Shown here piece by piece: positions 1-64,000 of a stretch of 64,000 nucleotides of DNA. The DNA lies in the NCBI GenBank assembly GCA_003251535.1, contig QKFD01000095.1:1-64000 (forward strand), in the 5' to 3' direction. The notes below the pieces were generated by a model. That model saw only the letters and a list, made by a program, of their open reading frames with translations. It was not told the DNA's origin and searched no databases. The position numbers and the translations under genes are program-made. Every line of letters begins with the position of its first letter. Position 1 is the first letter of the stretch. This DNA is from Chromatiales bacterium (lineage in GTDB: Bacteria > Pseudomonadota > Gammaproteobacteria > Thiohalomonadales > Thiohalomonadaceae).

Positions 1-31
1 TGGTCAGGGGGGTACGTTCAAGGCGTGTCAT
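1..31 (-). CDS. 5' end of an unidentified gene leaving the window
   Basis: An ATG on the minus strand at 31 is preceded by an AGGAGA Shine-Dalgarno at 38-43 with six-base spacing. Only ten codons (MTRLERTPLT) are visible before the window edge, so no function can be given. It would be transcribed away from the FccB-like operon, in the same direction. Confidence 0.4.
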   Translation of the reverse strand, partial: MTRLERTPLT

Positions 32-677
32 TCGAATTCTCCTGGGTTCGCAGCCGGAGAAACTACCTGACAACGCCCCTCTTACCTACCCCCTCCCTCG
101 GCTGTCCTCGCCACAGAACTGTAAGGCGGGGGTGACCAGTCCCCCGGCTCCTTTCTGAGATTGTCTGTTTGTATTCTGCGGTCATGTGGGTGATTGACTT
201 CTTATGGGGGCAGCGATTTAGACGAATGTGGGCGCTGTATATGGCGCTATCTGCCGCAGTCGCGCTTGGCATTTACTCGGATGTGCGGAGGGTGGGTCGT
301 TTGGCAGAGAATGAGATGGCTGGTGGTGCCCTATATTTTTCTCGTTGTTGCGATGCTGGTCGGTGTGGCTTGGTGGGGCGAGGATGGGACTATATTGGAA
401 ATGGTATGTATACAAAGAAAGTGTCTTCTCCTCGGCTGACGACCCGCTTGATTTATTCTCCACAGGGTGAACGCGCTTGGCGTGTACGTGGCACTATGTT
501 GATGGTTGAGGTTGCTCCGCGGGCAGGCATCTGTGTGCGTGAGTGAGTTAGATCAGGCGCTGGAGGAGGTGTAAAGCGATACTGCCTATCTTGCTTAGGC
601 ACACGGCTGTTTGACGGGTTGTTTGTGTTCTTTATCAGCCCCCCCCGCCGCTCTCAGTTGGCGGCGGGGGGGGCAGG
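32..677. other. Intergenic region without a convincing gene
   Basis: About 650 bases less GC-rich than the flanks. Several short overlapping open frames exist (one at 194-439 has a hydrophobic stretch), but none has a good ribosome-binding site or a recognisable domain. The only clear structure is the hairpin at 639-673 next to the FccB-like gene. Confidence 0.5.
639..673 (-). terminator. GC-rich hairpin after the fccB-like gene
   Basis: A run of C followed by gccgc, a short loop, then gcggc and a run of G forms a very stable stem just past the stop codon at 678. There is no U-rich tail on the minus strand, so it may act as a stabilising 3' hairpin rather than a classic intrinsic terminator. 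Confidence 0.5.
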
Positions 678-1970
678 TCAGTAGAACAGATCGCGGGTGA
701 AGTTGTGGTACCAGCCGTAGGCGAACTCGGCCTCGAATTTGCGCTGTTCGGGGGTGGCGGTGAGGGGGGAGGTGCCGCCACTGCCGGCGACTGGTTCGAT
801 CAACTCGCCGTCGTCGGAGAGGCGGTAGATGCCGACGATGGAGATGGCGTAGTCGGGGGCGACGATGCTATAGCAGCCGTTGGAGAAGCTGGGGCTTGGG
901 GGTGTGGCGCCGTTTAACAGGGCGACGATGGCGCTGGCGCACACCTTGGCCTCAGAGTTGGCGGCGTAGCCCGATTTGGGTAGTGCATCGGCGATACAGG
1001 CGTCGCCGATGACGTGGATGGCGGGATGGCGGGTTGACTCGAAGGTCTGCCGATCCACCGGACACCAGCCGGTGGCGTCCACTAGATCGGCCAGCCAGGC
1101 CACCTTGCCCGCCTGCTGGGCGGGGATCAGATTGAGCACCTGGGCGGTGATGCTATCGCCGAATTCGGTGCGTACGGTGCGGCTGGCGGGGTCCACTGCC
1201 ACCACCCCGGCAGCGCTATCGGCCGAGTGCCACTCGATGAGGGCATTGGCGCCACCGTAGCCGTAGAGTTCGCTCCACGCCTGTTCAAACAGCGCCTGTT
1301 TGGCGAAGCTACTTTTGGGGTCGAGGATCACTACCTTGGAGTGGGGCTTGTGGCGTTGGAGGTAGCTGGCGATGAGGCTGGCCCGCTCGTAGGGGGCGGG
1401 TGGGCAGCGGTAGGGGTTGGGCGGTGCGGCGATCACCACGGTGCCGCCATCCTCCATTGCCGCCAGTTGGTTGCGCAGTAGCTCGGTCTGCGGCCCCGCC
1501 TTCCAGGCGTGGGGGATGCTTTGGGCCACTGCCTCGCTGTAGCCGTCGATGGTCTCCCAGCGGAAATCGACCCCCGGTGCCACCACGCAGCGATCAAAAG
1601 AGAGGCGTGCGCCACTGTCGGTGGTGACGCTACGCCCCACGGGGTCGATGGCGACGGCCGCCTCTGGCACCACCGTCACTCCGTGCGCCTCTAGCCCCTG
1701 ATAGCCGAAGGTAATGGCCTCCAGGGTGCGGTCGCCCACCAGCACCTCATTGCTCATGTAGCAGGTGGTGTAGCGTGGATTGGGTTCGAGCAGGGTGACG
1801 GCGATGGAGGGATCGGCCAGCCGCAGATATTTGGCCACGGTGACGCCGGCAGTACCGCCGCCCACTACCACCACGCGGGCACTGGCGGCGCGGGCGGGGG
1901 TGGCGGAGCCGGTGGCGTAGAGCGCCAGGCCGGCACCCAATCCTTTGAGAAAGTTGCGACGAGTGGTCAT
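678..1970 (-). CDS. FCSD-like flavoprotein, orphan FccB paralogue
   Basis: This is a 430-residue member of the flavocytochrome c sulfide dehydrogenase flavoprotein family, periplasmic enzymes that oxidise sulfide to sulfur and pass electrons through FAD to a diheme cytochrome. The N-terminus is a Tat signal ([13 protein letters not shown]), followed by the FAD-binding motif VVVVGGGTAGV. The Cys in TTCYMSNEV matches the residue that carries covalent FAD in the family. The Cys in YRCPPAPYER and in GWCPVDR match the redox disulfide pair. It is a diverged paralogue of the fccB at 29993-31285. It has no separate fccA beside it. It is the last gene after the DUF1592 and DUF1552 genes, 12 bases past the DUF1552 stop codon, and the DUF1592 protein carries an FccA-like domain. 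Sulfide as substrate is inferred; another sulfur compound is possible. Confidence 0.9.
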   Translation of the reverse strand: MTTRRNFLKGLGAGLALYATGSATPARAASARVVVVGGGTAGVTVAKYLRLADPSIAVTLLEPNPRYTTCYMSNEVLVGDRTLEAITFGYQGLEAHGVTVVPEAAVAIDPVGRSVTTDSGARLSFDRCVVAPGVDFRWETIDGYSEAVAQSIPHAWKAGPQTELLRNQLAAMEDGGTVVIAAPPNPYRCPPAPYERASLIASYLQRHKPHSKVVILDPKSSFAKQALFEQAWSELYGYGGANALIEWHSADSAAGVVAVDPASRTVRTEFGDSITAQVLNLIPAQQAGKVAWLADLVDATGWCPVDRQTFESTRHPAIHVIGDACIADALPKSGYAANSEAKVCASAIVALLNGATPPSPSFSNGCYSIVAPDYAISIVGIYRLSDDGELIEPVAGSGGTSPLTATPEQRKFEAEFAYGWYHNFTRDLFY

Positions 1971-1982
1971 CGGTTGGGCTCC

Positions 1983-3251
1983 TTAACCCAGCAGCCCCGG
2001 CAGCGGGCCGGGGGTGCCATCTTGATTGCCAAACTGGTTGATCGAGAGCCCCATGAACTGCGCGATCGAGACCAGCAGTTTGTTGTGGGGCACGCCGTCG
2101 TAGGCGAGGCTGCGGCCGGTGACCATCCCCCCGGCGCTGCCGCCGGCGAGGATGAACGGCATGTTTTGGTGGTCGTGCCAGCTGCCGTGACCCAGCTCGC
2201 TACCGGCGAAGATGAGGGTGTGGTCCAACAGGCTGCGGCCGTCGCTCTGGGGGATGGCCGCCAACTGCTGGATCAGTTTGGCCAGTTGGCGGCTGTACCA
2301 CGCCTTGATGTCGATGAAGTCCTGGCCCGACTCGTGGGAGGCCTGATGGCAGGTCTTCTGCGAGCCGCTGCCGGTGATCACCGCCTCATTGACCGCATGG
2401 TTCCACTTCAGCGTCACCACCCGAGTGAGATCGCAGGCGAGGGCGTGGACCGCCACATCGGTGTGGAGATCGCCAATCAGCTCCATGCGGGTGGTGTCCC
2501 GGTACTCCGGGTTGTCCCAGAAGGCGGTGCGGGTCACCTCAAAGCCGGTGGGGTTGAAGCCCCACGCCGGGCAGCTGCCGCCGGCGCTGGCGGCGAGCTT
2601 GTTCTTCACCTCTGCCAGCGATGCTAGGTGCTGGTCTAGCTTCTGCTGCTCGGCGCTACCGAGCCGGCTGCGCAGGGTGTTCAGCTCTCCCAGGGAGGCG
2701 TCGAGGGCGCTGATGCGGCGTTGGTTGGCCCCGCCGTCGTTGCTATTGGCGCCAAACAGCGAGTCAAAGGCGGCCAGCGGATTGGGTTCTGGCACCATGG
2801 CGACGCCGTTGTAGTCATAGGTGAGGTCATCGCTCTGCCACACCGGCACCACGTTGAGGTTGAGGTGGGGCTTGATGGTCTGCGCCTTGAAGGTCTGACC
2901 CAGGTGGTAGTCGAGGGAGACCTCCCGCTGGCCGGAGCCGCCACCGGCGCCGGTGAGGAGCTTGCGGGTGCCCCCTTCATGGGTGCTGCCGGGGCCGAAC
3001 ATATCGATGCCGTTGAGGAACAGGCAGTGCTGGCGCACCGTCTGCAACGGCGCGGTCATCGCCGGGAGGGTGAAGTCGCTGCCGGTGCCTTGGGCGTGCC
3101 ACGCCTCGGGACGGGCGCCATCAGGGAAGTAGACAAAGATGGCGCGCCGCGGGGGGGCCGCCCCCTCCGCCTGCGCCAGACGCGCAAAGGAGAGGCTGAG
3201 GGCAGAGAGGCCGGCGCCGGTCAGGGTCTTGAGAAAGGATCTTCTATTCAC
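1983..3251 (-). CDS. Tat-exported DUF1552 protein
   Basis: A 422-residue DUF1552 family protein. DUF1552 genes are typically paired with DUF1592/DUF1588 cytochrome genes in planctomycetes and some gammaproteobacteria; their reaction is unknown, and the fold is thought to be related to sulfatase-like DUF1501 proteins. I choose the GTG at 3251 because it gives a clean twin-arginine signal (NRRSFLKTLTGAG) and is preceded by GGAGGAG at good spacing; a TTG at 3266 would add five residues. The body contains typical family segments such as FLNGIDMFGPGSTHEGG and GSELGHGSWHDHQNMPF, whose histidines could bind metal. It starts 15 bases after the stop of the 1328-residue protein and ends 12 bases before the FccB-like start, so the three are very probably one operon. 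Confidence 0.85.
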   Translation of the reverse strand: MNRRSFLKTLTGAGLSALSLSFARLAQAEGAAPPRRAIFVYFPDGARPEAWHAQGTGSDFTLPAMTAPLQTVRQHCLFLNGIDMFGPGSTHEGGTRKLLTGAGGGSGQREVSLDYHLGQTFKAQTIKPHLNLNVVPVWQSDDLTYDYNGVAMVPEPNPLAAFDSLFGANSNDGGANQRRISALDASLGELNTLRSRLGSAEQQKLDQHLASLAEVKNKLAASAGGSCPAWGFNPTGFEVTRTAFWDNPEYRDTTRMELIGDLHTDVAVHALACDLTRVVTLKWNHAVNEAVITGSGSQKTCHQASHESGQDFIDIKAWYSRQLAKLIQQLAAIPQSDGRSLLDHTLIFAGSELGHGSWHDHQNMPFILAGGSAGGMVTGRSLAYDGVPHNKLLVSIAQFMGLSINQFGNQDGTPGPLPGLLG

Positions 3252-3266
3252 AGTGCTCTCCTCCAA

Positions 3267-6200
3267 TCACGGCGCACGGCGCAGGGTGAAGCCAGGGGTG
3301 GCGACGATATCGAGCAGCATGGTGTTGAGGTTGTAGCCGCTGGCGGCATACCCCTCGATGTAGCTGCCGAGGGCGCACTGATCCGCGCTCCCCTCCTGGC
3401 GACCGGTGGCATAGCGGTAGTACTGGGTGGCGAGACACTCCGCCGCCTGCTGACTGCTGGCGGTGAGCTGGCTCAGCTCCATGAGATCGGCAAACGGGAT
3501 CTGCTCACTGGCGTCGAAGGTCTCCATGCCGCGGATGAGGCCGCTGGCGTCGATCGGGTGGCCATTCTCAACGTTACGGAACTGACCGGCACCGTCGTAT
3601 TTTTCAAAGGCGAAGCCGGGGTCATCGATGAACTGATGGCAGCTCCAGCAGCTCTCGCCTGAACTACTGTGGAAGTTGAACCGCTCCCGGGTGGTGGCGT
3701 TCGGATCCGGCTCTGGCGGGATCACCACACCGTTGTTCTCCGGGGGGGGCAGGTTGTGGCACAACACCCGACGGAACAGGAACGCGCCCCGTTTGAAGGG
3801 GTGTGATTCGGCGGCGTTGGCGTAACGGGCGAGCACGGCGCCGAGGGTGAAGATGCCGGTGCGGGTGCCATCGGTGACCGCTACAGGCGATGGCAGCGAA
3901 CCGGCGCCGGTGAGGCCGTAGTAGCTGCCTAGGGTGGTGTCCACCATGGCGTAGTCGGCGGTGAACAGCTCATCGAAACGCTGACTGGAGTCGAACGCCA
4001 CATGGTTGAAGAAGTCGATCAACTCCTCCGCCATGGCGGCCCGCACCTCTGCGGTGTAGGCCGGATAGGCGTTGGCATCCTTCTCCGGGAGGGCGTAGGG
4101 GCTGGCGGCGAGGAGCCACTGACCGACAAAGTTACCCACCTGGCGATGGCCCGCCGCGGTGTTGAGCAGCCGTGCCGCCTGGCTGATGCGCTGCGGGGCC
4201 GTGGCCAGCTGGCCGGCTGCCGCCGCTTGCATCAGGGTGGCATCGGGCATGGTGCCGGCAAACAGGTAGGCGAGGGCGCTGGCCACCTCGTAGGGGGTGA
4301 GCTGGTAGCTGCCATCGGCCTGTAGTTCACCCAGCTCAGAGCGGTAGAGGAAATGGGGAGATACCAGCATCTCCAGCAGCGTGGTCTCCACTGCGTCAGG
4401 GAACGGCTGGTTGACGAAGTTTGCCTGGTACTGTTGTACCTCGCTCTCGGTCAATGGGCGGCGATAGGCGCGTAGGCCGAACTGCCGCACAAACTGCTCG
4501 GCGCAGCTGCTGTCTTGGCTGGTGCAGGGCAGTAGCTGGTGCCAGCGCTCGGCCACCGCTTGGGCGGCCAGGCTATCGGCTTGCAGCACGTAGCTCTCCA
4601 GACGGTCGGCGGTTACCAGGTTCTGCTCGGTGTTGTTGTCGAAGCCGTTGACCCGGTTCTCGGCCGGCATGAGCTGGATCAGATCCACCTCCAGGCCGAG
4701 GAGATCGTTGATCGTGTTCTGGTACTCCTGACGGGTCAGCAGCCGCAGGGTGCGCAGGCCGGCCGGCGGGGTGTCGTCACAGGCCGGGAGCGGTCCACCG
4801 CCCCCACCACTCTCCGCCAGGGTTGTGATGATGTAGTCGGCGGTGGCCAGGGCGCAGTTGTCGCCACAGGCGGCCGGGTTGGTGGGTGGCATGGTGGTGT
4901 GGATAAGGTCGCTCAGGGTGGCGAGCTGGCTGGCGCTGTAGCCGTTGATGGCGCCGGCAACGCCGCCGCGGCCATCGGCCCCATGGCAGTGGGCGCAGCC
5001 CTGCACCTGGTACTGCTGGGCGCCGTAGTCGAGCAGGGTCAGTAGCTCCACCAGCACGCTCGGCCCCTCGCTGCTGCCGGCGTCGTTGTAGGCGAGGACG
5101 CGGTACTGGTAGCTGGCGCCCATGGTCACCTCGGTGTCGCGGTAGGTGAGGCTACCGGCGGCCAGGTCCACCAGCGGTGCCCAGGGGGCGCTGCTGCTCA
5201 GGCGGCGCTCGATGCGGAAGCCGAGTTCGTTGTCGCTGCGGTCATCCCAGGAGAGGTTGACCTGGGCGTTATCCACCACCGCCGCCCCGATCAGGCTGGG
5301 GGGGAGCGGTGCCACCGTGGGGTCGCCGCCACCGCTACCGCCGCCGCCGCCGGTGCCCCCCGCCTTGGCGTCAGCGGGGGCGGCATAGAACTGGGCCAGG
5401 GCGGCTAGATCGTCGCTACTGAGTGCGGCCAGACGGCTCGCCATCAGCGGTGGGGTGTTGCTGGAGTGGCCGGCGGCATACTCTGCCAGGGTGGCGTGCA
5501 GGTAGCCGGACCACTGGCCATCGAGCCGGGTACCGGTGCCGGCACTCTGCTCCCCTACACCGGCGTGGCAGGTGATGCAGCCCGCCTCATGCAGGGCGCG
5601 CCCGCGATCCACCGCCGTTTGGGGGGCGGGCTGATAGGTGGGGACGAAGTTCTGACTGGCGAAGTAGGCGGCCAGCCGGGTGAGCTGCTCGTCGTCATAA
5701 CCGCGGGCGATGCGGCCCATGATGCTGGCGGCACGCTCTCCGCTGCGATAGGCGCGCAGGGTGCGCAGTAGATAGTCACCCTCCAGGCCGGCGATGGTGG
5801 GGACCCCAGGGCCGCCACTGACCCCGCCAGGGCCGTGGCAGATGGTGCAGTTGTTGACCAGCATCGGTGTGGCAATGGCGTTGCGGTCTTGCCGCTCCAC
5901 CGAGACCAGTGCCGTGTAGGGGGAGCTACCGGCGGCATTGACCGCCTTCAGTCGATAGTCGTAGCGCACCCCCACTGCCAGGCTGTGGTCTTCATACTGG
6001 AGGGTGTCGGGTGGCAGGGTCGCCAGCGTACTCCAGCCGCCCCCCTCTGCCTGTCGCTCCAGCACCAGGCTGGTCTCATCGGCATTGGGCTCCTGCCAGG
6101 TGAGCTGTGCCCAGTGGTTGGCCACCAGCTCGGCCCGCAACATTGTGGGGGCATCGGGCGGAAGCTCTACGCTGTCGGCTTGGCCGTCACAGCGGACGCC

Positions 6201-7253
6201 GTTGACCGCCAGGTCGATGGGCTTGGGGTTCTGTCCCTGGTGGCTGCCGACAAAGCTGAAGGAGAGGTTGCCGTCGGTGGGGATGAGGCGGTTCTCCGCC
6301 AGGTTGCCCACCGTCACTGCGGCCCCCTCCTGCTGGAGCGTACCGTTCCAGAGATCGGTAACCTGCTGACCGGCAGGCATGGTCCAGGTGGTCTGCCAGC
6401 CGTTCCAGGGGGCGCCGGTATTGGTGATCTCCACTTGGGCGGAGAAGCCATCCTGCCACTGTTCGAGGATCTGGTAGTCAACTCGGCAGGCGGGCGGTGG
6501 TGGTGGCGGTGGCGCCACCTGGCCTGCGCACTCCACCCCGTTGAGGGCGATGTCACCGGGGATGTTGTTGAGGCCGCTGTGGCTGGCATTGAAGCCAAAC
6601 TCGATCACCCCAGCGCTCGCCACGGTGCCGTTCCAGCTCTCGTTGTCCACTGCCACCTGCGCCCCCGTCTGCGTCAGGAGGCCGTTCCAGAGATGGGTAA
6701 TGACCTGCTGGTTGGGCATTGCCCAGGTCACCTGCCAGCCGTTGAGCGCATCGCCGCTGTTGTGGACGGCCACGGCGGCGGTAAAGCCGTCGCTCCACTG
6801 GTCAACGATGGTGTACTCCACCTCGCAGGCGACCACCGGTTCCGGCGGCGGCGCCAGCGGGGGCTGGCCCTCGCACACCACGCCATTGACGCTGATGTTG
6901 CTGGGCGCCCGGTTGCGTGCGCCGCTATAGCTGCCGGTGAAGCCGAAATCGAACTGACCGTCGGTGGCCACGGTGCCGTTCCAATCGGCATTGGCCACCT
7001 CCACCTGGGGACCCGCGGCGACTAGCGTGCCGTTCCATAGTTGGGTGATGAGCTGCCCATCTGGCATCTCCCACGCCACCTGCCACTGGTCGAGGGGCGA
7101 GCCTAGATTGGTGATGGCCAGCGCGGCGTTAAAACCGCCGCCCCAGTCGTCGGTGATGGTGTATTCGGCACGGCAGGCAACGGCTGCCCAGGTAGGGGCG
7201 ATGGGGAGCGTCAGGGAGACGCCGAGGCCCAACAGATAGAGCTTGGTTCGCAT
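3267..7253 (-). CDS. Secreted CBM2 / FnIII / multiheme DUF1592 fusion protein
   Basis: A 1328-residue exported protein (signal peptide residues 1-23). Domains in order: three CBM2-type carbohydrate-binding modules (about 27-127, 143-242, 256-355), each with the NGW/WNGT/NGV.C pattern of cellulose-binding CBM2; fibronectin III (366-455); a diheme cytochrome domain (458-625, CTICH at 469 and CITCH at 559); a Gly/Ser linker; a second FnIII (649-738); a monoheme domain (740-812, CAHCH at 753); then the DUF1587/1595/1592/1588/1585 module (836-1320) with RVLCHNLPPP and CWSCH at 1202. Residues 458-625 align by eye over their whole length with FccA in this window, for example PTIAGL, AYRSGER and RIARGY. 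The reaction is unknown. Gene order with DUF1552 and an FccB paralogue suggests an extracytoplasmic redox complex bound to polysaccharide. Confidence 0.88.
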   Translation of the reverse strand: MRTKLYLLGLGVSLTLPIAPTWAAVACRAEYTITDDWGGGFNAALAITNLGSPLDQWQVAWEMPDGQLITQLWNGTLVAAGPQVEVANADWNGTVATDGQFDFGFTGSYSGARNRAPSNISVNGVVCEGQPPLAPPPEPVVACEVEYTIVDQWSDGFTAAVAVHNSGDALNGWQVTWAMPNQQVITHLWNGLLTQTGAQVAVDNESWNGTVASAGVIEFGFNASHSGLNNIPGDIALNGVECAGQVAPPPPPPPACRVDYQILEQWQDGFSAQVEITNTGAPWNGWQTTWTMPAGQQVTDLWNGTLQQEGAAVTVGNLAENRLIPTDGNLSFSFVGSHQGQNPKPIDLAVNGVRCDGQADSVELPPDAPTMLRAELVANHWAQLTWQEPNADETSLVLERQAEGGGWSTLATLPPDTLQYEDHSLAVGVRYDYRLKAVNAAGSSPYTALVSVERQDRNAIATPMLVNNCTICHGPGGVSGGPGVPTIAGLEGDYLLRTLRAYRSGERAASIMGRIARGYDDEQLTRLAAYFASQNFVPTYQPAPQTAVDRGRALHEAGCITCHAGVGEQSAGTGTRLDGQWSGYLHATLAEYAAGHSSNTPPLMASRLAALSSDDLAALAQFYAAPADAKAGGTGGGGGSGGGDPTVAPLPPSLIGAAVVDNAQVNLSWDDRSDNELGFRIERRLSSSAPWAPLVDLAAGSLTYRDTEVTMGASYQYRVLAYNDAGSSEGPSVLVELLTLLDYGAQQYQVQGCAHCHGADGRGGVAGAINGYSASQLATLSDLIHTTMPPTNPAACGDNCALATADYIITTLAESGGGGGPLPACDDTPPAGLRTLRLLTRQEYQNTINDLLGLEVDLIQLMPAENRVNGFDNNTEQNLVTADRLESYVLQADSLAAQAVAERWHQLLPCTSQDSSCAEQFVRQFGLRAYRRPLTESEVQQYQANFVNQPFPDAVETTLLEMLVSPHFLYRSELGELQADGSYQLTPYEVASALAYLFAGTMPDATLMQAAAAGQLATAPQRISQAARLLNTAAGHRQVGNFVGQWLLAASPYALPEKDANAYPAYTAEVRAAMAEELIDFFNHVAFDSSQRFDELFTADYAMVDTTLGSYYGLTGAGSLPSPVAVTDGTRTGIFTLGAVLARYANAAESHPFKRGAFLFRRVLCHNLPPPENNGVVIPPEPDPNATTRERFNFHSSSGESCWSCHQFIDDPGFAFEKYDGAGQFRNVENGHPIDASGLIRGMETFDASEQIPFADLMELSQLTASSQQAAECLATQYYRYATGRQEGSADQCALGSYIEGYAASGYNLNTMLLDIVATPGFTLRRAP

Positions 7254-7431
7254 GGGTGATTCCTTTTCTCCCGCCGTCAGGCTGCAAGGAGCAGCGACAC
7301 TAGGGAGCGGGCCGGCTGGTCACATGATGCATATGGCCCTCATTGGTCACTTCGTGAAGGGGTTCACAGTGGTGCTGTGGCGCACGCCTCAGCGTCACCG
7401 CCGTCCTACCACAACAGGCGGTGGCGCGCCT

Positions 7432-7445
7432 CCCCCGGCCGGGGG
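7432..7445. promoter_or_regulatory. 14-bp perfect palindrome in divergent promoter region
   Basis: The sequence cccccggccggggg lies between the divergent 1328-residue cytochrome gene and the LuxR-type gene. It is a possible operator for the LuxR-type protein, but the sequence alone does not prove this, and such a GC-rich palindrome can occur by chance here. Confidence 0.25.
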
Positions 7446-7504
7446 TAAGCGTGTTGGCGGAGGGGCGTTAGAGTGGTCTGCCTGGGTAGAGCCGAGGCAG
7501 ATAG

Positions 7505-8365
7505 ATGATGGGCAGGGCTGGGATAGATGAGGCGGTCGTGGCGGCCAGCGAGCGGCTACTGGCCCTCTATCAGCAGGGCCAGGGGGGTGGACCGATGCAG
7601 CTGCGGGAGCGGTTGCCGGCGCTACTCAGCCCATGGTTGCAGTGCAGCGATGTGACCTGGCACCACGGGGTGGCGATGGCCGCTGGCAGGGCTCCCCGCC
7701 GGCAGCCCTGCCCCGGCGGGGCGCAGCTCCAGGGGTGGCATGGCCACGGTGATGCCGGCGTCTGTTTTCGGCTCTTCCGGGCCGCCGCCCCCTTTCTGCC
7801 GCATGAGGCGGAGCAGTTGGGCCGGCTGCTCCCCCATCTGGCGGCGGTGGTGGCGATCAACCAGCAGCTCTGGCTGGCGCAGCGGGAGGCGGCTGGGGAG
7901 GCGGTGGCGCTGGTGACGGGTAATGGGCAGTTGCGCTGTGTCACCCAGCACGGCCAGCGGCTGCTCCGGCAGGAGTGGCCTGCGGGTCGGGTCCCCTGGC
8001 GGCGGCTACTGGCAGCGGACGGGGGAGGCTATGTCGGCCACCGGATAAAGCTGAGGCTCACCCATCTGGGGGCTGACTGGTTGGTGCAGATGGCGATCTG
8101 CTCCCCCTTGATGCAGCTGACCCCTCGTGAGTGGGAGATCGTCCGCTGCTTCAGCCAGGGGCGTAGCTACAAGGTGGTGGCCCTGGAGATCGGCCTCTCG
8201 CCGGCCACGGTGCGTAACCATTTGACCCGTATTTACCGCAAGTTAGCCATCCACGATAAGGGGGCGTTAGCCACCCTGCTGCAAGGGGCGGCGGGCACAG
8301 GCGCGGCACTGAGTGTGGCGGCGACGTTGCAAAGGCTGGGATCTGGGGGGGCAAAGGGCCCATAA
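7505..8365 (+). CDS. LuxR-type transcriptional regulator
   Basis: A 286-residue protein with a C-terminal LuxR/GerE helix-turn-helix (about residues 198-260: LTPREWEIVRCFSQGRSYK then LSPATVRNHLTRIYRKL). The first 190 residues form a sensor-like region that I do not recognise; it has no receiver aspartate pattern and lacks clear autoinducer-binding motifs, so it is a LuxR-type regulator of unknown ligand. The start could be the ATG at 7505 or the next one at 7508. It is divergent from the DUF1592/DUF1552/FccB-like operon across 250 bases, making that operon a plausible target. The nif block lies downstream on the same strand but is probably separately controlled from a sigma-54 promoter. Confidence 0.8.
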   Translation: MMGRAGIDEAVVAASERLLALYQQGQGGGPMQLRERLPALLSPWLQCSDVTWHHGVAMAAGRAPRRQPCPGGAQLQGWHGHGDAGVCFRLFRAAAPFLPHEAEQLGRLLPHLAAVVAINQQLWLAQREAAGEAVALVTGNGQLRCVTQHGQRLLRQEWPAGRVPWRRLLAADGGGYVGHRIKLRLTHLGADWLVQMAICSPLMQLTPREWEIVRCFSQGRSYKVVALEIGLSPATVRNHLTRIYRKLAIHDKGALATLLQGAAGTGAALSVAATLQRLGSGGAKGP

Positions 8366-8399
8366 TCGGCGGGGATCGCCATCGCCATCGAGAGGTGCG

Positions 8400-8801
8400 A
8401 TGAAATCTCGCTTGCAGGGTCTGCCCCCCTATCGCGCCTTCGACTCGGTGGTCGATGCGCGCCACTTCAACCAGGTGCACCTCGGTCTGCGCCGTCTCGG
8501 CTCGCCGTTGCGCTTTGAGCTGCCCCATGTGCGGGGCATGGATCTCTACCTCGATGAGGAGGTGTGGATCTGTGCCGATCGCACCATCAACGACCTGCCC
8601 GTGGTGGCCTGGAGCCACTTCCAGCGCGGCCGCCGCTCCCTCCACCTCCCCATCCACTGTCGGGTGCGCTTCTTCCATCAACACGCCGGTCTCATCGTCA
8701 CCGGGTTGCTGCGCGACCTGGAGCAGCTACTGGCGGAGCAGTTGGCGGTGGGGCGATATTCCCGCGGGGTGACCGCGTTGTACCCCCGTGATGGCCGGTG
8801 A
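8400..8801 (+). CDS. Conserved-looking small protein of unknown function
   Basis: A 133-residue frame starting at the ATG at 8400 (GAGAGG just upstream). The protein is soluble, rich in His, Arg and Asp, and has no signal peptide, membrane segment or cysteine cluster. Features include HFNQVHLGLRRLGSPLRFEL near the N-terminus and HLPIHCRVRFFHQHAG in the second half. I do not recognise the family. It sits between the LuxR-type gene and the sigma-54 promoter of nifE, on the same strand as both, and codon use matches the neighbours. Confidence 0.6.
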   Translation: MKSRLQGLPPYRAFDSVVDARHFNQVHLGLRRLGSPLRFELPHVRGMDLYLDEEVWICADRTINDLPVVAWSHFQRGRRSLHLPIHCRVRFFHQHAGLIVTGLLRDLEQLLAEQLAVGRYSRGVTALYPRDGR

Positions 8802-8951
8802 GATCCCCCTCGCTGCCACCGCCCGCCGCCGTTCGTAGAGGTACAGCCCTACCCCCCTGAGTTCCTAACGGTACGCGCCGTGGCTGGCGGCGGCGGCGCT
8901 GCCTCGCCGCATCGCCTGCTTCCTGTTGCGGTCGCGGGTTGTGGCGAGGCG

Positions 8952-8967
8952 TGGCATACCCCTTGCT
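8952..8967 (+). promoter_or_regulatory. Sigma-54 promoter of the nif block
   Basis: TGGCAT-N5-TTGCT matches the RpoN consensus TGGCAC-N5-TTGCW, with GG and GC separated by exactly ten bases. It lies 38 bases before the nifE start codon, as expected for NifA/RpoN-driven nif genes. I looked for a NifA upstream site (TGT-N10-ACA) between 8802 and 8950 and did not find an intact one. Confidence 0.8.
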
Positions 8968-9004
8968 CAACCCCTCCCACCATCGTCATCCCGGGAGAGA
9001 GCCC

Positions 9005-10384
9005 ATGAATGCGCAAGAGATCCAGCGCCTGCTCGATGAGCCGGCCTGCGCCCATAACCAGAGCGCCAAGAGTGGCTGCGCCAAGGGCAAACCCGGCGCC
9101 ACCCAAGGCGGCTGCGCATTCGACGGCGCCCAGATCGCCCTGCTGCCCATCGCCGATGCCGCCCACATCGTCCACGGCCCCATCGGCTGCGCCGGCAGCT
9201 CGTGGGACGCCCGCGGCACCCGCTCCTCCGGCCCCACCCTCTATCGCACCGGCATGACCACCGATCTCTCCAACATCGATGTGGTCATGGGGCGGGGTGA
9301 GGAGCGGCTCTTCTTCTCGGTGAAAGAGGCGATCGAGAAGTACCAACCGGCGGCGGTCTTTATCTACAGCACCTGCGTCACCGCCCTCCAGGGGGATGAC
9401 CTCGGCGCGGTGGCCAAGGCGGCCAGCGAGCGCTGGGGGGTGCCGGTGGTGCCGGTGGATTGCGCCGGTTTTTATGGCGGGAAGAACTTTGGCAACCGCA
9501 TCGCCGGTGATGTGCTCTGCCGCCATGTCATCGGTGGCCGCGAGCCGGAGCCGGTGCCGGCCTCGGCGCAGCGCCCCGGGGTGACGGTCCACGACATCAA
9601 CCTCATCGGCGAATACAACATCGTGGGCGAGTTTTGGCAGGTGGCGCCGCTGTTTGACGAGTTGGGGCTGCGCATCCTCTGCACCCTCTCCGGCGACGCC
9701 CGCTTCCGCGAGGTGCAGTGGATGCACCGGGCGGAGGTGAACATGGTGGTCTGCTCCAAGGCGATGCTAAATGTCGCCCGCCAGCTGCATGAGCAGTACG
9801 CCACCCCCTACTTTGAAGGCAGTTTCTACGGCATCGCCGACACCTCAAGCGCGCTACGCGGCTTCGCCCGCTTGCTGGATGACCCGGCCCTGACGGCGCG
9901 CACCGAGGCGCTGATCGCCCGTGAGGAGGCGCAGACGCGGGCGGAGCTGGCGCGTTGGGCCGAGCGCTTGACCGGCAAGCGGGCGCTCATCTTCTCCGGC
10001 GGGGTCAAGTCGTGGTCGATCATCTCGGCGCTCCAGGATCTGGGGATCACGGTGGTGGCCAGCGGCACCGAGAAGTCCACCGAGGAGGATCGCGCCCGTA
10101 TCCGCGAGCTGATGGGGGAGGAGACCCGCATGATCGACGACAACGACCAGGCGGCCCTGATGGCCACCTGCCGCGACTACGGCGCCGATATCCTCATCGC
10201 CGGTGGCCGCTACCTCCAGGCGGCGCTGAAGTCGGGTATCCCCTTCCTCGACATCAACCACGAGCGCGATTTTGGCTACGCCGGTTACAGCGGCATCGTT
10301 GAGCTGGCGCGCCAGCTCGCCCACGCCATCTCCAGTCCCATCTGGCCGCAGATCCACCGTCCGGCCCCGTGGCGCTGCCACTAA
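9005..10384 (+). CDS. nifE: Nitrogenase FeMo-cofactor scaffold NifE
   Basis: NifE (459 residues) forms an alpha2beta2 complex with NifN on which the FeMo-cofactor precursor from NifB is matured before transfer to the MoFe protein. It belongs to the nitrogenase component 1 family and keeps the cofactor/cluster-region cysteines (GGCAFDGAQ, Cys37; [10 protein letters not shown], Cys62; [11 protein letters not shown]). [13 protein letters not shown] is typical of NifE and argues against NifD. The start at 9005 is chosen because of GGGAGAGA upstream and the sigma-54 promoter just before it; an in-frame start at 8939 would overlap that promoter. nifN follows after 25 bases. Confidence 0.92.
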
Positions 10385-10409
10385 CAGTCGCCACCCCGAG
10401 GAGGGCTCC

Positions 10410-11789
10410 ATGACCACCGTAGTGACCCCCAATAAGGCGCTGACCGTCGATCCGCTCAAGGTCAGTCAACCGATGGGCGCCGTGCTGGCGCTGCTCGGTA
10501 TCGATCGCTCACTCCCCCTGGAACACGGCGCGCAGGGCTGCACCGCCTTTAGCAAGGTCTTCTTCACCCGCCACTTCCGGGAGCCGATCCCGTTGCAGAC
10601 CACCGCCATGGACCACAGCGTGACGGTGATGGGGGCCGACGCCAGTGTGGTGACCGCCCTCGCCACCATCGCCGAGAACCACCACCCCGATCTCATCGGC
10701 CTGGTCACCACCGGCCTCAGTGAGACCCAAGGGGCCGATATCCTCCGCACGGTGCGGGAGTTTCGCCTGGCCTATCCCCACTTCAGTGAGGTGGCGGTGG
10801 TGGCGATCAATGCGCCGGATACGGTCGGCTGTCTGGAGTCGGGCTACGCCCTGGCGCTGGAGGCGCTGGTGGAGGAGCTGGTGCCGGTAGGGCGGCGGGC
10901 GGGCCAGCGGCCGCAACAGGTCAATGTGCTGGCCGGCTCGCTGCTCACCCCGGGGGATATCGAGGTGCTGGGGGAGTGGATCGCCGCCTTCGGTCTCACC
11001 CCCTGCTTCCTCCCTGATCTCGGCAGCTCGCTAGATGGTCGTCTCACCCCCCTCGGCTTCTCCAATCTCACCGTCGGTGGCAGCCGGCTGGCGGATATCG
11101 CCACCATGGGGGAGGCGGCCGCCACGCTGGTGATCGGCCCCTCCTTACAGCGCGCTGCCGACCGGTTGCGGGAGCGCACTGGGGTGCCCGACTACCGCTT
11201 TGACGGCCTGCTGGGATTGATGGCGTGTGATCGCTTCACCGCCACCTTGGCGGCCATCGCTCACCGCTCGGTGCCGGAGGTGATCGAGCGACAGCGGGCG
11301 CAGCTGCTGGACGCGATGGTCGATGGCCACCTCCAGTTTGGCGGGGCGCGGGTCGGGGTGGCGGCGGATCCCGATCTACTCGGCATGTGGGTCACCTTCC
11401 TGAGCGATCTGGGTATCGAGACCGTGGCCGCGGTGGCGGCGGCACGGGGTGACGGGTTGGCCCGGCTCCCCATCGAGACGGTGACGGTGGGGGATCTGGA
11501 GGACCTTGAAACCGCTGCCCGGGCCGCCGGGGCACAGTTGATCATCGCCAACTCCCATGCCGCTGAACCGGCGCGTCGGCTGCGGGTGCCGTTGCTGCGG
11601 GCCGGCTTTCCTCTCTATGACCGGCTCGGCGCCTACGCCCGGCGCTGGGTGGGCTACAGCGGATCGCGCCAGGCGCTGTTTGATATCGCCAACCTGCTGG
11701 CGGAGCAGCGGCCCGGCATTGCGCCCCACCGCTCCATCTACTGGAACGATACCCCGCGGGCCGCGGAGTGGTCGGTCGGTGCAGGTTAG
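10410..11789 (+). CDS. nifN: Nitrogenase FeMo-cofactor scaffold NifN
   Basis: NifN (459 residues) is the partner subunit of NifE in FeMo-cofactor assembly. Start at the ATG at 10410, with GAGGAGGG directly upstream. The N-terminus (PLKVSQPMGAVLALLGIDRS) and the cluster-binding region LEHGAQGCTAFSKVFFTRHF are characteristic. Further family blocks are ETQGADI and NVLAGSLLTPGDIE. It follows nifE and precedes nifX in the usual order and spacing, so the three form one operon. Confidence 0.92.
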   Translation: MTTVVTPNKALTVDPLKVSQPMGAVLALLGIDRSLPLEHGAQGCTAFSKVFFTRHFREPIPLQTTAMDHSVTVMGADASVVTALATIAENHHPDLIGLVTTGLSETQGADILRTVREFRLAYPHFSEVAVVAINAPDTVGCLESGYALALEALVEELVPVGRRAGQRPQQVNVLAGSLLTPGDIEVLGEWIAAFGLTPCFLPDLGSSLDGRLTPLGFSNLTVGGSRLADIATMGEAAATLVIGPSLQRAADRLRERTGVPDYRFDGLLGLMACDRFTATLAAIAHRSVPEVIERQRAQLLDAMVDGHLQFGGARVGVAADPDLLGMWVTFLSDLGIETVAAVAAARGDGLARLPIETVTVGDLEDLETAARAAGAQLIIANSHAAEPARRLRVPLLRAGFPLYDRLGAYARRWVGYSGSRQALFDIANLLAEQRPGIAPHRSIYWNDTPRAAEWSVGAG

Positions 11790-11838
11790 CGCCGCCCTCC
11801 CGTTCGCCCCTCTCTCGCCCTGACCAGGAGACCCATCC

Positions 11839-12360
11839 ATGTTACGAGTCGCGTTTGCTTCCACCGATCAGGTCCATGTCGATCTCCACTTCGGCGCCGC
11901 CGAGCGCTTCGTCGTCTATGACGTCTCCCCTGGCGAGGCGGAGCTGGTGGGGATCGGTGAATTTACCCCGGCGCTGATGACCGGCCAGAACCGCTTCCAG
12001 CACCTGACCGAGGACCAGGTGGTGCCGGTGCCGTTTGAGTCGATGTACCCCTCCCCGGAGGAGTTACAGAAGCCACCGGAGGATAAGGTGGTGGCCAAGC
12101 TGGAGTTCCTCCAAGGGTGTGGCGCCATCTATGCCGCCTCCATCGGCACCTCCTCCATCAAGCGGCTGATGGTGGCTGGGATCCAGCCCATCATCGTTGA
12201 CCACGGCCACCTGATTGTCGATCTGCTGAACGATGTCAGCCGCGCCCTGACGCGGGGTGGGGTGGCGTGGGTGGAGCGGGCGGTCGCCCAACCCAAGACC
12301 ACGGACCGCTTCGCCGGCATGGCGGAGCGGGGCTGGGGTGGCGCCGGGATGCAGCCATGA
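11839..12360 (+). CDS. nifX: NifX, FeMo-cofactor precursor carrier
   Basis: A 173-residue dinitrogenase iron-molybdenum cofactor-binding (NifX/NafY/NifB-C) family protein. The core (LRVAFASTDQVHVDLHFGAAERFVVYDV) and the segment with a single central Cys (FLQGCGAIYAASIG) match NifX, which carries NifB-co and VK-cluster intermediates between NifB and NifEN. It is preceded by AGGAG and lies 50 bases after nifN. Confidence 0.9.
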   Translation: MLRVAFASTDQVHVDLHFGAAERFVVYDVSPGEAELVGIGEFTPALMTGQNRFQHLTEDQVVPVPFESMYPSPEELQKPPEDKVVAKLEFLQGCGAIYAASIGTSSIKRLMVAGIQPIIVDHGHLIVDLLNDVSRALTRGGVAWVERAVAQPKTTDRFAGMAERGWGGAGMQP

Positions 12361-12403
12361 GCGCGCCAGGGGTGGTCTGGGCGGGGCAGCGGGGGGCGCC
12401 GAG

Positions 12404-13273
12404 ATGAAGTTCGCCCTCTCCACCCTGGCCCTGCCGGCAGGGACTCACGGGGCCTGGCTCCCTACCCTGGCGCAGCTCGGTCTCTCCGGGCTGGAGGTGG
12501 TGCCGCACCACACCTGGCGCGGCCGCGACCCCGCCAGCCTGGGGCCAGAGGCGGCGGTATTGGCACGGGCCGCTCGGTTGGCGGAGGTGGAGATCGTCGG
12601 GCTGCATGGCCTGCTGGATGACGCCCCCGAGGCGGGACTCTTTCAGGGGAAGGAGGCGCTGCAACGGGCAGTGGAGCGCATTGTCCAGCTATCGAGCGTC
12701 TGCCGTGATCTGGGGGGGCGCAGCCTGGTGTTGGGGGGGCAGCGTTGGCGAGGCGAGTTGGATGAGATGACCGCTTGGGGTGAGCTGCTGCAACTGCTGG
12801 ATCGGGTCCTGCCGCAGATCGAGGGGCACGGCACCGTGCTCTGTATCGATCCCCTCGCGCCCGAGCGGGCCGACTTCTGCCAGCGTGCCAACGAGTGCCG
12901 CCTGTTGGTGGACTACGTGGGCCACCCCGCGCTCGGTTTCCAACTCAACTCGGCGGTGATGGTGGCCAATGGTGAGACCGGTCACGCCCCCTTCTCGGTG
13001 CTGCGCGGGCGGCTCGATCTATTCCACGCCGCGGAGCCGGATCTACTCCCCATTACCACCTCCGGTCGGGTGGACCACACCGACTTTCGGCGCCACCTGG
13101 CCGCCATCAGTTTCCGTGAGTGGGTGGTGCTGCATCAACGGGCGACGGCCGATGTCGCCCCCGATCTGGAGCAGGCGGCGCGTCGGCTCACTTACCACTA
13201 CCGGCGGCGTGACAACGCCAGCCTGGTGCAGCTGGTCGCCGCTGGTGCCGCCAGTTGCCCAACAGCCCATTAG
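12404..13273 (+). CDS. Xylose isomerase-like TIM-barrel protein in nif operon
   Basis: A 289-residue protein with the pattern of the sugar phosphate isomerase/epimerase (AP endonuclease family 2) TIM barrel: MKFALSTLALPAG at strand 1, LGLSGLEVVPHHTW at strand 2, VEIVGLHGLL at strand 3, SLVLGGQRW at strand 4 and LCIDPLAP near strand 6. It lies between nifX and the Nfu-like gene on the same strand, and starts 44 bases past the nifX stop. The start at 12404 is chosen over an upstream frame that would overlap nifX. The substrate is unknown. Its place in the operon suggests a role tied to nitrogen fixation, but this is inference. Confidence 0.7.
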   Translation: MKFALSTLALPAGTHGAWLPTLAQLGLSGLEVVPHHTWRGRDPASLGPEAAVLARAARLAEVEIVGLHGLLDDAPEAGLFQGKEALQRAVERIVQLSSVCRDLGGRSLVLGGQRWRGELDEMTAWGELLQLLDRVLPQIEGHGTVLCIDPLAPERADFCQRANECRLLVDYVGHPALGFQLNSAVMVANGETGHAPFSVLRGRLDLFHAAEPDLLPITTSGRVDHTDFRRHLAAISFREWVVLHQRATADVAPDLEQAARRLTYHYRRRDNASLVQLVAAGAASCPTAH

Positions 13274-13297
13274 AGAGTGCGAGCGAGGTGAACAGTT

Positions 13298-13585
13298 ATG
13301 TGTGAAGAGGCGCTTGAGCTGGACCAGGAGCAGTCGTTGCGGCCGGCGATCGATCTGGCCCCCCACCAGGGCCTCATCGCCGCCACCGTGGAGGCGCTGC
13401 GCCCCGTTGCCCAGCGCGACGGGGGGGACCTGGAGCTGGTGCGGGTGGAGGGGGATCGGGTCTTCATCCGCTTGAAGGGGGCCTGCACCACCTGTGCCCA
13501 CGCCGGCCACACCCTGGGTGGCGTGCGGCGCGAGCTGATGCAGCAGTTGGGGGTGCCGTTGCGGGTGGTGCCGGCTGCCGGTTGA
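13298..13585 (+). CDS. Nfu-type NifU C-terminal domain protein
   Basis: A 95-residue stand-alone NifU C-terminal (Nfu) domain, which binds a labile [4Fe-4S] cluster between subunits for delivery to apoproteins. The CxxC motif is clear (GACTTCAHAG, Cys63 and Cys66), and GGDLELVRVEGDRVFIRLKG is the usual preceding strand pair. It is 24 bases after the TIM-barrel gene at the end of the nif run. The full-length NifU and NifS genes are not in this window. Confidence 0.85.
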   Translation: MCEEALELDQEQSLRPAIDLAPHQGLIAATVEALRPVAQRDGGDLELVRVEGDRVFIRLKGACTTCAHAGHTLGGVRRELMQQLGVPLRVVPAAG

Positions 13586-13603
13586 GTCGTGGCGATCCGC
13601 GCC

Positions 13604-14605
13604 TCACCCCTCCTGTCCTGGTCGCGGGTCGCTGAAGAGCTTTTTGCGTACCTGGGTGCGGTAGAGGGTGGGGGTGGCGCCGGTGTGGCGGCGGAACACC
13701 ACGGCGAAGTGGCCGGCGCTGCTGTAGCCGACGTGGTGGGCGATCTCCGTGATGGAGAGGTTGCTCCCTTTGAGCAGCGCCTTGGCATTCTCAATGCGGA
13801 TCTGCGCTAGGTAGTCACTCGGGCTCTGACCGCAGGCGGCCTTGAGGCGGCGGTGGAGGGTGCGCACCGTCATCCCAAAGCGGGCCGCCAGTTTCACCAT
13901 GGAGATCTCCTGTTCGTAGTGCCGATGGAGCCACTCCTGTAGCGCCACGATGGCGTCATCGCTGTGGGGATTGCTCCGCTCCGGATCGAACATCCGCTCT
14001 TGGGTGGACTGACGGATCTCCGGGGAGAACTGGCACTCCACCGCCGCGGCGATGGCGCTGCCGAAGGTGTCGCGGATGAGCTGAACCAACATATCGGCGA
14101 GGGCGTTGACGCTGCCAACACAGAAGATGCGGCCCGACTTGGTGATGAGGTGATCACGCTTTAGCACCACCTCGGGGTAGCGCTGGGCAAAGCGCTCAAA
14201 GTAGTACCAGTGGGTCGTGGCCGGCTGGCCGCGAAGTAGCCCCGCCTCGGCGAGCAGAAAACTGGCGCTGCCGGCGGAGACCAACCGGCAACCGTCCCCC
14301 CACTGCCGTTGCAGCCAGGTCAACAGCGCCGGTGTCCGCTTGGCCAGGGCCAGTGGGTCGCGCCAGAGGGCCGGCAGAATGATGAGATCGGTCCGTTCCA
14401 CTGCCGCAAACGGGGTGCTGGGCAGGAGCTGCACCCCGCCCATCATGGTGACCGGGGCGCCATCTAGCCCCACCAGCTGCACCTCGACCGCCTCCCGTTG
14501 CCGCCGCCGCCGTAGCAGCTCATTGGTGGCGTGGAGCATCTCCAGCGAGAGTCCAACGCTGGAGCTGAGGCCCTGGGGGTAGAGCAGGAGGGAGACGTGG
14601 CGCAT
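13604..14605 (-). CDS. GlxA-type AraC-family transcriptional regulator
   Basis: A 333-residue regulator with an N-terminal DJ-1/PfpI (class I glutamine amidotransferase-like) domain (about 1-180) and a C-terminal AraC double helix-turn-helix (about 225-320, with SMVKLAARFGMTVRTLHRR and HVGYSSAGHFAVVFRRHTG). Family members sense small metabolites and often control catabolic genes. It is convergent with the nif run and transcribed after fabY, with 41 bases between fabY and its start. The regulated genes cannot be told from the sequence. Confidence 0.88.
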   Translation of the reverse strand: MRHVSLLLYPQGLSSSVGLSLEMLHATNELLRRRRQREAVEVQLVGLDGAPVTMMGGVQLLPSTPFAAVERTDLIILPALWRDPLALAKRTPALLTWLQRQWGDGCRLVSAGSASFLLAEAGLLRGQPATTHWYYFERFAQRYPEVVLKRDHLITKSGRIFCVGSVNALADMLVQLIRDTFGSAIAAAVECQFSPEIRQSTQERMFDPERSNPHSDDAIVALQEWLHRHYEQEISMVKLAARFGMTVRTLHRRLKAACGQSPSDYLAQIRIENAKALLKGSNLSITEIAHHVGYSSAGHFAVVFRRHTGATPTLYRTQVRKKLFSDPRPGQEG

Positions 14606-14646
14606 GGCGCTGCCGATGATACCCCGGGAGATTGACCGGCCGCGCC

Positions 14647-16506
14647 TTAGGGCTCCCGCAGATCGGGATAGAGGGGGGATGACTCGAAGCGGATGGCGGC
14701 GTGGTGGCCATTGAGGGTGAGCTGTTCGCCGTCCAGCTGCACATCCTCAGCGCCGAGGATCCCCTGGCCGAAGCGGTAGATGGGGCGATCTTCGCCGCGC
14801 AGGATCGCCGCTTGGTAGGCCTCGGCCGCCTGCTGTACCACCGCGTTGCGGGCGGCGTACTGCCCCATCGCCTCGGCACCGTGGCGCTTGGCCAGTAGGC
14901 GTTTGACCACGTGGGGGGCCAGGAGGCAGGCGCTGGCGTTGTTGCCGCCAAACCCCTTGGCGTTGAGGAAGGTGACATCGATCCCCTCGCGCCCCACCTC
15001 CTGGTGGTGGCGACTCAACAGCAGCCGCTCGGCGTGGACATCCTCCGCCACCTGATCGAGGGTGGTGATGCCGGGGAGATAGCCGTGCGCCCAGACCCCG
15101 AGGCTGGCGGCCAGTTGATCGCCCGCGGCCGCCCCCAGCGAGTGGCCGAGATAGCACTTCACCGCGGCCACCGGCCAGCGCTCGATCCCAAAGGCGCGGG
15201 CGGTGTTATCGAGGATGTGGGACTCGGTGACCCGGTTTTGGGGGGTGCTGCTGCCGTGGGCCTGGACGTAACTACGGTGCCGGATGGCGGTCTCGCCTAG
15301 CAGATCGCGGGCGGCGGCCACCGCCCGCGCCAGGGTGATGTAGTTGCCCACCCCCGGGGCCGAGATGGAGCGCTTGTAGCCATCGGCATGGATGAAGACC
15401 TCATTGATGCCGCCGTAGATGGTGGCCCCCAGCTCCAGCGCCAAGGCGTCGTCAAACAGCACCAAAAACTGTGCCGACTCCGCCAGGACGAAGCCGCAGT
15501 TGCGGCCAAAGGGGCGGCTGGCGCGCCGGTAGTCGGGGGTATCGGCGCCATCCAGCGCCAGCAGCTCGGCGTCGGTCGCCAGCGCACTCATGGCGGCGTA
15601 GCCCTCGACGATCTCCTGCGTGATGGGGGCCTCGCTGTTGCCGACCACCGCCACCCGGATACGCCCGGCCTGGATGTCGCGCACTGCCTGATTGAGGTTG
15701 TAGAGGAAGGAGGCGCAGGCGCCCATGTTGGAGCTGGTGTAGCCGACGCTACCGAGCAGATAGGCGTTGATGAAATCGGCCGGCATCTGTGCAAAGCCGA
15801 GGGCGCACTGCTTGGAGGTGGGCTGGCGGCCGCGGCTGCGGGCGCTCAGCAGGCCGCCGTTACCCGCCTCATCCAGCTGCCCCATGGCCGAGCCGGCGTA
15901 GACGCCGATCTCCACCGGATTGACCCGCTGGCGGATCTCCTCCCAATCGATACCCACCGTCTGGAGGGCATCAGAGGCGCCGAAGACGGTCATCTGGAGA
16001 CCGCGCGGTTGGTGATGGGAGGCGTAGCCGCGGCCTGGATCGAAGCCGCTCGGTAGCTGTCCCGCCACCTTCACTTGCGACTCATAGGGGGCCGGCAGAT
16101 AGAGCGCTTGGGGGGCGTGGGCGGTCACCTGCACCTGATCGCCGGCAAGCGGGGTGATCTGCCACTCCGGCGGCAGCCGCTTGGGGAGCTGTGTGCTGCG
16201 ACAGGTGAAGCTGATGGGCTGCTCACCCTCTAGTGGGAAGTGGCGGTGCCAGTGGAGCTGATCGGGATCGAAGTAGCGACTCTCCAGCCGGCGCACTAAG
16301 GTGCCGGCGTCGATCTGCTGGCGTAGCTCGGGGGCGCTCTTGCCGGCGGGATCCAGCTGCATCAGCTGCTGGAGCGAGCGGTAGGGGTGTTCCAATGCAG
16401 ACGCCGGGAGGGCATCGGCCACCATACGGCAGTAGCCGTGGTGGAAGCTGCTGCGGCCGGCCGCATTGACGCCGCCAAAGCCAACAATAACCGGGAGACG
16501 GACCAT
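14647..16506 (-). CDS. fabY: Beta-ketoacyl-ACP synthase FabY
   Basis: A 619-residue ketoacyl synthase resembling FabY of Pseudomonas aeruginosa, which condenses acetyl-CoA with malonyl-ACP to start fatty acid synthesis in some gammaproteobacteria instead of FabH. The N-terminus (LPVIVGFGGVNAAGRSSFHH) is diagnostic. The active-site Cys is Cys264 in MGACASFLYNL, and the two His are in VQAHGSSTPQN and YLGHSLGAAAG. The length fits FabY and exceeds FabF/FabB, which are about 410 residues. It is a single gene with no acyl carrier neighbours. Confidence 0.88.
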   Translation of the reverse strand: MVRLPVIVGFGGVNAAGRSSFHHGYCRMVADALPASALEHPYRSLQQLMQLDPAGKSAPELRQQIDAGTLVRRLESRYFDPDQLHWHRHFPLEGEQPISFTCRSTQLPKRLPPEWQITPLAGDQVQVTAHAPQALYLPAPYESQVKVAGQLPSGFDPGRGYASHHQPRGLQMTVFGASDALQTVGIDWEEIRQRVNPVEIGVYAGSAMGQLDEAGNGGLLSARSRGRQPTSKQCALGFAQMPADFINAYLLGSVGYTSSNMGACASFLYNLNQAVRDIQAGRIRVAVVGNSEAPITQEIVEGYAAMSALATDAELLALDGADTPDYRRASRPFGRNCGFVLAESAQFLVLFDDALALELGATIYGGINEVFIHADGYKRSISAPGVGNYITLARAVAAARDLLGETAIRHRSYVQAHGSSTPQNRVTESHILDNTARAFGIERWPVAAVKCYLGHSLGAAAGDQLAASLGVWAHGYLPGITTLDQVAEDVHAERLLLSRHHQEVGREGIDVTFLNAKGFGGNNASACLLAPHVVKRLLAKRHGAEAMGQYAARNAVVQQAAEAYQAAILRGEDRPIYRFGQGILGAEDVQLDGEQLTLNGHHAAIRFESSPLYPDLREP

Positions 16507-16641
16507 GGGTATGCTCTCAGGGTGGCCGCTAGGCGGCCGCTAGTGTACTCGCTCAGCGGCCGGTCGATTGGTCTGATTCGGACAGTAGATTTGCTATTTC
16601 GGACGGCCAGCGGGGCTATTTTTTAGGGTCAGAGCGGTGTC

Positions 16642-17559
16642 TCACCCTGCCAGGGGGCCTCTATCCCAATAGGGCTCGTCACCGAAGCGCAACACCATGA
16701 GATCGATCAACTGGCGCACCCGGCGCGGCAGATGGCGATGGCTAGGGTAGACCGCCCAGGCGGCGGTGGTGGGGAGCTGGTAGTCGGGCAGGATGGGCAG
16801 TAGCTCACCGCTGGCGAGGTGGCGGTAGAGCAGGAAGGTGGGGGCGACGGTGATGCCAAGCCCTTGGCGGGCCATCAGCACCTGGAGATCGCCGTTGTTG
16901 GCGCGCAGCCGCAGCGGCACCTTCACCTCGTGGCGGCGCCCATCGGGGCCGATGAAGGACCAGGTGGTGCCATCGGGGGCGTTGGCGTAGTGCAGCCCGG
17001 CGTGGTGGGCCAACTCCTCCGGGTGGCGCGGGGTACCGTGGCGGGCGAGATAGGCGGGACTGGCGCAGGCTACTAGCCGGATCGGGGCGAGGCGTCGGGC
17101 CACCAGGCTAGACTCCTCCAGGGTGGCGATGCGGAGCGTGAGATCAAACCCCTCCTCCACTAGATTGACCTGGCGGTCGTTGAGGTCGAGATCAAAGGTC
17201 ACCTGGGGGTGGCGCTCCAGAAACTCGCTGACCACCGGCGTCAGGTGCATCAAGCCAAACGAGAGGGGAGCCGCCATGCGGATCTGGCCGCGCAGCTCGC
17301 CCTCGTCGGTGAAGGAGCGCTCCACCTCCTCCAGATCGGCCAGCAGTCGCACCGCCCGTTCATAGAGCTGCTGCCCCGCCTCGGTGAGCGATAGGCGCCG
17401 GGTGGTGCGGTTTAGCAGACGGCTCCCCAAGCGCTCCTCTAGATCGGTAATGCGCCGGCTCACCGCCGACTTGGCGATCATCAAGCGCTCGGCCGCACCA
17501 CTGAAACTCCCCGCCTCAACCACTCGGACAAAGGTCTCCAACGCCTCGCAGCGGTCCAT
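16642..17559 (-). CDS. LysR-family transcriptional regulator
   Basis: A 305-residue LysR regulator. The winged helix is at residues 1-60 (MDRCEALETFVRVVEAGSFS, then AAERLMIAKSAVSRRITDLE), followed by the substrate-binding domain. The start is set at 17559, where the family N-terminus begins; an in-frame extension to 17727 would overlap the divergent cytochrome gene. It is divergent from the cytochrome b561 and YceI genes across 100 bases, so it likely controls them in the manner usual for LysR proteins. The ligand is unknown. Confidence 0.88.
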   Translation of the reverse strand: MDRCEALETFVRVVEAGSFSGAAERLMIAKSAVSRRITDLEERLGSRLLNRTTRRLSLTEAGQQLYERAVRLLADLEEVERSFTDEGELRGQIRMAAPLSFGLMHLTPVVSEFLERHPQVTFDLDLNDRQVNLVEEGFDLTLRIATLEESSLVARRLAPIRLVACASPAYLARHGTPRHPEELAHHAGLHYANAPDGTTWSFIGPDGRRHEVKVPLRLRANNGDLQVLMARQGLGITVAPTFLLYRHLASGELLPILPDYQLPTTAAWAVYPSHRHLPRRVRQLIDLMVLRFGDEPYWDRGPLAG

Positions 17560-17660
17560 TGTTCTTCCTAGGGCAATACTGTTTTGTAAATTGTCGGGAT
17601 TTTCACTCTTTTCGGCAACGGTAAACTCTCCACCTACACCCCTACCACTGGAGCGCCACC

Positions 17661-18203
17661 ATGCAGTTCCGCAACTCCCCAGAGCGCTATGGCGCCGTGG
17701 CCGTTGCCCTCCATTGGGGGGTGGCACTGCTCATCTTCGGCCTGTTTGGCCTCGGTCTCTGGATGACGGGGCTCAACTACTACGATCCTTGGTATCGGCA
17801 GGGGCCGGCGCTGCACAAGGCGCTCGGGGTGGGGATGGTGCTGCTAGTGGTGGTGCGTTTGGTGTGGCGCTGGCGCAGCCCGCCGCCGCCGCCCCTCGCC
17901 CACACCCCCTGGGAGCGGCGCCTGGCCGGCGTGGTGCATGGCCTGCTCTATCTCCTGATCTTCGCCATGGCCATCAGCGGCTATCTCATCTCCACTGCCG
18001 ATGGTCGCCCCCTACTGGTGGCAGGTCTTGCCATCCCTGCCACCCTGGTTGGCCTGCCGGAGCAGGCGGAGCGGGCCGGGGTGGTTCACTGGGGGTTGGC
18101 CTGGACGCTGTTGACGCTGGTGGCCCTCCACGCCGCCGCGGCCTTGAAGCACCACTTTATTGATCGCGATCGGACCTTGCTGCGCATGTTGGGCCGGTCA
18201 TAA
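17661..18203 (+). CDS. Cytochrome b561 family membrane protein
   Basis: A 180-residue diheme cytochrome b561 with four predicted membrane helices. Conserved His heme ligands are seen in ALHWGVALL, ALHKALG, VHGLLYLLIF and LHAAAALKHHF. The family moves electrons from the quinone pool or superoxide. It is immediately upstream of a YceI gene, a common pairing, and divergent from the LysR regulator. Confidence 0.9.
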   Translation: MQFRNSPERYGAVAVALHWGVALLIFGLFGLGLWMTGLNYYDPWYRQGPALHKALGVGMVLLVVVRLVWRWRSPPPPPLAHTPWERRLAGVVHGLLYLLIFAMAISGYLISTADGRPLLVAGLAIPATLVGLPEQAERAGVVHWGLAWTLLTLVALHAAAALKHHFIDRDRTLLRMLGRS

Positions 18204-18229
18204 CCCCGTCGAATAGGAGCGTAACGCCC

Positions 18230-18817
18230 ATGAAACCGATGATCCGCATCACCGCCTGTGCCGCCGCCCTACTGTGCGGCGCCTACGCCCTGCCGGCCGC
18301 CGCCGAGCACTACACCATCGACACCCAAGGGGCCCACGCCGCGATCCAGTTCCGCGTTAAACACCTGGGTTACTCCTGGCTGCTGGGGCGGTTCAATGAC
18401 TTCAACGGCAGCTTCGACTACGACAGCGCCAACCCCAAGGCCGCTGGAATTGAGGTGACGGTGCAGACCAAGAGCATCGACTCCAATCAGGCCGAGCGGG
18501 ACAAGCACCTGCGCAGCAAGGATTTCCTCGATGTAGATCGCTATCCTACCGCCCGCTTTGTCAGCACCGCCTATGAGCCGAAAGGGGATGGGAGCGGGGT
18601 GCTGCGGGGCGACTTCACCTTCCATGGCCATACCCAGCCCATCACCATCGCGGTGGAGGAGATCGGCGCCGGACCGGATCCGTGGGGGGGCTACCGCCGT
18701 GGTTTTGCCGGTACCACTACCCTGACGCTCAAGGATTGGGGGATCGACTACGACTTAGGGCCCGCCACCAAGGAGGTGGAGCTGTTCTTGTCGGTGGAGG
18801 GGATACGGCAGGAGTAG
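18230..18817 (+). CDS. Periplasmic YceI-family isoprenoid-binding protein
   Basis: A 195-residue YceI family lipocalin-like protein with a signal peptide (residues 1-25, ending YALPAAAEH). Family motifs include HAAIQFRVKHLGYSWLLGRF and the FTFHGHTQPI strand. Members bind polyisoprenoids such as ubiquinone precursors in the periplasm. It follows cytochrome b561 after 26 bases, which suggests a shared function in membrane quinone handling. Confidence 0.92.
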   Translation: MKPMIRITACAAALLCGAYALPAAAEHYTIDTQGAHAAIQFRVKHLGYSWLLGRFNDFNGSFDYDSANPKAAGIEVTVQTKSIDSNQAERDKHLRSKDFLDVDRYPTARFVSTAYEPKGDGSGVLRGDFTFHGHTQPITIAVEEIGAGPDPWGGYRRGFAGTTTLTLKDWGIDYDLGPATKEVELFLSVEGIRQE

Positions 18818-18832
18818 GGCATCGTCAGCGGA

Positions 18833-20110
18833 CTACGCTGTTTGCCTGGCGGCGATCCGCCCTAACCGGATGGCCAGCGGCCACTGGATCTGGCGGCGGG
18901 TGGTGGGGGTCCCCCAGCGCTCAGCCAGCTCCGTCTCGAACCGCTGTAGTAGCGCCGTCCGCCCCTCGGCGGCGGCGCGACGGACGGCCGACCAGGTGTT
19001 GAGATAGCCCAGCAGCTGCGGTTGATCCCACTGTCGTTGGATGGCCAACGGCGGTGGTTCCAGCTCCTCGAATGGGAAGGGGAGTTCGGCATAAGCGCTC
19101 TCCACATGGCGCCGCTCCGGCGCCCAGTAGGGGGCAAGCTCCCGCCAATAGAAGCGTTGCAGGGTGGCGTTCACCCCGCCTGTCAGTGTCGGCACGCCGT
19201 AGCTCACCAGCGCCAGCAGCGCGCCGGGACGGGCGATGCGCCGCACCTCTTGATAGAACCGCGGCAGATCAAACCAGTGGGCCGCTTGGGCGGCAACGAT
19301 GAGGTCGGCCGCGCCATCGGCTACGGCCAGCGCCTCTGCTGTACCTTCGCGGTAGTTGACCCGGGGGTGAGATACGGCGTGGGCCAACTGATCGCCGCTG
19401 ACATCGATGCCGATTACCTGCTTGAAGCCGCCCGCCAACAGCACACTCAACTGTCCACTGCCACAACCTACATCCACCGCCAGCCCACGCCCTGGCGCCA
19501 GGGTCGCCAAGGCGCTCACCAGCTCAGCCGGGTAGTTGGGGCGATAGCGGGCATACTCCTCACCCCCTTCGGCGAAGGGGCGCAGCGGGGCGGTGGGGGA
19601 GAGGGGAGGGGAGGTCGTTGCCAGCGCGATGCGTTCGGCAAAATCCTGCCGTTCCAGCGCCGCACTGGCGCGGCTTAACAGGGTGCGTAGCGGGGCGCCC
19701 ACCTCCTCCTCCAGGCTGTCGATGGCGCGGAAGGTGGCCTCCCAGTGGCGTTGCAGGCGCTCCAGCAGCGCCTGGCCGTCATCGCTCAGTGTCACCACCA
19801 TCTGCCGCCCATCACACCCTGAACTGCGGGCCACCAGGCCGGCGGTAGCCATGAGCCCCACCGTCTGACTCACGGCCCCCTGGCTGATGGCGAGGCGGGC
19901 GGTGATCTCGCCGATGGTGTGCGCCCCCTCCGCCAGCACCCGCATCACCGGCGTAAAACGCGGCCGATAACGGAGCCCCTCCCGTTGATAGGCCAACGCC
20001 GCCCCACCATCCAGTAATTGAATGAGGTGGCGCAGTAGCTCACCGAGTCCGGGGGCCAGTTGAGGGGTCATCGGAGGAATATATATAAGCGCTAATGCAT
20101 TTTCAATCAT
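18833..20110 (-). CDS. MarR-type HTH fused to SAM methyltransferase
   Basis: A 425-residue fusion. The N-terminal part (about 15-160) is a MarR winged helix (GEITARLAISQGAVSQTVGL). The C-terminal part (about 185-425) is a class I SAM-dependent methyltransferase with motif I LAVDVGCGSGQLSVLL and a tail like the yeast Tmt1/crotonobetaine-type family. The start at 20110 has AGGAAGG upstream; another ATG at 20071 lacks a ribosome-binding site. The methylated substrate is unknown; the DNA-binding domain implies self-regulation or regulation of a nearby gene. A degraded copy of part of its HTH region lies upstream at 20315-20361. Confidence 0.8.
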   Translation of the reverse strand: MIENALALIYIPPMTPQLAPGLGELLRHLIQLLDGGAALAYQREGLRYRPRFTPVMRVLAEGAHTIGEITARLAISQGAVSQTVGLMATAGLVARSSGCDGRQMVVTLSDDGQALLERLQRHWEATFRAIDSLEEEVGAPLRTLLSRASAALERQDFAERIALATTSPPLSPTAPLRPFAEGGEEYARYRPNYPAELVSALATLAPGRGLAVDVGCGSGQLSVLLAGGFKQVIGIDVSGDQLAHAVSHPRVNYREGTAEALAVADGAADLIVAAQAAHWFDLPRFYQEVRRIARPGALLALVSYGVPTLTGGVNATLQRFYWRELAPYWAPERRHVESAYAELPFPFEELEPPPLAIQRQWDQPQLLGYLNTWSAVRRAAAEGRTALLQRFETELAERWGTPTTRRQIQWPLAIRLGRIAARQTA

Positions 20111-20167
20111 GAATGCCTTCCTATCTTCTCGCCCTATTGTGGTGGGTTGGATTGCGGCTACGCCCAC

Positions 20168-20546
20168 AAACCCTTTGACTGCCTACCCCTCTGGTTCACC
20201 AACGAAGCGCTGTAGGGGGTGGCAAGGTGGGCGAACGGCTGCTAGGGCACATCGATGGGCATGGCAGACGATCCGGCAGTGCCTGGTTCTCACGGCTCAT
20301 TACCATCATCTAGCGGTAGCCATGAGCCCTACTGCCTGGCTTATGGCCCCTGGCTGTTGGTTCGATAGATCCCGGTGAGTGTTGGTCCTGTGGGGGGGAG
20401 GACGACTTTCCTCCGTGCGGTGTTACAGCGGTATGATGCTGGTGGATAACGGGTGGCGCCCAGCACCTCTCTGCTAAGGAGGAGCGGTAGGGTGGCTGAT
20501 AAAGGGGGAAGGGGAGTGGTGTTAAATTTTTGACGGAGGACGCGCT
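20168..20546. other. Intergenic region with a degraded gene fragment
   Basis: This 380-base gap between divergent genes holds the MarR-like remnant at 20315-20361 and the likely promoter region of the HD-GYP gene. I see no intact reading frame with a ribosome-binding site. Confidence 0.5.
20315..20361 (-). pseudogene. Remnant of a second MarR-type HTH
   Basis: This 47-base stretch is about 85 percent identical to 19843-19890, which encodes the recognition helix of the MarR-methyltransferase gene. Relative to it, one C is missing in the run of C, so the coding frame is lost, and stop codons appear in the original frame. It looks like the leftover of a duplicated regulator gene. Confidence 0.6.
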
Positions 20547-21791
20547 ATGGAACCTGCTCAGTCAGAGAGTCAGTTGCCTGATCTGACCATCGATTTGCGT
20601 CAGGCCATTTATGCCCTTACCGATGCCCTCGATCTTGTGGGGGTCGATGAGGTGGGGCATGGCAAGCGGGTGGGTTGTATGGCCGCTGAGTGTGGGCGGG
20701 CGCTGGAGCTACCCGCGGCGGCCCTGCAAACGCTCTTCCATGCCGCACTGCTGCACGACTGTGGCGTCTCCTCCACCCGAGTCCATCAACATCTGGTAGA
20801 GGAGATGGAGTGGGAGAATGCTCAAGAGCATTGCCGGGTAGGGTATGAGTTGTTGTGTACCGTTCCACCGCTGGCATCCTTGGCACCCATCATCCTCTAC
20901 CACCATACGCGCTGGGCGGATCTGCTGGCGCAGGGGGTGACCCATGAAGTGGCGCTATTGGCCAATCTGATCTTCTTGGTCGATCGTGTGGATGCATTGA
21001 CGGCACCTCACTACGGGAAGAATTTACTGCTGGCTCGTGCCGGGGTGCAGGAGCGGATCTCCGCGTGTCGGGATACCCTCTTTGCGCCGGAGTTGGTAGA
21101 GCTGTTTTTGCGTGTCTCAGCGGCCGAAGCCTTTTGGTTGACCCTAGAGCCTCCCCATCTAGGAAACTATCTGTTGAGGGCGCTGCATGAACAGCCCCCG
21201 CTGCCGGTCGATTTCTCCGTATTCAAACGCCTGGCACAGCTGTTTGCCCACATTGTCGATGCCAAGAGCCACTACACGGCTCAACACTCAGCGGGGGTGG
21301 CGCGCTTGGCTCGCTACATAGCGGAACAGAAGGGATTGGCGCCAGCGCGCTGCGAGATGGTGGAGGTGGCGGGGTTGCTACATGACCTGGGTAAGCTCAA
21401 GGTGCCAGACGAGATCCTGGAGAAACCGGCGGCCATGAGTGGCGAGGAGCGGGAGGTGATGACTCACCATAGCTTCGAGTCGTATCAGATATTGCGACGC
21501 ATCGACGGCATTGAGGAGATTGCCATCTGGGCGGCCTATCATCACGAAACCCCTTCTGGTCACGGCTACCCGTTTCACACGAGTGGTACAGCGCTAGGTG
21601 TGGAGGCACGGATTGTCGCGGTGGCCGATGTGTTTCAGGCACTGGCCCAAGATCGACCTTATCGAGACTCCCTGCCACCGGAGGCGATTGGGCGCATCCT
21701 GGCGCGGATGGCGGCGGAGGGGCGGCTTGATCAGGCAGTGGTTGACTTGGTGGTAGACGATGCAGAGCGGTGTTGGCAGCAGGCGGTGTAG
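20547..21791 (+). CDS. Tandem HD / HD-GYP phosphodiesterase-like protein
   Basis: A 414-residue soluble protein with two HD domains. The N-terminal one (about 30-180) has HAALLHDCG and YHHTRW but lacks the GYP motif. The C-terminal one (about 235-400) has HSAGVARLA, LLHDLGKLKVPDEIL and HHETPSGHGYPF, so it keeps the HD metal ligands and a GxGYP loop, predicting cyclic di-GMP hydrolysis. There is no receiver or sensor domain. GACGGAGGA lies just before the ATG. It is a single gene, with no obvious operon partner. Confidence 0.85.
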   Translation: MEPAQSESQLPDLTIDLRQAIYALTDALDLVGVDEVGHGKRVGCMAAECGRALELPAAALQTLFHAALLHDCGVSSTRVHQHLVEEMEWENAQEHCRVGYELLCTVPPLASLAPIILYHHTRWADLLAQGVTHEVALLANLIFLVDRVDALTAPHYGKNLLLARAGVQERISACRDTLFAPELVELFLRVSAAEAFWLTLEPPHLGNYLLRALHEQPPLPVDFSVFKRLAQLFAHIVDAKSHYTAQHSAGVARLARYIAEQKGLAPARCEMVEVAGLLHDLGKLKVPDEILEKPAAMSGEEREVMTHHSFESYQILRRIDGIEEIAIWAAYHHETPSGHGYPFHTSGTALGVEARIVAVADVFQALAQDRPYRDSLPPEAIGRILARMAAEGRLDQAVVDLVVDDAERCWQQAV

Positions 21792-22115
21792 CGATATACC
21801 GGGTACTGGGTATGGCAGGGAAGAGAACCGCCTAAGAGGAGGGGTCGTTTGAGGCGGGTGGAGGGCGACCCATACGGATGAAATCCTGAGCACTTAAAGG
21901 ACGTTGGAAAGAGAAAGAGATGATCGCGTCATATCGGTGGGTTGGAGGTTTAGATAATAGATAATTTCTCCGGTGGATTGGGGGCTATTGGCTGCTTTCG
22001 CCTGGCTCGGGGTGTCGTGAATGTGTTGTGGGATGTCGAGGGTTGAGCTTGCGAGAACACCCCACCGGGTGTGGGGCGGGGGCTCGATCTCCAGCCGAGG
22101 TCCCAGGGGCCTGGA
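21792..22115. other. Intergenic gap, convergent genes
   Basis: 324 bases between the HD-GYP stop and the acyltransferase stop. The only structure noticed is a small hairpin with arms ccccac and gtgggg at 22060-22076. No gene is supported. Confidence 0.4.
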
Positions 22116-23018
22116 TCATATGGTGGGTAGTTCCAGATGGCACCGCATGTGGTAGGGGGCTATCTCCTGCGGTTGCTGATGCCACTGTTCTTGCAGGCAG
22201 GCGGCGTACTGCTCTACCAACCCGCGTATCCGTTGGCGGTGGGGCTGTTCTACGGCGGCAAAGGCGAGGGGTGGGCCGAAGTGAATGGCAATGTTCCACT
22301 GTTTTGTATAGGCCAGTGCTACAGGGAGCACGGTGGCGCCGGTCAGGAGGGCCAGCTCGGCAAAGCCGGTCTGGAACGGTCGCTGCCGACCTGCGAACGG
22401 CAGCACAATCCCCTGCTGCCCTTTATAACCATCGGCTAGTACATGTACCAATCCACCCTGCTCAAGGCGGGCTTGGGCAGCAAATAGCTCTCCGGCCCCT
22501 TCTATCACCTGTACTACAGGGTCACCTAGCCCTACTTGGGGGTGGGACTTTGACCAGCTGTGCAGGATGAGCCCGGGATCGGGGGTATACCAGCGTAGCC
22601 AGTGCCAGAAGGTGCGGACTAGTAGTGTGTGGCTATGGACCAGGATGACCCCTCTCCCGCTTGCCTGTGCTGCCAGAAAGGGGCCAAGCCCCTCCGGCTC
22701 GAATAGCTGCTCTGCCTGTTCTCGGGTGGGGAGCCCTGCGGTGAGGATATGCAGCGGACGCTGGAGCATGAGGGCAGTGGGTTGTCGCTGCTCGGCGTGA
22801 TCGAGTCTGTTCTGGGAGAGGCCCATGGCGTGGCCTATATGCCGCAGTGCTGCCTGCTCTGTGGTAAACAGCCAGCGACCTAGGCGTTGATTGGCCAGTA
22901 GGCCGCCCACCACGACGGCGATTACCCGATAGCCGGCATCCCCCTTGCCCATCCAGAGAGCAAGCCGTAGTAGGTGTTGTATTAGCCAGCGTGATCCAGT
23001 GAGCAGGCGCCTCTTCAC
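22116..23018 (-). CDS. LpxL/HtrB-like acyltransferase homologue
   Basis: A 300-residue protein with the size and layout of lauroyl/lysophospholipid acyltransferases. It has an N-terminal hydrophobic region (LIQHLLRLALWMGK, then YRVIAVVVGGLLANQ), a central GVILVHSHTLLVRTFWHWL block in the place of the catalytic HX4(D/E), and a later LPFAGRQRPFQTGFAELALLTGATVLPVALAY block typical of the family. The acidic residue of the catalytic motif is not evident (HSHTLL), so activity is uncertain. The GTG at 23018 is chosen because GAGGGGG sits seven bases upstream; an upstream TTG at 23075 is weaker. Confidence 0.55.
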   Translation of the reverse strand: MKRRLLTGSRWLIQHLLRLALWMGKGDAGYRVIAVVVGGLLANQRLGRWLFTTEQAALRHIGHAMGLSQNRLDHAEQRQPTALMLQRPLHILTAGLPTREQAEQLFEPEGLGPFLAAQASGRGVILVHSHTLLVRTFWHWLRWYTPDPGLILHSWSKSHPQVGLGDPVVQVIEGAGELFAAQARLEQGGLVHVLADGYKGQQGIVLPFAGRQRPFQTGFAELALLTGATVLPVALAYTKQWNIAIHFGPPLAFAAVEQPHRQRIRGLVEQYAACLQEQWHQQPQEIAPYHMRCHLELPTI

Positions 23019-23158
23019 CGCGTTACCCCCTCTGTGTCCGAGGATGGAGCCCGTTGGGGTGGTGGGGGTAGACAAGCGCCGCTTGGGTGTCCGTGGAGGG
23101 GGAGGAGTAACCGAGTGGTGATCGGGTCCGTGGCGTCAATCATCGGGATGGGGGTCGC

Positions 23159-24217
23159 TTAGGGTGGTGACGTGCCAGACAGCGTGGTGTTCGGATGGTA
23201 GGCGATCCAGGCGTACCAGCGTTGGACGGCGGAGGGCAGGTATTCAAGGTGTCGGCCACGGTGGGGGCCTGCGACGGCTTCACCATTGAAGTTCCAGAGG
23301 GTGCCGCTGTTGGTATCTCGGACCCCTTCGGGGTGGCGGATGAAGTTCAAGGGGGTGCCATCCAATCGCCGCGAGTAGGCGAGGGCCGACCAAGGATCGC
23401 CACCAAAGAGAATGACCAGCTCCTCGCCTGCGAGGTTGTCATGGAGTGGATCGGCCGTGGCATCGAGCTGTGCCAGCGGGTAACAGTGTTCGGCGCCGGC
23501 GATGCTGACACCAAGTACGGGTTCATCCCAGGGCAGCAGATCGGTAAGTTCGCTGTGTGCCTCTCTAATATTGGTGGGTTTGTGGCTCACAGGGGTGAAT
23601 TGGAGGGAGTCGGGGGGGATGATGGGTAGACCCACCCAACAATCTGGCTGCTCCATTTGCAGCTGGGCGATGGTGAGCTGACGCATCGGTAGCATCGCCA
23701 ACCGCGTTCCTTTGAGGGGGCCATGGATCGCCTCGCCGTTGCTGGTGTTCCAGTAGCTCCCACTCTGCTGGTCGGCCAACACACTTACGCCATTCCAGAT
23801 CCCAATGACCCGGAACAGGAGCCGTTGACCTTGGACTACGGGATCAAACGCGGCGCCTATCATGCAGTTGGCACAGGCAGAGATCACCACCGGGCGGCCC
23901 GCTAACACTAAATTGGCGACGTGAGGATGCAACATCATTGACCACGGGAGTGCCCAGCTGCCCCCATCACCGATCTGCACCAACATGGGCGTCTCATCGG
24001 GCAAGCTGAGTGCCCTTATGGGGTGCCAGCGCAGCTCATCATCACTTAACGGCAACCAGCCGCGTTTTTGCAGCGCGGCATCGTCGAGTATCTTCATCCC
24101 CGCTCGCCTGCCCCATATCACACTATAGTTACCGTGACGACTAGAGAACCACGGTTGGCGTAGCCTTCTCAGCAACTTTCCTAACAAGTCCCTGCCTCCT
24201 CTGGTGGTTCTGGCCAT
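23159..24217 (-). CDS. DUF3179 domain-containing protein
   Basis: A protein of up to 352 residues with the DUF3179 pattern, for example VVISACANCMIGAAF, followed by GIWNGVSVLADQQSGSYWN and GEAIHGPLKGTRLAMLP. A second, weaker GxxWNFNGEAVAGPHRGRHLEYLP block near the C-terminus repeats the motif. The usual CPLCNSA-like segment is altered to CANCMIGAA, with two cysteines kept. Function is unknown. The true start may be the ATG at 24097, which removes 40 basic residues. No partner gene is close. Confidence 0.75.
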   Translation of the reverse strand: MARTTRGGRDLLGKLLRRLRQPWFSSRHGNYSVIWGRRAGMKILDDAALQKRGWLPLSDDELRWHPIRALSLPDETPMLVQIGDGGSWALPWSMMLHPHVANLVLAGRPVVISACANCMIGAAFDPVVQGQRLLFRVIGIWNGVSVLADQQSGSYWNTSNGEAIHGPLKGTRLAMLPMRQLTIAQLQMEQPDCWVGLPIIPPDSLQFTPVSHKPTNIREAHSELTDLLPWDEPVLGVSIAGAEHCYPLAQLDATADPLHDNLAGEELVILFGGDPWSALAYSRRLDGTPLNFIRHPEGVRDTNSGTLWNFNGEAVAGPHRGRHLEYLPSAVQRWYAWIAYHPNTTLSGTSPP

Positions 24218-24698
24218 TCCCTGGAACTCAATAAAGCCTCATTCGGGTTCAAAAGGCGCTGAGACACACTGACTGCGGGTATTTTCAGTGATTTTTGTGG
24301 CAGTCATCGACCCGGTGCAAAAGGCGATGCGGTCCTCATGGTAGGACGGTTCTTCCTACTGGGACACCCACTACTGGGACACCCACTACTGGGACACCCA
24401 CTACTGGGACACCCACTACTGGGACACCCACTACTGGGACACCCACTACTGGGACACCCACTACTGGGACACCCACTACTGGGTTGGGGTCAGATCAGTA
24501 TTACTGTGGATGGTTAAGAGGAGAAGGGGAAAGTGAGGGGTACGACCCGCCTGATATTGGTACAGCAGCGGGGGCATATGTGCCGCGATCAGCGGCCCGC
24601 AGAATGCCCTGCTGCTTGGTTACAGGAGACGGTATGGAAAGGGGAGGCCTAGAGCAGGGCCAGGGAGACCCGCCCTCGATGATCTGCTGGATTACCGC
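24218..24698. other. Intergenic region carrying a tandem repeat
   Basis: This 480-base gap contains the 15-bp repeat at 24356-24483. A 135-residue open frame (24295-24702) runs through the repeat and reads it as TGTPT units, but it has no ribosome-binding site or recognised domain and its end overlaps the response regulator, so I do not call a gene. Confidence 0.5.
24356..24483 (+). repeat. 15-bp tandem repeat, eight copies
   Basis: The unit ctactgggacaccca occurs eight times without mismatch, followed by eight bases of a ninth copy. The copies are identical, so the array is recent or gene-converted. The unit length is a multiple of three. It lies between two convergent-to-tandem minus-strand genes, outside any supported coding region. 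Confidence 0.95.
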
Positions 24699-25424
24699 TT
24701 AGCCTCGCTCCGTGGTGGAGAAGACAAAACCGACGCCGCGGATGGCCTTTAACGGCAGGGGGCGCCCCGCTTGCTGGAGCACCTTGCGGCGCAGCCGGCT
24801 GATAAGCATATCGAGGCGGTGGGGGAGGTAGTATTCGGTATCGTGCCCCAGTTCAGCCACTAAGGTCTCACGCGGTACGGGCACGTCAGGTGCCCGCAAC
24901 ACGGCGCGCAGGACGCAACGCTCGGAGGCAGTCAGGGAGATCTGCACTGCCCCGGGGGCAACCAGGTGCCAGTCGTCGAGGGTGAGCGACCAGTGGGTAT
25001 CGGGTTGATCATCGCTCTCGGCCTGCATTCCCAAGCGGCGCGCTAGGCTATGCAAGGTGGCCACCAGCTCCCGGATCTCCACCGGCTTGACCAGGTAGGC
25101 ATCCGCCCCCCCCATCAACCCTTGGACCCGGTCCTCCATATCGGCGCTGGCGGTGAGCATCACAATGCCAATGCTACTAGCGGCGCGCAGGTTGGCGGCG
25201 ATGGTGAAGCCATCCTCACCTGGCAGACCGACATCAAGGATGGCAATGTCGCAGGGGGATTTGAGTAGACCCAGGTAGAGCTCACGCGAGCCGGGATAGC
25301 CACGCACGCTGAAGCCCTGCTCACTGAGGGCCGTTACGACATGCTCACGTAGGTGGGGATCATCCTCTACGTAGCAGATTTCCAGTCTTTTCTCCGCCTG
25401 TTGCTGCACATTCATCTCCCACAT
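24699..25424 (-). CDS. OmpR-family response regulator
   Basis: A 241-residue response regulator with a receiver domain (about 15-130; acidic pocket CYVEDDP, phosphoacceptor Asp in IAILDVGLPGEDG, Lys in AYLVKPVEIRE) and a C-terminal OmpR/PhoB winged helix (about 145-235). It is 65 bases after the histidine kinase part of a CHASE2 kinase, so the pair likely works together. Start at ATG 25424 or the overlapping GTG at 25427. Confidence 0.88.
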   Translation of the reverse strand: MWEMNVQQQAEKRLEICYVEDDPHLREHVVTALSEQGFSVRGYPGSRELYLGLLKSPCDIAILDVGLPGEDGFTIAANLRAASSIGIVMLTASADMEDRVQGLMGGADAYLVKPVEIRELVATLHSLARRLGMQAESDDQPDTHWSLTLDDWHLVAPGAVQISLTASERCVLRAVLRAPDVPVPRETLVAELGHDTEYYLPHRLDMLISRLRRKVLQQAGRPLPLKAIRGVGFVFSTTERG

Positions 25425-25491
25425 CACCTGGCCTCAACTGACCTTGGGATTACGGCCGACCATAATAGGCGCTTCCCCTGGGGTGGTTCAC

Positions 25492-26586
25492 TCACGCTTG
25501 GCGGATCTCACTCACCGTAGACTCACATCCGGCGGTTACCGGTGGCAGCCGTAAGGTGAAACAGGCCCCGGCACCGGGTTGGCTGGTGACGCTGACCGAG
25601 CCGCCGTGGCGCTCGGCAACGGCCCGCACCATCGCCAATCCCAATCCTACCCCGGAGATGCGCCGATTCTCTGCCGTTGGTAGCCGGGAGAAGCGCTGAA
25701 ATAGGCGCGAGGATAGCTCCTCGTCGATCCCTGCGCCGGTATCGCATACCGATAGCGCCCACTCTTCTCCTGCCGCTGCGAGGGTGAGGGTCACCTGACC
25801 GCCATTGGGGGTGTATTTGATGGCATTGGTCAATAGGTTGACCAGGGCACGGCAGAGGAGATCACCATCGCCTCGTACTAGGCAGGGTTCATCGTCGCCA
25901 GTGGGGAGTTCGGTCACCAGCTGGATCTCCTTGGCCTGGGCCAGTGCCCACACCTCTTCGGCGGCGTCTTGGAGCACCATCTCCAGGGGTAACTCCATAA
26001 AGCGGGCGGGATCTAACGTCTGGGCCCGTACCAGGCGGAACAGGTTCTCCACCAGCCCCAAGGCTGAGCGGGCATAGAAGGAGATGCGCCCCTGTAGTTC
26101 GGGCGTGGCGTTCCCCTCGGCCAGCAGCAGGATGGAGGCGAGGGGGGCACGCAGGTCATGGGATAGAAAGTATAGGGTGTCCTCTCGGGCGCGTTGGGCC
26201 GCCCGTAGGTCGGTGATCTCCACTAGGCCTATGACCGTGCCGAGCCGGTCACCGCTCTCCTCATAGAGGGCGGCCGTCGATACCAGCAGGGTGCGGCCAT
26301 CGGCCAGCTCCGCCTCCAGTTGTGGCCGTTCGGGCTTTAAGGCGTCACCGCCGGGGGTACCCCCGGGCCAGGGGAGGGCGGCCAGAGGGGCGGGGAGCTG
26401 GTGGGTGGGCCACTCGCCCAGTAGTTCACGGGCCTGGCGATTGGTGAGGCGCACCCCGCCGTCGCGGTCGAGCACGGCCACCCCGGCCGGCAGACTATCG
26501 AGGGTGTCGGCGATGAAACGCTGCATCGCCCGCTGGGTTCTGGCGGCATCGCGGACCACCGAGATGCGGGCGGCGAAGCGGTCCAT
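25492..26586 (-). CDS. PAS-histidine kinase part of a split CHASE2 kinase
   Basis: A 364-residue frame with a PAS-like sensor (about 28-120), a HisKA dimerisation domain (H-box FLSHDLRAPL) and HATPase (N-box NLLTNAIKYTPNG, G1 DTGAGID, G2 GVGLGLAMV). The ATG at 26586 is probably not the native start. Reading the same frame upstream gives HNGDPSVP directly before it, and the preceding frame ends in YLDTELS, so this is the C-terminal half of the CHASE2 protein at 26495-27775, separated by a one-base frameshift near 26611. It could still be translated alone as a soluble kinase. Confidence 0.8.
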   Translation of the reverse strand: MDRFAARISVVRDAARTQRAMQRFIADTLDSLPAGVAVLDRDGGVRLTNRQARELLGEWPTHQLPAPLAALPWPGGTPGGDALKPERPQLEAELADGRTLLVSTAALYEESGDRLGTVIGLVEITDLRAAQRAREDTLYFLSHDLRAPLASILLLAEGNATPELQGRISFYARSALGLVENLFRLVRAQTLDPARFMELPLEMVLQDAAEEVWALAQAKEIQLVTELPTGDDEPCLVRGDGDLLCRALVNLLTNAIKYTPNGGQVTLTLAAAGEEWALSVCDTGAGIDEELSSRLFQRFSRLPTAENRRISGVGLGLAMVRAVAERHGGSVSVTSQPGAGACFTLRLPPVTAGCESTVSEIRQA

Positions 26587-27775
26587 CGGTACGCTGGGAT
26601 CGCCGTTGTGCGGACAGCTCGGTATCGAGATAGTTTTGTGCCGCCTCCAACCGGCGCCAGCTCCAGAGTGGGTAGGCGAGCATACAGGCCAGGACCGCGC
26701 CTACCGGTGGCAGCCACTGTTGGGCTTGGGTGAGCAGTAGCCAAGCCAGTAGCAATGTGCAGGCGGAGAAGCCAAAGGCCGCCAACAGTGCCAGCCGTGG
26801 CCCGAGGCGGAGCATGGCCAACATCGCGGCTACCACCACCAGGGCGGAGAGGAGGGCCGAGAGTTGGGGGGAGACCACCTGGATGGCCTTGCCGGCGCGC
26901 AGGGCGCTAAAGATGCTGGCGTTGATCTCCACCCCTGGCATCGGCCGGGCGTGGCCGGAGGTGGGGGTGGGAACACTGTCCCCCATTCCCACCGCCGAGG
27001 CACCTACAAAGACCACCGCGTTACGGAGGGCTGAAGGGGGGACATCCCCTCGCAAAATATCCACATAGGAGATATAGCGGAAGGTCCCTGGCGGTCCACG
27101 AAAGGGGATGTGCATCCAGCCGGCCCGCCGCCAGCCGGGGGCGGTGGTGGCTGGGGGGGGTAGGTACTTGGCGGCCTGTTGGGGGGCCACCAGTCCCAAC
27201 ATCGCCAAGGCGAGTTGGGGGTGGCGGGGGGCCCCTTGCCCCTCCCAGAGGTAGACGCTGCGGGCGATACCATCGGGATCCAGCTCCATGTGGATATGGC
27301 CGATGGCGGCGGCAGCCTCCGCAAAGGGGGGGATGGGGAGCCCTTCGCCATCCCCCTGGGCGGCTCGCCCGGCGTGGATCATCGGTAGTACCACGCGGCC
27401 ATGGGCCGAGATGAGCCGCGCCAAGGCGGCGTCGGCGGCGGGGTGGGCCGGATCCGGTTCGTTCAGGATGATGTCGAAGGCGACCGCGGCGGTATCGGCG
27501 GCGATGAGGCGCTCCAGTAGCGCCGCATGGACCGCACGATCCCAGGGCCAACGGCCGATATCGGCCAGGCTGCGGTCGTCGATGGCGACGATCACCACAT
27601 CGGGGTCGGCCGGCAACTGGCGGCTGCCCATGATGGCGTCATAGAAGACCCGATCTAGCCGCCACAGCAGCCCATGAGAGGCGGTAATGGCCGCCAATAG
27701 GGCACAAACGAGCGTGACCAGCAGCCACTCCGCACTGGTCCGATTCAGGAGCGGCCGCCGCTCACGCCCACTCAT
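26495..27775 (-). pseudogene. CHASE2 sensor part of a frameshifted histidine kinase
   Basis: This part holds an N-terminal membrane segment, a CHASE2 extracytoplasmic sensor domain (about 25-290) and three further membrane helices (about 300-375), then the linker NYLDTELS. After that the frame departs from the kinase and runs into a short unrelated arginine/proline tail. Removing the C at 26611 (a G on the coding strand) joins it to the kinase domain at 25492-26586. The start at 27775 overlaps the stop of the LysM/FecR gene as ATGA, which suggests translational coupling. CHASE2 and FecR-type genes are frequent neighbours. Whether the shift is real, a sequencing error or programmed is unknown. 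Confidence 0.75.
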
Positions 27776-29451
27776 AGCGCCATCAGCGGCACTACCAGTA
27801 GCAGCCACGGTGAGAACTCAGCAGGTACCACCAACTTCTGGGCGCCGGACCAGGGGGTGACGAAGCCGTCGGGATCGACGCCGCGGACCCTCAACCAGTA
27901 GCTGCCGCTGGGTGGTAGGGGCAGGGCGACGCTAGGGTCGCTGCTTTCACCCTCGGCCAGGAGGGGGCTGAAGTCCATGTTGTCAGCCAGCTGGTACTCA
28001 AAGCGCTGGCCCTCCTCACCGGCCCAGTGGAACTGGATCTCGTTGTCGCCGATGGTGGGTGGCTCTGGGATGGCGGCGGGTGGGCGTACCTCAAACTGGG
28101 CAGGGGCCGACCAGGGTCCAGTGTCGCCATCGGCGCGGACACTGGCCACGCGCCACTGGTAGCTGCCAGGGGGCAGCTCTGCCTGGTAGCCACTGCTGGT
28201 CAGGCCTTCGACACTCATGGGAGGGGCGTCGGGGTGTTCGCTGTTGGTCAGGCTAAAGCGGTAGCTGGCGGCCTCGGGGGCCTCGGTCCAGGTGAACTGG
28301 AGTGGACCGGCTATCACCTTACCGCCGGCCGCTGGGTTGGAGAGGAAGGGGGGTTCCGGCCGCGCCTTGAGGCGGAAGGTGTGATAGGCGTCCTCCCCCT
28401 CCAGGCCGTGGCTATCCACGGCGCGTAGGGTAAGGCGGTAGGTGCCGTCGGCCAGGCCGGCAAGGCGGGCCGGCTCTCCCACCGGTTGGAGTACCTCCAG
28501 CTGCACCGGTGCATTCGGCCCCTCTGCCGCCACCTGGAGGCGAAACGCCTCGGCCCCCGCCATCGCCGGGAGGGGGATGCGCAGCAGTGGCTCTTCAAAC
28601 AGGTTGGGGAGATCGGCGGTCGCCGGCGGAGGCAGTAGCGGGATCGGCTTGGGTAGGGTGCTGTCGCCGGCCTCCACCACCAGGCCATAGCCAGGGCCCA
28701 CCCGCTGGGTGCCGCGCTGCTCAGCGCTGACCCCCACCACCCCTTCGGTCACCTCGGTGCGGGCGACTTTGGCATCGGCATTGATACGGAAGTGGGTGCC
28801 GCGTACACCAATAATGGCCGTGGGGGTATCGACCCGGAAACGGGCCGCCGGCCCCTTCTGGGGGACCACCTGGGACTCCACTCGCCCCTGCTCAAGCCCT
28901 AGCCCCATATCTACCCCCTCCATGCCCCGGTAGCCATGGAGGGTATCGACCCGGACGGATGAGCGGGCTGGGAGTGAGAGCTGACTACCATCCGGTAGCC
29001 GTAGGACCACATGGCCATCCTCCCCTGTGGTCAGGTGGCTGCCGGCGGCCACTTTGTCGCCAGGCGCCAACCCCCCACCATTTTTCTGGGCCTGACCCGC
29101 AATGGCGACTACCTGCGCCGCACGGGGCTCCGCCTCTAGCCAGTCAACGGGGATGCGTAGGGTCGAGCCGATCGGCATCCGATAGGGATCGGCCACGTTA
29201 TTTAAGTGCATCAGCTGTCGCCAGTAGCTGGGTTTGACCAGCATCCGCTGGCCGATGCCGATGAGGGTATCGCCCTGCTGGACACGGTAGCTCAGCTCTT
29301 CGCTGTGGGCCGGGGTGTGGATCAGGCCCAGGGCGAGCAGGGCCGCGACGGTCAGCGGCCTGATACGGGCGTAGGGTTGGAGAGGAGGGGAAACGAAGCT
29401 CGTCGGCGGCACAGGCGAACTCCCTGGAATCGTAAGATCGCAGTAACCCAT
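27772..29451 (-). CDS. Exported LysM / FecR / FnIII-like protein
   Basis: A 559-residue protein with a hydrophobic export signal (about 33-48, ending HTPAHSEE), LysM (YRVQQGDTLIGIGQRML, peptidoglycan binding), a FecR domain (about 125-235, TPTAIIGVRGTHFRI) and two or three fibronectin III-like repeats (about 255-535). The C-terminus has a short hydrophobic stretch. The start at 29451 has GGAGA six bases upstream; an ATG four codons earlier also exists. It overlaps the CHASE2 gene by four bases. It likely senses or scaffolds at the cell wall for the CHASE2 kinase; the specific signal is unknown. Confidence 0.82.
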   Translation of the reverse strand: MGYCDLTIPGSSPVPPTSFVSPPLQPYARIRPLTVAALLALGLIHTPAHSEELSYRVQQGDTLIGIGQRMLVKPSYWRQLMHLNNVADPYRMPIGSTLRIPVDWLEAEPRAAQVVAIAGQAQKNGGGLAPGDKVAAGSHLTTGEDGHVVLRLPDGSQLSLPARSSVRVDTLHGYRGMEGVDMGLGLEQGRVESQVVPQKGPAARFRVDTPTAIIGVRGTHFRINADAKVARTEVTEGVVGVSAEQRGTQRVGPGYGLVVEAGDSTLPKPIPLLPPPATADLPNLFEEPLLRIPLPAMAGAEAFRLQVAAEGPNAPVQLEVLQPVGEPARLAGLADGTYRLTLRAVDSHGLEGEDAYHTFRLKARPEPPFLSNPAAGGKVIAGPLQFTWTEAPEAASYRFSLTNSEHPDAPPMSVEGLTSSGYQAELPPGSYQWRVASVRADGDTGPWSAPAQFEVRPPAAIPEPPTIGDNEIQFHWAGEEGQRFEYQLADNMDFSPLLAEGESSDPSVALPLPPSGSYWLRVRGVDPDGFVTPWSGAQKLVVPAEFSPWLLLVVPLMAL

Positions 29452-29604
29452 GTTCGTCTCCATAATCTATGAAGGATCGATAAGCAGTGGGGCGCAGTTA
29501 TTACAAGGCGCCAGGCGCGCCATCCTAACAGTTTGTTGACATAAGGGTTGTGCTCCACTGCGCGTTGTCGTTGGGTAGGCTCCTGTGGTTCTTGGTCAGA
29601 CATA

Positions 29605-29638
29605 GAAAAAAGGGGCGGTGCCCGCAAGGTCCGCCCCT
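29605..29638 (-). terminator. Orphan intrinsic terminator
   Basis: Arms aggggcgg and ccgcccct around a 12-base loop, followed on the minus strand by a run of seven U. It lies about 300 bases past the fccB terminator with no clear gene between, implying a small transcript upstream of it. Confidence 0.75.
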
Positions 29639-29684
29639 CAACAGTGCCTCCATGCTATTACTGCTTCCCTGTCGGCTGAACGTC

Positions 29685-29723
29685 GGGTTTGGCGGTGCCC
29701 CCGCCAGGCCCACCGCCAAACCC
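29685..29723. repeat. Perfect 13-bp inverted repeat
   Basis: gggtttggcggtg at 29685-29697 pairs with caccgccaaaccc at 29711-29723 across a 13-base loop. There is no U-run on either side, so it is more likely part of a structured RNA than a terminator. Confidence 0.7.
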
Positions 29724-29935
29724 GCTGCGGGCAGTCCCACGCACCTGGCGGAGTCGGATCACCCAGACCCAACCCCTTGCTGCTGGTGGTCGGCTCCAGC
29801 GAAGGGGTGGGTAGCCGGTGTTATTGGTCACCACCCGCAAGAGTCATGGTAGGAGGTTGGTAGGGCCACTTCACTCACAGCGTGACCGGGCTTGCTCACC
29901 ATTACTTCACCGCCAGGGGGCGGGCCGTTACCCCT

Positions 29936-29963
29936 AAAAAAACGGGGTCCCGTAGGACCCCGT
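29936..29963 (-). terminator. Intrinsic terminator of the fccAB operon
   Basis: acggggtcc, loop cgta, ggaccccgt is a perfect nine-base-pair stem, followed on the minus strand by seven U. It begins 30 bases past the fccB stop codon. Confidence 0.92.
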
Positions 29964-29992
29964 AGTGGTGGTAAAGCGTTCTCTTGTGCTGC

Positions 29993-31285
29993 TTAGCCGA
30001 AGACGTCGTGGGTGATGTTGCGGAACCAGGAGTGGGCGTAGGAGACCTCCCGCTTCAGGTTGGCATCACTAGCATCGGCAGGGGTGAGGCCGCCGGCGTC
30101 CTTCACTGCGGCGATCTTGCCATCCTCGCCCAGCCGGTAGACGGCGGCGACGGAGATGCCGTGATCCGGGGTGATGATGGAGTAGCAGGTGTTGACGTAG
30201 GAGGGCTCCGGTGCACTGCCACCCTTCAGCAGGGCCACGATGGCGGAGGCGCACACCTTGGCCTGGGAGTTGGCAGAGTAGCCAGATTTGGGCATCGGGG
30301 AGGCGTTGGAGGCGTCGCCGATGACGTGGATATCCTTGTGGACGGTCGATTCAAAGGTCTTTTGGTCCACAGGGCACCAACCAGCATCGTCGGTGAGGCC
30401 GGCGTCGAAGGCGATCTTGCCCGCCTGCTGCGGTGGGATGACGTTGAGGACGTCCGCTTTGTACTCCTCCACTGCCGCCTGTATCGTCAGGGCGTCGGCA
30501 TCGATGGACTCCACCTTGCCGCCGTCGGCACCGCTCACCCACTTGATCATGGATGTCTCGGTGCCATAGCCGTAGTGCTTCTTCCAGCCGGCCAGGAACA
30601 GCCCCTGCTTGGAGAACTTGTCCTTGGGATCGAGGATGACGATCTTTGACTTGGGCTTGTGGTTTTTCAGGTACCAGGCGATCTGCGAGGCGCGCTCGTA
30701 GGGTCCCGGGGGGCAGCGGAACGGGTTGGGCGGTGCGACGATGACGACAGTGCCGCCATCCTTCATCTCCTCCAGCTGCTTGCGGAGCAGGGTGGTTTGC
30801 GGACCCGCCTTCCAGGCGTGGGGGATCTTCTCCGCCAGCTCGGCGCTGAAGCCGGGGATCGCGTCAAACTTGAAGCTGACGCCGGGGGAGACCACGCAAC
30901 GGTCATATGCAAAGCTCTGGCCGCCAGCGGTGGTGACCTTTTTGCCTGCTGCATCGATGCCGCTGACCGTATCGTGCACCACCGTAACACCGTGCTTCTT
31001 CAGCCCTTCGTAGTCGAAGGTGATGGAGTCGAGGGTGCGCTCACCAGAGAGGACCTCGTTGCTCATGAAGCAGGTGTGGTACTTCTCGTTGGCCTCGATC
31101 AGGGTGACATCGACGCTGCTATCCATCATGCGGATATATTTTGCGGTGGTGCAGCCACCCACACCGCCGCCGACCACCACTACCTTCTTGCCTTCGGCGT
31201 GGCTGACCGCGGGAAAGCCGAGGGCACCGATGGCGGCGACGCCGCCGGAGAGCTTGAGGAAGTTTCTACGTGTCGTGTGAGTCAT
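29993..31285 (-). CDS. fccB: Flavocytochrome c sulfide dehydrogenase flavoprotein subunit
   Basis: FccB (430 residues) is the FAD subunit of periplasmic sulfide dehydrogenase, oxidising sulfide to sulfur and reducing the diheme FccA. It has a Tat signal ([14 protein letters not shown]), the FAD motif [10 protein letters not shown], the flavin-attaching Cys in HTCFMSNEV and the disulfide Cys pair in [10 protein letters not shown] and GWCPVDQ. The C-terminal FCSD flavin-binding domain is complete. The start at 31285 gives the clean Tat signal; a GTG at 31306 overlapping the fccA stop (GTGA) would add seven residues. It directly follows fccA and ends at a strong terminator. Confidence 0.93.
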
Positions 31286-31302
31286 CTCGTTTCCCCGTCC
31301 TA

Positions 31303-31896
31303 TCACTTGCCCTGGCTGGCGTAGAAGTTGAGCAGGGCCGGTAGCCCCTCGTCACCGGCCTTCAACTGAAGCTCTTCCACCTTCTTCTTCATCTTCTTCG
31401 GCATCTCGCGCGTGCCGGCCTTGAAGTCTTCAAAGGTGTAGCTCAGGTAAGGGGTCCACTGGCCCCCTAGCAGGCCGGCATCGTCCTCACTGGAGGTGCC
31501 GCCATCCTCATGGCACTTTTCGCAGAACTGTTTGTGCAGCACGGCCCCCTTCTTGGCCAGCGCCGCATCGAACTTCTGCTGCTGCGGCTCGTAGCTCATG
31601 CCGGAGAAGAAGACGGCCATCGCCTCGATCTCTTCGTCGGTGTAGCCCTTGGCGATGCGATTCATGATGGTGGCGGGACGCTCGCCGGCCCGGTAGGCCT
31701 TCATCGCATCCACAAAATAGGCCTTGGAGATCCCGGCGATGGTGGGCGAGGCCGGCCCCATGCTGACGCCGTGGGTCCCATGGCAACCGGAACAGGTGTT
31801 GCCGAGCATCTCGCCGCTCGGCGTCGCTTGGGCGGTGCCCCCTAGCAGTAGGCCGCCGAGTAGCAGCGCACCCAGAAGCGGTTTTCTATTTTTCAT
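31303..31896 (-). CDS. fccA: Flavocytochrome c diheme cytochrome subunit
   Basis: FccA (197 residues) accepts electrons from FccB. It has a Sec signal peptide (residues 1-24) and two c-type heme sites, CSGCH at 35-39 and CEKCH at 125-129, in the two-domain layout of the family. The following segments ([25 protein letters not shown]) are the blocks also found inside the 1328-residue protein at 3267-7253. The gap to the fccB ATG at 31285 is 17 bases. Confidence 0.92.
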
Positions 31897-31937
31897 GGTT
31901 TCTCCTTTGGGTTATCGTCAAAGTGACGAGCTAACGC

Positions 31938-32903
31938 TTAACCGCCAGTCGCCTGCTTTAGCAACCGACCGATCTCTTGCTCTTTGTTCGCCCCGGCTTC
32001 GTCGAGGGCGCTGGTGCCGCGTTTGTCTACTAAGGTGGGATCGGCGCCCGCTGCCAGCAGCCCCTTGACCACCGCCAACTCACCGCTGTGGACCGCCTCC
32101 ATCAGGGCGGTACGGCCATTGATGTTCTGATGATTGACATTGATGCGGTGGGCGATGAGCCGCGCTACGGCCGCCTCGTTGCCCCGCTCGGCCGCCCAGG
32201 AGAGGGCATTGGAGCCATCTTTGGCCAACGCCTCCAGGTTGTCTCCCGCCGCCACTAGGTGATCGATCACCGCTGCCTGATCGTTGGCGGCGGCCAGGAT
32301 GAGGGCGCTAGCACCATCTTTATCGCGTAGATGGAGATCGGCCTTGGCCTGTAGCAGCAGTTGGAGTGCCACCTCATCCCCCTTCATGGCCGCCACCATC
32401 AGCGGGCTCCGGCCATCGGAGTCGGTGGTGTTGGGGTTGGCGCCATGTTCAATGAGCAGCTGCATGATGTCGTGGTAGCTGTAGCGGGTGGCGTTCATCA
32501 ACGCATCCCAACCGGAGCGGGTCTTGGGGGCGGTGTCCGCACCGGCCTCCAGCAGGGCCGCAACCGTCTCCAGGTGCCCCCCTTCAGAGGCGAAGGTGAG
32601 GGCGGTGCAGCCGGCCACACTCCGGGCGTTGACATGGGCGCCGTGCTGGAGGAGCAGCCGGAGGGCCTCCAGATTGCCCTCCTCGGCGGCAAACATGATG
32701 GCCGACTTGCCGTAGTCGCTATTGGAGTCGGGATTGGCGCCGCGTGTCAGTAACGTGCCGATCAGATCGACGTCACCCACCATCGCCGCTTCACGCAGCT
32801 CCCGTTCGAGATCGGCGGCCAGGGCCGCCGGGGTCGTCAGTAGCGCCGCCACAGTGGTAGCGATGCGCACCATTCGGTTGATCTTCACTGCCGTGGTCCT
32901 CAT
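31938..32903 (-). CDS. Exported ankyrin-repeat protein
   Basis: A 321-residue protein with a signal peptide (cleavage near PAALAADL) followed by about eight ankyrin repeats (for example GKSAIMFAAEEGNLEALRLL and GRTALMEAVHSGELAVVKGL) up to the C-terminus. No catalytic domain is present; ankyrin arrays bind partner proteins. It lies 41 bases upstream of fccA and 11 bases after the NapC-like gene, so it likely helps assemble or anchor this redox operon in the periplasm. That role is inferred. Confidence 0.85.
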   Translation of the reverse strand: MRTTAVKINRMVRIATTVAALLTTPAALAADLERELREAAMVGDVDLIGTLLTRGANPDSNSDYGKSAIMFAAEEGNLEALRLLLQHGAHVNARSVAGCTALTFASEGGHLETVAALLEAGADTAPKTRSGWDALMNATRYSYHDIMQLLIEHGANPNTTDSDGRSPLMVAAMKGDEVALQLLLQAKADLHLRDKDGASALILAAANDQAAVIDHLVAAGDNLEALAKDGSNALSWAAERGNEAAVARLIAHRINVNHQNINGRTALMEAVHSGELAVVKGLLAAGADPTLVDKRGTSALDEAGANKEQEIGRLLKQATGG

Positions 32904-32914
32904 GCGCCTGTGGG

Positions 32915-33490
32915 CTATGACTCTTCGTCGCTATTGAACTCCATCCCCGGTGGATCGGGTTGGGTGTGGGCGATCCCCTGGTGGCAATCGATGCAGGTCT
33001 CTCCCTCCTCGGCGGCGCGCTCGTGTTTGCGCCGTGCTGAGCGCCCCTGGGCAGAGAGATCCATGGTGTCGAAGTCATGGCAGCTGCGACACTCGCGGGA
33101 GTCGGTTGCCTTCATCTTGGCCCAGACGCGGTTGGCCATATCCCAACGGTGCGCCTCATATTTCTCCCGGGTATCCACTGTGCCGGCCAGCTCGTGGTAG
33201 ACATCTTTGGCGGCCAGTACCTTAGCGGCTACCTTGGGGAAGAAGGATTTAGGCACGTGGCAGTCCGCGCAGGTGGCCCGCACGCCAGAGGCGTTTTTGT
33301 AGTGGACCGTCTCCTGATACTCCTCCAGGTTGATCTGCATCGAGTGGCAAGAGGTGCAAAAGGCCATTTCGTTGGTATAGGCGAAAAAGCTGTTGACGCC
33401 GCCAAAGGCGGCAAAACCGATACAGAAGATGACGAAACCGAGGGCGAGCTTCTTCTTCGGGATGCGAGACTGGGTTGCCGGTGTGCTCAT
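32915..33490 (-). CDS. Tetraheme NapC/NirT-type cytochrome c
   Basis: A 191-residue membrane-anchored cytochrome with an N-terminal helix (about 14-37) and four CxxCH sites at 45, 74, 134 and 166, followed by a short acidic tail. The family takes electrons from the quinol pool and passes them to periplasmic reductases, or works in reverse. The start at 33490 (MSTPATQSRIPKKK) fits the family; an in-frame extension to 33748 has no support. It is the first gene of the ankyrin-fccA-fccB run, suggesting electrons from sulfide might enter the quinone pool through it. The direction of flow is inference. Confidence 0.88.
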   Translation of the reverse strand: MSTPATQSRIPKKKLALGFVIFCIGFAAFGGVNSFFAYTNEMAFCTSCHSMQINLEEYQETVHYKNASGVRATCADCHVPKSFFPKVAAKVLAAKDVYHELAGTVDTREKYEAHRWDMANRVWAKMKATDSRECRSCHDFDTMDLSAQGRSARRKHERAAEEGETCIDCHQGIAHTQPDPPGMEFNSDEES

Positions 33491-33807
33491 AGTTGTCCTG
33501 TGTCGCGGCGCTCTACCCGCACCATCGCCTCCCCACGGACAGGGGCAGCGACGAGGCGGCCGGAGACCGCGCCCGATCACGTGAGTGTTGTGTGAGTTGA
33601 GTAATGTTTGAAAAACAGCGGGGCACGCCGGCACCCCGGTCGCCGCGGTGAGGCTGTATGGGTTTTGAGTTCGACGCGGGCGATGGGGACTAATAATGGC
33701 ATAGGCCGAGAAGGGATGCCAAGGTATATCCACATTTCCTGAATACATGGAATATTAGTAAATAATGATTTCTTTACACCTCTAAATGTTCCCTCTATGC
33801 TGCGCCG
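33491..33807. other. Divergent promoter region
   Basis: A 317-base gap between the NapC-like gene (minus) and the thioredoxin-HEAT gene (plus). Its right part (33725-33790) is clearly AT-rich compared with the flanks and is the likely site of both promoters. No gene is supported. Confidence 0.5.
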
Positions 33808-34458
33808 ATGCTGACGGCTGACACCCCCCCTATCGATGCCCTGATCTTCCTCTCCAGCCACTGCCCGTTCTGCCCGGCGTTGGTGGAGGCGGTGATGGCG
33901 CTGGTGAAGGCCGGCGAGATCCGCCGGCTTGAGGTGGTCAATGTCGCCCTGGATCCCGAGGCGGCGGCTGCCCATGGGGTGCGTTCGGTGCCCTGGTTGC
34001 AGCTCGGTCCTCTGCTGCTGGAGGGGGCCCAGAATCCATCCACGCTGCGCGCTTGGATCGCCCGGCTGCACAGCGAGGAGGGGTTGACCGACTACTTCCG
34101 TGAGCAGCTTGCCAGTGGCCGCTTGGCGTTGGCGGAGCGGGTATTGGCGCGTCAGCCAGCGTTGGCTACGGCCCTGCTGCCCCTGGTGGCCAACACGGCG
34201 GCACCGATGCAGGTGCGGGTCGGCGTGGGGGCGCTGCTGGAGGGGCTGGCCGCGGAGGCGTGGGGGCCACTACTGGCAGGTTTGCAGACGTTGACAGAAC
34301 ATGCCGACCATCGCATCCGGGCCGATGCCTGCCACTATCTCGGTTTGAGCCGTGCCGTTGCGGTACGGCCGGCGCTGGTGGCGCGGCTCACCGATGAGTC
34401 GGCGGAGGTACGGGAGATCGCCCAGGAGGCGCTGGCGACCATCGACCAGGGGGCGTGA
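33808..34458 (+). CDS. Thioredoxin-fold protein with HEAT-like repeats
   Basis: A 216-residue cytoplasmic protein. The N-terminal half (about 1-90) is thioredoxin-like with a CPFC redox motif (Cys19, Cys22) and the cis-Pro loop RSVPWLQLG. The C-terminal half (about 120-215) is alpha-helical with HEAT-like repeats (HRIRADACHYLGLS, SAEVREIAQEALATID). It is divergent from the fcc operon and so may act in redox control of sulfur oxidation, though nothing in the sequence proves this. Confidence 0.8.
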   Translation: MLTADTPPIDALIFLSSHCPFCPALVEAVMALVKAGEIRRLEVVNVALDPEAAAAHGVRSVPWLQLGPLLLEGAQNPSTLRAWIARLHSEEGLTDYFREQLASGRLALAERVLARQPALATALLPLVANTAAPMQVRVGVGALLEGLAAEAWGPLLAGLQTLTEHADHRIRADACHYLGLSRAVAVRPALVARLTDESAEVREIAQEALATIDQGA

Positions 34459-34478
34459 TCTCACCCACGGCGTTGTTA

Positions 34479-34509
34479 GGGAGGGGCCGCCCCCTGCGTT
34501 GCCCCTCCC
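34479..34509. terminator. Hairpin between convergent genes
   Basis: gggaggggc and gcccctccc form a nine-base-pair stem with a 13-base loop between the stops of two convergent genes. There is no U-tail. Confidence 0.4.
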
Positions 34510-34549
34510 CATCCATCTCCTCTAGCTGCCTCCCCGCGCCTGCGGTGGG

Positions 34550-35509
34550 TTACTCGAAGGAGGCCGCTTCATACTCCAGCAGCGCCAGGCTGACATGTTT
34601 ACCCAACTCATCGTCAAAGCCGGGCCAGGTGGCAAAGCGCTCTAGCTCTGTTGCGACCAGCGGTTTCATCTCAAAGTCGCTGAGCCCCTCCTCGTAGTGC
34701 TGACCCACCGTTTTATAGAGGCTGTCGAGGTAGTCCCGATAGGCGTGGGCGATCTGGGCATCGCCGGTCTTGCCGTGGCCCGGGATCCACACCTTGGCCG
34801 GCAGGGTCAGCGCCACATCGATGGCGGCGACGCTGCCGCGGAAGGTGCCGTCATCCATCCGCACGATGCGCCGATTGCACACGTTGTCGGCGAGGAACAG
34901 CACCTCCTCCTGGGGGAGATAGATCATCAGGTCGTTGTTGGTGTGGGCCGGACCGGGGTGGATAAAGCGGAAGGTGGTACCACCAAGCTGGATCTCATCA
35001 CCATCCTTCACCGCCCGGTTGGGGGCACGCACCTCGGTACCGCGGGTGGCCCCTTCGGTGAAGCGCTCCATGTTGTCTACCCACATTGTGCCGGCCCCCT
35101 GATCGATGGCGGCGATCATCTGTGGGTGTCCATAGATCGGCACCTGGGGATCGGCATTGCGGAAGGCGTGGTTGCCGAGCCAGTGGTCGCCATGCACATG
35201 GGTGTTGAGGATGGCAATGATGGGCTGCTGGGTCACTTTACGGATCTGGCGTAACACCATCTCGCCGGTCTGGAGGCTGGAGCCGGGATCCACCACCACC
35301 ACGCCACCATCGGTAAGCACAAAGGCGGGGTTATTGATGAAACCTTGGTTCTCGGCGTTGGGGTAGCCGATGGGGCCATGGATGACATAGGTATGGGAGG
35401 CCACCTGATCGGCAGGGTAGTCGGGCAGTGCTGGCCCCGCCTCCGCTGCATAGGCAGCTCCGCTGGCAAGTAGGGCGGCCGTGGCCAGTAGTTGCAGTGA
35501 ACGGAACAT
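34550..35509 (-). CDS. Exported metallo-beta-lactamase-fold hydrolase
   Basis: A 319-residue MBL-fold protein with a signal peptide (residues 1-22). The zinc-binding motif is intact (NTHVHGDHWLGNHAF: His104, His106, Asp108, His109), and a later HTNNDLMIYLPQEEVLFLADNV block carries another metal ligand. It is close to the quinoprotein-associated or SoxH-like periplasmic MBL hydrolases, whose substrates are largely unknown; a role in sulfur or thioester chemistry is possible. Confidence 0.85.
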   Translation of the reverse strand: MFRSLQLLATAALLASGAAYAAEAGPALPDYPADQVASHTYVIHGPIGYPNAENQGFINNPAFVLTDGGVVVVDPGSSLQTGEMVLRQIRKVTQQPIIAILNTHVHGDHWLGNHAFRNADPQVPIYGHPQMIAAIDQGAGTMWVDNMERFTEGATRGTEVRAPNRAVKDGDEIQLGGTTFRFIHPGPAHTNNDLMIYLPQEEVLFLADNVCNRRIVRMDDGTFRGSVAAIDVALTLPAKVWIPGHGKTGDAQIAHAYRDYLDSLYKTVGQHYEEGLSDFEMKPLVATELERFATWPGFDDELGKHVSLALLEYEAASFE

Positions 35510-35719
35510 CTCTCCTCCTCAATGGCTGGGTGGCGCTTGGCGCTCTCTCCACCGTCCGGGCATGGGCCGATGGGGTCCGCTGGAATCTAAACCGGCACTT
35601 CGCCCCCTGCAACTTCACGCTTGGCGCCTGTCATCCGGCTGGATTATGCTCAGGCCAGATCCGCAAACCGACTAGGCCGCCCTCCTGCTACTGCTGCAAG
35701 GGGGCGACGGGAGGGGCGA

Positions 35720-37030
35720 TTGAACCGAATCACCATCCTAGGGGCCCTGCTGTTGGCCCTGCTGCTACCGGGGCCACTCCGAGCGGCAGAGGTGCTCGTG
35801 CTCACCCTGGAGGGCCCCATCGGTCCGGCCAGCCAGAGCTATGTGGAGCAGGGGCTGGCGCGGGCGCAGGCCGATGGGGCCGAGTTGGTGCTGCTGCGGC
35901 TCGACACCCCGGGGGGGTTGATGGAGTCGATGCGGGGGATCGTCAGCGCCATTCTTGCCGCTGATCGCCCGGTGGTGACCTACGTTGCCCCTAGCGGGGC
36001 CCGTGCCGCCAGCGCCGGCACCTATATCCTCTATGCCAGCCATCTGGCTGCCATGGCACCGGCTACCCACGTCGGGGCCGCCACTCCGGTCGCCATCGGC
36101 GGGTCCGCGGCGGGAGAGGGGGCCAGCGCCATGGAGCGCAAACGGGTGAATGATGCCGTGGCCTATCTGCACGGTCTGGCTACCCTCCGCGGGCGCAATG
36201 TCGAGTGGGCGGAGCAGGCGGTGCGGGAGGCGGCCAGTATCGATGCCGCTGAGGCGTTGGCACTGGGGGTGGTGGAGGTGGTGGCGCCCTCCACGGAGGC
36301 GCTGCTGTCGGCCCTGGATGGGCGCACCGTCACCCTGGCCGAGGGGCGCTCAGTGACCTTGGCTACCCAGGCGGCACAGGTGGTCGCCTACGATCCCGAT
36401 TGGCGCATCCAACTACTGGCGGTGCTGACCGATCCCAATGTCGCCTACATCCTGCTGCTGCTCGGTATCTACGGGCTCATCTTCGAGTTCTCCAGCCCCG
36501 GTGCCCTCCTGCCTGGGGTCGCGGGGGCCATCTCCCTGATGCTGGCGCTGTTCGCCTTTCAGGTGTTGCCGATCAACTACGCCGGGGCGGCACTCATCCT
36601 GTTGGGGGTGGTGTTGATGGTGGCCGAGGCGTTTGTGCCCAGCTTTGGCGCCCTTGGCCTCGGGGGGATTGCGGCGCTGGTGGTGGGATCGGTGATCTTG
36701 CTGGACACCCAGGCCCCCGGTTTCGGCCTCTCCCCCGCCTTGATCACCGCCGTGGCGCTCTTCAGTTTGCTGCTCTTGGCGGCGCTGATTGCAGCCGTGG
36801 CTCGGCACCGGCAACTAAAGGTGGTGAGCGGTGCGGAGCAGATGGTGGGCAGCCGCGCCGTGGCATTGGCCGCCTTCCAGGCCCAGGGACAGGTGCGCGC
36901 CCATGGCGAGATCTGGCGGGCGCATAGCACTCGGCCAGTGGCCAAGGGGCAGCCGCTCACCATCACTGCCATCGATGGCCTGACCCTGACCGTGGTACCG
37001 GACGATACAGGAGATCCTGGACATGTTTAG
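35720..37030 (+). CDS. NfeD membrane-bound serine protease
   Basis: A 436-residue NfeD family protein. It has a signal peptide, a ClpP-like serine protease domain (about 25-220; [13 protein letters not shown] and [12 protein letters not shown] carrying the catalytic Ser region), four or five membrane helices (about 235-365) and a C-terminal OB-fold (about 375-430). Family members cleave stomatin partners. I choose the TTG at 35720, preceded by GGGAGGGG; a longer frame from 35621 lacks support. It overlaps the stomatin gene by eight bases, the classic nfeD-stomatin operon. Confidence 0.88.
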
Positions 37031-37772
37031 CTATCTCTCCTCCCTGATATTGGGATTTGCCCTCCTGCTGCTATTCAGCTCCTTTCGGGTCCTCAAGGAG
37101 TATGAGCGGGGGGTGGTGTTCTGGCTGGGACGGTTTCAGCTGGTCAAGGGGCCGGGGCTGCGCGTCGTTATCCCCCTGATTCAGCAGATGGTGCGAGTGG
37201 AGTTGCGCACCGTGGTGATGGATGTGCCGACCCAAGATGTCATCTCCCGCGATAACGTCTCGGTCAAGGTGAATGCGGTGATCTACTTCCGGGTGATCGA
37301 TCCAGAGCGGGCCATCATCCAGGTGGAGAACTTCTACGACGCCACCTCCCAGCTGGCCCAGACCACCCTGCGCTCGGTGCTCGGTCAACACGAGCTGGAT
37401 GAGATGCTCTCCGAGCGCGAGAAGCTCAATGCCGACATCCAGGCCATCCTCGATGAACAGACCGACGCCTGGGGGATCAAGGTGGCCAATGTCGAGATCA
37501 AACATGTGGATCTGGATGAGTCGATGGTGCGCGCCATCGCCAAGCAGGCCGAGGCGGAGCGGGTGCGGCGGGCCAAGGTGATCCATGCCGAGGGTGAGAA
37601 GCAGGCGGCCGCTACCTTGGTGGAGGCGGCGCAGATGTTGAGCACCCAGCCGCAGGCGCTACAGCTGCGCTATCTCCAGACCTTGACCGATATCGCCGGT
37701 GAAAAGAACTCCACCATCCTCTTCCCGCTGCCAATGGACCTCATAGAGCCCTTTCTCCAGCGCAAGCGCTGA
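37023..37772 (+). CDS. Stomatin/slipin SPFH-domain membrane protein
   Basis: A 249-residue protein with an N-terminal membrane helix (1-20) and an SPFH/band 7 domain ([20 protein letters not shown] through [14 protein letters not shown]) with a C-terminal coiled-coil ([20 protein letters not shown]). It oligomerises in the membrane and is the partner and probable substrate of the upstream NfeD protease, with which its start overlaps. Confidence 0.92.
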
Positions 37773-37832
37773 ACCGCCGTCCGGTTGAAGCGCGCTGGCG
37801 GTGGCCCCATATCCCGAGCATCACAGTACGAT

Positions 37833-38462
37833 ATGCCGGGACCCATCATGGCCACTGCCAGCCGCGATAGCGTCGATTTTCCTACCCTCCTCGCCGCCCT
37901 CTGCCGTGCCGCCGATCAGGGCAATGCCGAGGCGCAGCTACGCCTCGGGATGCTCTATGCCAACGGTGAGGGGGTGGACCTCAACTACGTCACCGCCGCC
38001 GAATGGTTTACCCGCGCCGCCGAACAGGGGCAGCTGGAGGCGTGCCGTACCTTAGCCTGGCTCTACGCCAACGGTTTTGGGGTGGCGCAGGATGACGCCA
38101 TGGCCCGTCACTGGTACCTGCGGGCCGCAGAGGGGGGGGACCCCGCCGCCCAGTGTAGCGTGGCCACCATGTATCAGTGGGGGCGCATGGGGGTGGCCCG
38201 TGATGTGGAACGGATGCTCCACTGGTATGAGCAGGCCGCCGCCCGCAACTATCCCGTTGCCCAGTTCGCCTTGGGTAAGTTAATGGCCCAGGGCCAGCTG
38301 GTGCCGCGCAACGATGAGGCCGCCTTCCAGTGGTTTACCCTCGCCATCCTCAACGGGAGTAAGGTGGCCCAAGAGGAGTTTGCCAAGCTCACCAGCCATC
38401 TGGATCAAGATACCCTCTGCCGTTTCAAGCAGCGCATGTTGGCACGGATGCAGGGGGGGTGA
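37833..38462 (+). CDS. Sel1-repeat protein
   Basis: A protein of about 209 residues made of five to six Sel1-like TPR repeats (for example AEAQLRLGMLYANGEGVD, EACRTLAWLYANGFGVAQDD, PAAQCSVATMYQWGRMGV). It has no signal peptide. The start could be 37833 or 37848; neither has a strong ribosome-binding site. Its stop overlaps the next gene as GTGATGG, suggesting coupled translation. Confidence 0.8.
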   Translation: MPGPIMATASRDSVDFPTLLAALCRAADQGNAEAQLRLGMLYANGEGVDLNYVTAAEWFTRAAEQGQLEACRTLAWLYANGFGVAQDDAMARHWYLRAAEGGDPAAQCSVATMYQWGRMGVARDVERMLHWYEQAAARNYPVAQFALGKLMAQGQLVPRNDEAAFQWFTLAILNGSKVAQEEFAKLTSHLDQDTLCRFKQRMLARMQGG

Positions 38463-38896
38463 TGGACGAGGATGCCTTCAAACAGACCTACCGTGATCTA
38501 AACGCCCGCCCCTGCGTCTTTGCCAAGGCGATCCTCATCCGCTGCTGTGGTTGTCGCCGCTCCCAGAAGGTGCTGTTGGCGGAGCGGGAGGCGATCGCCT
38601 GCCTCTCCCCGGGCGGAGAGCAGCGCTGTCGGCAGCTACTCACGGCCCTACGGGAGAGGGCGCTATTTGCCTTGAAACTGACCCACCTGGCGGGACCACT
38701 ACCCCATGGCAAGGAGATCCGGGTGCAGTGTGGTAGTTACCTCGGGCTACGTGAACTCCTCGGGGGGGAGCCGGAGGATCTAGATACCCTGATGCAGGCC
38801 GTCTTAGAGCGCTATCCTACTGCTGATCAGCTCCCCTATGGTGAGATCCTCCGGGCCATCACCCATTTCCAGCCGCGCCGCCGCGGGCGCGACTGA
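38459..38896 (+). CDS. Small cysteine-containing protein of unknown function
   Basis: A 145-residue protein coupled to the Sel1 gene by an overlapping GTGA start/stop (ATG at 38462 is the alternative). Near the N-terminus it has RPCVFAKAILIRCCGCRRSQ, with four cysteines in a row of 17 residues that could bind a metal, followed by EREAIACLSPGGEQRC. The C-terminal half is helical. I do not recognise the family by name; codon use matches the neighbours. Confidence 0.75.
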   Translation: MMDEDAFKQTYRDLNARPCVFAKAILIRCCGCRRSQKVLLAEREAIACLSPGGEQRCRQLLTALRERALFALKLTHLAGPLPHGKEIRVQCGSYLGLRELLGGEPEDLDTLMQAVLERYPTADQLPYGEILRAITHFQPRRRGRD

Positions 38897-39014
38897 CAGG
38901 CTAGGCGAGGGCGCGGGGCGGCCTTAATATTTATGGATCGGGACCCTCTCCTCCGCGACAGATAGGGGCTGGGTGGTTGCCTTTCATCGCTAATGCAACT
39001 TGTAGGGATCTCAG

Positions 39015-41018
39015 ATGCGTGTCACCCACAAACTCGGGGCCGGTTATGGCCTCATGCTGCTCCTGCTGTTTGCTGCCGCAGGGGCAGGTCTCAGCGCCGC
39101 TGGTCGTCTGGGCGACGCCATCGATTTCCTCGCTGGCCCCGCCTGGGATACGGCGGATGGGGCGATGGAGAGCACCATCTTGTTGGAGCGCCAGATGCTA
39201 TGGATCGAGCAGTCCATGAGCGCCCAGCAGATCTCCCCGGATCTCGACGCCCTCATCCAGAAGGGGGATTCCACCTTCAACCGTATGTTTGAGGCGGGCC
39301 TCATCTCGGCTGATCTGAAAGGGCAGGTGGTGGCCGCACAGCACGGCTTCACCGTGGGGCGCAGTGATCTGCTCACCGCCCTGAGCGCCTTCGCCGAACA
39401 ACGGACGCAGTTGGATCAAATGCACGATCGGCTCCTCGTCTTCATGCGGCAGCTAGAGGAGATGGGTAATGACGCGATGGCTACCTTAGAGGGGCGCGGG
39501 GCGGTGCTGGAGGAGGAGTTGTCCCCGCTCTGGAACGCCGCCGATGGTGCCATGGAGGCCCGTATTGCCTTACTGAACCATGTTCACCAATTTGAGCAGC
39601 TGGTGGATCGCCGGCTCTCTCTGGATGAGCAGCAGCCGCTGCTGGCCGCGGCATTGGATAAGCTGAAGCAGCAGGCGCAGCGCTTGGAGGGGCTGGCCCC
39701 ATTTGCCGCCCCCATCTCCGCTGGCGAGTTCGCCGGTATGCCTGCTGCCCAGGCGCTCACCCAGCTGATGGGCGACTACGAACAGCAGACCACCGCCGCG
39801 TTAGCGGCGTATGGACGCTATGCAACCGCTCGGCAGCACTATAGCCAGCAGGCCGCCGAGCTGTTGCGCCTGTTGATCGAGACCGAGGACGCGGGCGACC
39901 ACGCCGTGGAGGGGGAGACCGACCGCATCGCTGCCACCAAACGGTTTGCCCTCTTCGCCATCCTCGGTACCGTTGCCCTTGGACTGCTGGTGGGGCTGGG
40001 GGCGATCGGCGTGGTGATGCGGACGGTGGCCGCCCCGTTGGTGCGCATCTCGGAGCGGCTGCGGGATATTGCCGAAGGGGAGGGGGATCTCAGTGTGCGG
40101 CTTGAGACCCGCGGCTCCGATGAGTTAGCGGAGCTGGCCCGCTTCTTCAATCTATTTGTGGAGAAGATCGCCGCCACCATCCGCCAGGTGACCCACTCCG
40201 CGGGCGAGGTGGCCATGGCGGCCGATGCCCTGGCCCACGTGGCCGTCACCACCCGCGATACCGTCGAGCGGGAGAGCGCCCAGACCGAGCAGGCGGCCAC
40301 CGCCATGAATGAGATGGCGGCCACGGTACAGGAGGTGGCCGGGAGCGCGGGGCGTGCCGCCCAGGCGGCCCAGGAGGCCAATGAGATCGGCCGACAGGGG
40401 CGGGGGGTGATTGAGAGCACCGTCGCCGCCATCGACACCTTGGCCGAGGGGTTGGCGGAGGCGGGTCGGGTGGTGGAGAACCTGGAGCAGCGTAGCGGCA
40501 GCATCAATGCCATTACCGATGTGATCCGTGGTATTGCCGAGCAGACCAATCTGCTGGCCCTCAATGCCGCCATTGAGGCGGCCCGTGCCGGCGAGCAGGG
40601 GCGCGGGTTTGCCGTGGTGGCCGATGAGGTGCGTACCCTGGCGGGCCGGACCCATCAATCTACCCAGGAGATCGCCACCATGCTGCGCGAGCTACAGGGC
40701 GAGTCGCAGGCGGCGGCCGGGGCGATGCGGGAGAGCCGCGAGCGCGCCTCTGCCAGCGTCCGCACCGTAGGGGAGGCGGGAGAGGCGCTGGAGCGGATTG
40801 CCGCCGCCATTGATCTCATCAGCGAGATGAACACCCAGATTGCGGGCGCCTCCGAGGAGCAGCGCACGGTGGCAGAGGAGATGAATCGCAACCTCAACGG
40901 CATTGCCGATCTCTCTGGTCAGATCGCCGATGGGGCGCAGCAGACCGCGGTCTCCAGCCAGCAGCTGACCCGCTTGGCGGAGGCCCTGCGGCAGTTGGTG
41001 GGACAGTTCCGTACCTGA
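39015..41018 (+). CDS. Methyl-accepting chemotaxis protein
   Basis: A 667-residue chemoreceptor with an N-terminal membrane segment (about 9-30), a long helical periplasmic sensor (about 40-305), a second membrane helix (about 313-337), HAMP and a cytoplasmic signalling domain with the hairpin tip [20 protein letters not shown]. Methylation-type glutamine/glutamate pairs flank it. No ligand-binding domain family is recognised. Single gene. Confidence 0.92.
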
Positions 41019-41109
41019 TAGCGCGTGGCTCTTTGCGGGTGCGCCTCCCGTCTATCCGCTGGGGGCGCTATAGTGCTCCTTTGCCTATGCCGACACCGCG
41101 AGGATAGCC

Positions 41110-42606
41110 ATGTTCGAAGTCGCTGAACTCGGTCAGAAGCTGGATAAAGAGCAGTTCAATGCACGGGTCCCCGAGCTGCGCATTGAGCTTATCCAGATCC
41201 AAGAGACACTGAGGGTGCTGCCATTCCCTGTCATCATCCTCATCTCCGGGGTCGATGGTGCCGGCAAGGGGGAGACGGTCAACCGGCTGCATGAGTGGTT
41301 TGACCCGCGCTATCTACGTACCTTCGCCTTCGGCGAGCGCTCCGATGAGGAGCGCGAGCGCCCGCCCTACTGGCGCTACTGGCGCTCGTTGCCACCCAAG
41401 GGGCACATTGGACTCTACGTGGGCTCCTGGTATAGCGACCCCATCGCCGACCGGGTGGATGGCCGCATCAGCGAGGCGGAGCTAGACGCCCACCTCATCC
41501 GCATCAGCACCTTTGAGAAGGCGCTGGTGGACGATGGGGCGCTGGTGATCAAGTTCTGGCTGCACCTCTCCAAGGATGCCCAGAAGAAGCGTCTCAAGGG
41601 GCTGCAAAAGAACCCCGATACCGCCTGGCTGGTGACCGATCGCGATCTCGCCCACCTGAAGAGCTACGACCTGTTCCGTAGCGTAGCGGAGCGCACCCTG
41701 CGCGAGACCAGCACCGGCGAGGCCCCCTGGACCATTGTCGATGGCTCCGATCCCCGCTATCGCCACGTCACCGTGGCCGAGCACATCCTGGCGCGGTTGG
41801 ATGAGCATATCCAGCAGCGCAACGATAGCCTCCCCTCACCGCCGCCCCGCTCCAGTCTGCCGGTGACCCCGCGCCGCTCGGCGACGGTGCTCGACGTGCT
41901 CGATCTGGACAAACGGGTGGAGAAACGGGGCTACGAGAAGCGGCTGGAGAAGCTCCAGGCGCGCATCGGCCTGCTCGCCCGAGAGGCGCGTTTCAAAAAG
42001 GTCTCCACCATCATCGTGCTGGAGGGGTGGGATGCCGCCGGCAAGGGGGGCATCATCCGCCGCATCGTACCGGCGATGGATGCCCGTAACTACCAGATCA
42101 TCCCCATTGCCGCCCCCACGGATGAGGAGCGCGCCCACCACTATCTATGGCGTTTCTGGCGCCACATCCCGCGGGCCGGCTTCGCCACTATCTATGACCG
42201 TAGCTGGTACGGTCGGGTGCTGGTGGAGCGGATCGAGGGGTTTGCCAAAGAGCAGGAGTGGCTGCGTGCCTACCACGAGATCAACGACTTTGAAGAGCAG
42301 CTGGTGGAGCACGGCATTGTGCTGGTGAAGTACTGGGTCCACATCAGCAAAGAGGAGCAGCTGGCCCGCTTCAAGGAGCGCGAGCAGATCCCCTGGAAGA
42401 AGCACAAGATCACCGAGGAGGACTATCGCAACCGCGAGCGCTGGGATGACTATGTGCACGCGGTGAACGACATGGTGGAGCGCACCAGCACCGAGTATGC
42501 CCCTTGGAATCTCATCGAGGGTAACGACAAGCGCCATGCCCGCATCGCGGCGCTGGAGGTGTTGGGTTCACGGTTGGAGAGGGCAGTCGAGTTAAAGGGC
42601 AAGTGA
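41110..42606 (+). CDS. pap: Polyphosphate:AMP phosphotransferase
   Basis: A 498-residue protein with two tandem PPK2 domains, the hallmark of class II PPK2 (PAP), which makes ADP from AMP and polyphosphate. Walker A motifs are SGVDGAGKGETV (about residue 50) and EGWDAAGKGGII (about residue 308). Lid and catalytic blocks follow in each half (RPPYWRYWRSLP; HYLWRFWRHIPRAG, FATIYDRSWYGRVLVER). Length equals the family norm. Polyphosphate metabolism fits a sulfur-oxidising lifestyle. Confidence 0.92.
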   Translation: MFEVAELGQKLDKEQFNARVPELRIELIQIQETLRVLPFPVIILISGVDGAGKGETVNRLHEWFDPRYLRTFAFGERSDEERERPPYWRYWRSLPPKGHIGLYVGSWYSDPIADRVDGRISEAELDAHLIRISTFEKALVDDGALVIKFWLHLSKDAQKKRLKGLQKNPDTAWLVTDRDLAHLKSYDLFRSVAERTLRETSTGEAPWTIVDGSDPRYRHVTVAEHILARLDEHIQQRNDSLPSPPPRSSLPVTPRRSATVLDVLDLDKRVEKRGYEKRLEKLQARIGLLAREARFKKVSTIIVLEGWDAAGKGGIIRRIVPAMDARNYQIIPIAAPTDEERAHHYLWRFWRHIPRAGFATIYDRSWYGRVLVERIEGFAKEQEWLRAYHEINDFEEQLVEHGIVLVKYWVHISKEEQLARFKEREQIPWKKHKITEEDYRNRERWDDYVHAVNDMVERTSTEYAPWNLIEGNDKRHARIAALEVLGSRLERAVELKGK

Positions 42607-42765
42607 TAGGATGCCCCCTGGCAGCAAGCCCAACGGGGTGGATAACGGGGCAACTCCGCCCCTTGGTCCGCCCCCGCGCCTCACGGGCTGGGTTTCGTCA
42701 CGTAGGAACCATTAGGATCTGTTGTCCAACCCTCTTCTCCCTGCCCACCCCTGTGGAGGCCTGTT

Positions 42766-44907
42766 ATGTTGTACCGTTACGCACTCCCGTTGGTCACCCT
42801 GTTCATCTCCCAGTCCGCCCTGGCAGCGCTCTCTGTCGATGGGGTATGGAGTGATGACGAGAGTGGGCTCTCCGCCCCTTCCAGTGTCGATCCCAATCTC
42901 CAGCATTTCCGCCTGCTCCGCCTCGATCGCAGCCCGCTGACCAGCATTGTGGCCCAGCTGCGGGCGGCCCAGCCCGATAGCGGGATTGAGTTGAGCGTGC
43001 CGCTGCCGGATGGCAGCTTTGAGCGCTTCCGCCTCTCTCTGACCGATGTGGTGCCGCCGGTGCTCGCCGCACGCTATCCCGAAGTCACCACCTTCGCCGG
43101 TGTTGGCATCGACACCCCCACGGCGTGGGGCCGCTTTGACTGGGGCCCGCTCGGTTTTCACGGCTATGTGCAGCGGGAGGGGCAGACCATCTACGTCAAC
43201 CCGCAGGATGCGGCGGGCGATAGCTATATCAGCTTCAACCGCAGCGATCTCCAGCGCCCAGCCCCTGACTATTTTCTCCAGCACACCACCGATTTCATCC
43301 GCCTGACGCCACCGGGTTACACCGCGGCCGATAGCATTGACGCCCCCGCCTCCACCGGGCCTCAGCTACGCACCTTCCGCCTGGCGGTGGCGGCCACTGG
43401 TGAATATACCCAGTACCACGGTGGCACGGTGTTGGCTGGCCACAACGCCATCGCCTCGGCCGTCAACCGGGTGAGCGGGATCTACGAGCGGGACTTCGCC
43501 GTCCGCCTCCAGCTCATCGACAACAACGACCTGCTTATCTACACCAACTCCGCCACCGATCCCTACACCAACTCCAGTGCCAGCACCCTGTTGAGCGAAA
43601 ATCAGAGCAATCTCGATACGGTGATCGGCAGCGCCAACTACGACATCGGTCATGTCTTCAGCACCGGCGGTGGCGGGTTGGCCTACTTGGGGGTGGTCTG
43701 TAGCTCCAACTACAAGGCGCGGGGCGAGACTGGCAGCCCGGCCCCCACCGGCGATCCGTTCTGGGTGGACTACGTGGCCCATGAGATGGGCCACCAGTTT
43801 GGGGCTAACCACACCTTTAACGGCACCCAAGGCAGCTGTGGCGGTGGCAACCGCAACGCCTCCACCGCCTATGAGCCCGGTTCCGGCACCACCATCATGG
43901 CCTATGCCGGGATCTGTGGCTCTGACGATCTCCAGTCCAATAGCGACGACCATATGCACGCCGCTAGCATCAGCGAGATCACCAGTTACCTCGGCACCGT
44001 CAGCTGTGGCACCACCACCAGCACCGGCAACAGTGCCCCCTCGGTCTCGGTGGCCAGCCCCGCCAGCCTCACCCTGCCCAAGTCAACGCCCTTTGCCCTC
44101 ACCGCCAGTGCCACCGACCCCAATGGCCAGAGCCTCACCTATGGTTGGGAGGAGATGGATCTAGGGGCGGCCGGTGCACCCAGCTCACCCAGCGGCGATG
44201 CCCCCATCTTCCGCTCCTTTAGCCCGGTCTCCAGCGCCACCCGCACCTTCCCGCGGCTCGCTGAACTGGTGAATAACACCGCGGTCTACGGGGAGCTGCT
44301 GCCGACCTATGGCCGCAACCTCAACTTCCGGGTGACGGTGCGCGATGGTTACGGTGGGGTCAATTCGGCCAACGCCTCTTACACGGTCACCGATAGTGCC
44401 GGTCCCTTCCTGGTGACGGCGCCCAACACCGCCGTCACCGTCAGCGGTGGGAGCAGCTATAACGTCACCTGGAACGTCGCCGGCACTGCCAGCGCCCCCG
44501 TCAGCTGCGCCAACGTCAACATTAGCCTCTCCAGTGATGGCGGCTTCACCTACCCCTACAGCCTCGCCAGCGCTACCCCCAATGACGGTGCCCAGAGCGT
44601 CACCATCCCCAGCATCTCCACCACCACCGCCCGCATCAAGGTGGCCTGCGCCACCAGCGTCTTCTTCGATATCTCTGATGCCAACTTCACGGTGAACGGC
44701 TCTAGCTGCTCCGGTGGTGTGGTGACCGTCCCCGATGGCACGACCTTCCCGGCCGGCACCACCAACTGTGTGGGGACCACCTCCATCACCACCAGCGGTA
44801 GCGTGACCGTGCCGAACGGTGCCACCGTCAACTTCACCGCCCCGCAGGTGGATCTCAACCCCGGCTTCCATGCCGAGCAGGGGAGCAGCTTCCACGCTAC
44901 TCAATAG
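42766..44907 (+). CDS. Secreted reprolysin-like zinc metalloprotease
   Basis: A 713-residue exported protein (signal peptide to about residue 21). The M12B-type zinc site HEMGHQFGANH lies at 339-349, followed by the Met-turn region GTTIMAYAGICG. After it come an Ig/PKD-like region (about 425-520), a further beta-domain, and a C-terminal beta-stack domain (about 645-713) ending in LNPGFHAEQGSSFHAT, similar to the coat-hanger C-terminal domains found on surface proteins. It is probably a surface or released protease. Confidence 0.88.
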   Translation: MLYRYALPLVTLFISQSALAALSVDGVWSDDESGLSAPSSVDPNLQHFRLLRLDRSPLTSIVAQLRAAQPDSGIELSVPLPDGSFERFRLSLTDVVPPVLAARYPEVTTFAGVGIDTPTAWGRFDWGPLGFHGYVQREGQTIYVNPQDAAGDSYISFNRSDLQRPAPDYFLQHTTDFIRLTPPGYTAADSIDAPASTGPQLRTFRLAVAATGEYTQYHGGTVLAGHNAIASAVNRVSGIYERDFAVRLQLIDNNDLLIYTNSATDPYTNSSASTLLSENQSNLDTVIGSANYDIGHVFSTGGGGLAYLGVVCSSNYKARGETGSPAPTGDPFWVDYVAHEMGHQFGANHTFNGTQGSCGGGNRNASTAYEPGSGTTIMAYAGICGSDDLQSNSDDHMHAASISEITSYLGTVSCGTTTSTGNSAPSVSVASPASLTLPKSTPFALTASATDPNGQSLTYGWEEMDLGAAGAPSSPSGDAPIFRSFSPVSSATRTFPRLAELVNNTAVYGELLPTYGRNLNFRVTVRDGYGGVNSANASYTVTDSAGPFLVTAPNTAVTVSGGSSYNVTWNVAGTASAPVSCANVNISLSSDGGFTYPYSLASATPNDGAQSVTIPSISTTTARIKVACATSVFFDISDANFTVNGSSCSGGVVTVPDGTTFPAGTTNCVGTTSITTSGSVTVPNGATVNFTAPQVDLNPGFHAEQGSSFHATQ

Positions 44908-44935
44908 GTGGTAGTCACTAGCGGGTGACGCAACG

Positions 44936-44982
44936 ACGCCCCCAGCGGTAGAGAGTTCGGTACTCTCTATCGCTGGGGGCGT
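44936..44982. terminator. Bidirectional hairpin between protease and FeoB-like gene
   Basis: A 21-base arm (44936-44956) pairs with 44962-44982 with one mismatch or G-U pair around a five-base loop. It lies between the stops of two convergent genes. There is no long U-run, but the stem is very strong. Confidence 0.75.
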
Positions 44983-45020
44983 TGACGGTTGGGGAGGGGC
45001 GGCGCGCCCCAGGTGGCCGG

Positions 45021-47075
45021 TTATCTGACGGCGATCTGGAGTAGCTCCAGCGGCCAGCGCAGGAGTCCGCTGACCAGGAGGGCGATCCCCACCGACATAC
45101 CGATGGCAATGAACGCCTCCCGCCGGCCGAGGGTGCGTAGCATCACGGCAAAGGTGGAGATGCAGGGGACATAGAAGGTGAGAAACAGCAGGAAGGTGAC
45201 GATCTGCACCCAGTCGAGCACCGTCCCCACCTCAAAGGTGCCGAGCGCCTGGTAGACCATCAGTAGCGACAGCTCCTTACGCAGGACACCAAACAGGATC
45301 GGCACCCCCAGCGCCACGGGCAGCCCCAGCCACCAGGCGGTCACCGGCGTCAGGGCGGTGTTGATCAGCTCATCGGCACCGTAGTGGCCCAGCAGTGCCA
45401 GCAGCACACTCCCCCCCACCAGCAGGGGGGTGACGATGGTGAGGATGTCGGAGGTGCGCTCCCAGGTGGTGGCCAGCAGCTCCCGCAGACGCGGCAGGGC
45501 GTAAGGGGGGATCGCCTGCACCTGACCGGGGCCGCTCTCTGGATGGCGGCGGGTGAGCAGATGGCCGGTGATGGCGATCACCGTCACCGTAATCAGGAAC
45601 AGGGCCAACACCCCCGTGCCCCCCAGATATTTGCCCGCTAAGGCGAGGATGATGGCGGAGCGGGCGGAGCAGGGGACGAAGGTGATGAGCAGCGAGGCCA
45701 CCAGGCGTTGCCGCCCCTTGGTCATCCCGGCCGCCGCCGAAAGGGCGGGCACATTGCAGCCGAGTCCCAGCAGGAATGGCACCGCTACCGAGCCATGCAG
45801 CCCCATGTGGTGAAAGCCGCGGTCCACCACGAAGGCGATACGCTGCATGATGCCGGCCTGCTCCAGCGCCACCAGCAGCATCACCAGCGGCACCATATAG
45901 GGGATGACAATCCCCACCAGACCGATCAAGCCATCCACCACCGCCCGTCCCACCACACCAACGGTGGTGGTGGGTTCCCACACCGATACCCAGTCGATGA
46001 GCCGGGCGGCGGTGATGGCATCGAGCCAAGAGCTGACCTCGAACACCACAAACAGCACCGCGCCGAAGACCGTCAGCGAGCCGAGCAGACCGAACTGCGG
46101 GTGGAGGAATAGCTCGTCCAACCACCAGCGCCAGTGGGCGCCGTCGTGGGGGGCGCCGAGGCGGGTGATGGACTCCGCCAGGGTGGCGGCCCGATGGTGG
46201 CGATCGGCGTGCAGCTCCTCGGTGAGGGGGCGCGGTAGCCCCGTCTCTGCCTGCTCCCGCAGCTGCCGCACCTGCGGTACCAGCTCGGGGAAGTGCTGCC
46301 CCAGTTCGGCGCGGAAGTAGTCATCGCCCACCGCCAACTGCATCAGCAGAAATGGCACCGGTACCCGAAACGCCTCCTGCACCTCTTGGGCGGAGAGTAG
46401 GTGGGCGATGGGCTTGAGCCGCTCGCAGAGGTGAGGGCTGGCCGGTTGCGGCAGGGGGCAGGCGGCACCGCGCAGGGCATCCAGCGCCTCGGCAAACAGC
46501 TCGGTCAGGCCCTGGCCCATCCGCGCCACCGTCGGCACCACCGGGACGCCAAGCTGCTTGGCGAGGCCCTTGTGGTTGAGGTGGAGCCCCTTGTGGCGCG
46601 CCTCATCCATACGGTTGAGCGCCAGCACCACCGGCCGGCCCAGCTGGCCCAGCTCCAGAGTCAACTCCAGGCCCCGCTCCAGGGCGGTGGCGTCCAGCAC
46701 CTGGATGATGACATCGGGCGGGGAGAAGGGGGCCGGCGGGGCCTCGGGTTCGTGGGCCGCCACGGGTGGGCGCTCATCACCCCACATCAGGTAGCGCAGG
46801 GTCACCCGCTCCTCCGGCTCCAGCAGGTGGAGGGCATGGATGGAGGGGAGATCGATCAGCTGTGCCTCATCCAGCCCCACCTGTACCGCGCATTCGCGGT
46901 AGGCCCGGTGGGTGCCGGTCATCTCTCCGATCTTGATGGAGGTGGCGGAGACGGCATCAAACAGGGTGCTTTTGCCGCTGCCTGGCAGTCCCACTAGGGC
47001 GATGCGCAGGGCCCGTCCGGGCGAAAAGCGGCGAAAACGAACGGGGACAGGGGAGAGGTTAGGTAACGTGCTCAT
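45021..47075 (-). CDS. FeoB-like ferrous iron transporter
   Basis: A 684-residue FeoB family protein. The N-terminal GTPase (about 25-190) keeps G1 GLPGSGKST, a T-loop (GEMTGTHR), a DLPS variant of the G3 DxxG motif, and NRMD (G4-like). The membrane part (about 330-680) has two Gate-type domains (VPYMVPLVMLLVALEQ, LGLGCNVPALSAAAG; DILTIVTPLLVGGSVLL). No feoA is beside it, and the T-loop and G3 differ from E. coli FeoB, so the ion could be something other than iron. The ATG at 47075 is preferred to a TTG at 47093. Confidence 0.85.
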   Translation of the reverse strand: MSTLPNLSPVPVRFRRFSPGRALRIALVGLPGSGKSTLFDAVSATSIKIGEMTGTHRAYRECAVQVGLDEAQLIDLPSIHALHLLEPEERVTLRYLMWGDERPPVAAHEPEAPPAPFSPPDVIIQVLDATALERGLELTLELGQLGRPVVLALNRMDEARHKGLHLNHKGLAKQLGVPVVPTVARMGQGLTELFAEALDALRGAACPLPQPASPHLCERLKPIAHLLSAQEVQEAFRVPVPFLLMQLAVGDDYFRAELGQHFPELVPQVRQLREQAETGLPRPLTEELHADRHHRAATLAESITRLGAPHDGAHWRWWLDELFLHPQFGLLGSLTVFGAVLFVVFEVSSWLDAITAARLIDWVSVWEPTTTVGVVGRAVVDGLIGLVGIVIPYMVPLVMLLVALEQAGIMQRIAFVVDRGFHHMGLHGSVAVPFLLGLGCNVPALSAAAGMTKGRQRLVASLLITFVPCSARSAIILALAGKYLGGTGVLALFLITVTVIAITGHLLTRRHPESGPGQVQAIPPYALPRLRELLATTWERTSDILTIVTPLLVGGSVLLALLGHYGADELINTALTPVTAWWLGLPVALGVPILFGVLRKELSLLMVYQALGTFEVGTVLDWVQIVTFLLFLTFYVPCISTFAVMLRTLGRREAFIAIGMSVGIALLVSGLLRWPLELLQIAVR

Positions 47076-47235
47076 GGCCCCATTTTTCCCCAAGCGGTCT
47101 GTAGGATCTATGGGTAATGAGAAAAAATCTGCTGCTGAATCCCATTATCATCTTTCCCGGCGGGGGCCGACGGCGCTCCGGCCCTGCCCCGCTGCGGTTA
47201 CACTGAGGCGCCCGGTTACCAGCGGATCGCCACGG

Positions 47236-48081
47236 ATGCACTATAGCAATCCCCCTCTCCCCACCCTGTCGGCGCCAACCAACGAACACCGCGAGCTGAT
47301 CAAACTGCTGGCGGTGGTGGGGGCCCTACTCATCGCCCTAGTCGTCGGGGGGGCGGTGCTGGCCACCTACCTGGCGCAGTACATCCCCTTCTCTGCGGAG
47401 CGGCAGCTCGCCGCTACCTTTGGGCACCTCTCTCCAGATGAGCCCCTCTCCCCGGAGCAGGCCGCCACCCAGGCGGCCCTGGAGGCGCTGGTGGGCCGCT
47501 TGGTACCGGTGATGGCGCTGCCAGCGGATATGACCATCACCGTCCACTACCTGGATCAGCCGGTGGTCAACGCCTTTGCCACCCTGGGGGGACACCTGTT
47601 TGTCTACCGTGGCCTCATCGAACGGCTGGAGAGTGAGCAGGCGCTGGTGGCGGTGCTGGCCCACGAGATCGGTCATGTCCGCCAGCGCCATGTGATCCAG
47701 GGGCTGGGACGGGGGATCGCCATCCTGACGGCGCTCCAGGCGATGGGGCTGCGCAGTCGGGCGGCCAGCGACTGGCTGGTGGGGGAGGGGGCCAACCTGA
47801 CGGTCCTCTCCTTCTCCCGCGACGCCGAGCGGGAGGCGGACCTCGCGGCCCTGGAGGCGAGTGAACGGCTCTATGGCAATGTCTCGGGTGTGCTGGAGCT
47901 GTTTGATCTCTTCATCGCCGAGACGGGCGAGCGGGGTGGGGTCGAGCTGTGGCAGACCCACCCGCTGCCGGAGAGTCGCCGGGTGGCGTTAGCGGCGGAG
48001 GCGCAGCGGCTCGGTTACTCCCTCCAGGGGGAGCGGATAGCGTTGCCGCCCGGGCTTAGTGGTCTCCATAGTAAGCCCTAA
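47236..48081 (+). CDS. M48-family metalloprotease
   Basis: A 281-residue protein with one N-terminal membrane helix (about 25-48) and a periplasmic M48 domain with HEIGH at 143-147 and the third ligand region SRDAEREADLAAL. Likely a BepA/LoiP-like outer-membrane quality-control protease. The start at 47236 is preceded by CGG only; an extended frame to 46912 would overlap the FeoB-like gene. Its 3' end overlaps the stop of the convergent YbjQ-like gene by 26 bases. Confidence 0.85.
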   Translation: MHYSNPPLPTLSAPTNEHRELIKLLAVVGALLIALVVGGAVLATYLAQYIPFSAERQLAATFGHLSPDEPLSPEQAATQAALEALVGRLVPVMALPADMTITVHYLDQPVVNAFATLGGHLFVYRGLIERLESEQALVAVLAHEIGHVRQRHVIQGLGRGIAILTALQAMGLRSRAASDWLVGEGANLTVLSFSRDAEREADLAALEASERLYGNVSGVLELFDLFIAETGERGGVELWQTHPLPESRRVALAAEAQRLGYSLQGERIALPPGLSGLHSKP

Positions 48082-49099
48082 GCCGCTGGGCCACGGGTTG
48101 ACGATCCAGCTGCCAGAAGCGGAACAGCCCCCGGCGCAGGATGAAGGGCTGGTGGGAGCCGACATCCTGCGCCTCAAAGTAGTCTCTCCACTCAGGGAAG
48201 TGCAGCACCGGCAGCTCCGGTGAGGGCGGGGTGAGGGTGAGATCCGCCTCCAGGCGGTAGAGATACTCGGTGGTGGGCGAGGGGTCGCTGAGGGCGTTGA
48301 GGCGCAGGGCCGGCATGTAGAACAGGAAGGGCGTCACTGCCAGCAGCAGCAGGCAGAAGCCGATCACCGTCCCCCGCGGCACCTGGTGGCGCTGAAGTCC
48401 CCAGCCGATGGCCAGCGCCCCCAAGAGGGCGACGAGGAGAAAGGCGCCCCACGGGGCGGAGTCCACATACCAGTAGTGGCCCAAGACCAGCTCCACCGTG
48501 CCCCAGATCATCAGTGCCAGCAGGCCAAGGGTCGTCCAGCGGGTCCCGGCGTGGCCCATGAGGTTGAACTGGGCGGTGCCCTCGCGCGCTGGCGTCCAGG
48601 ATTTGGTGGTGTAGTGGAGCCGGCTCTTCTCTACCGTCCCCTTGGCCGGGCTGACGGCGGTGCCGTAGGCGAGCACCTGGATGGCGGTGCCACTTCCTTG
48701 GTTATCGACGGTGAGGGGGATGGTCTCCACCCGGACGTTGAATACCAGGGTGCAGCCAGCGGTGCGCGCCTCCTCCTTCAGCCGTAGTAGCGCCTCACGG
48801 CGGGCGCGCTCGATGAGCAGCTCATAGGCGTCGAACCGACCGCCAACAATCTTGCGCAGGCCGGCCACAAACATCTTGAAGTGGTCCGCCGCCACCACCG
48901 CCTCTCCGGCCACCAGGTAGGTATCCAGCGGGCCCTGATCCAGGGGTGGGTAGCGGGTTGAGAAGAGCAGGATGTCGCGCGCCGCCCCCTCGCGCTCTGC
49001 CAGCTCTTGGAGATGGCGGCGTTCGTTCTTGCGTCCCCATACCCAGCCGATGGCGACCAGCAGCAGGACGATGACGAGCTTGATGAGCCCGGCGTCCAT
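48056..49099 (-). CDS. Membrane protein with YbjQ-like domain
   Basis: A 347-residue protein. It has an N-terminal helix (about 4-22), a YbjQ/DUF74-like heavy-metal-binding fold (about 45-130, FSTRYPPLDQ ... VAGLRKIVGGRFDAY ... VFNVRVETI), then three membrane helices (about 170-250) and a C-terminal soluble part. It lies seven bases after the small YbjQ gene, so the two are an operon and may interact. Function unknown. Confidence 0.75.
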   Translation of the reverse strand: MDAGLIKLVIVLLLVAIGWVWGRKNERRHLQELAEREGAARDILLFSTRYPPLDQGPLDTYLVAGEAVVAADHFKMFVAGLRKIVGGRFDAYELLIERARREALLRLKEEARTAGCTLVFNVRVETIPLTVDNQGSGTAIQVLAYGTAVSPAKGTVEKSRLHYTTKSWTPAREGTAQFNLMGHAGTRWTTLGLLALMIWGTVELVLGHYWYVDSAPWGAFLLVALLGALAIGWGLQRHQVPRGTVIGFCLLLLAVTPFLFYMPALRLNALSDPSPTTEYLYRLEADLTLTPPSPELPVLHFPEWRDYFEAQDVGSHQPFILRRGLFRFWQLDRQPVAQRLRAYYGDH

Positions 49100-49106
49100 C
49101 GCTGGG

Positions 49107-49427
49107 TTACTCCAGCACGACGGCCGTGCCGTAGGCGAGGATCTCCGCCGCACCGGCGGTGATGGAGGCGGTGGTGTAGCGGATGTTGAGGATGGCGTTG
49201 GCACCGATGGCCTCGGCCTGCTCCACCATGCGGTCGGTGGCCTGTTGTCGCGCCTCCTGCATCAACTCGGTGTAGGCCTTCAGCTCTCCGCCAACGACGT
49301 TCTTGAGGCTGGCAAACAGATCCCGCCCGAAGTGTTTGGCGCGTACCGTCGAGCCCTGCACCATCCCGAGGTGCTGGCGGATGCGCCGCCCTGGGATCAC
49401 CTCCAAATTACTGAGCAACATCGTCAT
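49107..49427 (-). CDS. YbjQ-family (DUF74) protein
   Basis: A 106-residue protein of the YbjQ/DUF74 pentameric family, annotated as heavy-metal binding by fold only. Characteristic segments are RRIRQHLGMVQGSTVRAKHF, LKNVVGGELKAYTEL and AEILAYGTAVVLE at the C-terminus. It is the first gene of a two-gene operon with the YbjQ-like membrane protein. Confidence 0.92.
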   Translation of the reverse strand: MTMLLSNLEVIPGRRIRQHLGMVQGSTVRAKHFGRDLFASLKNVVGGELKAYTELMQEARQQATDRMVEQAEAIGANAILNIRYTTASITAGAAEILAYGTAVVLE

Positions 49428-49563
49428 GCTCCACTGTGATACGGGGATCGATGGGCCATTGATCTGGCGCCGGGGGGCGTTGAAAAGCGGCAGCGGCCTA
49501 TTATCCGGGCTGGCTACTGGGCAGCAACCCCCAGACGGTGGATTGGGCGAAGGCCCGTAGCCC

Positions 49564-50952
49564 TCAGCGCGCCTCGCGCTCGATGCGGATCTCCAGCTTT
49601 TTTACCCGATGCCAGAGGCTGCGTTCACTGATCCCGAGCCGTTTCGCCGCCTGTACCTGCACCCCCTGGCTCTCCTGGAGCGCCGCCAGGATCATGGCCC
49701 GCTCCTGCGCCTCCAACCAGTGATCCAGCCCCTCCTCAGTCAACTGGGCGAGGAGCGGCCGCTCCCCCGCTTGGCCGGCGCCACCGGCCACCGCCTCGGG
49801 GAGATCCGCCAAGGTGATGAGTTGGTCGCGGCAGGAGATGATGGCCCGCTCCACGGCGTTGCGCAGTTCGCGCACATTGCCCGGCCAGGGGTAGCGCTGG
49901 AGCGCCTCCAGCGCCGTTGGATCAAAACCGGCCACCGGCTTGCCCATCTCGGCACTGAGCCGCTCCAGAAAGCTGCTGGCCAGTAGCGGGATATCCGCCT
50001 GCCGCTCCCGCAGGGGGGGCACATGGACGCGGTAGACATCCAGCCGGTAGAGCAGGTCTTGGCGGAAGCGCCCCTCCCGCTCCAGGGCCCAGAGGTCGCG
50101 GTGGGTGGCGGCGATGAAGCGCACATCGACCCGGCGGATGGCGTCACTCCCCACCGGCGAGAACTCCCGCTCCTGGAGCACCCGCAGCAGTTTGCCCTGG
50201 AGGGCGAGGTCGAGATCGCCTATCTCATCGAGAAACAGGGTGCCGCCATCGGCCTGCTCCAGCCGACCGGGGCGACCCTGCACCGCCCCGGTGAAGGCGC
50301 CGCGCACATAGCCAAACAGCTCGCTCTCCATCAGGTCCCGCGGGATGGCGGAGCAGTTGATGGGCACCCAAGGGCGCTCCGCCCGCGGCCCACTCTCGTG
50401 GATGGTGCGGGCCACCGCCTCCTTGCCACTGCCGCTCTCCCCGGTGATGAGCAGATTGGTTTTGAACGGCGCCACCCGGGCGATCTCCTCCCGCAGCTGC
50501 TGCATCGCCGGCGAGTCCCCCACCAGGCGACCGCTGGGGCGGGCGGCGCGGACCGCCGCCTGGAGGCGGGCGTTCTCCCGCAGGAGCTGGTGCAGCCGCT
50601 CCGCCGAGCGGATGGCCAACACCAGCTCCTCCGGCTCGAACGGTTTGGGTAGATAGTCAGAGGCGCCCGCCTGGATGCACTCCACCGCCGAGCGGATGGA
50701 GCCGAAGGCGGTCATGACCACCACCGGCACGTCGGGTCGCTCCCGGCGGCTGTGGGCGATCAGCTCCTCGCCGCTCATGCCGTCCATCTTTAGATCGGAG
50801 AGCATCACCGCCAGCTCGGGGTCGCTGAGCAGCGGGAGGGCCGCCTCGCCGCTATCGGCGGTGAGGACCCGATAACCGACATCCTCCAGACTCATGCGGG
50901 TGACCCGCAGCATATTGCGCTCGTCGTCCACCACCAGGACCGTGGGCTGCAT
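49564..50952 (-). CDS. NtrC-type sigma-54-dependent response regulator
   Basis: A 462-residue regulator: receiver (about 3-115; acceptor Asp53), AAA+ sigma-54 activation domain (about 140-370; Walker A GESGSGKE, GAFTGA loop intact, Walker B LFLDEIGDLDL) and a Fis-type HTH (about 415-455). It directly follows the histidine kinase gene (stop TAG adjacent to ATG), its likely partner. The GAFTGA loop predicts activation of RpoN promoters, such as the nif-type promoter here, but the targets are not shown by sequence. Confidence 0.92.
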   Translation of the reverse strand: MQPTVLVVDDERNMLRVTRMSLEDVGYRVLTADSGEAALPLLSDPELAVMLSDLKMDGMSGEELIAHSRRERPDVPVVVMTAFGSIRSAVECIQAGASDYLPKPFEPEELVLAIRSAERLHQLLRENARLQAAVRAARPSGRLVGDSPAMQQLREEIARVAPFKTNLLITGESGSGKEAVARTIHESGPRAERPWVPINCSAIPRDLMESELFGYVRGAFTGAVQGRPGRLEQADGGTLFLDEIGDLDLALQGKLLRVLQEREFSPVGSDAIRRVDVRFIAATHRDLWALEREGRFRQDLLYRLDVYRVHVPPLRERQADIPLLASSFLERLSAEMGKPVAGFDPTALEALQRYPWPGNVRELRNAVERAIISCRDQLITLADLPEAVAGGAGQAGERPLLAQLTEEGLDHWLEAQERAMILAALQESQGVQVQAAKRLGISERSLWHRVKKLEIRIEREAR

Positions 50953-52722
50953 CTAAATCTCCTGAGTAGCGAGCGGGAAGCTCATCATGAAACAGGCGCC
51001 GTGGGGGATATCGGGGACCGGCTCCAGCCGTCCACCGTTGGCCTCCACCAGCCGGTTGGCGAGGGCCAGACCGAGCCCGGTGCCCTGCGCCTTGCTGCTG
51101 AAAAAGGGCTCAAATAGGCGCGGCATCAGCTCCACCGGGATCCCCGGCCCACTATCGGTGAGGCTCACCCGCACCTCGCCATTGAGCCGTCGAGTGGCCA
51201 GGGTGAGCTGTCCACCCTGCTCACCCATCGCCTCCAGGGCGTTTTTCACCAGATTGAGCCACGCCTCCCGCAGCTGCTCCGGATCGGCCTCGATGCGGAT
51301 GTCGTCGTGGCGGTAGTCGTGGACCAGTGAGACCTCTTCATGGGCCGCCAACAGGGCCCGTGCCGCCTGCTCCAGCGGCTCCACTGGGTTGATCAAGGTC
51401 ACCTGGGGCACCCGGTGGCGGGCCAGTTGGCGGAAGTCATTCAGCAGCTGATTGAGGCGGCGACTCTCCTCGCCGATCATCTGGGTCAGCTCCGTCCGCC
51501 GTTCGGTATCGGTGGGGTTGCGCTCCAGCAGTCGGGCGGCGGTCTGGATCACCCCCAATGGGTTGCGGATCTCATGGGCCATGGCCAGCGCCAACTCCCC
51601 CAGGGCGGTGAGTTTGTCGCGGCGAAACTGCTGGATCTGGGCATCCCGCGCCTGGCGTAGACTCTCCGCCATGCCGTTGAAGGTGCGGGCCAGATCGCCC
51701 AGCTCATCGCGGGAGGTGATGGGCACCGCGGCGCGGAAGTCGTGTGCCGCCACCCGCAGCGCCGCATCCCGCAGATAGGCCACCGGCTTTGCTACTAGGT
51801 GGCTGAGGAGCAGGCCGGTGACCCCCGCCACCAGCAGGCCGAGCAGGAAGATGCCCAGGGTGAGCAGGCCGCGGTCGGTCAGCAGCTGATCGCCGCCGTG
51901 GTGCTCCAGGCCGCTGAATAGCACCGCCTCCATATGGCCAGTGGCATCCAGCAGCGGGGTATAGAGCCCCCAGAAGCGCCCATTCTCCGCCTCATTGCTG
52001 TAGTAGGGGCGATTCTCCGTCAGGTGGGCAAAGGCCTCCGCTGGGAGCCGTAGCCGCAGCGGCCGGCTCTCCTCCGAAAAGGCCTTGGCAAAGTCCCCCG
52101 CGCGCGGATAGAAGATGCGGGTGCGCAGACCACTGCTCTGGTTGAGGCGCAGCAGATAGCCCTTGTCAAACAGGCTCCCCAACACCAGCTCCCGCTCCCC
52201 CAGCGGCACGATGGCCACGGCGGCGAGCAGCCGCTGCTCTCCCTGACTCACCTTGACCACCGCCTGGTCCTGATCGGCTGCCCAGGAGCGCTCTAGGGTG
52301 ACCGGGGCCGAGGAGTAGATCAGTGCCCCATGGGCGTCGTAGATCTGCAACAGGGTGATGCCGAGCTGTTGGGCCAGCGGCTCCAGCCGGAGGGGGACCG
52401 GCCGCTCCAGCGCCAGTACGCCGCTGGTCTCCTCCCGCAGCAGATCGGCAAACAGCCGGGCGTTGCCCTGGAGGGTGACCAGCTGCTGCTCGTTGACCTG
52501 GGCCGCCTCGCGGATCCAGCGTTCAATAGAGCCGTCGATACGGCCGGTGATCCAGTCGGCAGAGAGAAGGCCCGTGACCAGCATCGGCCCAAGGATGATG
52601 GCCACCACCACCACCAGCACCTTGCGCTGGAGTCGGTTGATGTGCAGCGCTCCCAGCAAGCTACGCAACGGGTAGGAACCTCCGTAATTTGCAGGGCGGG
52701 GGTCGCCCCAGGTGGCCGGCAA
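50953..52722 (-). CDS. Sensor histidine kinase with HAMP domain
   Basis: A 589-residue membrane kinase. It has two membrane helices (about 34-56 and 280-305), a periplasmic sensor between, HAMP (about 305-360), HisKA (H-box LAMAHEIRNPLGVIQ) and HATPase (N-box NLVKNALEAMG, G boxes DSGPGIP and GTGLGLALA). It is followed without a gap by the NtrC-like regulator. The N-terminal 30 residues have no clear support and the start could be internal. Confidence 0.9.
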   Translation of the reverse strand: MPATWGDPRPANYGGSYPLRSLLGALHINRLQRKVLVVVVAIILGPMLVTGLLSADWITGRIDGSIERWIREAAQVNEQQLVTLQGNARLFADLLREETSGVLALERPVPLRLEPLAQQLGITLLQIYDAHGALIYSSAPVTLERSWAADQDQAVVKVSQGEQRLLAAVAIVPLGERELVLGSLFDKGYLLRLNQSSGLRTRIFYPRAGDFAKAFSEESRPLRLRLPAEAFAHLTENRPYYSNEAENGRFWGLYTPLLDATGHMEAVLFSGLEHHGGDQLLTDRGLLTLGIFLLGLLVAGVTGLLLSHLVAKPVAYLRDAALRVAAHDFRAAVPITSRDELGDLARTFNGMAESLRQARDAQIQQFRRDKLTALGELALAMAHEIRNPLGVIQTAARLLERNPTDTERRTELTQMIGEESRRLNQLLNDFRQLARHRVPQVTLINPVEPLEQAARALLAAHEEVSLVHDYRHDDIRIEADPEQLREAWLNLVKNALEAMGEQGGQLTLATRRLNGEVRVSLTDSGPGIPVELMPRLFEPFFSSKAQGTGLGLALANRLVEANGGRLEPVPDIPHGACFMMSFPLATQEI

Positions 52723-52835
52723 GGGACCACGCTATGGATAAAAATCTATTTATTACAGTTGGTTGTCCCGTCTTGGCGAGACTGGTCCGGGCTTTGCTCC
52801 AGTCTCTATCACTTACGTGAGAGAGATAGCCCACC

Positions 52836-53855
52836 ATGACAACGACGCATTATGCCAAACCCCATTCTCCCCGCCCCCTTTTGGGCATGACTGGCACCCC
52901 CTCCCAGCCGGGGGGGAGCACCACCAAGACCGTCGCCCTACTGGTAGCGGCGGCGCTGCTCGGTCTGGCCGCCAGCCACCGCACCCCGCCGGAGCAGGCC
53001 CGTTTCGAGCTGCTCCAGCATATGGCCGAGCAGGGCGACGCCGGGGCCGAACTCCAATATGGCGTAGCGCTGCTAGAGGGGCGCTACCACCGCCTGCCCG
53101 ATCCCCAGGCCGCCGACCAGTGGCTGCGGCGCGCCGCAGCGGCGGGTGAACCGCTGGCCGCCTACCGGCTCGGGGTCGCCTACGCCAATGGCGATGAGGG
53201 GCTCTCCCCAGACCCTGGCAAGGCCCGCCAGCTGTGGGAGCAGGCGGCCCAGGCCGGTTGGGTCGATGCCGAGTGGCGCCTGGGGGACCTGCTGTTAGAC
53301 GGGGCCCAAGGGATAGATCCCAACCCGGCGGCCGCTGGCCACTGGCTGCGGGCGGCCGCGGCCGGTGGTAGTGCCCCCGCCCTCGCCCGTTTGCGGCAGT
53401 GGGCCGCTACAGGCGGCCCCGCGGCGCCGGCGGCCCCCAGCGCCCTGGCGTTACTGGCAGATAGTACCCACTCCGCCACCCTGGCGGGGATCGCCGAGGT
53501 GGTCGATACCATCGCCCCGGTGACCGAGGCGGCCCAGGCCCCCGCGGCACTACTCGCCCGCGCCCGGGCCGGTGACGCCGATGCCAGCTACCAGCTGGCG
53601 CTGCGCTACCACGATGGCAGCTGGGGGGTGAACCGCTCCGAGCGCGAGGCGCGCCGCTGGCTCATCCAGGCCGCCCAAGAGGGGCAGGCGCCGGCCATGC
53701 GCACCCTCGCCGCGGCCTACCGCGATGGTCGCTGGGGTTTTGCCCCCGATCCCAGTGCCGCCGAGCGTTGGAGTGCCCGGGTCGATGCCGCCACCCCCGC
53801 GAGTGGGCAGCGGGCCGCGACCACGGGGGCTGCCTCTACCGCCGTCGCCGGCTGA
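52836..53855 (+). CDS. Exported Sel1-repeat protein
   Basis: A 339-residue protein with a signal-anchor (about 33-48) and two Sel1-repeat blocks (about 60-200 and 235-320; for example AELQYGVALLEGRY, PLAAYRLGVAYANGDEG, ASYQLALRYHDGSWGV) separated by a Pro/Ala-rich linker. Likely a periplasmic interaction scaffold. It is divergent from the histidine kinase across an AT-rich promoter region. Confidence 0.82.
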   Translation: MTTTHYAKPHSPRPLLGMTGTPSQPGGSTTKTVALLVAAALLGLAASHRTPPEQARFELLQHMAEQGDAGAELQYGVALLEGRYHRLPDPQAADQWLRRAAAAGEPLAAYRLGVAYANGDEGLSPDPGKARQLWEQAAQAGWVDAEWRLGDLLLDGAQGIDPNPAAAGHWLRAAAAGGSAPALARLRQWAATGGPAAPAAPSALALLADSTHSATLAGIAEVVDTIAPVTEAAQAPAALLARARAGDADASYQLALRYHDGSWGVNRSEREARRWLIQAAQEGQAPAMRTLAAAYRDGRWGFAPDPSAAERWSARVDAATPASGQRAATTGAASTAVAG

Positions 53856-53910
53856 TCGACACGAGCCGGTGGGGCTCTAGTATCGACTTTGATAGAAGGA
53901 CCCTGTTTCG

Positions 53911-54720
53911 ATGTTACAACTCTCCACTCCCCTCACGGCCGATCTCCTCGGCCTATTCGGTAGCGCGCTATTGGTGGTCGGCTACCATCTCTACCTGGCC
54001 GCCCGCCTGCGGCGCGATCCCAACTACACCATCCAGGCCGTCAATCGTAGTGCCCGTACCGCCTGGGTAGAGGCGCTGATGGCCGGTAACCAGCGCGATG
54101 TGCTGCCGGTGCAGACCCTGCGTAACTCCACCATGGCCGCCACCTTCCTGGCCTCAACCGCCATCCTGCTGGTGATCGGGGTGCTCAACCTCAGTGACCA
54201 CGGCGGTACTTTGGGTCACGCCATCGAGTCCATCGCCCACAAGGAGGCCGGGGGAGAGCTATGGGCCTTCCAGCTGATGCCGCTGGTGGTGGATCTCTTC
54301 TGCGCCTTCTTCTGCTTCACCTTGGCCATCCGCATGTACAACCACGTCGGCTATCTCATCAACGCCAACATGCCGGGTCATACGGTGGTGACGCCCCAAT
54401 ATGTTGCCGAGCTGCTGAATCGCGGCGGCTGGTACTACAGCTTGGGGATGCGCAGCTACTACCTGGCGGTGCCGCTGTTACTGGGGCTGTTTGGGCCCAG
54501 TTATATGCTGCTCGCCACGCTGGGTCTGATGGTCATCTTCTACCACGTTGACCGCTCGCCCATCCAAGACCTGCTGCCGCGGCCAAGCGGCTCGCAGGAG
54601 GAGCCGGCCGCGCCGCCGCCGTTGGAGCTGCGGCCCGTTCCAGGCGGCAGCCAGCGCAACCGGCGCGGGGCGGGGCGGGAGCCGGAGGTGCTACAGGAGC
54701 GGCAGGGTGCGGTGGGATGA
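53911..54720 (+). CDS. DUF599 family membrane protein
   Basis: A 269-residue DUF599 protein with four predicted membrane helices (about 12-30, 78-98, 128-150, 187-215) and a Pro/Arg-rich tail. Core segments include RSARTAWVEALM, NSTMAATFLASTAILL and LAIRMYNHVGYLIN. The role is unknown. It ends at a good terminator at 54788-54819. Confidence 0.88.
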   Translation: MLQLSTPLTADLLGLFGSALLVVGYHLYLAARLRRDPNYTIQAVNRSARTAWVEALMAGNQRDVLPVQTLRNSTMAATFLASTAILLVIGVLNLSDHGGTLGHAIESIAHKEAGGELWAFQLMPLVVDLFCAFFCFTLAIRMYNHVGYLINANMPGHTVVTPQYVAELLNRGGWYYSLGMRSYYLAVPLLLGLFGPSYMLLATLGLMVIFYHVDRSPIQDLLPRPSGSQEEPAAPPPLELRPVPGGSQRNRRGAGREPEVLQERQGAVG

Positions 54721-54787
54721 GTAGGCGGTGAGATGGGCGCCTCTGCCGCTAGACGGTGGGGGCGCCGTTGCCTGGCCGCGCCATAGA

Positions 54788-54819
54788 AACCTCAGCCGAT
54801 CCCAGGCTGGGGTTTTTTT
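54788..54819 (+). terminator. Intrinsic terminator after DUF599 gene
   Basis: Arms aacctcagcc and ggctggggtt (one G-U pair) around seven bases, followed by a T-run on the plus strand. It marks the left edge of host-type sequence before the accessory island. Confidence 0.85.
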
Positions 54820-54996
54820 ATTTCACCATGACTCCAGCTCGGCACTTCGCTGGACTATGCCAAGACTAGATACAGAAGTTTTATCAATAACTTAGGTGGG
54901 CTCATCATATGCCGGTGCTTTCTGAAACTTGACCCGACTTCCGCTCTGCTGGCCCCTAGAAGGCTCCTGGGAACCGGGTCTTTCCGAGGAGTCATC

Positions 54997-56196
54997 ATGG
55001 CAAAAATCAAGCTCACAAAGTCTGCTGTCGATGCGGCACACCCCCAGGCGCAGGCCGCCGAACTCCTGGATACGCTGGTGCCCGGCTTCTTGTGCAAGAT
55101 TACCCCGTCGGGCCGCAAGGTGTTCATGCTCCAGTATCGGACGAACGCCAGCGAGCGCCGCAAGCCCGCCTTGGGCCAGTACGGGGAACTGACCGTCGAA
55201 CAGGCCCGTTCGCTCGCGCAGGAATGGCTGGCCCAGGTACGCCGGGGTGGTGATCCCGGCGCCGACAAAGCGGAGGCGCGCAAAGCGCCCACCGTCGAGG
55301 AGTTGTGCAAGAAGTTCATGGAGGATCACTCCAAAAAGCGCAACAAGCCCAGCACCCGAGTCGGCTATCAAGGCGTCATCGACCGCTGCATCATCCCGTT
55401 GCTGGGCCGCAAGAAGGCCCACGACGTGAAGCGCCCTGACATTGCCGGACTGATGGAAAAACTTTCGTACAAGCAGACCGAGGCAAACAAGGCGTTCAGC
55501 ATCCTGCGCAAGATGTTCAACTTGGCCGAGGTATGGGGCTATCGGCCTGACGGTACCAATCCTTGCCGCCATGTCCCGATGTTCCCTGCCGGAAAGTCCA
55601 CCCACCTTATCAGCGACGAGGACATGGGCAAGCTGTTCCGGCAGCTCGACAAGATCGAGGCCGAGGGGCTGGAGAACTACGTCGTCCCGTTAGCGATCCG
55701 CCTGCAATTCGAGTTTGCCGGCCGCCGTGGCGAAATCGTTTCGCTCGAATGGGAATGGATCGATCTGGAAAACCGCCGCGCCGTCTGGCTCGACAGCAAG
55801 ACCGGTGGCATGTCCAAACCCATAAGCGAGGAAGCCTAGCGGCTGCTTTCTACGGCACCGAGGCAGGAAGGCAATCCCTACGTACTGCCGTCGCCGCGCC
55901 ATCCAGGGCAACACCTGACCACGGGCGAGTATTACGGCAGCTGGAGCCGTGCGCTCAAAGCGGCGGGTGCGACGCATGTTGGGACGCACGGCATCCGCCA
56001 TCGCTCAGCGACCGACATTGCCAATTCGGGAATCCCGGTCAAGGTCGGCATGGCCCTGACGGCCCACAAGACTGTAGTGATGTTCATGCGCTACGTCCAC
56101 ACTGAGGACAAGCCGGTGCGGGAAGCCGCCGAACTGGTGGCGAATCGGCGCAAGGCAATCACTGGGGGGCGCCGCACCGAAGAGGTGAATGCTTGA
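54997..56196 (+). pseudogene. Tyrosine integrase interrupted by an amber codon
   Basis: A phage-type tyrosine recombinase of 399 codons (with arm-binding DUF4102, core-binding and catalytic domains) that carries an in-frame TAG at 55837-55839. Before it lie the first catalytic Arg (Arg243, FAGRRGEIVSL) and the beta-hairpin Lys (DSKTG). After it, still in the same frame, come the second box HGIRHRS, ALTAHK and the catalytic Tyr in FMRYVH, ending at TGA 56194-56196. No bases are inserted or lost, so a single substitution would restore the protein. The truncated product (280 residues) lacks the Tyr and cannot recombine. It marks the left end of an integrated island. Confidence 0.88.
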
Positions 56197-56256
56197 TCCG
56201 GTGCAAGATATCCGTTCCGTTGTACGCCACTCCTACCGCATAGTTTATTCAACAAG

Positions 56257-56985
56257 TTAGGTCAAGAATTCGTGGGGATTCCTCAGCGTCAGACCGCCTT
56301 GCACACTGCCCAAGAATACGGGCGTCTGCGTGACGCTGATTCGCTCGGCCTCCACACGCGCCAGTCGGATGATCTCCCCGGCGATCTCAGGAAAGCTGAC
56401 TGAGTCGCCTACTGTGCCTGTCAACACCTCAATCACGGCGTGGGTGAGCAAGCCATGCCCGGTGCCGGGCTGTTCCCACGCAGATTCATTCGTCGCACAA
56501 GCCGCCAGAAGGATACGGCCTTCTCCATAGATGCCCGTGAGTGCAAATGCGTTGCGCGGACGTGCCTCCGTCTCCAGCACGCGCGCCGGTGCCTGGCCGC
56601 TGAAACAGCAATCGAGGATACATAGGACAGCGCGGGCCTTGGTCGCCTTGAAGGCGTCCGCCAAGCCAGCCATCGATAAGGCCGTCCCAGCAAGGTCGCC
56701 CGCGTTCGTGTCGAATAACACCAAGTTGCCATCTGGAGATCCGTGTCCCGCGAACGCGATAACCACCACGTCATCTACACTCGCGGCAGCCAAGGTGCTG
56801 AGCATGGCCCCTGACACTTCCGCGTGGGTAGCGGCCTCGTCCACGAGTAGGCGGCCACTCAGGCCTTCGATCGTATCGGTGAACAGTGCCCACAGAGCCG
56901 TAGCATCGCGACGCGCTCCGCCCAGTTCGGGTATGGAGGTATCGAGATGCTTGTTGATGCCTACGAATATCGCCTTGATCGCCAT
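56257..56985 (-). CDS. Caspase-fold (C14) peptidase, third gene of island operon
   Basis: A 242-residue caspase-family protein. The catalytic dyad is visible: His81 in IAFAGHGSPDG and Cys127 in ILDCCFSG. Beta strand 1 is MAIKAIFVGIN. The whole peptidase domain is present, but no extra effector domain follows; the C-terminus LTLRNPHEFLT is where longer bacterial caspases continue, so a truncation is possible. It begins nine bases after the nucleotidyltransferase stop and is on the same strand. Bacterial caspases of this kind occur in anti-phage and programmed-death modules; that role here is inferred from the neighbours. Confidence 0.85.
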   Translation of the reverse strand: MAIKAIFVGINKHLDTSIPELGGARRDATALWALFTDTIEGLSGRLLVDEAATHAEVSGAMLSTLAAASVDDVVVIAFAGHGSPDGNLVLFDTNAGDLAGTALSMAGLADAFKATKARAVLCILDCCFSGQAPARVLETEARPRNAFALTGIYGEGRILLAACATNESAWEQPGTGHGLLTHAVIEVLTGTVGDSVSFPEIAGEIIRLARVEAERISVTQTPVFLGSVQGGLTLRNPHEFLT

Positions 56986-56994
56986 ACGCGTTCC

Positions 56995-57891
56995 TTATCC
57001 GATTCGAGCAAGGAGTTGTTCAATCACGTCGCAGGCCTGCCGCTGCCGCAACGTCCTCGCCTCACGTTGCTCTGGTTCGTCACCTTCGCCCAGCTCGAAC
57101 TTGGCGACCGACACCGGACCATCCTTGCGATAACCTTCGGCTTTCTCGTCGCTTGCGAAGCGGCTGCGCAGGATTGCCAGCGAGGCCTCGACGACGGTAC
57201 CGTGCTTGCCGTTGCGCTCCTTGTGGAAAGCCGCAGCCACGGCGTCCAGTCCTTCAGATGCGTGTTCAATGCAATAGATCAGATCGTGCGCGTCCTTGCG
57301 TTCAAAGCGCTGATCGAAGGCGAACGACTTCAGGCAGGTAAAGCTGACGAGGTTGGCATGCTTGATGTGTTCCGTCGCGATTCCGTTGCCACCGAGGAGT
57401 TCAGCCTGGATCTCGGTGACTTGGTGAAGGTCAAAAACGATGGAGGAATATGGGATATTCAGTGCCGAGATCGTGCCTTCGGTCGGCAATGGCTGCACCT
57501 TGCCACCAGCGATGTCCGGTGCATCCGCCAGCAGTTCCAACACCATCAACGCGCCATGTTCAGTGCGGGTCTGCCAACGCCAGGAAAGCTTTGTACCGGC
57601 GCTGTTCTCGGCCCGCTCGAACCCCATCTTCTTGAGGTTGTCTTCGAGTGTGTGATACGCCTCGGTATCCGCCAGGATTTGCAGGTCGATCACGATGTCC
57701 ACGTCCAGAGTGCCTGCGTGCGCCGGCACTACCGGAGGCCGTGCGGCAACGAGATAGCGCGGCGTGAGTCCCCCGATCAGGTAAACCGACTCTTTCCACG
57801 GTCCGAGTCCGCGCAGCAGCGTCACAAGGACGCGTTCGCAGTCCACCGTGTACTGGTCGCTGTAGCCATCAAACGTCGCGGGCTTAGCCAT
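56995..57891 (-). CDS. AbiEii-like nucleotidyltransferase
   Basis: A 298-residue protein with a minimal nucleotidyltransferase core: Gly-Gly at 40-41 (LIGGLTPRYLV) and the metal-binding DxD at Asp63/Asp65 (GTLDVDIVID). The following helical part has a YC-rich region (LIYCIEHASEG). It resembles type IV toxin-antitoxin AbiEii-type toxins. Its ATG overlaps the stop of the upstream AbiEi-like gene by one base (TAATG), and the caspase gene follows nine bases later. The target (NTP transfer to RNA or protein) is unknown. Confidence 0.75.
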   Translation of the reverse strand: MAKPATFDGYSDQYTVDCERVLVTLLRGLGPWKESVYLIGGLTPRYLVAARPPVVPAHAGTLDVDIVIDLQILADTEAYHTLEDNLKKMGFERAENSAGTKLSWRWQTRTEHGALMVLELLADAPDIAGGKVQPLPTEGTISALNIPYSSIVFDLHQVTEIQAELLGGNGIATEHIKHANLVSFTCLKSFAFDQRFERKDAHDLIYCIEHASEGLDAVAAAFHKERNGKHGTVVEASLAILRSRFASDEKAEGYRKDGPVSVAKFELGEGDEPEQREARTLRQRQACDVIEQLLARIG

Positions 57892-58979
57892 TAGAAGCCA
57901 ATCCTTTCCTTGCGTAAGTGCTCGGCCATTTCCTTGGCGCGGCCTTCACCGCGCAAGAGGTCGAGATAGATCTGGACCGGACTGGCCAGCCAAACACCCC
58001 CGACGTTTTGCCGGAACAGCAGTTCTCCCGCCGATTTCGTCTCGATGACCGCGAGGTTTGCCCCTTCATTGACGACGCGCGCGCCCAGCTCAGCCATTGC
58101 CGTCTCGGCACTGGTGCTGGGTAGCAGTCGAACTCGCACCTGTGAGATGCCGGACAAGAAGGGGGCATAGCGCTGTGCAGCGGCTTCGTAGCTCACCGCG
58201 TAGGCGACCTGATGCGAATCGAACATCTGGCCGAGCCGTTCGATCAGTGCATCAGATTTCAATCCAGGCACGAAGTACCGGCGCAGCACTGGCGTGCGCT
58301 GCGTGGCGAGTTGCTTCACCCAAGCATCGAGCAACGCACTGGGTTCTCGCAGATGCCGTTCCTTACTCGGCCCCTGTCCTCGCGACACCAACCAGTCGAA
58401 CCGCTCCAGCTCACTAAGTACGTCCGAGGCCGTGGATGGGGCCACCTGCGCCCGTTCGGCCACTTCGGTAACACCAAACCATTCCTCGTGATTGACCAGG
58501 AGCGCATACAAAACCTGGGCACGCCGCCCGGAGAAGAGCGACCGCACCGACTTTTCCAAAGTCTTCGGAGGCGGCTTGTCGATGTAGACGTAGGCACCAG
58601 GGGCCGGCAGGAACAGGCTTCCGCCGCTGTCGAAGTAGCCGATGCGCTCCGCTCTGAGCAATTCTTTCGCCCCCGGTGAGAGCGACTCGGCGATCAGCAG
58701 GTGCTGCACGTCGGCGTAGTGACCATGCTGCAGCGACTTCAACTGCCACAACGCCTGGCGCACATCTCGGGGATAGACGGACTTCTTTGCCTCAACCAAC
58801 AAGACAATCGACTTACCGGCGACGTGCAGATCAATCTTCGCGTCGACGCGACCAGCGGCTTGAGCAGCAGGTTCTGACTGAGTCAACTCGGCATGCACGT
58901 CCGGCAACTCCCGGAGTGAATCCAAGAGCTGCTCGATCAGAGCGTGTTCTACGAAGGTCGATTCGGTCATAACGGCCAT
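57891..58979 (-). CDS. AbiEi-like regulator with nuclease-like N-terminus
   Basis: A 362-residue protein resembling type IV AbiEi-family antitoxins. Residues 40-90 have a PD-(D/E)XK-like layout (Asp50, then LLVEAKK with Glu63 and Lys65, then QALWQLKSLQ), followed by an HTH region (about 160-200; VTEVAERAQVAPSTASDVL) and a C-terminal domain ending AEHLRKERIGF. The start at 58979 is chosen because AGGAAATA precedes it; an ATG at 58970 and a frame to 59045 are alternatives. It is first in the operon, fits an autoregulated antitoxin, and overlaps the next gene. Confidence 0.75.
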   Translation of the reverse strand: MAVMTESTFVEHALIEQLLDSLRELPDVHAELTQSEPAAQAAGRVDAKIDLHVAGKSIVLLVEAKKSVYPRDVRQALWQLKSLQHGHYADVQHLLIAESLSPGAKELLRAERIGYFDSGGSLFLPAPGAYVYIDKPPPKTLEKSVRSLFSGRRAQVLYALLVNHEEWFGVTEVAERAQVAPSTASDVLSELERFDWLVSRGQGPSKERHLREPSALLDAWVKQLATQRTPVLRRYFVPGLKSDALIERLGQMFDSHQVAYAVSYEAAAQRYAPFLSGISQVRVRLLPSTSAETAMAELGARVVNEGANLAVIETKSAGELLFRQNVGGVWLASPVQIYLDLLRGEGRAKEMAEHLRKERIGF

Positions 58980-58990
58980 TATTTCCTGTT

Positions 58991-59052
58991 CAGCGAATAA
59001 CAGCACTATACCGAATATTCGGCATAAACGCCATATTCGCTGCACAGCGAAT
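58991..59052 (-). promoter_or_regulatory. Operator/promoter of the AbiE-caspase operon
   Basis: Upstream of the start codon lie attcgctg-ca-cagcgaat at 59035-59052 (perfect 8-2-8 inverted repeat), a half site cagcgaat at 58991-58998, and the 12-bp palindrome ccgaatattcgg at 59011-59022. Between them, TATAGT on the minus strand (59005-59010) looks like a -10 element. Placement is typical of an autoregulated toxin-antitoxin promoter. Confidence 0.65.
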
Positions 59053-59053
59053 T

Positions 59054-59767
59054 ACCTTATTGGTAGCCTGGATGCGGCGATCGTCCCGGCGTTCCGCCGT
59101 CGGGCTCGCGGGCGTTGCCCCATGCCTTGTGCCGAGTCATGGCCATGCGGCGTTGATCCCTGACGCCTCCGGCCTTCTGGGCCTGCGCGCTTCGCTTGCC
59201 CATCCGTGGTGTCGTCGGGGGGCGTGTGGGCGGTCTTGCTGTTCCCTTCACCGTATCACGGCGTTCTCGCCGGCAAGGGCTGCGTGTGCAAGCGTGCTTG
59301 CGGCCCTCTGGCCCTCTGCGCCTCCCGACTGCTTGCGCTGCGCCATGCCGCTGCTCGACAAGCGCTTGTACGCGAGTATGGAGCACCAGAACGAGATGGG
59401 GTCTGTGCCTCGAACATCGGAAGCGCCCGATGACAGCTTCGTTGCGCTGCCCGCAGCACAGCAGTCCGCATATGGGTGCGGGTCTCATGAAGCTGGACCA
59501 GGGTGTACCGAACAGGCTGGCGCGCCCACGTGCGGCGCACTTTTTCTGTCGGTTTGTCCACGACTGTCCTGGATGCCGTTCAGGCCATCACCGTTACCTC
59601 CAGGCACCGCCCCCACTCAGCCGGATCGGCGGGCCAGGGGCGAGTGGGTTCCATAGTTTCTCCAAACTCCGTGCGCAATTGCTCCCTACCATCGCCTTCA
59701 ACATGGAAGGCGCAACTGTCCTGAGCAGGAGAACGAAAAGATCCCAAAACGCCGGAGGAGATTTGTT
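59054..59767. other. Right flank of island without a convincing gene
   Basis: 714 bases with many overlapping arginine/proline-rich frames in both directions, none with a ribosome-binding site or known domain. Likely mobile-element remnant; the AOS-GNAT gene's ribosome-binding site (GGAGGAG) starts at its right end. The exact island end and attachment site cannot be placed. Confidence 0.5.
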
Positions 59768-62242
59768 ATGCAACAGCGGGTGCATAGTGTCGTCGATACC
59801 ATCTACCAAGTTGTTGAAGACGGTCTGCGACGCGGGGTTGCGCACCTCAGCACCAACGACCGACGGCTCGATGGCCGCGGGGTGACCATCCGCGATCAGC
59901 CGGTACTCAACTTCGGTTCATGCAGCTATCTGGGATTGGAGACCGACCCCCGGCTCATTGAGGGGATCCAGGTGGCGGCAGAGCAGTTTGGCTCTCAGTT
60001 CTCCTCCTCCCGCGCCTACCTCTCCCTCGGGCTCTACGACATCCTGGAGGAGCAGCTTGCCCGGCTCTTCGGACAACCGGTGGTCGTCGGCGCCTCTACC
60101 TCGCTGCTGCATCAGTCGGCGCTGCCGGTCTTGGTGGAGGAGGGGGATGCGGTGATCTTGGACCACATGGTCCACGCCAGCGTGCAGAACGCGGCACAAC
60201 TGCTCAAGGCGCGCGGCATCCGCATTGAAGTGGTGCGCCACAGCCGGCTCGACCAGCTGGAGGAGAAGGTGGTGGCGCTGAAGGCGCGCCACCGCAAGGT
60301 GTGGTATTTGGCGGATGGGGTCTACTCCATGTACGGTGACTTTGCCCCGTTACCGGCGTTGGAGCAGCTGTTGGCGCGCCATGAACAGCTCTGGCTCTAT
60401 ATCGATGATGCCCATGGCATGGGCTGGACCGGTCCGCACGGCTGCGGCGTTGTGCATAGCCGCCTCAGGGGGCAGCCCAAGGTGGTGTTGGCGGTCTCGC
60501 TCAATAAATCCTTTGCCGCCGCGGGTGGTGCCGTGGTGTTGCCGGACCCGGCACTGGCCAAGCGGGTGCGCGCCTGTGGACCCACTCTGATCTTCTCGGG
60601 TCCCATCCAGCCCCCGATGCTGGGGGCCTGCATCGCCTCCGCCGAGATCCACCTCTCCGCTGAGCTGCCGGCGCTACAGGCCGAGCTTGCCGAGCGGGTC
60701 GAGTTTGTCAATCAGACCATCCGCGCACTCGGTCTACCGCAGATCGCCCACAACGAGTCACCCCTCTTCTTCATCCCCATCGGCCTGCCAAAGTTGGTCT
60801 ACGGATTGATCGAGGCGCTGCACGACGCCGGCTTCCACGCCAATGGCGGCCTCTTCCCGGCGGTGCCGATGATGCGGGGCGGGCTGCGTTTCACCGTCAC
60901 CCGCCACCTCGGCCAGGCGGAGATCGGCGCCATGCTGGAGCGGGTACACCACGCCTACTGCCGCCTGACCCAGGCGGAGGGGATCACCCCGCAGGGCCTG
61001 GCGCAGAACTTTCGGATGCCCCATCTGGCTGAGTGCGACTGGTCTGCTCGAACCCCGCGTGGTCATGGGGCGGCGGCAGTCGCCCTATTGGAGTCGGCGC
61101 GCCCCACCACTGCGGCGGCGGCGCCCTCGCGGCGCGGTCTGCGCCTGCATAGCCAGGCCACCCTCTCACCGTCGGAGGCCGCCCATTGGGACCAGCTGAT
61201 CGCCGGTCGCGGACCCATGACCTCTGCAACCCTGGAGGTGCTATCGCAGGTGTTTGTCGGCCAGGATGAGACCCAGCGGATCGACCTGCGCCACGTGCGA
61301 GTCGAGGATGCCCTGGGGGCGACGGTGCTGGCGACCTTCTACGTGGTGGCATTGGTCAAGGATGACATGTTTGAGAGCGCCGAGATCTCCCTGGCAGTGG
61401 AGGTGCGGCGCAGGAGTGAACCGCTCTATCTCACCTCCCGGGCCGTGGTGTTGGGCTCGCCGGTCAGCAGTGGTGACCCGCTCTATCTGGATCGGCAACA
61501 CCCGCAGTGGCGCGGTGCCGTGGCGATGCTGATAGATGAGTTAAAGGGGGTGATGGCGGCCGAGGGGGCCTCGCGCATCATGCTCCGCGACTTTCCGCAG
61601 GGGGACGATGAGGCGCTGCGCGACCTGCTGTTTGAGAATGGCCTGAGCGAATATCGGTTACCGGACAAGTTGCTACTCAACGACCTGACCTGGCGCAATC
61701 GACTGGAGTTTCTCCAGCGGCTCGGCAGTAAATACCGCTACAACGTGCGCCGAGAGGCGCTCGACTGGGAGGGGCACTTTGTGGTCGAGACCACGCCCCC
61801 CCAGGGGCAGGATGAGCTAATGGCGTGCTATCAGCTCTACTGCCAGGTGCAGGAGCGGGGGGCCGAGATCAATGTCTTCCGCCTCCCCTTTGCCTATTTC
61901 GAGGCCATCTGCGCCGATCCGAGCTACGACATCATCCGCCTCTATCTCCGGGATGGTGCGGCACACGCGCCGGTGGCGGTGATGTTTAGCCATGTCGCCG
62001 ATCGGCGGTATAGCGCCCTCATGGTGGGGCTCGACTACGAGCACCTCTATCGCCACAAGGTCTACAAACAGATCCTGTTCCAAACCGTAGAGCGGGCCCG
62101 CGCCCTGGGTTGCGCGACCCTGGACCTCGGTTTTACCGCCACCTTGGAGAAGAAGAAGCTCGGCGCCCGCCCGCAACCGACCTGTGCCTATGTGATGTTG
62201 GATGACCACTACCAGGCGGAGGTGCTCCACTCCATTGCTTGA
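59768..62242 (+). CDS. Alpha-oxoamine synthase fused to GNAT-type domain
   Basis: An 824-residue fusion. The N-terminal 400 residues are a PLP-dependent alpha-oxoamine synthase (BioF, KBL and serine palmitoyltransferase family): LNFGSCSYLGLE, DDAHGMGWTG and the PLP Lys247 in VSLNKSFAAAGG. The C-terminal region (about 450-824) is a GNAT/BioF2-like acyltransferase (for example YRYNVRREALDW, VGLDYEHLYRHKVYKQILF). Similar two-domain proteins occur in other gammaproteobacteria; the product (acyl-CoA condensed with an amino acid, then acylated) is not known. The start follows GGAGGAG. It is on the host side of the island. Confidence 0.85.
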   Translation: MQQRVHSVVDTIYQVVEDGLRRGVAHLSTNDRRLDGRGVTIRDQPVLNFGSCSYLGLETDPRLIEGIQVAAEQFGSQFSSSRAYLSLGLYDILEEQLARLFGQPVVVGASTSLLHQSALPVLVEEGDAVILDHMVHASVQNAAQLLKARGIRIEVVRHSRLDQLEEKVVALKARHRKVWYLADGVYSMYGDFAPLPALEQLLARHEQLWLYIDDAHGMGWTGPHGCGVVHSRLRGQPKVVLAVSLNKSFAAAGGAVVLPDPALAKRVRACGPTLIFSGPIQPPMLGACIASAEIHLSAELPALQAELAERVEFVNQTIRALGLPQIAHNESPLFFIPIGLPKLVYGLIEALHDAGFHANGGLFPAVPMMRGGLRFTVTRHLGQAEIGAMLERVHHAYCRLTQAEGITPQGLAQNFRMPHLAECDWSARTPRGHGAAAVALLESARPTTAAAAPSRRGLRLHSQATLSPSEAAHWDQLIAGRGPMTSATLEVLSQVFVGQDETQRIDLRHVRVEDALGATVLATFYVVALVKDDMFESAEISLAVEVRRRSEPLYLTSRAVVLGSPVSSGDPLYLDRQHPQWRGAVAMLIDELKGVMAAEGASRIMLRDFPQGDDEALRDLLFENGLSEYRLPDKLLLNDLTWRNRLEFLQRLGSKYRYNVRREALDWEGHFVVETTPPQGQDELMACYQLYCQVQERGAEINVFRLPFAYFEAICADPSYDIIRLYLRDGAAHAPVAVMFSHVADRRYSALMVGLDYEHLYRHKVYKQILFQTVERARALGCATLDLGFTATLEKKKLGARPQPTCAYVMLDDHYQAEVLHSIA

Positions 62243-62355
62243 CGCCCCACGGCCGGTAATTAGCGCTTAGCTGGCCCACCCGGGATGGCACAAAGCGCCC
62301 GCAGCGCCTGACATATTGGCGCAACCAAGAGGACTCAAAGTAGCGCCGGCTGGTG

Positions 62356-62375
62356 CAGCGGCATCGATGCCGCTG
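62356..62375. repeat. 20-bp perfect palindrome
   Basis: cagcggcatc and its complement gatgccgctg meet without a loop between the AOS-GNAT gene and the next gene. It could be an operator or part of a terminator; there is no U-run. Confidence 0.6.
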
Positions 62376-62441
62376 GTCACCGGGGCAGCCGATCAGCGGT
62401 CGGCGCGGGTCATCGGCTAGGCATAGGTGCGAGGCGGAGAG

Positions 62442-62930
62442 ATGGCGGCAACACGTGAACAGGCGCTGGCGGAGATCCGCCGCCGGGGGCGCCCCTCCAA
62501 CAGAGGTCTGATCACTGCGATCCTGCTCCCCGCCGCCCTGGCGCTGGGTGCGTGGGCGCTGGGGCAGGAGAGCAGCGCTTTAGGGGCAGTGCTGCTGTCG
62601 GTCGCTACCATGCTACTGCTGATAGTCGCCGCCCTCTGGAGCCTGGGGGGCCATCTGGTACGGGCGAGTCGGGCACTGGAGCAGGGGCGCCGCGTGGAGA
62701 GTCGGGTACGGCTCTCCACGGGGGACGATGGCGAGGGCGACCTCTACCTGCGCTACGAACATCAAGGCCGTCAGTGGGAGTGTCAGGTGATCCCCTACGG
62801 CACCCCACCCACCGTGGGGGAGCACACGGCCGAGACCTATCTACTCCCGGGACGGGAGGCACCGGTTCTGTGGTGTATCGCAGAGGGTGTGCTGCTCCCC
62901 AGGGGTCAACCAAACGCCGTCCGGCGCTGA
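62442..62930 (+). CDS. Small two-helix membrane protein
   Basis: A 162-residue protein with two hydrophobic helices (about 24-45 and 50-75) and a C-terminal soluble domain (YLRYEHQGRQWECQVIPYGT, then a GREAPVLWC strand). Start at 62442, with GAGGCGGAG upstream. The layout resembles DUF3592-type membrane proteins, but I cannot be sure. Function unknown. Confidence 0.65.
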   Translation: MAATREQALAEIRRRGRPSNRGLITAILLPAALALGAWALGQESSALGAVLLSVATMLLLIVAALWSLGGHLVRASRALEQGRRVESRVRLSTGDDGEGDLYLRYEHQGRQWECQVIPYGTPPTVGEHTAETYLLPGREAPVLWCIAEGVLLPRGQPNAVRR

Positions 62931-63028
62931 GTCACTGGACACCGCCCGGTAGGTGTCGAGGTCGTCGGTGGCTGGGCCGCTACGTCATGTTCCGCGCCCC
63001 TCCTGCCAACGCCCTCTAGCTGGATGTC

Positions 63029-63056
63029 GGCGCCGCGCGGCGGGGGGCGCGGCGCC
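63029..63056. terminator. GC-rich hairpin after TonB receptor gene
   Basis: ggcgccgcgc and gcgcggcgcc pair around eight bases, just past the receptor stop at 63066. No U-tail. Confidence 0.5.
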
Positions 63057-63065
63057 GTGCTCCGG

Positions 63066-64000
63066 CTAGAAGGTGTAGCTGACGGTGATGGAGCCGTGGC
63101 GGCCAGGGGCGGGATAGAGCCGCTCGACGGTGGAGTAGCCGGCCCAAGCGGCGTAGCTCGGGTAGCGCTCATCGGTGAGGTTGTCGATGCGGCCGGTCAC
63201 CCGCCAGGCGCCCTGCTCCCAGTGGGCGGCCAGGTTGAACTCATCCACGGCGTCCAGTTTGGCCAGTTGATTCTCGTAGTCGGAGTCCTGGTAGCGCTCG
63301 CCGGTGTGGAGCCACTCGCCGTGGAGGCGCCAGTGGTCGGTGAACTGCCAGTCGGCGCCGAGGCGGCTGCTCACCCGGGCGACGAAGGGGATCTCCTTAC
63401 CGGAGAAGGGGCCGCCGCTCATCTTGGGATCGGTGTAGCTGAGGGCGCCGTTGAGCCGCAGCTTGGCGTTGAGCGCCACCTCCGCCTCGGCGATGGCGCC
63501 GCTGCGGCGGGTCTTCTCCAGATTGACATTGGCCCCGCTCCCCCATGGGCCGGGGGCGGTGCTGTCGAAGTCGATCTCATGGTCGAGATCGAGTCGCCAG
63601 GCCAGCAGTTTGGCGCGGTGTCCCCCCGCCGCCCACTCCGCCCCTAGCTCATAGGAGACGCCGGTCTGGGTGTCGAGGCCGCTGCTGCCGGGGGAGACAA
63701 AGGTCAGTTCATCCAGCTTGGCGAAGCGGAAGTTACCGTCACGGCGGGCGAGGAGGGTCCACTCCGGGGTGAGGGTGTAGCGCGCCCCCAGCTCCCACAC
63801 CGTGACTCGATCGCGTTCATCCACCCCTGCACCGGCGGCGCCTAGGTCGTACTTCACCTCTGCGGTGCGACCGCCGACGGTGAGGCCGAGCTGGGCGGTG
63901 ATCGGCACCACCGTCTGGAGGTAGAGGGCGTTGGTCTGCTGTTCGGCGTCGGTGGCGGTGTAGGCGGAGTCGAAGCGGTAGTCGATGCGATCGAGGTCGG
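63066..64000 (-). CDS. 3' part of a TonB-dependent receptor
   Basis: The C-terminal 311 codons of an outer-membrane beta-barrel, open to the window end with no start in view. Alternating strands and the closing segments IDNLTDERYPSYAAWAG and the aromatic C-terminus SITVSYTF are typical of TonB-dependent receptors. The plug domain and TonB box are outside, so the ligand (siderophore, cobalamin or other) cannot be told. Confidence 0.85.
   Translation of the reverse strand, partial: DLDRIDYRFDSAYTATDAEQQTNALYLQTVVPITAQLGLTVGGRTAEVKYDLGAAGAGVDERDRVTVWELGARYTLTPEWTLLARRDGNFRFAKLDELTFVSPGSSGLDTQTGVSYELGAEWAAGGHRAKLLAWRLDLDHEIDFDSTAPGPWGSGANVNLEKTRRSGAIAEAEVALNAKLRLNGALSYTDPKMSGGPFSGKEIPFVARVSSRLGADWQFTDHWRLHGEWLHTGERYQDSDYENQLAKLDAVDEFNLAAHWEQGAWRVTGRIDNLTDERYPSYAAWAGYSTVERLYPAPGRHGSITVSYTF

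Follow-up and report, generated by a model that had tools for sequence, protein, structure and literature searches.

The stretch of DNA analysed here (64,000 nucleotides, hereafter the window) carries three minus-strand open reading frames in a row at positions 678-7253, separated by gaps of 1-12 bp. The first encodes a large multidomain protein, the second a HXXSHH (DUF1552) protein and the third a flavoprotein of the FccB family, FccB2. A canonical FccA and FccB pair in the same window served for comparison. The features are as follows.

3267-7253, minus strand: large protein (1328 aa), first of the three genes; Sec-type signal, three CBM2 domains, FN3, FccA-like segment, FN3, X183-type monoheme domain and PSD3/PSD5/PSD4/PSCyt3/PSD2
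6189-7175, minus strand: the three CBM2 domains (Pfam CBM_2)
5379-5882, minus strand: FccA-like segment with two hemes (C469 and C559), residues 458-625
4809-5033, minus strand: X183-family monoheme cytochrome domain, heme at C753
3270-4805, minus strand: PSD3 (DUF1587), PSD5, PSD4 (DUF1592), PSCyt3 (heme at C1202) and PSD2 (Pfam)
1983-3266, minus strand: HXXSHH (DUF1552) protein (427 aa), Tat-type N-terminus (Pfam HXXSHH)
678-1970, minus strand: FccB2, FccB family (430 aa), Tat-type N-terminus (Pfam FCSD_central and FCSD-flav_bind)
639-674, minus strand: G+C-rich inverted repeat directly 3' of the FccB2 gene, without a T run (by eye)
29993-31306, minus strand: canonical FccB1, comparison sequence
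31303-31896, minus strand: canonical diheme FccA, comparison sequence

The inverted repeat is a possible end of the operon, and no sigma-70-like promoters were found upstream of the three genes. As the initial annotation had stated, the operon terminates in an FccB paralogue that has no separate fccA gene next to it; the diheme domain is instead embedded in the product of the gene two positions upstream.

Architecture of the large protein and its operon partner

The large protein contains four CXXCH hemes, two of which (C753 and C1202) lie outside the FccA-like segment. The linkage of this segment to three CBM2 modules and to DUF1592, proposed in the initial annotation, stands in the Pfam assignments, but the module that follows the segment, first described as DUF1592/DUF1552, corresponds most plausibly to the X183-X132 redox module of Cbp2D, with the X132 part compared by domain annotation only. 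A profile of the monoheme domain retrieved 8q1v (4.6e-15) and 8q1w (1.3e-9), both X183 domains from Teredinibacter, and 7b21 (2.9e-8), the one from Cellvibrio Cbp2D; the next family followed at ~1e-3. The structure prediction of the PSD/X132 module was of low quality (pLDDT 51), and a sequence search returned no solved relatives of this module. Cbp2D has the order CBM2-X158(YceI)-FN3-X183-X132, in which its authors annotated DUF1587 (PMC8981238). No match to a YceI-like X158 domain was obtained for the large protein in the Pfam scan, and the protein would correspond to a Cbp2D-like protein carrying FccA where Cbp2D has the YceI domain.

Searches with the large protein retrieved no relatives from viral contigs and only distant PSD relatives from plasmids, none at 80% coverage. 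A scan of genome contigs with its alignment yielded mostly c4 proteins and a small number of PSD proteins that lack the FccA domain.

For the HXXSHH protein, the predicted model (pLDDT 78.9) matched NPP, sulfatase and PafA chains with Z scores of 16-17 over 241-280 residues at 3.3-4.8 Å, and the protein is predicted to adopt an alkaline-phosphatase-superfamily fold.

The FccA-type domain and the FccB flavoprotein

The initial annotation had aligned residues 458-625 by eye with the canonical FccA of the window, and this match held over the whole length of the segment, including both hemes (39% identity, 124 bits). Among solved structures, the best hits of the segment were the FccA chains of 3vrd (94 bits) and 1fcd (92 bits), with cytochrome c4 well behind at 60 bits. 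We then reconstructed FccA and FccB phylogenies by quick maximum likelihood with SH-aLRT support. In the FccA tree, which comprised the embedded domains, 27 canonical FccA and 13 c4-like proteins, c4 was placed as the outgroup with a support of 100, and the embedded domains formed one clade (99) beside canonical FccA. Six residues chosen as markers that FccA keeps throughout and c4 lacks or rarely has (R514, Y519, Q541, H555, M604 and Y623) are present in at least 96% of the embedded domains and in at most 8% of c4. Met512 and Met604 are the likely axial ligands of the embedded hemes. At the level of sequence, the segment is confirmed as an FccA-type diheme domain and not a generic cytochrome c4.

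A better match to generic c4/c5 domains, named at the outset as the finding that would speak against an FccA origin, was looked for; such an origin is ruled out by the bit scores, the outgroup position of c4 and the signature residues.

FccB2 is 55% identical to FccB1 and matches the solved FccB chain 3vrd_B with 502 bits. Its Cys70, Cys189 and Cys366 correspond to the flavin-binding Cys42 and the redox pair Cys161/Cys337 of the solved protein, in agreement with the initial annotation, which had noted that the paralogue keeps the flavin cysteine and the disulfide pair. All three cysteines are invariant in the FccBs of the 26 fused operons described below, which form a single clade (support 100) nested among canonical FccBs. 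Together, the alignments and trees show that the embedded FccA domain and FccB2 share ancestry with canonical FccA and FccB.

Tyr306, Thr336 and Trp391 of FccB sit between the flavin and the heme and have been proposed as the electron path (PMC12010331); the A. vinosum numbers given there for the second and third path residues look swapped, and we followed the alignment. The equivalents of Tyr306 and Thr336 are invariant in canonical FccBs (27/27), whereas in the fused-operon FccBs the Thr336 equivalent is replaced by Gly in 23 of 26 proteins and the Tyr306 equivalent by Phe, likewise in 23 of 26. FccB2 of the window has Gly365 at the Thr336 position and retains both Tyr335 and Trp420, the latter at the Trp391 position. 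Trp420 and Glu195 are invariant across the fused-operon FccBs, and the common changes in this group are F187Y, G192A, T365G, Y335F (absent in the window) and I424F; positions 187 and 192 flank an active-site cysteine. Electron transfer or substrate of the fused-operon FccBs may therefore differ from those of the textbook enzyme.

The premise of the initial annotation that FccB depends on a diheme FccA proved too strict. Monoheme flavocytochromes c exist (PMC12010331): in 5n1t, FccB is paired with a 102-aa monoheme cytochrome, and a monoheme partner is encoded beside FccB in several of the loci surveyed here.

Distribution of the fused operons

Our searches for PSD4 proteins covered the phylum, the class and order of the window and two other orders; FccB searches and inspection of the loci followed. 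Two types of fused operon were identified. In type I, a protein with two to four CBM2 domains, fn3, the FccA-like domain, fn3, the monoheme domain and PSD is followed by HXXSHH and then FccB. Complete type I operons were found in 16 genomes of six genera and three families, 11 of them Thiothrix; in one complete operon the CBM2 end runs past the contig edge, and one extra copy breaks off at a contig end before FccB is reached. The type I large proteins are 1254-1695 aa long, and each of the 16 scanned contains exactly four CXXCH motifs. In type II, PA14 repeats, fn3, the FccA-like domain and a PSD-like region are followed by DUF1501 and then FccB; ten loci are complete, and two more are interrupted, either at a contig end or by an apparent frameshift. 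DUF1501 is also found in bacterial chitin-synthase clusters (PMC5122149); this and the fold predicted for the HXXSHH protein both hint that the middle genes may be linked to polysaccharide or its decorations.

In every complete operon (16/16 type I and 10/10 type II), FccB immediately follows the middle gene. Conversely, in none of 13 operons that combine a PSD protein and a middle gene without the FccA domain is there an adjacent FccB, and 10 of the 12 genomes with such an operon that were searched contain no FccB anywhere. Beyond the three-gene unit, comparison of the operon neighbourhoods revealed no flanking genes shared across orders. Thus, the co-occurrence of embedded FccA-like domains with orphan fccB genes, suggested as a check in the initial annotation, extends to all complete operons found, and gene content shows a strict pairing of the FccA domain with fccB. 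This pairing and the two clades (99 and 100) support the large protein as the probable cytochrome subunit of FccB2. Since there is one FccA clade and one FccB clade, the fused operons are not independent events; the pairing is a matter of long retention and use in two host backgrounds, not of many separate gains.

Identity of 100% over 4001 bases to a contig of strain DSM 21228 identifies one of the type I genomes as Thiothrix caldifontis, and the 11 type I genomes that share its genus label are thus Thiothrix. In 9 of these 11, the type I or type II FccBs are the only ones above ~68 bits. A distant FccB-like group in Thiothrix has Pro in place of the flavin cysteine. Thiothrix are known sulfide oxidisers with polysaccharide sheaths on their filaments (PMC9319827), and the available portions of the Thiothrix genome papers list fccAB without mention of an unusual form (PMC9319827, PMC7767063, PMC9455678). 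The 'fccAB' annotations in this genus may refer to the tethered form. No paper naming the sheath polymer of Thiothrix was found in our literature search.

Proposed function and comparison with known systems

We propose, with a probability of about 0.68, that the product of the operon is a flavocytochrome c that has its cytochrome subunit inside an exported carbohydrate-binding protein and forms a sulfide-fed, Cbp2D-like heme chain. The Tat-exported FccB2 with covalent FAD would dock on residues 458-625 as FccB does on free FccA, and its FAD/Cys189-Cys366 site would oxidise sulfide or a similar substrate, a sulfane or a thiol. Electrons would then pass from FAD to heme C469, heme C559, the X183 heme (C753) and the X132/PSD heme (C1202), while the CBM2 array would hold the complex on a polysaccharide with beta-1,4 linkages, which is more likely to be the sheath or matrix of the organism itself than plant cellulose used as food. 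The output side could consist of X132 together with the HXXSHH protein of predicted alkaline-phosphatase fold, a role that X132 may also have in Cbp2D. The pairing is the best-supported step, whereas the complex, the sulfide substrate, the order of the hemes, the polysaccharide ligand and the final acceptor are what we infer around it. Two observations count against this proposal, namely the changed Thr336 and Tyr306 equivalents in most fused-operon FccBs and the origin of the fused operons from one FccA and one FccB clade.

The CBM2 domains carry three tryptophan columns, which we take to be the cellulose- or chitin-binding face. These columns are kept in 48, 46 and 35 of the 48 CBM2 domains from 16 proteins, and in the window protein all three surface tryptophans are present in two of the three domains. 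On this basis, the large protein is probably tethered to a polysaccharide. The flavocytochrome might serve only to power a cellulose or chitin machine of the kind suggested for Cbp2D, with sulfide as the reductant for oxidative cleavage by an LPMO or X132 and not as an energy source. We consider this possible but doubtful. Cbp2D, the closest architecture, is needed for normal growth on insoluble cellulose, for which Cbp2E also matters (PMC12542752), and the Cbp2D X183 domain slowly reduces an LPMO (PMC8981238, PMC10916295); however, the X183 domains of Teredinibacter fed no electrons to an LPMO (PMC10916295). Moreover, 12 of the 16 type I genomes encode no CBM2 domains beyond those of the type I protein itself and so give no sign of a CBM2 cellulase repertoire, which argues against feeding on plant cellulose and for a matrix or sheath ligand.

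Alternatively, the operon could encode a genuine flavocytochrome acting on something other than free sulfide, such as a persulfide, a polysulfide or an organic thiol, or running in reverse, with polysaccharide oxidation reducing sulfur. The shared changes near both active-site cysteines and along the flavin-heme path would fit such a shift, but it is unlikely given the invariant cysteine pair, flavin cysteine, Glu195 and Trp420, the nesting of these FccBs inside canonical FccB, and carriers that include the sulfide-oxidising Thiothrix (PMC9319827). It is quite improbable that FccB2 instead partners with the canonical FccA ~24 kb away and that the embedded domain is an electron carrier only: although the window also encodes FccA and FccB1 and FccA is 39% identical to the embedded domain, the fused-operon FccB clade matches the embedded-FccA clade, fccB tracks the presence and absence of the domain, and in the 9 of 11 Thiothrix genomes without another strong FccB a free FccA is not obvious, as judged from the FccB searches. 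That fccB hitch-hikes neutrally in an operon of unrelated function can hardly be credited, since, even with few independent events behind the one FccA and one FccB clade, the arrangement, with its short spacing, is conserved in six genera of three families, the FccA-FccB pair persists in types I and II despite their different middle genes and host backgrounds, and the 13 operons without the FccA domain never have an adjacent FccB.

Extending the sulfide-fed, tethered flavocytochrome to a general class is more tentative, and we would give it somewhat worse than even odds: these operons may represent extracellular, polysaccharide-anchored sulfide dehydrogenases that feed electrons into a Cbp2D-type chain outside the cell and that, instead of soluble FccAB, constitute the main flavocytochrome c in most Thiothrix. 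If so, lithotrophic sulfur oxidation would be physically coupled to the polysaccharide of the sheath or matrix. The in vivo role of flavocytochrome c is disputed (PMC11267869); since cultivated Thiothrix species carry the operon, both this role and the electron source and function of Cbp2D-type proteins become testable. The initial annotation knew of no such fusion described as an FCSD partner, and our literature search, which covered mainly open-access papers, likewise found no paper on a flavocytochrome c fused to a CBM or DUF1592. The operon joins two separate fields, flavocytochrome c sulfide oxidation and the Cbp2D/X183/X132 extracellular redox proteins.

Several known systems resemble parts of this arrangement. 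As in the PSD/DUF1592 + DUF1552 pairs and in the DUF1501 + DUF1800 pairs known from bacterial chitin-synthase clusters (PMC5122149), a PSD-type heme protein is followed by an alkaline-phosphatase-fold Tat protein; unlike in these pairs, an FccA domain and fccB are added here, both of which the 13 other loci lack. With FccAB (1FCD and 3VRD; monoheme, 5N1T) the operon shares the FccB fold, the flavin cysteine, the cysteine pair, the Trp391 equivalent and a diheme FccA-type domain with both CXXCH motifs and the FccA-specific residues. It differs from FccAB in that FccA forms part of a CBM2 protein of 1254-1695 aa in place of a small subunit, fccB is found two genes further along and does not adjoin fccA, and Thr336 and mostly Tyr306 are replaced. 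Cellobiose dehydrogenase, a fungal flavocytochrome of which some forms carry a CBM, combines a GMC flavoprotein with a cytochrome b and acts on sugars; it offers an analogy in the way of working, a flavin and heme enzyme on cellulose, with unrelated folds. The large protein shares with Cbp2D of Cellvibrio japonicus and TERTU_2913 of Teredinibacter turnerae the succession of CBM2, FN3, X183 and a DUF1587-containing heme module, but unlike Cbp2D it has an FccA diheme domain in the redox-input position and an FccB gene in its operon. This exchange of the input domain, a YceI quinone domain in one case and FccA with FccB in the other, points to X183-X132 as a shared output module that host-specific redox heads would supply with electrons.

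Genes adjoining the operon

Immediately upstream of the operon, and transcribed divergently from it, lies a regulator gene:

7505-8365, divergent from the operon: LuxR-family (GerE) regulator

Conservation of this regulator beside the operon was not seen in other orders. In the window, the operon is also adjoined by nifE/nifN-like nitrogenase genes (8939-11789), and in a Thiothrix genome (G445, locus L129 1-4252) it is adjoined by nifH and nifD-like genes together with DRAT. The proximity of nitrogen-fixation genes at the two loci could reflect either chance or a common island history.

Operon arrangements in Thiothrix

One Thiothrix genome (G432; L137, L147) carries a type I operon, with the CBM2-bearing large protein, and a type II operon, with the PA14-bearing one, back to back, divergently transcribed and separated by a gap of ~275 bp. 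The reading frames of two Thiothrix type I large genes (L138, L136) apparently carry ~200-350 additional N-terminal residues ahead of the CBM2 array. Thiothrix also encodes a distant FccB-like group (L155-L158), with Pro at the position of the covalently FAD-binding Cys and flanked by two different cytochrome genes.

Apparently interrupted and FccA-less large genes

In G459 (L143), the type II large gene is apparently interrupted within the FccA-like domain, with FccB intact; the break may be due to an error in sequencing or to decay of the gene. A Methylococcaceae MAG (L036 3153-5525; the contig stops ahead of the downstream genes) encodes a CBM2-fn3-X183-PSD protein without the FccA domain, which likely depicts the state preceding insertion of this domain.
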